From: an uncultured Erysipelotrichaceae bacterium
Lineage (GTDB): Bacteria; Bacillota_I; Bacilli_A; Erysipelotrichales; Erysipelotrichaceae
DNA: 33,594 nucleotides
Direction of reading: 5' to 3'
NCBI GenBank assembly: GCA_902786245.1
Contig: CADABS010000033.1
Span: 1 to 33,594, forward strand
Within the stretch, counting starts at the first letter, position 1, and the number at the start of each line of letters is the position of its first letter. The position numbers and the translations under genes were made by a program. Below the pieces are notes generated by a model. That model did no database searches. It was not told the origin of the DNA and saw nothing but the letters and a program-made list of their open reading frames with translations. Below are positions 1-33,594 of the stretch, one piece after another.

Positions 1-60
1 GAAAACATGATAAGACAATATATACAAAACCAATAAGCGGCTAACCCCTCCTAAGTCTTT

Positions 61-81
61 CAGACTCTAGAAGAGGGTCTG
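61..81 (-). terminator. Possible weak hairpin after the TPR lipoprotein gene
   Basis: CAGACTCT and AGGGTCTG pair (one G-U) around a 5-nt loop just downstream of the minus-strand lipoprotein gene. No clear T-run follows on the minus strand, so a terminator role is uncertain. The rest of bases 1-95 shows nothing else I can support. Confidence 0.3.
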
Positions 82-95
82 CGCCGCATTTTGAA

Positions 96-1070
96 TCAAT
101 AATCGTATGTTTTTGTTCCGGTCAGGTTTCCTGCACCGTCATAGACACTGGAAGAAATGCGTCTGCCGGAGGAATCATATTCACTGGTTTCGTACATCAT
201 CAATGTGCCGTCTGCCAGATATCCTTCATATTTGATTTCATTACCGTTTTCATCATAGTAGTTCAGATAGTAGGCAACAAACTCGCCGTTGTTATCATAA
301 ACATTTCTTCTGGTTTCCAGACCGTTTCCGTCATATTCCATTGTCTGTGAAGAACGGAATGCACCATTGGCATCATAGAATTCATGCTTTTCCGGAAGAC
401 CGTTGGAACCATAGGTGACGAAGCATTTTTCATACAGGGATTCAACGCCGTTCTCCACGGTATAGTTTGTCCATCCTGTTCTCCGGTTTCCTTCGAATTC
501 ATATACATTGATGAAAACCAGATTTCCGTCGGTATCATATTCATCCGCTCTGCGGATATTACTGGAAGAATCCATGTATGTGCCGCTTTTCATTTCTTCG
601 GCTTTTGCGGCAACCTGCGCATCTGCTTTTACCGCAGAAGGGGCGCTTCCCAATAATTCCAGTGCTTCATCGAATTCATTGCGGCGGATCTGGACATCGG
701 CCATGCCGAGGTACGCTTCCGGATTATTTTCATCGATCTTTGCGGCAGTCTCGTAATCATCCCATGCGCGCTGCAGCTGTTCAACCAGTACATAAGCATC
801 GCCTCTGCGGATGAATACCGGGGCTTCCTGATCATCGATATCGATGGCTCTGGTAAAGGCTTCAATGGCTCCTTCATAGTTTTGAGCTTCCAGAAGTTTC
901 TTTCCTTCTTCGAATTCTTCTTCCCAGGTAATGACCGGTTCTTCGGGTACCGGTTCTTCTTCTTTTGTTTCAGGCTGTTCTGCTTCGGATGTTTCCGGTT
1001 CAGACGAACCGCATGCACTTAAGGATACGGCAAGAATACTGACAAGAAATACATGGAATAGCTGTTTCAT
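96..1070 (-). CDS. Lipoprotein with TPR repeats and C-terminal Tyr-Asp/Gly beta repeats
   Basis: A 324-residue protein with a signal peptide ending in a lipobox (LSAC, Cys20), so it should be lipid-anchored outside the membrane. A Glu/Pro-rich linker (residues 23-48) is followed by about three TPR-like helical pairs (52-145). The C-terminal half (172-324) has short repeats of the type EYDxxGN/YDNNGE with regular Tyr, Asp and Gly, resembling MORN or RHS/YD-style beta-hairpin repeats. TPR regions usually bind proteins, and the repeat half could bind a surface ligand. No catalytic motif is seen. The start is supported by a GGAG about 9 nt upstream. It is a single gene on the minus strand, and I cannot give a specific function. 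Confidence 0.8.
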   Translation of the reverse strand: MKQLFHVFLVSILAVSLSACGSSEPETSEAEQPETKEEEPVPEEPVITWEEEFEEGKKLLEAQNYEGAIEAFTRAIDIDDQEAPVFIRRGDAYVLVEQLQRAWDDYETAAKIDENNPEAYLGMADVQIRRNEFDEALELLGSAPSAVKADAQVAAKAEEMKSGTYMDSSSNIRRADEYDTDGNLVFINVYEFEGNRRTGWTNYTVENGVESLYEKCFVTYGSNGLPEKHEFYDANGAFRSSQTMEYDGNGLETRRNVYDNNGEFVAYYLNYYDENGNEIKYEGYLADGTLMMYETSEYDSSGRRISSSVYDGAGNLTGTKTYDY

Positions 1071-1181
1071 ATATATGCTCCGTTTCTGGTTCTATTTTAG
1101 CGCAGATTCATTCCTGCAGGATGTCTGTGATGATGAGAATTGTTGATTTCTTCCTGCAATCAGCCGCATCATGGAACAGAA

Positions 1182-3218
1182 TTACTTTGCTTTGATACTT
1201 TCGCTTTCAAAGATGAACAGGGTACTTCCCTCGGTTTCATCCGCAATACCGGAATAGCTGCGCCAGTTCCTGTCATTGATACGGAGTGTATCCAGACTGC
1301 GCATCAGATCAGAGATTCCATCCGCGTTCAGATCGCCGATCTTTTCTTTTCCTTCATTCCTGAATGTCTGCAGCCCGTCCCTGAATGCCCCGATTCCATT
1401 GAGCAGACTGCTGTATCCATTGTTCAGTTCTGTACCGGCTGCCGACAGCGACCGGATTCCTGTATCCAGCTGTGCACTGCCGTCTTTCAGCTGAGAGATA
1501 CCGGTGCGGAAAGCAGATACACCATCCTTCAGCTGAACACTGCCATCCGCAAGCTGAATGATTCCGTCTTTCATTTTGCATGCGTCTTCAAGAAACTGCT
1601 GCAGATCGATATCCGGAATACTGCCTTGTACCGCATCCGCGATGCGCTGCATCTGCCGGATCATATCCGCAGCTGTTTCCTTTGTGCTGTCATCGATGAT
1701 GATTGCAGGCAGGGCAGGAACATTCTGTATCGTGCGGATGGTCTCCTGCATCTTTTCTGCAAGCGAGAGCAGAGTATTGATATCGCTGCACATTTCTTCT
1801 GAAGATGCAATCAAAGCGGAAAGCTTTTCTTTTTCTTCTCCGGATAAAGCTTCATTTTCCAGAAGAACCGCTGCGGCATTGATTGTATCCTGTGCAGCTG
1901 CAGCGTCCTGTGCGGCTTTGGCGAAGATACCCGGATCGATCTCTTCGAGCGCTTTTACAGAACCGGCAGCGGACTGAATATATGTTTTCATTTCATCGAA
2001 ATATGCGTTCAGTGTTTCTGTATCGGTCTGGAAATCTTCTGCTGTACGGATCAGTATCTCTGCATCGCTGATCAGAGCTTCTCTGGCTTCCCGGTATTCC
2101 GTCTGTTTCTCTGCATCCAGGGACGCTTCGATATTTGCCGGATCCAGAGATACGACAGCTTCTTTCAATGTGACAAGACCGGTGCTGAGCTGTTCAGCGC
2201 CGGTCTGCAGTGCCGCGGACTGTTCATACAGTTCTTCTGTGCCGCTGCTGAGCGCATCCGCACCATCCGCGATCTGCCCGATTCCGTCTGTATACTGTTT
2301 CAGATATGTTCTGAATGTATCCGCACCGCTGTACAGATCATTTCCGGAAGATACCATTTTATCCAGGGCTTCGAATACCTGATCGATTTTTTCATCTATG
2401 CCGGAGGCATCTATGAATGTATCTTCGTCCAGTTCTCTGAACAGTCCGTTCGTAAATACCGTTGCGGTAAAGTCCAATGCAAAGCTGTCCGTATCCGCTT
2501 CCGCTTCCATATATACAGGCAGATCGATATCTTCTGTCATGTCCAAAGAGGCAAGGGGCAGAGCGTCTTTCCATCCCGGCAAAGCCACCCCGGCAATCAT
2601 GGATGAACCGCTGGAACGGATGACTTTCATATTCGTGCCTTTGACATTGGAAAAATGCTGATCAGGCAGAGAGAAAACCGTCAGTGCCGCAAAGGGAACG
2701 ATGTCTGTTCCTGTACCGGTATGATTCTCGTAATCAAACCGGATCTTTACGTGTCCGCTTTTCTCTGCAATCTGATCTGCAGAAACCTCCTGACCATTGA
2801 GATAATACGTAATCTTCACCCCGACAGGCAGCTGTGCCGTACCGTTGCCGGAAGCGGTAATGCTTTCACCGGTACAGTTCCATACATAGGTGCCGTCCGT
2901 ATCGGTGATATACTCTTCATCCCCGTCTTTGTTCCAGATATCAGACAGAGAAGAAATATCTCTGATGGCTTTTGCGTTCTCTGCAGGAATCAGAGTGAAT
3001 TCATCTTCAATATCTTTTACGGTACCGGACGCATCCGTATGCACCGTTATTCTTTCATTTTTCTCTGACGGGTACTGTGCTTCTGCAGGCAGTATCACAA
3101 TATCCGTTTCTTCCGCCTGTTCTGTCTCTTCCTGCGGTATCTGCGTTTCTTCTTGCTGCTCTGTGCTGCAGCCATAAAGCAGACAGAGAACTGTCATCTG
3201 ACATGTTATTTTTTTCAT
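1182..3218 (-). CDS. Coiled-coil lipoprotein with Pip/YhgE-like repeats, partner of ABC exporter
   Basis: Third gene of the ABC operon, 678 residues. The start is set at ATG 3218, because GGAG lies 8 nt before it; GTG 3227 and ATG 3224 are too close to that site. The permease TGA overlaps ATG 3224, indicating translational coupling. The signal peptide ends in LLYGC (lipobox). Acidic N-terminal beta-rich segments (to about residue 270) are followed by a long helical region. In it, motifs such as QLADGSVQLKDG, QLKDGSAQLDTG and ELNNGYSSL repeat with the xxLxxG spacing seen in the extracytoplasmic loops of YhgE/Pip and MmpL-like proteins. There is no second membrane span. I infer a periplasm-side adaptor or substrate-handling subunit of the adjacent FtsX-type transporter; the substrate is unknown. 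Confidence 0.75.
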   Translation of the reverse strand: MKKITCQMTVLCLLYGCSTEQQEETQIPQEETEQAEETDIVILPAEAQYPSEKNERITVHTDASGTVKDIEDEFTLIPAENAKAIRDISSLSDIWNKDGDEEYITDTDGTYVWNCTGESITASGNGTAQLPVGVKITYYLNGQEVSADQIAEKSGHVKIRFDYENHTGTGTDIVPFAALTVFSLPDQHFSNVKGTNMKVIRSSGSSMIAGVALPGWKDALPLASLDMTEDIDLPVYMEAEADTDSFALDFTATVFTNGLFRELDEDTFIDASGIDEKIDQVFEALDKMVSSGNDLYSGADTFRTYLKQYTDGIGQIADGADALSSGTEELYEQSAALQTGAEQLSTGLVTLKEAVVSLDPANIEASLDAEKQTEYREAREALISDAEILIRTAEDFQTDTETLNAYFDEMKTYIQSAAGSVKALEEIDPGIFAKAAQDAAAAQDTINAAAVLLENEALSGEEKEKLSALIASSEEMCSDINTLLSLAEKMQETIRTIQNVPALPAIIIDDSTKETAADMIRQMQRIADAVQGSIPDIDLQQFLEDACKMKDGIIQLADGSVQLKDGVSAFRTGISQLKDGSAQLDTGIRSLSAAGTELNNGYSSLLNGIGAFRDGLQTFRNEGKEKIGDLNADGISDLMRSLDTLRINDRNWRSYSGIADETEGSTLFIFESESIKAK

Positions 3219-3223
3219 GTTCA

Positions 3224-5545
3224 TCACTCCACATTCTTCAGTGCTTCTTCCATCGGTATTTTCCGGATCTTGCGGGATTCAGACAATGCGACCGCTCCAT
3301 AGGATATCCATCCGAGAGCCGCCATTCCGGCCATGGTCTTAAAGGATATGTCCAGCGGCATCCAGCCGGACATCATTGTTCTCAGCATGATGCGGATGAT
3401 CCATAGCAGTACATAATACACAGCCGGTATCGTTGCGGCCATGAGAAATACGGTGACGATGCTTGTCAGATGCATATACAGCGTCCGTACTTCCCGGTCT
3501 GAACAGCCGAGAATCTTGATCATGGAGATGGACTGCGTATTCCGCTCGATGATGATTTTGGAAAGGATATAGATCAGCACAATGAATATGATCACGGAAA
3601 AACCGTCGACCATATACATCATGCCGCCGAAGGATACCATCAGCTGTCTGGATACCTTGGTCAGTGATTCTTCGTCAATGACAGTGGAGATACAGGCTTC
3701 ATCAATATCAGTGATTTCAGAATTGCTGAAATATCCCGAGAACGTATTCTCACCTAGGTCAAATATACGGTTCATGGCCTGCTGATCCATAAATACCGCT
3801 ACAGCTCCTTCATAGGGATAGATGCCTGTGACTGTGAATGTATACGTTTTATCGCCATAGGATTCTTTAAAACTGAATGTATCTCCTTCCCGGATCATGT
3901 ACTTATCGGCCATCGCTGAGGACACGAAGAAATCATCCGCCTGCAGCTCCTGATGGATATAGCGGCTGCTGTCAATGATGCCGTAGAACATGATTTCTTC
4001 TTCCCGGCAGTTCGGGACATCATATGTTTTCAGTGCATATGCAGTAAACTTCTCCGCATCAGGATTATCTGTTTCCATCTTCTGTGCATACATCATCATA
4101 TTCATCATGCTTTCCAGCCGGTGTGTATCGTCCGCTGCACTGGCCGGAAGCTGCAGAAGATATTGGTATCTGCACAGCATATTGTCTTTGATGCTGTTTT
4201 CATAATCGGTCAGGCTCTGAGGCAGTGCCATACCGAACATCAGCAGCACATTGGCAAAGAAAATGCCGAGCGCCAGGATCAGATAATTGCCCTTGTTCTG
4301 CAGCAGGATCCTGAGGTGGAAACGCTGTACGAAAGGCATTCCATGCGGCAGCCGCACAGCCTTCCGGTTCTTTCTGCTGCTGAGATCATTGCGCAGAAAA
4401 CGGATCACCGGCAGACGCATCACTGTCTGCAGTGAGAAATATGTAACGGCAGCCATGATCATAACCGGCACCAATGTTGTTTTGACAAATGCCTCCGGAT
4501 TATAACGGGTTACATAAGTCGGCAGTGAATAGCTGTCATAGTACAGATCAGCACAGATTTTTTTCATCCATGTATAGCCCAATACATTTCCCACAGCAGC
4601 GCTGAACAGTGTCACTGCCACCGGCATGGCCATATAATGCCGGATCAGTTCGCTTTTGGTATATCCTGCTGCCCGGAGCGATCCGATGACGGAAGCCTCT
4701 TTTACAACTGTGTCACGGATCGTGATCCGGAATACAAAGGCAACGATGACAATGATGATATATAAGAGAAACTCCATCATGACTTTGTCAGAGCCCATGT
4801 CGTCACCGGTAAACATGATCGCATGATTCATATATCTGGGTACATATTCCTCCATAGGGGATACACTGTTGATATGACCCATCAGTTCTTCTGACAGATC
4901 ATGTTCCGCATCAGCGTCTGCCGGAGGCTGATGGTATTTCCATGCATAGCAGTACCGCAGAGATGCTTCAGGAAGCAGATCAAAAGCTTCTGCTGTAACG
5001 ATTGCGGTGCCGAAGCGGACGGAATCGAACATCATATCGTTATTGTTTTCAAACATCGTGCTGTAATCAGACAAAGCCACAAGACCGCTGACATGCCAGG
5101 TTTTTCCCATAGAGACAAGGGTATCACCCGTTCTGATGCCATTGTTATCCGCAAACATCCGGTCAATGGCGATTTCATCTGTTTTCTCGGGAAATGAACC
5201 GTTCATCAGACAGACGAGATTGACATCGGTTCTTTCCGCAAAGATCCGTATCGTTGTACTGTTATCAAAAGGCGTATCCTTATAATAATTTTCAAACAGC
5301 GTGATACCCTGTTTTTCAATGCGCCTGATCTGTCCCTTGTTCAATGCGTTCCTGACCCGGAAATGCCCGTCTTCAACATTGTATTTTTCAAAGCTTTCGT
5401 TATAGGTCATGATCATTGAATTATCCGCAACGAGAAAACCGCTGACAAATGAAATGGACAAAGTCAGCAGAATGAAGATCGTGGCATATTTGCCGAAATC
5501 GCTGCGCAGTTCCCGGGCAAAGCGCTTCAGAAGAGGATTTCTCAT
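3224..5545 (-). CDS. ABC transporter permease, FtsX/MacB type, two FtsX domains
   Basis: A 773-residue membrane protein. I place the start at ATG 5545, since GGAG is 8 nt upstream; an in-frame GTG at 5554 is the alternative. One N-terminal membrane span (about residues 20-40) is followed by a large extracytoplasmic domain. A first FtsX helix bundle lies near residues 250-370 and a second external domain follows a helix at about 420. A C-terminal FtsX bundle includes FSVIIFIVLIYILSKIIIE and a late MEEALK-type tail. This topology is typical of permeases that push large or hydrophobic substrates, lipids or peptides out of the membrane, not of importers. It overlaps the ATPase stop region and is coupled to the lipoprotein behind it. 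Confidence 0.88.
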   Translation of the reverse strand: MRNPLLKRFARELRSDFGKYATIFILLTLSISFVSGFLVADNSMIMTYNESFEKYNVEDGHFRVRNALNKGQIRRIEKQGITLFENYYKDTPFDNSTTIRIFAERTDVNLVCLMNGSFPEKTDEIAIDRMFADNNGIRTGDTLVSMGKTWHVSGLVALSDYSTMFENNNDMMFDSVRFGTAIVTAEAFDLLPEASLRYCYAWKYHQPPADADAEHDLSEELMGHINSVSPMEEYVPRYMNHAIMFTGDDMGSDKVMMEFLLYIIIVIVAFVFRITIRDTVVKEASVIGSLRAAGYTKSELIRHYMAMPVAVTLFSAAVGNVLGYTWMKKICADLYYDSYSLPTYVTRYNPEAFVKTTLVPVMIMAAVTYFSLQTVMRLPVIRFLRNDLSSRKNRKAVRLPHGMPFVQRFHLRILLQNKGNYLILALGIFFANVLLMFGMALPQSLTDYENSIKDNMLCRYQYLLQLPASAADDTHRLESMMNMMMYAQKMETDNPDAEKFTAYALKTYDVPNCREEEIMFYGIIDSSRYIHQELQADDFFVSSAMADKYMIREGDTFSFKESYGDKTYTFTVTGIYPYEGAVAVFMDQQAMNRIFDLGENTFSGYFSNSEITDIDEACISTVIDEESLTKVSRQLMVSFGGMMYMVDGFSVIIFIVLIYILSKIIIERNTQSISMIKILGCSDREVRTLYMHLTSIVTVFLMAATIPAVYYVLLWIIRIMLRTMMSGWMPLDISFKTMAGMAALGWISYGAVALSESRKIRKIPMEEALKNVE

Positions 5546-5547
5546 CG

Positions 5548-6246
5548 CTACCACTCCAGTTTCTCTGCCGGAACTTTCTGATCGTTCATGGTGATATCGC
5601 GGATCATCCCGTCACGCAGCCGTATGATCTTGTCCGCCATCAGCCGGATCGCATCATTATGCGTGACCATGATCACCGTACTTCCGTATTTCTGATTGAC
5701 CGTTTCGATCAGTTTCAGTATTTCTTTCGATGTTCTGTAATCCAGAGCACCGGTCGGCTCATCGCAGAGCAGGATATCAGGGTTTTTGATAATTGCTCTG
5801 CCAATCGCGGTGCGCTGCTGCTGTCCGCCGGAAAGCTGGCTTGGAATTTTATCCTGATGTTCTGTCAGACCGAGCACATCCAGCAGGGTATCTGTATCCA
5901 GCGGATCGCTGCTGAGCCAGGCGCCGACTTCAATGTTTTCCCTTACAGTCAGATTCGGAATCAGATTATACAGCTGGAAAATATAGCCCAGATGCTTTCT
6001 CCTGTATCGCGTCAGCTGTTTTTCATTCATCTGCGAAAGTTTTTCGTTCTGTATCATCACTTCACCGGAATCAGGTCTGTCAATGCCGCCGATGATATTC
6101 AGCAGGGTACTTTTTCCCGATCCGGAAGATCCCAGCAGTACCAGAAATTCTCCTTTTTCCGCCTGCAGACTGATGCCTTTGAGTACATCTGTCCGGTTCT
6201 CTTTTTCACCATATGCCTTTTTTATATCTCTCAGTTCCAGGAACAT
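5548..6246 (-). CDS. ABC transporter ATP-binding protein, MacB/LolD family
   Basis: A 232-residue ATPase that powers the FtsX-type permease encoded next to it. Walker A is GSSGSGKST (residues 39-47), the signature is LSGGQ (138-142), Walker B is ILLCDE (158-163), and the H-loop lies in VTHND. The length is normal for the family. The GGTGAT just before the ATG is a modest ribosome binding site. The gene is first in a three-gene minus-strand operon. An inverted-repeat array lies 10-40 bp upstream, inside the likely promoter, which suggests repression by a small DNA-binding regulator that is not encoded beside it. Confidence 0.95.
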
Positions 6247-6255
6247 ATCATCACC

Positions 6256-6304
6256 ATGTTAGCTTACGCTAACCTATGCTAACATCAATTGAACGATTAT
6301 TCAA
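6256..6304. promoter_or_regulatory. Operator-like inverted repeats between the ABC operon and the FRG gene
   Basis: ATGTTAGC (6256-6263) is inverted as GCTAACAT (6278-6285). A further GCTAAC (6268-6273) lies exactly 10 bp before the last one and pairs with GTTAGC (6258-6263). A second inverted repeat, TTGAA/TTCAA, lies at 6289-6304. On the minus strand TTGAAT-17 nt-TAGCAT runs through both elements and could be the ABC promoter. This looks like a repressor-controlled divergent region; the cognate regulator is unknown. Confidence 0.5.
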
Positions 6305-6355
6305 CTGTTCATCATCAGATAATATATGTATTATTCAATGTGTTTTGAAAACGCA

Positions 6356-6361
6356 TATAAT
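6356..6361 (+). promoter_or_regulatory. Likely -10 box of the FRG gene
   Basis: A perfect TATAAT lies 26 bp before the chosen start. Only a weak -35 match (TTCAAT, 16-bp spacing) is present. Confidence 0.4.
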
Positions 6362-6386
6362 TATTATATACAACGGAGACATGCCT

Positions 6387-7211
6387 ATGATCACAGTCAG
6401 ACATATAACGAAAATCGATGAACTCGGACCGATCATCTTTGATCAGCACCTGGAAAAAAATCTGAACCGCTACCGTTCAGGCAGCCTGTACAAAGGCCTC
6501 AACAATGAAAAATGGGAACTGACAACCAGTCTCTACCGCAACTGCAGAGAAAAAAAGAATGAACTGGAAAGTATCATTCTGCGCAGCTTTACCAAATATG
6601 CTTCCTTTGAAGATCCCGAACTGAAAAACTCGGTCTGGCGGCAGCTGATCATCGGCCAGCACCATGGTCTGCCCACCCGGATGCTGGACTGGACCTATTC
6701 ACCCCTCATCGGTCTGCATTTTGCGACCAGCGTCGAACCGGAAAAACTCGGTATCCGCAATGCCGTGCTCTGGAAGATCGATGCCGATGAGATCAATACC
6801 AAGCTGCCGGATAAATACAGAAGACAGCTGATGATGGACCGTGCCCATATATTTACCGTAGAGATGCTGCAGAGATGCACAGAATCGCTGACCGAATATG
6901 ATCTGGATATGAAAGACCATGCCATGGTTCTGATGGAACCGCCTTCGATCGACCAGCGCATCGTCAACCAGTATGCAAGCTTTGCGATTATTCCCAAGGA
7001 TATCGAAGCAGCGGACGGTTCCTTGACGATTGAGCGCTATCTCGATGAAAACACCGAGAAGACGGTCAAATACATCATCGACAGATCTCTGATCTGGCGG
7101 ATCCGGGATATGCTGGATCAGATGAATATCAATGAACGGATCATCTATCCCGGTCTCGACGGACTGTCCCAGTGGATCAAGCGCCATTATTATGTCACAG
7201 ACAAAGAATGA
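6387..7211 (+). CDS. FRG domain-containing protein
   Basis: A 274-residue protein. The start at ATG 6387 is chosen because GGAG sits 8 nt upstream; ATG 6381 is only 2 nt from it, and an upstream ATG at 6276 lies in the operator. The FRG domain covers about residues 25-125: LYKGLNN stands at the eponymous Phe-Arg-Gly position (degenerate here), and the hallmark GQHHGLPTRMLDWT (90-103) is followed by SPLIGLHFA. The domain is common in phages, toxin-like loci and defence islands, but its biochemistry is poorly defined. The C-terminal half shows no domain I recognise. It is a single gene with its own terminator, divergent from the ABC operon. Confidence 0.85.
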   Translation: MITVRHITKIDELGPIIFDQHLEKNLNRYRSGSLYKGLNNEKWELTTSLYRNCREKKNELESIILRSFTKYASFEDPELKNSVWRQLIIGQHHGLPTRMLDWTYSPLIGLHFATSVEPEKLGIRNAVLWKIDADEINTKLPDKYRRQLMMDRAHIFTVEMLQRCTESLTEYDLDMKDHAMVLMEPPSIDQRIVNQYASFAIIPKDIEAADGSLTIERYLDENTEKTVKYIIDRSLIWRIRDMLDQMNINERIIYPGLDGLSQWIKRHYYVTDKE

Positions 7212-7223
7212 ACAATGACGGAA

Positions 7224-7253
7224 GGCCTCATCTCCGGCGGGAGAGGTCTTTTT
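7224..7253 (+). terminator. Rho-independent terminator of the FRG gene
   Basis: GGCCTC (7224-7229) pairs with GAGGTC (7243-7248, one G-U) and is followed by five T residues. Confidence 0.7.
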
Positions 7254-7270
7254 CTGTTCTGCAGATACAG

Positions 7271-7297
7271 AAAAAGCTGCAGCACACAGCCGCAGCT
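7271..7297 (-). terminator. Terminator of the membrane-protein operon
   Basis: On the minus strand AGCTGC and GCAGCT (7275-7280 / 7292-7297) form a stem with an 11-nt loop, followed by a TTTTT run (A residues at 7271-7275). Confidence 0.65.
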
Positions 7298-7315
7298 CTC
7301 TTATCCGTATGCAGA

Positions 7316-8038
7316 TTATGCCTTTGCCGGTTTTTTGTTCATTGCTTTGGCAATGAAGATCATTGCCATGCCTGCGCCGGCCATGATCCATCCTGCAAGA
7401 CGCAGAACCTTTGCACTGCTGATGAGTGCACCAAGGGCAAAGCCAAGGGTCAGTCCGGTCAGGAAATGATCGGCTGTATCTGCTTTGATTATATCGGAGA
7501 GTTTTTTGAATGTATTCCAGATCAGTCCCTTATGGAGCTGCAGCTGGGACGCTGCCTCTGTCATCAGGGCGACGCTGACAAACGAATTGACGAGTTTTCC
7601 GTTGCCCGAGAGGAACAGCGAAAGTATCAGCGCAATGCCGCATCCGGCAATCTGGGCACCGAGCTGCACCGGATCCTTGACGATCCAGGATTTGATCTTT
7701 TTGACATAGGGAACCATATACAGGAACTTCTTACCGAGCAGTTTTCCCGACTGCAGGAAGCGTTCTTTGACCGGTTTCTTTGAAAACAGCAGGATCCAGA
7801 TTGCTTTTTCAAAGAAGATAAAGATCACTGCACGGCCGATGGAACCGCCGATCATGCCCAGACGCGATGTCCCGGTCAGACCGGCAAGGGCACCGCTGAG
7901 ATAATTGAAGGGCCACAGCAGCGCCGGCCGGAATCCCATGCATGCGGCGATCTGCAGTACCAGCCAGACGGTCACTGCGACCGCAAGCGACGGCAGAATG
8001 CTTTTGAAATATGCCCCGAATTCTTTCAGTCTTTCCAT
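7316..8038 (-). CDS. Multi-pass membrane protein of unknown function
   Basis: A 240-residue hydrophobic protein. Predicted membrane stretches lie near residues 14-34, 43-60, 68-84, 128-145 and 193-228, with a Lys-rich segment at about 85-120 that should lie in the cytoplasm. The C terminus is basic (KKPAKA). I do not recognise the family. It starts 1 nt after the stop of the secreted-protein gene, with an AGGAGG placed inside that gene's end, so the two are co-translated and probably act together. Extra copies of Gly in GALAGLTG and GLTLGFALGALI suggest tight helix packing. No catalytic or transport signature is visible. Confidence 0.75.
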   Translation of the reverse strand: MERLKEFGAYFKSILPSLAVAVTVWLVLQIAACMGFRPALLWPFNYLSGALAGLTGTSRLGMIGGSIGRAVIFIFFEKAIWILLFSKKPVKERFLQSGKLLGKKFLYMVPYVKKIKSWIVKDPVQLGAQIAGCGIALILSLFLSGNGKLVNSFVSVALMTEAASQLQLHKGLIWNTFKKLSDIIKADTADHFLTGLTLGFALGALISSAKVLRLAGWIMAGAGMAMIFIAKAMNKKPAKA

Positions 8039-8039
8039 C

Positions 8040-9827
8040 TTATGCCTCCTGCCTCAATACCGCTGTATGTTCTTTGTAGGTATACTGCTTTGAACCGTCT
8101 TCCAGTTCTGTTACCTTGTATTCATTTTCTTTCAGTTCCTGGCTGTCGGCAGTACCCGGTATTTCGCTTTCCGTCCGGAAGGTGACTTTCACCTTGCCGT
8201 CTGTTTCCTTCACCGAAAGACCCGGTGTCAGAACACTGATATTGAATGCTTTCTGGGCGGAGACATCCTGTTCCGCTGATCTTGCGATAATACGGACCAC
8301 GGCACCGTAGTCATAGCCGGTATTCTCCGCTTTGATTGCAATACGGGCAGTTTTGTCATCCCCGGTGATCTCTGCCATGATCTTCGGCATCGTTTCTTTC
8401 TGCCGATCATCACTCAGTACAAGTACATTCCAGATCCAAAGTCCCTCTACGTCGGTTTCCAATGTGACAGGCATCGTCATATAGGATTCGCTTCCGGCAA
8501 AGATCTCCGGTACCTTTTCACCTTCATTCAGGGTAATGGAAGGTCCGCTGTCTTCTTTTCCTTCTTCATCGTCATCGTCTTCTTTCGTGACGGCTGCGGA
8601 TGCGGAGGAAGCAGCCATGGACATACCCGCCGCAATCGCCGCTGTCAGGATCGTCAGACCTGCCAGAGCAGGGAGTGCTCCGAGCTTCCTTGTCACGATC
8701 GGCCGGACATTCTTTCTGGGCGGTTCCGGCTTTTCCGGTTCTTCCGGTTCAGGTTCTTTGATCTCTTCTTCCGGTTCTTTGATTTCTTCTTCCGGTTCTT
8801 CCGGAACGACTTCTTCTTTTTCCGGTTCCTGCGGTTCTTCAATTTCTTCCGGATGCTGTTCATTCCAGTAGTCTACGACCGTCTTTTCCCGTTCGACCAG
8901 GTCGCTGCCGACCAGAACGATACTCAGTGTTTTATAGTACATGACATCGCCGACGGTGAGTTCATAGGGCTGTACACCATAGGCGACATATTCGGCATAG
9001 CTGACCATGTCCACGGATACCTCAGAACCGCCGATGGTCACATTCCAGGCAGAACTGTCATCAAAGATAAACTGGAAGCCGACGGAATCTGTCGTATCCA
9101 TGCCTTCGATATACTGTGCGGCATCCTCGAGATAATACAGAGCCGTATAGTTTTCAAAGGGCGCAATTGTGACATTTCCTTCTGCCTGCACCGTGAATGT
9201 ATCCTCAAAGGTCAGTCCTTCTTCAAAGTAACTGTCAATGTAAGCGGAAGGCCAGTACTCATAATCGCTGCTGGCAGGAATCTCATCTTCATTGAGCAGC
9301 TTATGGGCATCGTACTCCATGGTCATAACCGCATGAGCACTCAGATCGCTTAAGTCCGTATCGAATCCGAAACCGCTGACCTGCAGTCTGTATGCATCTT
9401 TCTTCTTTCTGATTAGATAGAGACCGTCACCTTTGACATGGACACCGATAAACTCAGATCCATACATATCTGAAGAATCCTGGATTTTCCAGGAGATCAG
9501 ACTGTCAAAAGGATTGCGCGGCTCATGGGAATCGCCCTCCAGTGTAAAGTCAACCCGGTCGCCTGCCTTGATTGTAAAGGTGTGTTCTTCCGCTGCAGCA
9601 CCGTTGAGCTGCTGCAGGACAGATGCGGTCGGCGCATGGGGATGGTTCGTAAACACCGTATCCGCAAAGGTGACTTCCGTGGGATACCTGCCTTCTTCCG
9701 TCATCATCGAGTATTCTTCCGCCGGAATGGCAAAGTATCCGCCATCCGCATAGGCAGCGGCACCGCTCAGAGAAAACAAAAGCAAAGCCGAAAAGCATAT
9801 CAGAAATCTGCGTATATTTTCTTTCAT
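8040..9827 (-). CDS. Secreted, membrane-anchored protein with Pro/Glu repeat linker
   Basis: A 595-residue protein of unrecognised family. The N-terminal signal peptide ends near AAAYA (about residue 26). The exported part (27-330) is rich in beta-like segments, with Tyr- and Asp-rich stretches. It is followed by a Pro/Glu linker containing two copies of IKEPEEE (about 345-385), a basic stop-transfer flank (RPIVTRK) and one hydrophobic, Ala/Gly-rich span (about 390-415). The tail beyond it is very acidic at first (KEDDDDEEGKED) and then beta-rich, to residue 595. If the span is real, the last 180 residues are cytoplasmic, which would make this a possible signalling or scaffolding protein. It is first in an operon with the multi-pass protein. 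Confidence 0.75.
   Translation of the reverse strand: MKENIRRFLICFSALLLFSLSGAAAYADGGYFAIPAEEYSMMTEEGRYPTEVTFADTVFTNHPHAPTASVLQQLNGAAAEEHTFTIKAGDRVDFTLEGDSHEPRNPFDSLISWKIQDSSDMYGSEFIGVHVKGDGLYLIRKKKDAYRLQVSGFGFDTDLSDLSAHAVMTMEYDAHKLLNEDEIPASSDYEYWPSAYIDSYFEEGLTFEDTFTVQAEGNVTIAPFENYTALYYLEDAAQYIEGMDTTDSVGFQFIFDDSSAWNVTIGGSEVSVDMVSYAEYVAYGVQPYELTVGDVMYYKTLSIVLVGSDLVEREKTVVDYWNEQHPEEIEEPQEPEKEEVVPEEPEEEIKEPEEEIKEPEPEEPEKPEPPRKNVRPIVTRKLGALPALAGLTILTAAIAAGMSMAASSASAAVTKEDDDDEEGKEDSGPSITLNEGEKVPEIFAGSESYMTMPVTLETDVEGLWIWNVLVLSDDRQKETMPKIMAEITGDDKTARIAIKAENTGYDYGAVVRIIARSAEQDVSAQKAFNISVLTPGLSVKETDGKVKVTFRTESEIPGTADSQELKENEYKVTELEDGSKQYTYKEHTAVLRQEA
8752..8793 (-). repeat. 21-bp tandem repeat coding for IKEPEEE units
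   Basis: Two adjacent copies differ at one base (8752-8772, 8773-8793) within a longer TTCCGG-rich stretch at about 8725-8835. They code for the Pro/Glu linker of the anchored protein, and copy number could vary between strains. Confidence 0.75.
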
Positions 9828-9861
9828 TCTTTCCCTCGCAATCTAGTATTTAATTATCTCC

Positions 9862-9867
9862 ATTATA
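9862..9867 (-). promoter_or_regulatory. Likely -10 box of the secreted-protein operon
   Basis: The minus strand reads TATAAT 35 bp before the start codon. No good -35 box is visible. GAGGG lies 6 nt before the ATG. Confidence 0.45.
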
Positions 9868-9910
9868 GTCCTTTTCCATGCGTGCAGATACATTATGGCG
9901 GATATGGATA

Positions 9911-9942
9911 AAGAAAAGACACTCATACATGCCGTATGAGTG
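9911..9942 (-). terminator. Terminator of the flavin oxidoreductase gene
   Basis: CACTCATAC (9920-9928) and GTATGAGTG (9934-9942) form a 9-bp stem with a 5-nt loop. On the minus strand it is followed by a TCTTTTCTTT tract. Confidence 0.8.
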
Positions 9943-9961
9943 CCTGTAAGGAAACAGATGA

Positions 9962-11920
9962 TCAGATGCTGTTGGCTGCCCGGTAGCCTTCCGCAACTGC
10001 CTTGAGGATATTGGCTGCGCCGGTCGCATCGCCGATGACACATGCATTCGGCAGATCTGTCTGGATCGGTGCAGGTCTGAAGCCGAGGGCATTGATCACG
10101 GTATCCGCTTCGATCTTCGCAGATGTTCCGTCTTCTTTCTGTACGACGATGCCGTCATCGCAGAATTCCGTGACTTTTGTCTTTGTCATGACACAGACAT
10201 TTCTGGCTGCGAATTCCGCTTTGATCATCATGATGTTCGGCAGCGGTGCTGCTGCACCTGCGGCCATGATATCATCCATCAGTTCGACGACAGTGACTTT
10301 CTTTCCCTTGAGTACTTCGTCATAGCCGATTTCGCAGCCGACCAGACCGCCGCCGGCAATGACAATGGTATCACCGAGTTTTTCAGGATTGTTGATGGCA
10401 TCCAGTGCCGTAATTGCTTTTTCAATGCCCGGGATCGGCGGCATTGCCGTATTGGATCCGGTTGCGATGATGATCGCATCGGCAGGGCATGTCTGCAGAT
10501 CTTCCGCCGTGAGTTCCTTGTTCAGAACGACATTGACGCCGAGTTCTTTGAGTTCTCTCTGGTACCAGCAGTTGAGCTGTTCGATTTCCTTCTTGAAGGA
10601 ATGCGCACCGGCTTCAATGATATGGCCGCCCAGCTTGTCTGTCTTTTCGATCAGAGTTACATCATATCCGCGTCTTGCGGCTGTTCTTGCGGCTTCCATA
10701 CCGGCAACACCGCCGCCCGCAACGAGTACTTTCTTTTCTCCGTTTCCGGGTTTGAGATCGAGTTCGAGTTCATTGGCCGCAATCGGGTTGACGGCACAGG
10801 TCATCGGCTTCTGGTCCATACATACGGATTTGAAGCATCCGGCGTTGCAGGCGATGCACGGACGGATCTTTTCAATTTCTCCGGCAATGGCCTTGTTGGG
10901 GTAATCCGGATCGGCAATGCCCGGTCTGCCCAGGGTGACTGCCGTGAACTTGCCTGCTTCCAGGGCATCCGCACAGGCTGCCGCATCGTTCATTCTGCCG
11001 CCGCAGATGACCGGAATATTCACTGCCTTTGTACATTTCTCTGCCATGTCAAACATGAAGGACTGCGGGATGTACATCGGTGAACATGCATACCAGAACG
11101 AATCATAGACACCGGTATCGACGCTCAGATAGTCATAACCGTAGCTCTCCAGCATCTTGGCGCATTCAATGCTTTCTTCCAGGGTTCTTCCCTGTTCGCC
11201 TTCCGGTGTCAGAAGACCCTGGTTGGCGCCTTTCACATAGGTTTCCAGGCTGAAGCGCATGCCGACAGGGTAGTCCTTTCCGCAGGCTGCCTTGATGCCT
11301 TCGACGATCTCTCTGGCAGCTCTCAGACGGTTCTCCCATGTGCCGCCGTATTCATCGGTTCTGCGGTTGAAGCACTTCATCGCAAACTGATCCAGCAGAT
11401 AGCCCCAGTGCATGGCATGGACTTCAATACCGTCCCAGCCGCATTCCTTGCAGAAAACAGCGGTTTCAACCAGTTCCCGGATCTTTGTTTTAATCTGTTC
11501 TGCTGTCAGTTCCGGAGAAACCTGATCAGCGGTGCCGAAGACGATGTTTTCGGAAGTGGAAGGCAGTCCCGGATAGTTTCTGCCAAGACCCATTGTCAGC
11601 TGTGCAAACATCTTTGCGCCATGGGCATGGACAGCGTCCAGCATCTGCTTCGATGTCTCTCTGAATTCTTCCGGGGCAGCCATAATGACAGGTCCGGTAG
11701 CTGCATACGGATCGACTTCTCCGTCCGTCGTCATGGCTCCGGTCACCAGCAGACCGAATCCGCCTTTGGCTCTGTCCTCCATGTAACGGATGAATTTCGG
11801 GGTGATTCTGCCTTTTTCATCCCACATTGTCGCAGTTGTGACAGGGGAAAAGGCATAGCGGTTCTTGATGGTTACACCGGCAATCTGAAACGGTGTACCG
11901 AGAATACTGAAATTGCTCAT
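9962..11920 (-). CDS. NADH:flavin oxidoreductase, 2,4-dienoyl-CoA reductase/enoate reductase type
   Basis: A 652-residue three-part flavoenzyme. The start is ATG 11920, with AGGAG 8 nt upstream. Residues 1-345 form an old-yellow-enzyme FMN barrel (HAMHWGYLLDQF near 168-180, with the active-site His). A [4Fe-4S] motif follows at Cys355, 358, 362 and 375. An FAD-binding GGGVAGMEAA lies at about 402-411 and an NAD(P)-binding GGGLVGCEIG at about 523-532. The family passes electrons from NAD(P)H through FAD and the cluster to FMN and reduces activated C=C bonds: dienoyl-CoA, enoates, or bile-acid and steroid-type enones in gut anaerobes. The substrate cannot be read from the sequence. It is divergent from a TetR gene across a palindrome. 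Confidence 0.92.
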   Translation of the reverse strand: MSNFSILGTPFQIAGVTIKNRYAFSPVTTATMWDEKGRITPKFIRYMEDRAKGGFGLLVTGAMTTDGEVDPYAATGPVIMAAPEEFRETSKQMLDAVHAHGAKMFAQLTMGLGRNYPGLPSTSENIVFGTADQVSPELTAEQIKTKIRELVETAVFCKECGWDGIEVHAMHWGYLLDQFAMKCFNRRTDEYGGTWENRLRAAREIVEGIKAACGKDYPVGMRFSLETYVKGANQGLLTPEGEQGRTLEESIECAKMLESYGYDYLSVDTGVYDSFWYACSPMYIPQSFMFDMAEKCTKAVNIPVICGGRMNDAAACADALEAGKFTAVTLGRPGIADPDYPNKAIAGEIEKIRPCIACNAGCFKSVCMDQKPMTCAVNPIAANELELDLKPGNGEKKVLVAGGGVAGMEAARTAARRGYDVTLIEKTDKLGGHIIEAGAHSFKKEIEQLNCWYQRELKELGVNVVLNKELTAEDLQTCPADAIIIATGSNTAMPPIPGIEKAITALDAINNPEKLGDTIVIAGGGLVGCEIGYDEVLKGKKVTVVELMDDIMAAGAAAPLPNIMMIKAEFAARNVCVMTKTKVTEFCDDGIVVQKEDGTSAKIEADTVINALGFRPAPIQTDLPNACVIGDATGAANILKAVAEGYRAANSI

Positions 11921-11992
11921 GATATTTGCTCTCCTGTTATCTGATTTCAGTCTGCATGTTCTCCCAGGCAAATGCAATTTCCAGCTTTTTAC

Positions 11993-12014
11993 ATGTGTGC
12001 ATAAATACACACAT
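11993..12014. promoter_or_regulatory. Palindromic operator candidate between the oxidoreductase and tetR genes
   Basis: ATGTGTG (11993-11999) and CACACAT (12008-12014) are perfectly inverted around an 8-bp AT-rich spacer. The site is 73 bp before the oxidoreductase and 40 bp before the TetR start, and the 22-bp size fits a TetR dimer site. Confidence 0.6.
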
Positions 12015-12054
12015 CTGAAATATTGTGCATTATACTGAAGAAGAGGTACAGGCC

Positions 12055-12651
12055 ATGGACAGAAGAACAAGAAAAACGACCGATGCGATCCGTACGGCAG
12101 TGCTGCAGCAGATGCTTAGCTATAAATACAACGAACTCACCGTCAGCCGTATCTGTGAAGCTGCCGATATCAGCCGCAGAACCTTCTACCTGCATTACCA
12201 GGATATCGATGATGTGTTTTCCGATATCTTCGATATCATCAATGCGCCTCTGTACAAAGCCATTGAAGAACTCGAACAGAATTATATCCACGGGCAGAAC
12301 GAAGATTATGAACTCTCTGTCATCTTCCGCCTGATCAATCAGACCATTGAAAACAATACGGCCTATCTGACCAGACTTGCCTGTGAGCCTTCCTATTTCC
12401 ATGTACAGATGCGCCATATTACATTGATGAAGAATCTGATCAATAAACATCTGAAACAGTCTGAAGATGCAAAGGGCATCTATACTGCCTACCTGGACTA
12501 TTACACATCCGGCATCCTGGAACTGTATTTCCAATGGTACAGGCATGATCACAGCCTTTCACTGGATGATATACGTGATTTTGCCCTGAATATTATCAGG
12601 GCAGACAGGCAGTATTTCCTGCATGCAGAGCAGTCACTGCGAAATCCGTGA
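12055..12651 (+). CDS. TetR/AcrR family transcriptional regulator
   Basis: A 198-residue protein. ATG 12055 is preferred because AGAGG lies 8 nt upstream; a GTG at 12025 would add ten residues. The N-terminal TetR helix-turn-helix is clear: ELTVSRICEAADISRRTFYLHYQDIDDVF (about residues 28-56) carries the conserved TFYxHY recognition segment. The rest is helical and variable, as expected for ligand binding. The divergent arrangement with the flavin oxidoreductase and the shared palindrome suggest that it represses that gene and itself, and is released by the enzyme's substrate. The ligand is unknown. Confidence 0.9.
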   Translation: MDRRTRKTTDAIRTAVLQQMLSYKYNELTVSRICEAADISRRTFYLHYQDIDDVFSDIFDIINAPLYKAIEELEQNYIHGQNEDYELSVIFRLINQTIENNTAYLTRLACEPSYFHVQMRHITLMKNLINKHLKQSEDAKGIYTAYLDYYTSGILELYFQWYRHDHSLSLDDIRDFALNIIRADRQYFLHAEQSLRNP

Positions 12652-12686
12652 ATTTTAATTGGTTTGATACTGCGAAATTCGTGAAT
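12636..12686 (+). repeat. 18-bp direct repeat pair
   Basis: ACTGCGAAAT(C/T)CGTGAAT occurs at 12636-12653 and 12669-12686, one mismatch apart and 33 bp start to start. The core GCGAAATTCGTG is nearly palindromic. The first copy overlaps the end of the TetR gene. The pair sits just upstream of the ATPase relic and may be its old operator. Confidence 0.7.
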
Positions 12687-12699
12687 GCGAGGTTTTATC

Positions 12700-12849
12700 A
12701 TGTTTAAAAGGAAAATATACAAATCATTTGAATACTTCACAAAGAAATATCCGGTGAAAACAACAGAGCGGTTTGTCATCAGTCCGAGAAACCTCGAAAT
12801 CAGAAGTGATCTCATTTTTCTCCTTGTATATATGACATACTGCCTGTAA
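12700..12849 (+). pseudogene. Remnant of a DUF4143-type AAA ATPase gene
   Basis: A 49-codon ORF with a plausible GAGG ribosome site 7 nt upstream. It begins MFKRKIYK, as many DUF4143/AAA ATPases do. From about residue 18 it reads YPVKTTERFVISPRN and ends VYMTYCL, closely like the conserved C-terminal end (YP..ERFVISP..L....YLP.YMT) of the same roughly 400-residue family. The P-loop, the sensor regions and most of DUF4143 are absent. I read it as an internal deletion that joined the first dozen codons to the last thirty-five. A real small protein is the less likely alternative. Confidence 0.6.
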
Positions 12850-12910
12850 ACCAACGGTCGATTGTTTTCGCACTGACCGTCTGCTAGATTGGAATCAGGA
12901 GGTAACCGAT

Positions 12911-13768
12911 GTGCCAACACTTGGAAGCTATATACGTACACTCAGAATCAAAAACAGTCTGACACAGTCTTCGCTGGCGGGAAAGCTGCATGTCACTGAC
13001 AAAGCCGTTTCCAAGTGGGAAAGGGACCTCTCATACCCGGATATCAGCTTGCTTCCGAAGCTGGCTGGTATCCTTGGTGTTTCAGTCAGTGACCTGCTCA
13101 GGGAATGGGACGATAACGGATCCCCGGAACAGCTGAAAAACTACTACCGTATGTCCCACGATGTCAGAACTCCTCTGCACATCATACTCGGATGTGCCGA
13201 CCTTGCCGGTCAGTATGCGGACGACCCCGTACGGAGAAAAAAATACCTGGATGCGATCCGTATCAGTGCCACCTATCTGCTCGACAGATACAGTCAGATC
13301 CGCAAAGACATCGTATCCGATCCCGAAGAACTCAGCGAATACTACCGGACACATGAAGGTAAAGCGCAGCATCCCGTCTATGATTTCCATGGAAAACGGA
13401 TCCTCATCGTTGAAGACATGGAACTCAGCCGGGAGATTGCCAGAGAAATCGTGATTCATGCAGGTGCTGAAGCGGACTGCGCAGCAGGCGGAGAAGAATG
13501 CCTGAAAAAAATCATGGACAGCCCGGCCGGAACATATGACCTGATCCTGATGGATATTGTCATGCCTGATATGGACGGCATCGAGACAGTCCGGCGGATC
13601 AGAAACCTGAACGACCTTTCTAAATCTGCCATACCGGTGATTGCCATTACGGCCGATGTCAGTGAATCCATGAAAGAAAAAGCCTTTGCGGCAGGCATGA
13701 ACGGATTTGCGGCCAAACCGGCGGGTCCGGAACAGCTGTACGAAACAATCAAAGCGAATCTGCGGTAA
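12911..13768 (+). CDS. XRE helix-turn-helix / HisKA-like / receiver fusion regulator
   Basis: A 285-residue protein that starts at GTG 12911, 7 nt after AGGAGGT. Residues 5-63 are an XRE-type HTH (LTQSSLAGKLHVTDKAVSKWE). Residues 78-130 look like a histidine-kinase dimerisation helix with an intact H-box, MSHDVRTPLHIILG, with His83 as the phosphoacceptor position. No HATPase domain follows. Residues 162-285 are a full receiver: acidic pair Glu168/Asp169, phosphoacceptor Asp215 (LILMDIVMP), Thr247 and Lys269. It could take phosphate from a separate kinase or pass it between His83 and Asp215 while binding DNA. No kinase gene is adjacent. The gene is monocistronic with a downstream hairpin. Confidence 0.85.
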   Translation: MPTLGSYIRTLRIKNSLTQSSLAGKLHVTDKAVSKWERDLSYPDISLLPKLAGILGVSVSDLLREWDDNGSPEQLKNYYRMSHDVRTPLHIILGCADLAGQYADDPVRRKKYLDAIRISATYLLDRYSQIRKDIVSDPEELSEYYRTHEGKAQHPVYDFHGKRILIVEDMELSREIAREIVIHAGAEADCAAGGEECLKKIMDSPAGTYDLILMDIVMPDMDGIETVRRIRNLNDLSKSAIPVIAITADVSESMKEKAFAAGMNGFAAKPAGPEQLYETIKANLR

Positions 13769-13793
13769 CTCCTTACCTTCCTGTTTCAAGATC

Positions 13794-13826
13794 ATGCGGT
13801 GCTGCTATGGGGATACAGCACCGCAT
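13794..13826 (+). terminator. Strong hairpin after the XRE-receiver gene
   Basis: ATGCGGTGCTG (13794-13804) and CAGCACCGCAT (13816-13826) form an 11-bp stem, nearly extendable with flanking GATC. Only a short ATTT follows, so termination efficiency is uncertain. Confidence 0.55.
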
Positions 13827-13873
13827 TGATCATTTCTGAATGCACGAAAATGAAAAACAGCGCCGGAATACGG

Positions 13874-13879
13874 TATAGT
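13874..13879 (+). promoter_or_regulatory. Likely -10 box of the flavin reductase gene
   Basis: TATAGT lies 24 bp before ATG 13904. No strong -35 box is seen. Confidence 0.4.
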
Positions 13880-13903
13880 GAAAGCAGAAAAGAAGGTGCT
13901 GAT

Positions 13904-14539
13904 ATGACAAAGAAAATCATTGCCGTCAATGCCGGCCCGAGAAAAGGCTGGAATACGGACACACTGATCAATGAAGCAGTCCGCGGTGCCGAAGCCGCCG
14001 GTGCTTCCGTGGAGAAATTCGATCTGTACAGACTGGAACAGTATACCGGCTGTATTTCCTGCTTTGGCTGTAAAACCGAGAAATTCAAGAGCCACTGTAT
14101 CCGCAGGGACGGACTGACACCGGTGCTGGATGCCATCCGGGAAGCAGACGGGCTGATCATCGGATCGCCCAACTACCTCAGTGAACTGACCGCTTCCTTC
14201 CGGGCGCTGTATGAAAGACTGATCTTCCAGCATCTGACATATAACCGGGAGACGCCCTGCTGCAACACCCGGCCGATTCCGGTCCTGTTCATCATGACCA
14301 GCAATGCCCCGGACAATTCCTATCTTGAACTGGTCAGCGGATACAAAGCGACATTCGAGCGCTTCATCGGTCCGACCGATGTACTCATTTCCGGCAATAC
14401 CCTGCAGCTGAAAGACTATTCAAAGACAGACTGGGAATGGTCGCTGTTCGATCCGAAGAAAAAACAGGAAAGACATGACAGCGTCTTCCCGCTGGAATGT
14501 CAGAAGGCCTATGAAAAAGGTCTGAAGCTGACGGAGTGA
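13904..14539 (+). CDS. NADPH-dependent FMN reductase / iron-sulfur flavoprotein-like
   Basis: A 211-residue flavodoxin-fold protein. The start at ATG 13904 has AAGG 8-10 nt upstream. The N terminus IIAVNAGPRKGWNTDTLI is the FMN phosphate loop. CISCFGC (about residues 49-55) and a further Cys at about 63 match the compact cysteine cluster of the iron-sulfur flavoprotein branch, although the spacing differs from the archaeal type. GSPNYLSELTASFRALYER (about 87-105) is the second FMN-binding segment. Members move electrons between NAD(P)H, FMN and low-potential acceptors, often in redox stress. A small ORF follows after 25 nt, probably in the same transcript. Confidence 0.85.
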   Translation: MTKKIIAVNAGPRKGWNTDTLINEAVRGAEAAGASVEKFDLYRLEQYTGCISCFGCKTEKFKSHCIRRDGLTPVLDAIREADGLIIGSPNYLSELTASFRALYERLIFQHLTYNRETPCCNTRPIPVLFIMTSNAPDNSYLELVSGYKATFERFIGPTDVLISGNTLQLKDYSKTDWEWSLFDPKKKQERHDSVFPLECQKAYEKGLKLTE

Positions 14540-14564
14540 TTCCTGCCGCATCGGATACAAAGCA

Positions 14565-14852
14565 ATGAATGAAAGAGAAAAAATCAGAGAACAGCTGATC
14601 CGGACAGTCGTACAGATGGGCTATCCGGAAGAATTCGGCATGGTCATCGCAGAGAATCTGCGCACCGAAAAGACTATGTCCCGGATGATCGGATATCTGA
14701 AAAGCGCAAAGCCTTCTTCACCGGAAGAAATCGCCGATGAGATGCTCGCCATCATGGAAGAAAGAGAACGCTGGATCCAAAAGAAGGAAGCAGAATACTA
14801 CAATCAGAAATACAACGAACTGCTGTATTACGACTTTGAAGAAGAAAAATAA
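14565..14852 (+). CDS. Small helical, charged protein of unknown function
   Basis: A 95-residue protein, almost entirely helical by composition. It has a repeated-hairpin look (VVQMGYPEEFGMVIAENLRTEKTMSRMIGYLK) and a Glu/Lys-rich C terminus. No signal peptide or membrane span is present and no family is recognised. The ribosome binding site is weak, so it may depend on coupling to the flavin reductase 25 nt upstream. Its stop lies inside the stem of the terminator that serves the convergent gene. Confidence 0.65.
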   Translation: MNEREKIREQLIRTVVQMGYPEEFGMVIAENLRTEKTMSRMIGYLKSAKPSSPEEIADEMLAIMEERERWIQKKEAEYYNQKYNELLYYDFEEEK

Positions 14853-14874
14853 CAGGTGCCCGTGCACCTGTTAT
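14849..14874 (-). terminator. Terminator shared by convergent genes, T-run on the minus side
   Basis: ATAACAGGTGC and GCACCTGTTAT form an 11-bp stem with a CCGT loop. On the minus strand ATTTTTC follows, so it mainly ends the DUF3592 gene. It overlaps the stop codons of both flanking genes. Confidence 0.8.
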
Positions 14875-15200
14875 GCTTTCCCGGTATAGACCGGATGTTC
14901 CGGATCATCTTTGTCATAGCGGATCCTGATCTGATTGCCGATCGAGAACTGCCAGCTCGGATTGGACAGCGTTCCTTCAATGAATCTGCCGTCCTCTGTC
15001 TGATAGCTGACAAATACTTCGATCGTTCTCTTCATGCCGTCTCCATCGAAATCATCATGTTCAGCGAGGCCGACGACGGTTGCGACAGTTTTTATACCGG
15101 TCAGCCGGATCCGCAGTATGCGTGTCAGGGCAGCCAGAAAGCCACCTGCGACAAAGACAAATATGAGCAGGAACACAGGATCTTGGAAGAGTTCATTCAT
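14871..15200 (-). CDS. DUF3592-like membrane protein
   Basis: A 109-residue protein with one N-terminal membrane span (about residues 10-28, FLLIFVFVAGGFLAALTRI). An exposed beta-domain follows, containing VATVVGLAEHDDFDGDGMKRTIEVFVSYQTEDGRFIEGTLSN and GNQIRIRYDKDDPEHPVY. This V-x-Y-x-V...GxxI.I.Y.P.P pattern is typical of DUF3592, whose function is unknown. There is no Shine-Dalgarno site before ATG 15200. The sequence directly upstream is an IS200/IS605-type end, so the original promoter or first codons may have been replaced. Confidence 0.7.
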   Translation of the reverse strand: MNELFQDPVFLLIFVFVAGGFLAALTRILRIRLTGIKTVATVVGLAEHDDFDGDGMKRTIEVFVSYQTEDGRFIEGTLSNPSWQFSIGNQIRIRYDKDDPEHPVYTGKA

Positions 15201-15204
15201 AATA

Positions 15205-15254
15205 AATTTAACGGCGGAAACCCACTTGCTTTAGACAGTAGGTGGGTAGTTGAC
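15205..15254 (+). mobile_element. Relic right end of an IS200/IS605 (TnpB-type) element
   Basis: CCCACTTGCT (15221-15230) and AGTAGGTGGG (15237-15246) form a 10-bp stem (two G-U pairs) around TTAGAC, followed by TAGTTGAC. It is preceded by TAACGGCGGAAA. A stem with a TTTAG loop, then GGGTAGTTGAC, is what I know from the right ends (and omega-RNA 3' ends) of IS605-family elements. In that orientation tnpB should lie to the left on the plus strand, but the DUF3592 gene is there, so no transposase remains. Confidence 0.55.
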
Positions 15255-15277
15255 ACTGTAGATGATAGCACATCTGC

Positions 15278-16159
15278 TCAGTCATGGCTGTTCTTCAGAT
15301 ATGCATCAAATTCATCCGGCGGCAGGGGACGGGAATAATAGTAGCCCTGGATCAGGCTGCCTTTTTCTTTCAGATATGCGGCCTGTTCCGCTGTTTCGAC
15401 ACCTTCCGCAATCACGGTCATGTGCAGATCGGCTGCCATTTCCGTCAGACTGTCAATCAGTGTATTTCCCCGTTCGGTGCCGATCTGATCAATCAGGCTC
15501 TTATCGATTTTCAGAATATCATAGGGAATCGCCGCAAGATTGGCATAGGCCGCATAGCCTGCGCCGAAATCATCGATTTCAACATAGAAGCCGTTTTCAT
15601 GGAATGCATGTGCCGCAGCTTCAGCGGTTTCTTTATCTGCGTCCAGTGTTTCTGTCACTTCTACGCTGACACAGCCGTCCGGCAGACCGTACGAACGCAG
15701 GATTTCCGTATACTCACGCACCGTGTTTTCCTGCATGACAGAGAGAACTGACAGATTGACGGAGATCGGAAACAGTTCTTCGCCGGCATCCATTCTCTGC
15801 TTCTGCAGCGCACAGACCGTTTCAAAGACATGTTAATCCAGCTGCACGACCTGACCGCTTTCTTCCAGGGCTGCGATGAAGACGGAAGGGGATATGTATT
15901 CTTCGCCTTCTTTCCAGCGCGAAAGGGCTTCGGCCCCGGCGGTTTCTCCTGTGTCAGGACTGACGATCGGCTGGTACCATACCTGTATTCTGCCGTCTTC
16001 CAGGGCATCCTCAAAGGCACCGGCAATTTCCGTATCCGTGTCAAAATCCCAGTTTTCTGCCGTTCTGCCCGGTACATTGCGTACGATCCAGACGGTTTCA
16101 GCCAGGACAGCGGCAGCCAGAAGGAAGATGATGATTCTGTAAATCCGTATTCTGTTCAT
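15278..16159 (-). pseudogene. Membrane-anchored EAL phosphodiesterase gene with an in-frame stop
   Basis: The reading frame of about 293 codons is interrupted by one TAA (15833-15835) at codon 109. The frame stays open on both sides: ...SGQVVQLD, stop, HVFETVCAL... Most EAL proteins have Tyr at this place (LDYxVF), so TAC/TAT to TAA is the simplest change. Residues 9-27 form a membrane span. EALSRW (77-82), SVNLS, EVTE, DDFGAGY, LKIDKS, AEGVET and QGYYYSRPLP are all intact, so the protein would otherwise hydrolyse cyclic di-GMP. No GGDEF domain is fused to it. GGAG precedes ATG 16159. An internal ATG at 15793 could restart translation, but without the EAL motif. A sequencing error is possible. 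Confidence 0.85.
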
Positions 16160-16210
16160 GCTTGTTCTCCGCAGATAATTTTCTCATAAAACATGTTCCG
16201 TCTGTGCATG

Positions 16211-16244
16211 AAAAAACAGAAGCACTGTTTTCAGGTGCTTCTGT
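16211..16244 (-). terminator. Terminator of the xylBA operon
   Basis: ACAGAAGCAC (16216-16225) and GTGCTTCTGT (16235-16244) form a 10-bp stem. A T-run (A residues 16211-16216) follows on the minus strand. Confidence 0.85.
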
Positions 16245-16260
16245 CAGTCAATGAAATTTG

Positions 16261-17574
16261 TTATTTGAAGAGAATATTGTTGAAGACTGCTTCCAGATAT
16301 TCCTGTCTGCCGCTGCCCGGAAGTTCCGGTGCACCGAGTTTTTCCGCATAGGCGGAAAGCTCTGCCAGCGTTGTCTGATCATTTCTGATCTTCTGTCCGA
16401 GTTCGCCTTCCCAGGAAGAATACTTATCCTTGATGAATGTATCGATGCGTCCGTCTTCGATGATTTCGGCTGCTTTGATCAGACCGAGCGCAAATGCGTC
16501 CATACCCAGGATGAAAGCATAGAACATATCTTCATACGTATAGCTCGGTCTTCTGTTCTTGGCATCGAAGTTGAAGCCGCCGGTCAGTCCGCCGTTCTTG
16601 AGTACTTCATACATGCAGCGGGTGGTCTCATAGACATCGAACGGGAATTCATCGGTATCCCATCCCAGCAGGGTATCGCCCTGGTTGGCATCGATACTGC
16701 CGAGCATGCCGTTGATTGCGCTGATGCGCAGATCATGCTGGAACGTATGTCCGGCCAGTGTTGCATGGTTGGCTTCGATGTTCATCTTGAAGTCCTTGTC
16801 CAGACCGTACTGACGCAGGAAGCCGATGGCCGTTGCCGCATCGAAGTCATACTGATGCTTCATCGGTTCTTTCGGTTTCGGTTCGATATAGAAGTCGCCG
16901 GTAAAGCCGATGGATCTGCCGTAGTCAACAGCCATATGCATCAGCTTCGCGATGTTTTCCTGTTCGAATTTCACATCGGTATTGAGCAGGGTTTCATAGC
17001 CCTCTCTGCCGCCCCAGAATACATAGCCTCTGCCGCCGAGCTTGACGGTGATATCCAGTGCCTTCTTGATCTGGGCTGCCGCAAATGCATAGACATCAAC
17101 GCTGTTGGTGGAGCCGGCACCGTTCATGAAACGGGGATTGGAGAACATATTGGCAGTTCCCCAGAGGCACTTGATATCTGTACCCTGCATCTTTTCCAGG
17201 ATATAGTCGCTGATTTCATCCAGTCTGCGGTTTGTTTCCTTGATATCATCCGCTTCCGGAACCAGGTCGACATCATGGAAACAGAAGTACTTGATTCCGA
17301 GTTTCTGCATGAATTCAAAGCCGGCATCGACCTTTGCCTTTGCATGTTCCATGGTTCCTTTTTCACAGCCGAAGGATTTATCGGCAGTGTCGCGGCCGAA
17401 CATATCCGTGCCGGCTGCGCCGAGGTTGTGCCACCATGCCATGGCGAAGGGCAGATGTTCGCTCATCTTTTTGCCCATGATCACGCGGTCGGCGTCATAG
17501 TACTTGAAAGCCAGGGGATTGGTGGATGCAGGTCCTTCGTAAGGGATGGTTCCGATGTTTTTGAAAATGCTCAT
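16261..17574 (-). CDS. xylA: Xylose isomerase
   Basis: A 437-residue cytoplasmic TIM-barrel enzyme that interconverts D-xylose and D-xylulose with two divalent metal ions. Catalytic and metal residues are all present: His100 and Asp103 (FCFHDVD), Glu231 and Lys233 (IEPKPKEP), Glu267 and His270 ([11 protein letters not shown]), Asp295, Asp306 and Asp308 ([19 protein letters not shown]). The length fits class II isomerases of Bacillota. It starts 4 nt after the xylB stop, with AGGAGG at the end of xylB, so the two are co-translated. It should be induced by xylose, probably through the divergent AraC-type regulator. Confidence 0.98.
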
Positions 17575-17578
17575 GATA

Positions 17579-19051
17579 TTATTCCTCCTTCATATTTCTG
17601 AATATTTCTTTCAGTGCCGGATACATCTGCCGGAAGATCCGGTACTTCTTTTCATATTTTTCTGCCAGAACGGGATCAGGCTGGATTGTTTCCCGGATAC
17701 GGCAGAATGTATCTGCGCATGTCTGCAGATCCGGGAACCGGCCGATGCCGGTCATTGCCAGCATGGCAGCGCCGTAGCCCGGTCCTTCTTCGGTCACCGG
17801 AAGATCGATGGAAAGATTCAGGACATTGGCCAGGATCTTCTGCCAGAGCTTTGACTTTGCCCCGCCCCCGCACAGGCAGGAACGCTGAATATCGATGCCC
17901 AGGGATCTGGCGACTTCCACGGAATCCCGGATGGCAAAGGCTACGCCTTCAAATACCGCCTGGATCATATCCGCATCGGTGGTGCCCATATGCATGCCGA
18001 TAAAGCAGGCCCGGGCATTTTCATCATTCAGCGGACTTCTTTCACCCATCAGATAGGGCAGGAAATAAACAGCGTTGTTTCCAAGGGCATCTGCCGGGAT
18101 CTGCTTCTGGATCGCATCGAAGTCCGAACGGTGCAGGATTTCCTCCATGAACCATTTATTGCAGGAAGCAGCGCTGAGCATGCATCCCATCAGATGGTAC
18201 CTGCCGCTGGCATGGGCAAAGGCATGCAGGGCATTGTTGGGATCCAGAGAGAAGCGGTCGGCGGAAAGGAATACCGTACCGCTGGTACCCAGGGAAATAT
18301 TGCATGCCCCGTCTTTGATCGTATTGGTTCCGATGGCTGCGGCCGCATTGTCGCCCGCACCTGCCGCTACCGGGATGCCATGCAGGAAGGGTATTTCCAG
18401 AGATGAAACCGTTCCTGCAATGTCATAGCTTTCAAACAGCTGCGGCAGCCATTTTTCCTTGACGCTGCAGATCTCACACATTTCCTTTGACCAGCATTTA
18501 TTCTTTACATCGAGCAGCAGCATGCCGCTGGCATCGCTGTAATCCGTGCAGTGCACACCGGTCAGCTTATAGTTGATATAGTCCTTCGGCAGCATGATCT
18601 TTGCGATCCTTGCAAAGTTTTCCGGTTCATTGTCTCTGACCCAGAGAATCTTCGGTGCGGTAAATCCGGCAAAGGCGATATTGGCGGTATATGCGCTCAG
18701 TCTGTCTTTGCCGATCACGGTGTTGAGCCATTCCGTCTCCTTTGCGGTGCGTCCGTCATTCCAGAGAATGCAGGGACGGATCACCTGATCGTTTTCATCC
18801 AGCAGGACCAGACCGTGCATCTGGCCGCCGCAGGCAATTCCTTTGACTTCGGTGAAATCAATCTCCGCTGTCAGTTCGCGCAGACCGCTGAGAACGCCTT
18901 CCCACCAGTCTTCCGGATTCTGTTCCGACCAGCCGTTCTTCGGAAAGTACAGGGGATAATCTTTCGATACGGTTTTGTGAATGGTACCGCTTTCATCGAC
19001 AAACAGAAGCTTGACGGATGACGTGCCAAGGTCAATTCCGATACAGAACAT
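17579..19051 (-). CDS. xylB: Xylulokinase
   Basis: A 490-residue FGGY-family sugar kinase that phosphorylates D-xylulose to xylulose 5-phosphate for the pentose phosphate pathway. The N terminus has the ATP-binding [10 protein letters not shown] (residues 4-13). [12 protein letters not shown] lies near residues 74-85. The C-terminal domain has the FGGY signature region (MGERSPLN, then [16 protein letters not shown]) and the adenosine-binding CGGGAKS. AAGGAG precedes ATG 19051. It is the first gene of the xylBA operon and faces the AraC-type gene. No xylose transporter lies in this window. Confidence 0.96.
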
Positions 19052-19102
19052 GATCTTTTTCTCCTTAATAAATACACTTTTATTGTAGAAATGATTCTGT
19101 CA

Positions 19103-19132
19103 CGGGAAAATGATATTCTTATGCCCGGAAAA
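19103..19132. promoter_or_regulatory. Direct repeat, AraC-type operator candidate
   Basis: CGGGAAAA (19103-19110) and CCGGAAAA (19125-19132) are in direct orientation, 22 bp apart start to start, i.e. about two helical turns. This is the usual layout for AraC-family half sites. They lie between xylB and the AraC gene. Confidence 0.45.
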
Positions 19133-19175
19133 CGACTTTCTTGCGATTTTTGAGAATCTGCCGTATGGTACAGAT

Positions 19176-20099
19176 ATGATCGAATATGAAATCGTACGGC
19201 ATGACCGGATCAGAGGTCTGCGGGTGCTTCTCAATACCATCCGGATGCGGGCCATGCATATGCATCATGATATCGAGCTGCTGAATGTGCTGCAGTCGGA
19301 AGGAACCGTCATTGTCCGCAACAGCCGCTATGCGGTGCAGGCAGGGGACTGCATTCTCGTCAATGCCTTTGACCATCACGAGATCCTTTCACCCCATCCT
19401 GACTTTATCCTGCTGATCATCCAGTTTTCCCGCCATCTCACCGATACGTATTTTTCTCTGCACAATATCCGCTTCCGCGATGAAGTACTGAAACAATGCA
19501 TGCCTGAAAATGCTTATCAGGATATGACAAAGACCGTCATGAAACTGGCGGAGCGCTATTTTACTGCGGACAGATACAATGAAACCGGCTGCGTTGCCTG
19601 TCTTTCGGAGATCCTGTATATCCTGCTCCGCCATACCGCCACCGAAGCCGTCAGCGAAGAAGAAAATGCCCGCCGGAAGAAAAATGAACAGCGCATGCGC
19701 AGGATCAGCGAATATATCGAAGCCAATTACCGGGACCAGATCCGGCTGCGGGATATTGCCGAAGCGGAGAATATCACAGAGACCCATCTCTCCCATATCA
19801 TCCGGGAATACTTCGGGGTCAGCTTCCAGGATTATCTGCGCGACAAGCGCCTGGAACATGCCGTGAGGCTGATCGGCAATGAGAATCTGACCCTGGGTGA
19901 TATTGCCGCAAGGAGCGGTTTTTCCGAACTGAAATATATGACCGCTGCCTTCCGCGATGCCTTCGGGATGTCTCCCTCTGCCTACCGGAAACAGGCACCG
20001 CCTGCAGACGGAGAATCCGATATCAGAACACCCTATGAACATATATACAGTGAAAAAGAAGCTCTGCAGATTGTCCGTGCAGTTACACAGAACAGATAA
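19176..20099 (+). CDS. AraC family transcriptional regulator, probable xylose regulator
   Basis: If started at ATG 19176, a protein of 307 residues. An in-frame ATG at 19110 would add 22 residues but lies in the operator-like repeat and also lacks a good ribosome site. A TTGCGA-17 nt-TATGGT promoter just before 19176 would give a nearly leaderless mRNA. The N-terminal half is a cupin-like sensor (HHDIELLNVLQSEGTVIVRN and GDCILVNAFDHHEI). The C-terminal hundred residues hold two HTH motifs (IRLRDIAEAENITETHLSHIIREYFG; LTLGDIAARSGFSELKYMTAAFRDAFGMSPSAYRK). The position opposite xylBA suggests xylose or an oligosaccharide as effector. The esterase gene follows in the same operon. Confidence 0.85.
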   Translation: MIEYEIVRHDRIRGLRVLLNTIRMRAMHMHHDIELLNVLQSEGTVIVRNSRYAVQAGDCILVNAFDHHEILSPHPDFILLIIQFSRHLTDTYFSLHNIRFRDEVLKQCMPENAYQDMTKTVMKLAERYFTADRYNETGCVACLSEILYILLRHTATEAVSEEENARRKKNEQRMRRISEYIEANYRDQIRLRDIAEAENITETHLSHIIREYFGVSFQDYLRDKRLEHAVRLIGNENLTLGDIAARSGFSELKYMTAAFRDAFGMSPSAYRKQAPPADGESDIRTPYEHIYSEKEALQIVRAVTQNR

Positions 20100-20113
20100 A
20101 GGAGATCAAACCT

Positions 20114-20938
20114 ATGGCAGTCATGGATATCAGTTTCTACGCCAACAGTCTGATGCGCAATGTCATGATCAGCGTCATTCTGCCGACTGATAAGAAGACC
20201 GGACTGGGACAGGAAGAAGCACCGCCCAAATTTCCGGTGCTGTATCTTCTGCACGGAATCTTCGGAAACCACCGCAGCTGGATCAACGGTTCCTCCGTAC
20301 AGCCATTGGCAGATGCATACAATGTATGCATTGTCATGCCTTCCGGCGAGAACCGGTTCTACTGCGATTCATCAAAAACCGGGGATTATTTCGGCACCTT
20401 CATCAGCGAAGAACTGCCGCAGTTCATCGGGAGAACTTTCCCGGTATATACAGACCGGGAACATACCTTCCTGGCAGGACTATCCATGGGCGGCTTCGGT
20501 ACGGCCGTCAACGGTCTGAAACACCCGGAAACATTCAGCCGTCTGGGTATCTTTTCAGCAGCCCTGATCAAGGACAGGATCCTGACCTCCAGAAATGAAA
20601 ATGTACAGGATTATCTGACAAAGAAGAACTATGAGACCATATTCGATCTGGACGATGTCAAAGATTTTGAGGGAAGTGTCAATGACTATGATGCCCTGGC
20701 AGAAAGACTGACGGAAAACAGACCGCAGATCTGGATGGCCTGCGGCAATGAAGATTTCCTCTATGATGTCAATGCGGCATATGCAGAGAAACTGAAGAAG
20801 CTCGGCTATGACATCGTCTGGCAGCACTGGCCGGGAAAACACGACTGGACATTCTGGCAGGAATGCATTGAACAGTTCATTCCCTGGCTCCTGAATGCGG
20901 ATGAAGCAGGGGAGCAATCCGCCAGCGCAGGTATATGA
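20114..20938 (+). CDS. Alpha/beta hydrolase, esterase D/CE1-like
   Basis: A 274-residue cytoplasmic serine esterase. LLHGIFGNHRSW (45-56) is the oxyanion region. The nucleophile is Ser124 in GLSMGGFG, with Asp214 (GNEDFLYD) and His243 (GKHDWTFW) completing the triad. The family covers S-formylglutathione hydrolase, tributyrin esterase, and acetyl-xylan or feruloyl esterases. It has no signal peptide, so it would act on imported esters. Its ribosome site (AAGGAG) overlaps the end of the AraC gene. The xylose context favours removal of acetyl groups from xylo-oligosaccharides, which is an inference. Confidence 0.88.
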   Translation: MAVMDISFYANSLMRNVMISVILPTDKKTGLGQEEAPPKFPVLYLLHGIFGNHRSWINGSSVQPLADAYNVCIVMPSGENRFYCDSSKTGDYFGTFISEELPQFIGRTFPVYTDREHTFLAGLSMGGFGTAVNGLKHPETFSRLGIFSAALIKDRILTSRNENVQDYLTKKNYETIFDLDDVKDFEGSVNDYDALAERLTENRPQIWMACGNEDFLYDVNAAYAEKLKKLGYDIVWQHWPGKHDWTFWQECIEQFIPWLLNADEAGEQSASAGI

Positions 20939-20940
20939 AG

Positions 20941-20963
20941 GCATCAGAAATGATGCTTTTTTT
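20941..20963 (+). terminator. Terminator of the araC-type/esterase operon
   Basis: GCATCA-GAAA-TGATGC is followed by seven T residues. Confidence 0.85.
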
Positions 20964-21020
20964 ATGGCACAAATATCTGTACAATGAGGGGCATAGGCAT
21001 ACAGCCGGATGAGGTGGTTT

Positions 21021-22001
21021 ATGAGTATTGCGGATATTGAATTTATCAGAATGTGCAGAGATATTCTGGAAAACGGCACATCGACGGAAGGACAGAAGGT
21101 CCGTCCGCACTGGCCGGACGGAACCCCGGCATATACGATCATGAAATTCGGTGAGATCAACCGCTTCGATCTGCGCGAAGAATTTCCGATGTTGACGCTG
21201 CGGAAGACAGGCATCAAAAGCGCAACCGATGAAGTGCTCTGGATCTGGCAGAAGAAATCCAATAACATTCATGACCTCGGTCCTCATATCTGGGATGAAT
21301 GGGCCGATGAAAACGGCTCCATCGGCAAAGCCTACGGATACCAGATGGGTCTGAAACATTCCTGCAGAGATGTGAAGGACGAAGGCCTTGTCAATGCCTT
21401 CCCGTCATACTATGCATTTGCGGTCAATGAAGAAGGCGAAGAGATCTTCCATGATACGGAAACCGGAAGGATCGCAGCGGTAAAGAAAAACGGCAGATGG
21501 CATATGGACCAGGTCGACAAGGTCATCTATGATCTTAAGAACCAGCCCTTCAGCCGCCGGATCATGACGACGATCTGGAATCCCGAAGACCTGGATGAAA
21601 TGCACCTGCAGCCCTGTGCCTACAGCGTGACATTCGTTGTCAGTCAGGATAAGGGCAAAGAGAAGCTGACCCTGAACATGATCCTCAACCAGCGCTCCCA
21701 GGATGTCCTGGCAGCCTGGGCATGGAATACATGCCAGTATGCTGTTCTCCAGCATATGATTGCGCAGGTATGCGATATGGAAGCCGGCGAATTCGTGCAT
21801 GTGGATGCCAATGCCCATATCTATGCCCCGAATCATATTCCGGCAATCCGGGAACTGATTGAAAGAACACCGCAGCCGGCACCGGAATTCTGTCTCGATC
21901 CAAAGATCCATGATTTCTACCGGTTCACAAAGGACAGCGTTTCCCTGAAGAATTATATTGTGGCGGGTGAACAGATCCGCAACATTGATATCGCAATCTG
22001 A
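21021..22001 (+). CDS. thyA: Thymidylate synthase
   Basis: A 326-residue enzyme. ATG 21021 is chosen because GAGG lies 6 nt upstream; ATG 21009 is inside that site. It methylates dUMP to dTMP with 5,10-methylene-tetrahydrofolate. The nucleophile is Cys199 in LQPCAYSVTF, the dUMP-binding QRSQDVL lies at about 224-230, Asn236 sits in AWNTCQYA, and VDANAHIYAPNH is the C-terminal motif. A family insert occurs at about residues 115-170. The motifs (PCAYS, AWAWNTCQYA) belong to the longer Bacillota type and not to E. coli ThyA. Dihydrofolate reductase follows after 12 nt and recycles the dihydrofolate made. Confidence 0.95.
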   Translation: MSIADIEFIRMCRDILENGTSTEGQKVRPHWPDGTPAYTIMKFGEINRFDLREEFPMLTLRKTGIKSATDEVLWIWQKKSNNIHDLGPHIWDEWADENGSIGKAYGYQMGLKHSCRDVKDEGLVNAFPSYYAFAVNEEGEEIFHDTETGRIAAVKKNGRWHMDQVDKVIYDLKNQPFSRRIMTTIWNPEDLDEMHLQPCAYSVTFVVSQDKGKEKLTLNMILNQRSQDVLAAWAWNTCQYAVLQHMIAQVCDMEAGEFVHVDANAHIYAPNHIPAIRELIERTPQPAPEFCLDPKIHDFYRFTKDSVSLKNYIVAGEQIRNIDIAI

Positions 22002-22013
22002 GGTGATGTACAT

Positions 22014-22499
22014 ATGAAAGCAATCGCAGCCGTCGATCAGAACTGGGCCATTGGAAACAAAGGACAGCTGCTGGTCCATATTCCGGAAGACATGAAAAAC
22101 TTCCGGGCTCTGACAACCGGGAAGACAGTTATCTACGGCCGGAAGACCCTGGAGACATTTCCCCATGCCAAGCCTCTTCCGAAAAGAAGAAATATCATTC
22201 TTTCAAGAAATCCCGCATATACCGTCGAAAACGCAGAGGTCGTTCACAGCATTGATGAACTCAAAGCACTCCTGCCGGAAAATACCGATGACTTCATTGT
22301 CATCGGCGGTGACAGTATCTACCATGCCCTGCTTCCGTTATGCGATACCGCCATTATCACCAAGGTGGAAAACAGCTGGGAAGCAGATGCCTGGTTCGAC
22401 AATCTCGACAAAGATCCCGACTGGCAGTGCACACAGCGCGGAGAAGACAGGGAATATGAAGGACTGATCTTCCACTTTGATACCTACGAGAGAATATGA
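22014..22499 (+). CDS. folA: Dihydrofolate reductase
   Basis: A 161-residue cytoplasmic enzyme that reduces dihydrofolate with NADPH. The N terminus MKAIAAVDQNWAIGNKGQLL is the substrate/NADPH loop. The acid residue is Asp26 in IPEDMKNF, GKTVIYGRKT binds NADPH phosphate, and FIVIGGDSIYHALLP is the conserved GG motif. A clear GAGGTGATG ribosome site precedes it, and it is the second gene of a thyA-folA operon with its own terminator. Nothing suggests a trimethoprim-resistant plasmid type, though resistance cannot be judged by eye. Confidence 0.96.
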   Translation: MKAIAAVDQNWAIGNKGQLLVHIPEDMKNFRALTTGKTVIYGRKTLETFPHAKPLPKRRNIILSRNPAYTVENAEVVHSIDELKALLPENTDDFIVIGGDSIYHALLPLCDTAIITKVENSWEADAWFDNLDKDPDWQCTQRGEDREYEGLIFHFDTYERI

Positions 22500-22500
22500 A

Positions 22501-22521
22501 AACACCGGTGACGGTGTTTTT
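22501..22521 (+). terminator. Terminator of thyA-folA
   Basis: AACACCG and CGGTGTT form a 7-bp stem with a GTGA loop and a TTTT tail. Confidence 0.85.
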
Positions 22522-22533
22522 ATGATGCCTCTG

Positions 22534-22562
22534 TAAAAGAAAAGACCCTGATATACAGGGTC
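22534..22562 (-). terminator. Terminator of the minus-strand short gene
   Basis: GACCCTG (22544-22550) and CAGGGTC (22556-22562) enclose ATATA. The minus strand then reads TTTCTTTTAC. Confidence 0.75.
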
Positions 22563-22575
22563 CCGGAAATAACTG

Positions 22576-22947
22576 CTATCTGGTGATTTCAAACATATAT
22601 TCGTTGATGAAGACAGTCAGCGGTCCGTCTGTGAGCAGATCCTTCTGAATATTGATCAGTCCGCGTGCTTCATACTTCTGGTCCGAAGGCTGATACTCGT
22701 ATTTATCAACATATTCAACACCGGAATTGGTTACGATCGATCCGATTGCCGGATCCGAACCGGCCGCAGAAAGCATCCAGTCTTCGCCTGCTTTCCTGAA
22801 GACAGTCATTGCATTGATAACCGTCTGACTGTTATTGAGCAGAGCTGTGTTTGCATGGAACAGCATGGAAACTTCCTTCGGTGCAGAACCGGTATACTGA
22901 TATTCAATCGCATAATACAGAAGCTGACTGTCCGTTCTTGTCTTCAT
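22576..22947 (-). CDS. Conserved-looking protein of unknown function, possibly frameshifted at its 5' end
   Basis: A 123-residue ORF from ATG 22947, which has no ribosome binding site. The frame stays open for 33 codons upstream without a normal start. Just beyond lies ATG 23050, with AGGG upstream, followed by ACA and a run of seven A residues. Removing one A joins that start to the long frame (MTKNRQYSPVPETGF...), giving about 157 residues. No signal peptide, membrane span or recognised domain is present. The predicted fold is mixed beta (LLYYAIEYQYTG; YVDKYEYQPSDQKYEARGLINIQ). It may be a slippage-controlled gene, a young pseudogene, an assembly error, or the truncated tail of a larger protein. 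Confidence 0.55.
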   Translation of the reverse strand: MKTRTDSQLLYYAIEYQYTGSAPKEVSMLFHANTALLNNSQTVINAMTVFRKAGEDWMLSAAGSDPAIGSIVTNSGVEYVDKYEYQPSDQKYEARGLINIQKDLLTDGPLTVFINEYMFEITR

Positions 22948-23015
22948 GCCGTCGGCGGCAGGCAGAAGGAATGTATCATCCGGTGACGCAGAAACCGCAT
23001 CAATGAATCCGGTTT

Positions 23016-23045
23016 CCGGTACAGGACTGTACTGGCGGTTTTTTT
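23016..23045 (+). terminator. Hairpin plus T7 on the plus strand, uncertain role
   Basis: CCGGTAC (23016-23022) and GTACTGG (23029-23035) pair (one G-U). CGG and seven T follow. No plus-strand gene needs it, and the same T-run is the A7 tract after ATG 23050 on the other strand. Confidence 0.35.
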
Positions 23046-23096
23046 GTCATCGGACCCTTTTACTATACAGCTGTGTACCGGGAAAGGGGTGATACC

Positions 23097-24545
23097 ATGG
23101 CAGAAAACGCAGTGCTGCGGGATTTCTGCAGATATGAAAATTCAGTCAGTACGGTGCCGGAGGAGACGGAAGAATATGAAATGACGCTGGATGATCTGTA
23201 CAGCGCTGTCAATAAGTGTCTGGAAACAGGAAAGGTCAATGACCTGATCGGAAACTGGCTGCTGCCGATGTATGAACTGATCATGGAAAGAAACAAAGTC
23301 TTTCTTTTCCGGGAAGAAAATGATACGGGTCTGCCCGATGCATCATCCGTTCTCCATGAGATCTGGAATGAAATGTCCTGTTCCATGACCCTGGCCGATG
23401 TACAGAATTATCATGACAGGATTGCGCTGTTTTATGAAAATGAAAAGAAACCGCCGATGGAGCGGATCCTGCGCGATGACCAGAAGAAAGACTTTCTGGA
23501 TTTCTGGAAAGACCGGTATGATCAGGCGGATGATACGGTGATTCAGCTCTATAGGAAATACCTGGAAGAGCTCTGTGAAAAAGACGATGCGGATGCGCTG
23601 AAACGGAAGGCATTTGCCTGCTATGGAAACGGCAGCGGATTCTATGCCTGCGACTGGCATACCGCCAGAGACTGTCTGCTGCGCTGGTATGCAAAGACCG
23701 GATCTTCGCTGGCCGGCAATGCCCTGGGCTATATCTATTACTACGGGCGCTGTACAGACGGGGAACCTGAATATGAGCAGGCATTCCGGTGGTTTTCGAT
23801 CGGCGCCGCCGGGGGCTATTACGAATCGCGCTATAAACTCACGGATATGTTCATACAGGGACGCGGCGTGCATAAAAACGACAAAGCAGCCGCTAACATG
23901 ATCCTTGAACTGTATGATCAGATTCTACCGGAATTTCTGCAGGGAAAGGATGACACGCACATGGCGGATATCGCTTTCCGCATGGCTAAGCTGCATATGC
24001 AGGGAATCGATACCGCTGTCAGCTATGAAGCGGCGTATTATTACTGTCTGCAGGCCCGCTATGCCATGGATCTGCGCATGAAGAACGCGCATTTCTTCGG
24101 GGATGATTCCGTGTCCGCAAAGATCAGTCAGATTCAGGATGAACTGGCCTCAAGGCTTGATCTGCGCAGCCGTCACAAGGTATACAGCATGTATACGCTG
24201 TATTACTTTCTGCACTATGCACTGGATGGGAAAAACCGGATCTCGATGAAAATCAGGACAATGAAAAACGGCAGTCTGAAGCTGAAACTGCAGATCCTGC
24301 CGAATGATCTTCTCGCACAGACACAGTATTTTCTGATCACGGTTCCATCTCTGCATTTCTGTGCCCGGATGGAAACGGTGACTGTTTCTGTGAAAGATGT
24401 CAATGAAATCAAAACTGCCGGCAAATCCGATACCATTATATTCAACGAAATCCAGGGGACGCATTTCTATCTCTACGGCGTATGGCAGGCAGAAATCGGC
24501 GGCGTCTTTGAATTCCGGGTATCGGAAAAAATGCGGTCTATCTGA
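23097..24545 (+). CDS. Sel1-like repeat protein
   Basis: A 482-residue soluble protein. ATG 23097 follows AAGGGG at good distance. Residues 1-180 are helical and acidic and not recognised. About residues 205-265 hold Sel1/TPR-like repeats (GNALGYIYYYGRCTDGEPEYEQAFRWFSIGAAGGYYESRYKLTDMFIQGRGVHKNDKAAANMI), and a weaker one lies at about 295-325. The last 90 residues look like a beta-sandwich. Sel1 repeats usually act as protein-binding scaffolds in signalling or stress pathways. Its last 8 nt overlap the convergent RadC-like gene. Confidence 0.75.
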   Translation: MAENAVLRDFCRYENSVSTVPEETEEYEMTLDDLYSAVNKCLETGKVNDLIGNWLLPMYELIMERNKVFLFREENDTGLPDASSVLHEIWNEMSCSMTLADVQNYHDRIALFYENEKKPPMERILRDDQKKDFLDFWKDRYDQADDTVIQLYRKYLEELCEKDDADALKRKAFACYGNGSGFYACDWHTARDCLLRWYAKTGSSLAGNALGYIYYYGRCTDGEPEYEQAFRWFSIGAAGGYYESRYKLTDMFIQGRGVHKNDKAAANMILELYDQILPEFLQGKDDTHMADIAFRMAKLHMQGIDTAVSYEAAYYYCLQARYAMDLRMKNAHFFGDDSVSAKISQIQDELASRLDLRSRHKVYSMYTLYYFLHYALDGKNRISMKIRTMKNGSLKLKLQILPNDLLAQTQYFLITVPSLHFCARMETVTVSVKDVNEIKTAGKSDTIIFNEIQGTHFYLYGVWQAEIGGVFEFRVSEKMRSI

Positions 24546-25029
24546 GAACGCGGAGAAGGGCCTTGGGATCGGTGCCGTTCAGAAATCCCGGTCTTTCCTG
24601 CGCATAGCTGTAGTATCTGTCAGTTCCGGGGCCGGTAATAATGGAATCCGTCAGGGGAATACCGAGGATCCTGCCGGCATCTGCCGCATCGGCTGTCAGC
24701 CCGTCATCTCCTTCGGAAGGGATGAGCTTTCCGGAAGGATGGTTATGCAGGATCATGACAGAACTCGCATTTGCCAGAATCGCAGCTTTGAATATATTGG
24801 CCGGATTGATCATTGCCATGCTTGTCGAACCGATCACGGCCCGGTTGAAGCAGATCGGCTGTCCTGCCGAATCCAGGCAGATCACAATCAGCTGTTCCCG
24901 GTCGGAAGGGGACAGTTCCTCCTGCAGCAGTCTGACTGCGTCCGCTGCGGTTTCAACAGGTTCATGGGAAAGGAGCCTGCCGATTTCTTCTGTTTTCAGG
25001 CGGATCCTGATTTCGATCAGATTATTCAT
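24538..25029 (-). CDS. RadC-like JAB/MPN+ domain protein, short form
   Basis: A 163-residue protein starting at ATG 25029 (GGAGG 7 nt upstream). The JAB metal-site motif is complete: Glu45, His95-x-His97 (ILHNHPSG), Ser105 and Asp108, with the HxH-x7-S-x2-D spacing. The usual N-terminal helix-hairpin domain of chromosomal RadC (UPF0758) is missing, so it resembles the short RadC/YeeS-type proteins found on mobile elements and near toxin-antitoxin or defence genes. The activity is unproven; a zinc-dependent isopeptidase or nuclease has been suggested for the fold. It is convergent with the Sel1 gene and divergent from the ACT-domain gene. Confidence 0.85.
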   Translation of the reverse strand: MNNLIEIRIRLKTEEIGRLLSHEPVETAADAVRLLQEELSPSDREQLIVICLDSAGQPICFNRAVIGSTSMAMINPANIFKAAILANASSVMILHNHPSGKLIPSEGDDGLTADAADAGRILGIPLTDSIITGPGTDRYYSYAQERPGFLNGTDPKALLRVLR

Positions 25030-25102
25030 GAAATGCCTCCGTGTGTACCGACAATTATAAACGCTTTTTGCACAACAGGCGCACAGCAAAGCCGGATGTG
25101 CA

Positions 25103-25108
25103 TATAAT
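25103..25108 (+). promoter_or_regulatory. -10 box of the ACT-domain gene
   Basis: TATAAT lies 25 bp before ATG 25134. No convincing -35 box is seen. Confidence 0.45.
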
Positions 25109-25133
25109 AAATCTGTCAATCCGGGAGGAACGT

Positions 25134-25505
25134 ATGAACGAAATCGAATGGCTGAAAGAAACCTTTGCCGTATGCAGGCTGACGGATCGGGAATCTCTTC
25201 CGCATGGACCGTTCTGCTTCAGCGCAGAAACGGATGAAGAAATCTCCCTGGTCTGTCCGCAGAAGACAGTTCCGGAGAATGCCATTGCCTGTGACAAGGG
25301 ATGGCGGGGATTCCGGATCAAAGGGGTACTCGATTTTTCGCTGATCGGCATCCTTGCCCGGATTTCTGCGATTCTTGCGGAGGCTTCCATCGGGATCTTT
25401 GTCATATCCACATACAATACGGATTATGTCTTTGTCAAAGAAGAAAACGTCCCGGAAACAGACCGGCTTCTGCGGGATCACGGATATCATACCGAAGGTC
25501 AATAA
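25134..25505 (+). CDS. ACT domain-containing protein (ACT_7/CASTOR-like)
   Basis: A 123-residue protein with GGGAGG 5-9 nt before the start. Residues 55-123 hold the ACT fold with the family signature GWRGFRIKGVLDFSLIGILARISAILAEASIGIFVISTYNTDYVFVKEE, like the small bacterial ACT_7 proteins related to the C terminus of aspartate kinase. Such domains bind amino acids and act as sensors. No enzyme domain is attached. It ends 27 bp before the first gene of the Shango-type cassette and could share a transcript with it. Confidence 0.85.
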   Translation: MNEIEWLKETFAVCRLTDRESLPHGPFCFSAETDEEISLVCPQKTVPENAIACDKGWRGFRIKGVLDFSLIGILARISAILAEASIGIFVISTYNTDYVFVKEENVPETDRLLRDHGYHTEGQ

Positions 25506-25520
25506 TGCAGTAAGTTCGGC

Positions 25521-25532
25521 TATAATATCTGT
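25521..25532 (+). promoter_or_regulatory. -10 box immediately before sngA, possible leaderless start
   Basis: TATAAT (25521-25526) ends 6 nt before ATG 25533 and no Shine-Dalgarno is present, so transcription would begin at or near the A of the start codon. The -35 region is poor. Confidence 0.4.
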
Positions 25533-27344
25533 ATGGCTTCGGCAGAGAAAGAAAAACAGATGCTGGATCAGATCGTGCGGGCATATGCGTCCCGGCACGG
25601 TCTTTCTGTTCTTTATCCCTATGAATCCAGGCCTGACCAGGGGGTTCTGAGCGATCCTGCAACAGGCCGCTGGTATGCCGTATTCATGCCGGTATCCGGT
25701 GAAGAAATCGGACGGGAAGAAGATGTCTGTCAGATCATGGAAGCACCCTTTGAACCGGAAATGATCCGGCTGCTGGGTACCTATGCATACTGCCATGAAG
25801 CCGTATTCATGGACCGGAATACCTGGCTGATGTTCATCATGGATGAAAACACCGATATACAGACATATCTGTCTCTGCTTGAACTCAGCTGCACTTCCGT
25901 GCAGAACAGTTCCGGCCATGACCAGAAAGACTTCAGCGAAGAAAAAGAATACGGCGATGTACCGCTGACATTCAGAAAAAGAGAGAAAAAAGAGGACACG
26001 GTCCCAGCACAGATCGAAGAAGTGCGCAGGATGTACCGGCAGTCGCAGGCAGCCGGTCTGTACAGCCGGAACGAACTGTTCTGGCGCCAGGCGTGTCTGC
26101 TGAAAGATTATACCGATGACTATGTCTATCAGGGCCGTCCCTGGGTGAATGAAATCAGCTATAATGCATTGACAGACCGGCAGCTGCGGGGATATTTCAC
26201 CTGGCGGACAGCAGTGCGGGAAGACGGCTGTTTTCCGGAAAAGACACCGGACTGCTTTATTGAACTGTATATCTGTGAACTGATCTGCTGTATCCATAAC
26301 AGCCCGGAAGATACACTGCCGCAGCTGCTGATGATCAGAGATCTGTGCATGCAGGAACAGCGTTCCTGCAATTACAAAGCCGAGCGGCTGGTCAATGATT
26401 TCGTCATGTATTATGATCTGCCTGTACAGTACAATGAACGGCTTCTGGCCGGTACACAAGCAGATGATACGCTGCACCGGTTCATTGCCTTTCTGGAAGG
26501 AAAAGAAGAAGCAGATTTACCTTTTCTGACGCGGGTGTTTCATAACCGGACGGAACGCTCCGTATTTCTGCGGGAGCATACCGAAGACTTTGTGCATATC
26601 TTTGCAAAAACGGTGCAGAAGGCACAGCAGACATGTCCGGATATCCTGCATCAGAGTCTGATCAGCGAATCCTCCTGGCAGTATTCTGTCTTTACGGGAG
26701 CGCTGTTTTATCACGAAGAACCGCATGCCGATCAGCGGTACTGGCTGAGCGGCCATGACTGCTATCAGTGCATCGATGATCTCTGGTACTTTACGGTCTG
26801 CAGTCTCAATCTGAACAGTTCTCTGATCCATGAAACGGACCGGCGGATGCGCATCGTATACAAATACAGAAAAGCACTGCGCCAGAAAGAACTGGATCCT
26901 GCTCTGGCCCAGGCGGTCAACGAAGCAATCCTGGAATACCGCCATGAACAGAAACTGGCGGCCAGACCGAAGGTGGAAATCGATATGAGCATCCTCGGCG
27001 GCATCCGCGATGATGCGGCGCTCACCAGGGAATCGCTGTTAACCGAAGAAGACCTGCTCGAAGAGGAAGAAGAAAACGAAAAAGAGATGCTTGCCCGGGA
27101 ACATACGGATACCGAAAGCATATTCACAGAAGAAGAAAAAGCATTGATCTGCTGCCTGCTTGAAGACAGACCCCTCAGCACAGAACCGCTGCTGAAAAAC
27201 AGTTCGGCTGCGCTGCTGGCAGACAGTATCAATGAGAAAATGATGGATGAACTGGGCGATACCGTCATTGAATTTGACGGGGATACACCGGTACTGATCG
27301 ATGATTACATCGATGATCTGACGGAGGCAGTCTATGACAAATGA
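25533..27344 (+). CDS. sngA: TerB_N/TerB_C protein, Shango SngA-like, with MmcQ/YjbR-like N terminus
   Basis: A 603-residue protein. Residues 10-122 resemble the MmcQ/YjbR fold (YPYESRPDQGVLSDPATGRWYAVFMPV ... NTWLMFIMDENTD). A charged linker (123-160) leads to a TerB_N region (about 165-370; EISYNALTDRQLRGYFTWRTAVR ... FIELYICELICCI). A TerB_C-like end (about 475-600; RPKVEIDMSILGGIRDDAALTRESL) contains a strongly acidic stretch. In Shango, as described for anti-phage defence, a TerB protein, an ATPase and a helicase form a three-gene unit, and this gene overlaps the ATPase gene by 11 nt. The MmcQ-like head is an addition I do not know from the described systems. Its start lacks a ribosome site. 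Confidence 0.75.
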   Translation: MASAEKEKQMLDQIVRAYASRHGLSVLYPYESRPDQGVLSDPATGRWYAVFMPVSGEEIGREEDVCQIMEAPFEPEMIRLLGTYAYCHEAVFMDRNTWLMFIMDENTDIQTYLSLLELSCTSVQNSSGHDQKDFSEEKEYGDVPLTFRKREKKEDTVPAQIEEVRRMYRQSQAAGLYSRNELFWRQACLLKDYTDDYVYQGRPWVNEISYNALTDRQLRGYFTWRTAVREDGCFPEKTPDCFIELYICELICCIHNSPEDTLPQLLMIRDLCMQEQRSCNYKAERLVNDFVMYYDLPVQYNERLLAGTQADDTLHRFIAFLEGKEEADLPFLTRVFHNRTERSVFLREHTEDFVHIFAKTVQKAQQTCPDILHQSLISESSWQYSVFTGALFYHEEPHADQRYWLSGHDCYQCIDDLWYFTVCSLNLNSSLIHETDRRMRIVYKYRKALRQKELDPALAQAVNEAILEYRHEQKLAARPKVEIDMSILGGIRDDAALTRESLLTEEDLLEEEEENEKEMLAREHTDTESIFTEEEKALICCLLEDRPLSTEPLLKNSSAALLADSINEKMMDELGDTVIEFDGDTPVLIDDYIDDLTEAVYDK

Positions 27345-28632
27345 AAGAAAAGCACCGAAGCGCATTGCCTCGGTCGTAATCAACAGTCTCAAGGGCGGCG
27401 TTGTGCCCCGTATCGGTCTGCCGTACATCACGGTCGGCAGAAAGAACGAGATCGCAGCTTTACTGCATGATGTGGATATCGTCAGCGAAGGCGGCGCTTC
27501 GTTCCGCTTCATCGTCGGAAAATACGGCAGCGGAAAATCATTCATGCTGCAGACGATCCGGACCTATGTCATGGACCGGGGCTTTGTCGTTGTCGATGCC
27601 GATCTTTCCCCGGAAAGACGTCTGTACGGCACAAACGGACAGGGCATTGCCACCTATAGGGAACTGGTCCGCAACATGTCGGTCAAGACCAGACCGGAAG
27701 GCGGTGCCATGATGTTGATACTGGACCGCTGGGTCCGGGTCCTGAATGAACAGGTGAAAGACCGTGCGGAAGCAGAGAAAAAACTCAATGAGATGATGCA
27801 TGCGATGAATGAACTCGTGCACGGTTATGACTTTGCGGCGATGCTGAAAATGTACTGGCAGGCCGACTGCGAACAGAATGAGGAAACCAAAGCGCTCATC
27901 GTCAAATGGCTGCGGGGCGAATACAATACCAAAAGCGAAGCCCGGGAAGAACTCGGCGTACGCAATATCATCGGCGACAATGACTGGTATGACTATCTCA
28001 AGCTCTTTGCGATGTTCCTGAAACAGGCAGGCTACAGCGGCCTGATGATCCTGATCGATGAACTGGTGAATATCTATAAGATTCCCAACAGCATTTCCCG
28101 TCAGAACAATTATGAAAAGATCCTGACGATGTACAACGACACCATGCAGGGAAAGGCACAGTATCTCGGCATCCTCATGAGCGGAACACCCCAGGCGGTG
28201 GAAGACCAGAGAAGGGGTGTCTACAGCTATGAAGCACTGCATTCGCGTCTGGCCCAGGGCAAATTCTCCCGGGAGGGTGCCCGGGATATGCTGGCACCGG
28301 TCATTCATCTTGAGCCTTTATCCGCGGAGGAGATGCTTGTACTGACCGGCAAGCTGGCAGAACTGCATGAGCGGCTGTATGACTATACCTGCCGGCTCAG
28401 CGATGAAGATCTTGCCATGTTCATCAAAATCGAATACGGACGCATCGGTGCGGAAAAAGCCATTACGCCCCGGGAAGTCATCCGCGACTTTATCGAGCTT
28501 CTCGATATCCTCTATCAGAATCAGGATCTGACCATGGAACAGCTGCTGAACAGCGATGCATTCGCCTTCTCCAAAACCATGCTGGAGGAGGAAGAAGAAA
28601 CGGATGCGCAGTTTGCGGAATTTACATTGTAG
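27334..28632 (+). CDS. sngB: DUF2791/BrxD-type ATP-binding protein, Shango SngB-like
   Basis: A 432-residue P-loop ATPase. Walker A is GKYGSGKS (62-69) and Walker B LMILIDE (237-243). The N-terminal VINSLKGGVVPRIGLPYITVGRKNEI is the hallmark of the DUF2791 family, to which BrxD of type 2 BREX also belongs. MSGTPQAVEDQRRGVYSYEALHSRL is a further conserved block. The C-terminal Glu-rich end (EEEEETDAQF) is short. GGAGG precedes ATG 27334 inside sngA. No BREX methylase, PglZ or Lon gene is present, so a Shango-type unit fits better than BREX. It probably acts with the helicase on phage DNA or replication intermediates (inference). Confidence 0.85.
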   Translation: MTNERKAPKRIASVVINSLKGGVVPRIGLPYITVGRKNEIAALLHDVDIVSEGGASFRFIVGKYGSGKSFMLQTIRTYVMDRGFVVVDADLSPERRLYGTNGQGIATYRELVRNMSVKTRPEGGAMMLILDRWVRVLNEQVKDRAEAEKKLNEMMHAMNELVHGYDFAAMLKMYWQADCEQNEETKALIVKWLRGEYNTKSEAREELGVRNIIGDNDWYDYLKLFAMFLKQAGYSGLMILIDELVNIYKIPNSISRQNNYEKILTMYNDTMQGKAQYLGILMSGTPQAVEDQRRGVYSYEALHSRLAQGKFSREGARDMLAPVIHLEPLSAEEMLVLTGKLAELHERLYDYTCRLSDEDLAMFIKIEYGRIGAEKAITPREVIRDFIELLDILYQNQDLTMEQLLNSDAFAFSKTMLEEEEETDAQFAEFTL

Positions 28633-28643
28633 GAGGGGCAGAT

Positions 28644-30941
28644 ATGGACATTTTTTCCAGATATGCACCGTTTATCCAGGACTATATCTACAGCCATCAA
28701 TGGGAGAATCTGCGCGGTGTGCAGGTGGCCGCAGCCGAGGCGATTTTCAATACGGACAGCCATGTCCTGCTTACCTCTTCCACGGCTTCGGGCAAGACGG
28801 AAGCTGCCTTCTTCCCGATCCTGACTCTGCTGTATGAAGACATGCCTTCTTCCGTCGGCGTCATCTATATCGGACCGCTGAAAGCCCTGATCAATGACCA
28901 GTTTCTGCGTCTCAATGATCTCTGCGAAGAAGCGGATATTCCGGTATGGCACTGGCATGGGGATGTATCTTCCTCCCATAAAAACAAAATGCTGAAACAT
29001 CCTTCCGGCATCCTGCAGATCACCCCGGAAAGCCTCGAAGCGATGCTGATGCATAAACATGCACTGATCCCGAAGCTGTTCCACGATCTGCGCTTTATCG
29101 TCATCGACGAAGTCCATTCGCTGCTGCGGGGCGACCGCGGCGGTCAGACATTATGTCTGCTGGAACGTCTGTGCAGACTGGCCGGATGCAGTCCCCGCCG
29201 GATCGGTCTTTCCGCGACGATCGGCGATCCGCAGGCAGCCGGCAGATTCCTGGCAGCCGGCACCGGCCGGAATACCGTCATTCCGAAGGTTGCACCGGCA
29301 CCGCAGAAATGGCGTCTTTCCATGGAACATTTCTATAAGACAGGCACACCGGAAGAAAAGAATGACGATGTAATCGATCTGCAGCTGCGGACGGATACAG
29401 ATGTCTTTGCGGCAGAAGAAAAAACCGATGAAGCACCCGCCGGTGCTGATGCGGGCATCGGCTATATCTTTGAACATACCGCTGAGCGTAAATGCCTTGT
29501 TTTCTGCAATTCCCGGGAAGAAGCAGAAGCAGTGACCGCAACATTGCGGCAGTACTGCGAAATCAATCATGAACCGGACCGCTTCCTCATCCATCACGGC
29601 AATCTGTCCGTTTCCTACCGGCAGACCGCAGAAGAAGCGATGAAAGATGAAGAAAAGACCTTTACGACCGTTACGACTTCCACACTGGAACTGGGGATCG
29701 ATATCGGCCGGCTGGAACGGGCATTCCAGATCGATGCGCCGTTTACCGTATCTTCCTTCCTGCAGAGAATGGGCAGAACCGGACGCCGGGGACAGCCCCA
29801 GGAAATGTGCTTTGTCATCCGGGAAGAAGAACCTGAACCCCGCAGCACTCTGCCGGAAACAGTCTCCTGGAAGATGCTGCAGGCTATTTCACTGATTCAG
29901 CTGTACATGGAAGAAAAATGGGTGGAACCGCCCCGGCTGGACCGTCTGCCGTTCTCCCTGCTGTATCATCAGACGATGTCGACTCTGGCATCCGGGGGAG
30001 AAATGACACCGGCACAGCTGGCATCGAGAGTTCTTTCCCTTGCCTCTTTCCACAGGATCAGCCAGGATGACTACCGCATCCTGCTAAAGCATCTGATCGA
30101 AAAAGACCATATACAACTGACCGAACGGGGCGGACTGATCCTGGGCCTTGCCGGGGAGAGAATCGTCAATAACTACAAGTTCTACGGTGTATTCGTGGAT
30201 GATGAAGAATATACGGTCCGCTGCAAAGACAATGAACTGGGTACGATCGTCGCCCCGCCGCCGGTGGGAGACAAAGTTGCCATTGCCGGCCGGGTCTGGG
30301 TCGTCGATGAAATCGATCATCCCCATCACATCGTCTATGTCACCCTGGTCAAGGGAATCATTCCGGCATATTTCGGCAACTGCCCGGGCGATATCCATAC
30401 CCGGATCCTGGAACGGATGAAGCAGGTACTGGAAGAACAGACTTATTATCCGTATCTGCAGTCCAATGCGACAGCCCGGCTGCTGAAAGAGCGCACGGCC
30501 GCAATCTCCGGCAATATGACAAGACAGCCGCTGATCAACCTCGGCGGAAAGATGTGGGCACTGTTTCCATGGCTCGGCACATACAGCTTTATGGCCCTGG
30601 AACGGTTCCTCAAAATCAAATGCAAAGCCCGTCTGGGCCTGAAGGGATTTGATGCGGCCAAACCGTATTTCATGCAGTTCACCATGCAGGTATCACCGGA
30701 AGAATTCTTCCGGATCCTGCTGGAAGAAGCAGAAAAACCGTTCGATCCGCTCGAACTGGTCTATGACGGAGAAGTGCCCGTATTTGAGAAATATGATGAA
30801 TATGTACCGGATGAACTGGTCCGCAAAGGATTCGCCTATGGCGTACTGGATATCGAAGGCATGCTTGCGCGGGTGCGTCAGTGGCAGGAATTTGCAATTC
30901 CGGGACGGCTTGAATACTTCGAAGTACCGTCCATTGAATAA
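28644..30941 (+). CDS. sngC: DEAD/DEAH-box helicase, Shango SngC-like
   Basis: A 765-residue superfamily 2 helicase of the Lhr/BrxHI-like group. Motif I STASGKT is at 46-52, motif II DEVH at 155-158 and motif III SAT at 190-192. Motif IV lies around VFCNS (286-290), motif V TTSTLELGIDIG (344-355) and motif VI QRMGRTGRRG (374-383). A long C-terminal part (about 400-765) contains a winged-helix-like region (LASRVLSLASFHRISQDDYRILLKHLIEK) and a beta-rich section. No separate nuclease motif is obvious. AGGAGG precedes the start, 11 nt after sngB. It is the last gene of the cassette and is followed by a strong terminator. Confidence 0.9.
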   Translation: MDIFSRYAPFIQDYIYSHQWENLRGVQVAAAEAIFNTDSHVLLTSSTASGKTEAAFFPILTLLYEDMPSSVGVIYIGPLKALINDQFLRLNDLCEEADIPVWHWHGDVSSSHKNKMLKHPSGILQITPESLEAMLMHKHALIPKLFHDLRFIVIDEVHSLLRGDRGGQTLCLLERLCRLAGCSPRRIGLSATIGDPQAAGRFLAAGTGRNTVIPKVAPAPQKWRLSMEHFYKTGTPEEKNDDVIDLQLRTDTDVFAAEEKTDEAPAGADAGIGYIFEHTAERKCLVFCNSREEAEAVTATLRQYCEINHEPDRFLIHHGNLSVSYRQTAEEAMKDEEKTFTTVTTSTLELGIDIGRLERAFQIDAPFTVSSFLQRMGRTGRRGQPQEMCFVIREEEPEPRSTLPETVSWKMLQAISLIQLYMEEKWVEPPRLDRLPFSLLYHQTMSTLASGGEMTPAQLASRVLSLASFHRISQDDYRILLKHLIEKDHIQLTERGGLILGLAGERIVNNYKFYGVFVDDEEYTVRCKDNELGTIVAPPPVGDKVAIAGRVWVVDEIDHPHHIVYVTLVKGIIPAYFGNCPGDIHTRILERMKQVLEEQTYYPYLQSNATARLLKERTAAISGNMTRQPLINLGGKMWALFPWLGTYSFMALERFLKIKCKARLGLKGFDAAKPYFMQFTMQVSPEEFFRILLEEAEKPFDPLELVYDGEVPVFEKYDEYVPDELVRKGFAYGVLDIEGMLARVRQWQEFAIPGRLEYFEVPSIE

Positions 30942-30945
30942 TAGA

Positions 30946-30976
30946 AAAAAAGCAGAGGCAATGTTCTCTGCTTTTT
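30946..30976. terminator. Bidirectional terminator between sngC and the acidic protein gene
   Basis: AAAAAGCAGAG (30947-30957) and CTCTGCTTTTT (30966-30976) form an 11-bp stem whose ends supply T-runs on both strands. Confidence 0.9.
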
Positions 30977-31003
30977 ACATACCTGCATGCATCTAATGCA
31001 TTG

Positions 31004-31354
31004 TCAGCCCCAGAGAGGCCGGAATGCATACTGAACAAAATCCCTGTGATATTCATCCGGAATGAAATCAAACATATCCTCATCTGTGATTAGGAGATCT
31101 GTACTGATGAACTCCGCCGCTGACATTGAATCGTCGGCCGGATCTTCATCAAAATCGGTTTCCGCAAGTGTTTCATATATCGGGTTTGCAAAAGTATCTG
31201 TTTCACTGCAGATCAGGAAGAACAGCTTCTCAAGCAGTTCCCCGTCAATGAGATCCTGATACTGCTGTTCCTGCTGAAGAGTGTCAACCAGCTGTTCGAG
31301 TTCTTCCAGACTGAAACTGCCGGCATTATACATGTTTTCTGCTGTCTGTTCCAT
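31004..31354 (-). CDS. Small, strongly acidic protein of unknown function
   Basis: A 116-residue protein. ATG 31354 is chosen for GGAGG 8 nt upstream; an in-frame GTG at 31393 is unsupported. It has about 30 Asp/Glu against three Lys/Arg, spread over the whole chain (for example ETDFDEDPADD and DEDMFDF). No signal peptide, membrane span or known domain is present. The first half is helical (LEELEQLVDTLQQEQQ). It is convergent with the Shango-type cassette across the shared terminator. Such acidity occurs in DNA-mimic proteins and in some antitoxins, but also in plain regulators, so I do not assign a function. Confidence 0.7.
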   Translation of the reverse strand: MEQTAENMYNAGSFSLEELEQLVDTLQQEQQYQDLIDGELLEKLFFLICSETDTFANPIYETLAETDFDEDPADDSMSAAEFISTDLLITDEDMFDFIPDEYHRDFVQYAFRPLWG

Positions 31355-31402
31355 TGGCTCAACCTCCAGGTTTACTGTGCACGGCTCCCCCACCGTAAAT
31401 GC

Positions 31403-31408
31403 ATTATA
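31403..31408 (-). promoter_or_regulatory. -10 box upstream of the acidic protein gene
   Basis: The minus strand reads TATAAT 49 bp before ATG 31354. The -35 region is unclear. Confidence 0.35.
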
Positions 31409-31546
31409 AAAAGACAGCAGTCAAAATATCGTCATAAACAGCAGACTGAAAACGGTATCTGTTTTTGGATATCAGACAGAAACGCAGCTTTTTATGCTAC
31501 TTTAATACTAGGTATGCATGTGAAATATCATCGCTGAGGAGGGTGT

Positions 31547-33370
31547 ATGGAAAAGCCTTCACTGAAAGAACGGTTTCTTTACTGGTTCGACAGCCGGATG
31601 TCAAAGGGGAGCCTGGGACTGATCCGTTTTCTTGTACTGTTTTCTGTTCTGTTTGTATTTCTTCTGTGCGGCATACTGATTGCATTCGGTTTTCAGGGAG
31701 ACCAAAGTATCACCGGTGTCCTGTGGGATGGATTTTCCACGATCATCAATGCCTGGATGCCTTCCGCAGAGGATGGTACGATCGGCTATCTGATCATCAT
31801 GGCGCTGATTGCTTTGATGGGGCTTCTGGTCACCAGCGTTCTGATCGGTATTGTCACCAGTGCCATGGAAGAAAAAATTATGCAGCTGCGGCGCGGCAAT
31901 TCAGCTGTGCTGGAGAAGGATCATAAAATCATTCTCGGCTTTTTTCCCGGGGAATATACATTGCTGCAGCAGCTGATTCTGGCAGCGGGAAACAATCCTG
32001 CTGTCATCGTCATCGGCAGCGGTCTTGAACGGGATGAAATCGAGCAGCTGATCAAAGATAATGTCGATGTACCGAAAAATGTGAAAATCATCTGCCGTAC
32101 CATAGATATCTTTGATCCTGCATCAATTGAAAAACTGTCAGTCCATACCTGCCGGAATATTCTGATCAGCCCGATGGATGACCAAAACACTATCAAAGTG
32201 CTTCTTGCGGTATCTGCGCTGATTTCGCAGACAGGCAGCAGGACAGTCAGGGTCAGCGCAATTACTGCGAAAAGAGAAAACAGATTCCCGCCGACAATTG
32301 CAAAAAAGCATAATGTCACAACGCTGCAGACCAATGATACACTGGCAAAGATCATTGCCCATTCCTGCACGCAGACCGGTCTTTCGCAGGTATTTCAGGA
32401 AGTTTTCAACTTTGAAGGCTCAGAACTGTATAACTTATCCATGCCGGAGACTGCCGGACTTACTTTTGAAGACCTGATATTCCGCATGGACCATGCAGTT
32501 CCGGTCGGCATCTACCGGAACCATACTGTCATGATGAATCCGGACCGGGCTGAACTGATCAGGGATACGGATAAAATCATGGTATTTGCGGAAGAAAAAC
32601 ATTCCGCAAAGCTCTCAGACACATATGAAAAAGCAGATCTGGAAGGCAGGATACTGCCGGTCAGACCGGAGCGGGATACAAAAGTTCTGGTCTTCGGATA
32701 TAACGAAACACTAGCTACAGTTTTGAGAGAACTGCCGGAAAATGTCCAGAAAGTCACAATTGTCAATTACAGCGGACCGTACCGGAGCGGTATTGAGAAA
32801 ATCTGTGCAGAGAGAGGCATGGAACCGGAATTCACGGAAGGACATCTGCGTCTGGAGAGCAGCCTGCTGGAGATTACGCGGAATGCCGAGCATATTATCA
32901 TTCTGACAAATCATGATGATCATGCGGATGCGGCCGATATGGATACGATTTTTCTGATACTGAATCTCAGGGATATACGTTCCAAGTATCATCTGCGGTA
33001 TAACATCACAGCAGAGATGCGCAGTGAAATGAACCAGCATCTGATCGTCAGTGATGATCATACAGATTATATCGTTGCTTCAAATATGTCCTCTTTATTT
33101 CTGGCACAGCTTTCGGAAAGTCCTGAACTCATCACAGCCTTCAGAGAACTTCTGTCCAATGACGGAAATGAACTGTATATGAAGAAAGCAGTCCATCTGA
33201 ACTGCATCGGTGAGATGACTGTAGCGGAAATCCGGCAGATCGTATCTGCGCAGGGATATATATTCCTGGGATATATGAACAGTGACAGCAGACCTGTGTT
33301 CAATCCGGGTCTGCACGAGACAATCGAGATCCGCCGGTCTGACAGTTTTATCGTGCTTGGCAGAAACTGA
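31547..33370 (+). CDS. CASTOR/POLLUX-type ion channel with RCK-like domains
   Basis: A 607-residue membrane protein with AGGAGG before the start. TM1 lies at about residues 25-47. A pore-like region (GVLWDGFSTIINAWMP, about 57-72) and a second span (about 82-106) follow. A cytoplasmic part from about 125 contains an RCK/TrkA_N-like Rossmann segment (HKIILGFFPGEYTLLQQLILAAGNNPAVIVIG) and a second one (TKVLVFGYNETLATVLREL, about 380-398). This layout is that of the CASTOR/POLLUX/DMI1 channel family known from plant nuclear envelopes, which also has bacterial members. The pore lacks the K+ selectivity TVGYG, so ion choice is unclear; Ca2+ gating is possible. It is monocistronic or leads a short operon with the next ORF. 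Confidence 0.85.
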   Translation: MEKPSLKERFLYWFDSRMSKGSLGLIRFLVLFSVLFVFLLCGILIAFGFQGDQSITGVLWDGFSTIINAWMPSAEDGTIGYLIIMALIALMGLLVTSVLIGIVTSAMEEKIMQLRRGNSAVLEKDHKIILGFFPGEYTLLQQLILAAGNNPAVIVIGSGLERDEIEQLIKDNVDVPKNVKIICRTIDIFDPASIEKLSVHTCRNILISPMDDQNTIKVLLAVSALISQTGSRTVRVSAITAKRENRFPPTIAKKHNVTTLQTNDTLAKIIAHSCTQTGLSQVFQEVFNFEGSELYNLSMPETAGLTFEDLIFRMDHAVPVGIYRNHTVMMNPDRAELIRDTDKIMVFAEEKHSAKLSDTYEKADLEGRILPVRPERDTKVLVFGYNETLATVLRELPENVQKVTIVNYSGPYRSGIEKICAERGMEPEFTEGHLRLESSLLEITRNAEHIIILTNHDDHADAADMDTIFLILNLRDIRSKYHLRYNITAEMRSEMNQHLIVSDDHTDYIVASNMSSLFLAQLSESPELITAFRELLSNDGNELYMKKAVHLNCIGEMTVAEIRQIVSAQGYIFLGYMNSDSRPVFNPGLHETIEIRRSDSFIVLGRN

Positions 33371-33402
33371 GGTATATAATAATCGCGGCAGGAAAATGAA
33401 TT

Positions 33403-33543
33403 ATGGCACTGTTTGATTTTCTGAAGAAGAAAAAAAACAAAACCGAAGAAACAGATCCATGGGAACAGGCGTACAAAGCCAAACCCATGGCATATGAAAA
33501 AAAGCCGTTTTTGCACATGAGTGCTAACCTGAATATAATGTAG
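33403..33543 (+). CDS. Short ORF, possibly a truncated gene start
   Basis: A 46-codon ORF with AGGA 9 nt upstream, 32 nt after the channel stop. It begins MALFDFLKKKK, a common lead-in of small cytoplasmic or membrane-associated proteins, and then loses any clear pattern (WEQAYKAKPMAYEKKPFLHMSANLNIM). A strong promoter for whatever follows lies inside its last ten codons. This suggests that the 3' end is eroded or that the ORF is a real small protein of unknown function. Confidence 0.45.
   Translation: MALFDFLKKKKNKTEETDPWEQAYKAKPMAYEKKPFLHMSANLNIM
33511..33539 (+). promoter_or_regulatory. Strong sigma-A promoter with half-CIRCE-like site
   Basis: TTGCAC (33511-33516), 17 bp, TATAAT (33534-33539). 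Within the spacer GAGTGCTAA (33519-33527) equals the right half of the HrcA operator CIRCE, while the left half at the proper distance is poor. An imperfect palindrome, TTTGCAC-ATGA-GTGCTAA, is the other reading. A GGTTC/GAACC hairpin (33546-33559) would sit at the 5' end of the RNA. The target gene is beyond the window. Confidence 0.6.
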
Positions 33544-33594
33544 ATGGTTCAAGCGAACCTAGAAAGATTATTCAGGCAGGCAACTAAGATCTTG

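Follow-up and report, generated by a model that had tools for sequence, protein, structure and literature searches.

An XRE-DHp-receiver protein family with a decaying H-box, probably hybrid histidine kinases turned DNA-binding response regulators

In the DNA of an uncultured Erysipelotrichaceae bacterium (contig CADABS010000033.1, positions 1 to 33,594; this 33,594-nt stretch is the window below), one gene joins an XRE helix-turn-helix, a kinase-type DHp hairpin and a receiver in a single chain that has no kinase ATPase. What is the hairpin for in such a protein, and from where does its receiver obtain phosphate? A sequence-only reading had taken it for a hybrid histidine kinase with its sensor and catalytic parts gone, in which His83 and Asp215 form an internal phosphorelay that another kinase must charge. 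Pfam bore out the proposed make-up of XRE HTH, HisKA and complete receiver, with no HATPase match in the 285-aa protein, and the residue numbering was exact (Table 1).

Table 1. Features of the XRE-DHp-REC gene in the window.
Feature	Position	Strand	Evidence
Shine-Dalgarno AGGAGG, perfect	12897..12902	+	8 nt 5' of GTG; read from sequence
XRE-DHp-REC protein, 285 aa, GTG start	12911..13768	+	ORF, Pfam, homologues, purifying selection in relatives
XRE / Cro-CI helix-turn-helix, residues 8-62	12932..13096	+	HTH_3 E 1.1e-10 (Pfam)
HisKA-type DHp helical hairpin, residues 73-133	13127..13309	+	HisKA 29.1 bits at residues 81-127 (Pfam cut-off 26.9); AlphaFold2 helices
His83 codon, histidine of H-box MSHDVRTPLH (residues 81-90)	13157..13159	+	kept in 7/20 homologues
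Receiver, residues 164-280	13400..13750	+	Response_reg E 1.4e-24; Foldseek CheY, RR468, DivK
Asp215 codon, receiver phospho-acceptor	13553..13555	+	kept in every family receiver
Thr247 codon, conserved switch Thr/Ser	13649..13651	+	15 T, 5 S among 20
Phe266 codon, aromatic switch position (Lys269 minus 3)	13706..13708	+	F in 20/20 family receivers

Genome-wide searches recovered 19 further homologues with both XRE and DHp parts, at 46-59% identity; 18 are sequenced through the receiver and one ends at a contig end before it. The start site lies in the same place in homologues. All 21 sequences in the family alignment matched HTH_3, the DKAVSKWE recognition region of the XRE head is near-invariant, and the HisKA profile was matched at E<=0.01 in 20/20 DHp-bearing members. 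Purifying selection was evident in comparison of the relatives L010 and L106 (dN/dS 0.11) and between L107 and L200 (0.09). Given these homologues, profile matches and constraint, the architecture is not a chance product: these proteins are a real, selected family, and the search for the same architecture that the sequence-only reading had called for found it in about 20 genomes. The hosts are gut and rumen MAGs, labelled, where a label is given, Lachnospiraceae, Oscillospiraceae, Clostridiales or Solobacterium. The distribution is patchy, with the full-length form in 7/70 genomes of the genus, 8/272 of the family and 8/315 of the order, and among 392 genomes drawn from the phylum only in the window's own.

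By domain content the protein would be classed as a response regulator, since its receiver carries the phospho-acceptor Asp, acidic pair, Thr/Ser and Lys and a DNA-binding output domain stands in the same chain; its N-terminal HTH_3 would also place it among the XRE (Cro/CI) regulators. It does not qualify as a histidine kinase or hybrid histidine kinase, having no Pfam match to HATPase_c and an H-box His that is present in the window protein but poorly kept in the family. Nor is it a Spo0B/ChpT-type phosphotransferase, which would need a conserved phospho-transferring His.

AlphaFold2 modeled the whole protein with a pLDDT of 80.7 and placed helices at residues 73-82, 86-101 and 106-133; the hairpin alone reached 88.5. 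The middle helices thus formed a DHp-type helical hairpin in the models, in line with the HisKA fold expected of them. With the full model, the Foldseek matches listed were all receivers. With the hairpin alone no E-value was significant (best 0.74, to a non-kinase), which is expected of a two-helix query, and DHps of HK853, KinB, YycG, SrrB and ChpT were prominent among the matches. Assignment to the HisKA (DHp) fold therefore comes from the Pfam profile and the predicted hairpin, with weak support from Foldseek.

Outside the family, the best receiver matches were the C-terminal receivers of SHDIRTP-type DHp-CA-REC hybrid kinases. The lead-in to the receiver, YDxSGKRIL(L/V)AED, is similar in the family and in these hybrids, and the DHp region also matches them (47.8% over 46 aa). 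Because all three stretches point the same way, descent from a hybrid histidine kinase is well supported, and the earlier suggestion of a hybrid kinase stripped of its sensor and catalytic parts gains from the homology of both retained domains.

The family receiver nevertheless differs from those of the hybrids at one switch position. We compared 20 family receivers, distinct in sequence: 19 from XRE-DHp-REC proteins with a complete receiver, plus one from a short paralogue described below. All have Asp215, Lys269 and a Thr/Ser switch residue. Three residues before Lys269, Phe266 is universal in the family; at the same loci this position is His in 20/24 C-terminal hybrid-kinase receivers (F/Y in the other four) and Tyr in 11/13 receivers of short proteins. 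An aromatic residue here serves Thr-Tyr/Phe coupling in output receivers, and the position varies in the intermediary receiver of CckA (PMC9981736). Phe266 fits a family receiver of the output-driving type, an indication whose weight is limited by kinship within the family.

The proposed phosphorelay depended on conservation of both phospho-acceptors among homologues. Asp215 held in every family receiver. His83 did not: the 20 DHp-bearing members have R in eight, H in seven, Q in two, S in one, A in one and a gap in one, so the H-box described as intact is so in the window protein and not in the family. The check that the sequence-only reading had set for itself goes against the relay at His83, but not at Asp215 or in the fold. 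As a control, the H-box His was kept in 29/29 HisKA proteins from the same loci in which an ATPase motif could be detected (Fisher p 3e-7 for His loss in the family against these kinases, kinship among sequences ignored). On a tree built without the position-83 column, the H/non-H state changed at least 6 times. An Arg83 clade had support of 99/98, and the window protein, with His83, was sister to L001, with Arg, at the same support (99/98).

Loss of the His has left a pseudo-DHp in most relatives, and its core has not decayed with it. D84, R86, P88, G94, Y112 and L113 are present in 20/20 members. Between L010 and L106, both with Arg83, the DHp shows one non-synonymous and nine synonymous changes (dN/dS 0.03); such strong constraint in His-less proteins means that selection keeps the DHp without its phospho-acceptor. 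T87, the H+4 residue, is found in 14/20 members, some of them His-less, with Met in five and Ala in one. Seven residues past His83 lies a family-specific His90 (13178-13180), present in 17/20 members and Asn in the hybrid kinases; it occupies a position known from EnvZ/HK853 work to contact the receiver. Its conservation hints that a docking face may be maintained.

One copy has gone further. A 221-aa paralogue in the window's own genome (L101:8645-9310, minus strand) has the same XRE head and receiver without a DHp. It sits inside the Arg83 clade (support 95/93), a placement consistent with loss of the His before the DHp in that lineage. Its gene is divergent from a neighboring gene for a 1061-aa REC-GGDEF-EAL protein.

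No ATPase-kinase motif turned up within about 7.5 kb of the gene in any of the 20 loci scanned. HATPase was matched 26 times in the window's genome, several times in hybrid kinases. A check for orphan HATPase partners, also proposed earlier, came to nothing: the small HATPase ORFs inspected in the genome were RsbW-like (among ferredoxin/NuoE-like genes) or a fragment of 84 aa, and none was an obvious ATPase of a kinase. The genome encodes a single free-standing HPt (C7, 126 aa), whose gene follows one for a REC-GGDEF-EAL protein. As an obligate donor it was rejected, since HPt occurs in 3/7 genomes of the genus with the gene versus 16/63 without it (p 0.38). The need for charging in trans, as the sequence-only reading had proposed, is supported.

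No gene neighborhood was conserved beyond close relatives, and a promoter/terminator scan gave nothing above chance. In both window 12025-14536 and L011:3883-6370 the XRE-DHp-REC gene has a TetR-type gene immediately upstream, and flavin reductase-like genes occur nearby; redox regulation is possible, but the hint is thin. Elsewhere in the window, three plus-strand genes at 25533-30941 match PADLOC SngA, SngB and SngC (a TerB-like protein, a BrxC/D-type ATPase and a DEAD helicase) and make up an anti-phage defence system of the Shango type. An FRG-domain protein at 6276-7211 (plus strand) matches the PADLOC candidate defence family PDC-S15. At 15278-16159 (minus strand) an EAL (c-di-GMP phosphodiesterase) domain is split across two ORFs in different frames, either a frameshifted pseudogene or an assembly error.

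We think it probable that these proteins are decayed hybrid histidine kinases turned into dimeric DNA-binding response regulators, with Asp215 charged in trans. An XRE head would have replaced the sensor and the ATPase domain would have been lost, while the DHp survived together with the C-terminal receiver. Two hairpins would pair into a four-helix dimer and so join two XRE heads, and the pseudo-DHp may offer a docking surface to receivers. Asp215 could be charged by an unlinked kinase or HPt, or by small-molecule donors; phosphorylation would then re-seat the receiver on the pseudo-DHp and alter operator binding, in either direction. We count in favor the architecture and the homology to SHDIRTP-type hybrids, the repeated loss of His alongside a retained DHp core, the output-type receiver and the lack of a linked kinase. 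The poor Foldseek E-values for the lone hairpin count against it. Because the short paralogue exists, DHp dimerisation or docking cannot be indispensable. A pure scaffold also leaves the invariance of D84 unaccounted for: the acid next to the H-box His serves autophosphorylation in true kinases (PMC3510030), a role that is impossible in the window protein, which has no ATPase.

The internal phosphorelay, with a DHp like that of Spo0B or ChpT, in which His83 or Asp215 receives phosphate from another kinase and its shuttling between the two controls a repressor, now seems unlikely. His83-Asp84 and Asp215 are intact in the window protein, DHp-like phosphotransferases without kinase activity do exist in Spo0B and ChpT (PMC3433190), and phosphotransfer is possible in the seven members that keep the His, the window protein included. 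But no more than seven of 20 members keep His83, which every ATPase-bearing kinase from these loci retains, Arg occupies the site across a well-supported clade, selection acts on the DHp of an Arg83 pair, and one paralogue dispenses with the DHp. The same H-box face might instead work as a built-in phosphatase in which Thr87 dephosphorylates Asp215~P and sets the lifetime of the signal. HisKA phosphatase activity requires Thr or Asn at H+4 (PMC3510030), so the retention of T87 in some His-less members would suit this reading; its replacement by Met or Ala in six members does not, and we regard it as very unlikely.

It is also quite unlikely, in our judgment, that the DHp pairs with that of a full hybrid kinase, so that the XRE head is tethered to the kinase or the protein acts as a phosphate-taking decoy. 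Hybrids from the same bacterial family have homologous DHps, the genome has several hybrid kinases, and the DHp core is kept though the His is not; against this, no kinase is linked, and many hybrid kinases are membrane-bound, an awkward place from which to bind DNA. A bolder form, equally doubtful, would have the pseudo-DHp heterodimerise with resident hybrid-kinase DHps in general, making a soluble transcription factor a swappable subunit of kinase complexes that reads the phosphorylation of several kinases at once. That the gene is a functionless, degenerating relic is highly improbable: patchy distribution and lost catalytic residues might suggest it, but dN/dS is about 0.1, the receiver and HTH are intact in all, and the architecture recurs across genomes.

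If they are indeed former hybrid kinases acting as response regulators, the family would display stages on the way from hybrid sensor kinase to transcription factor: first the loss of the ATPase, then repeated loss of the phospho-His and then, in one copy, of the entire DHp, with receiver and DNA-binding head retained throughout. The family allows a test of what a DHp can still contribute, in dimerisation or receiver docking, once phosphotransfer has ceased. It also warns that a "histidine kinase" annotation, or the H-box of one member, can mislead on mechanism.

Among known systems, the DHp-CA-REC hybrids of the same bacterial family share a homologous DHp, receiver and lead-in; unlike our family they have a sensor and HATPase, an invariant H-box His and mostly His at the switch position. 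Spo0B and ChpT also have a DHp-like bundle without kinase activity, but they depend on a conserved His and are not fused to a receiver or a DNA-binding domain. In archaea, "HisKA, no HATPase" proteins and regulators of the AF_1472 type (REC-PAS/GAF-HisKA), proposed to be dimers, likewise have HisKA without HATPase; in them a sensor or REC is N-terminal and there is no XRE head (PMC5847659). A literature search of partial coverage found no described XRE-REC response regulator. The nearest precedents are two. The pseudo-histidine kinase DivL of Caulobacter has a HisKA without phospho-His that serves as a dimeric receiver-docking module, and His-less DivL still dimerises and docks DivK~P; it differs in having a CA domain and PAS sensors, no DNA-binding domain and a receiver bound in trans (PMC4211667). 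The RHH-HisKA-REC proteins of Lokiarchaeum GC14_75 have an N-terminal DNA-binding domain, HisKA and C-terminal REC, with no HATPase named; the DNA-binding fold differs from XRE, and theirs is a mere census mention that may reflect bacterial contamination (PMC5847659). As far as this partial coverage of the literature goes, the architecture of DNA-binding domain, HisKA and REC had been noted only there, in passing; what is new here is an XRE version with a decaying H-box.
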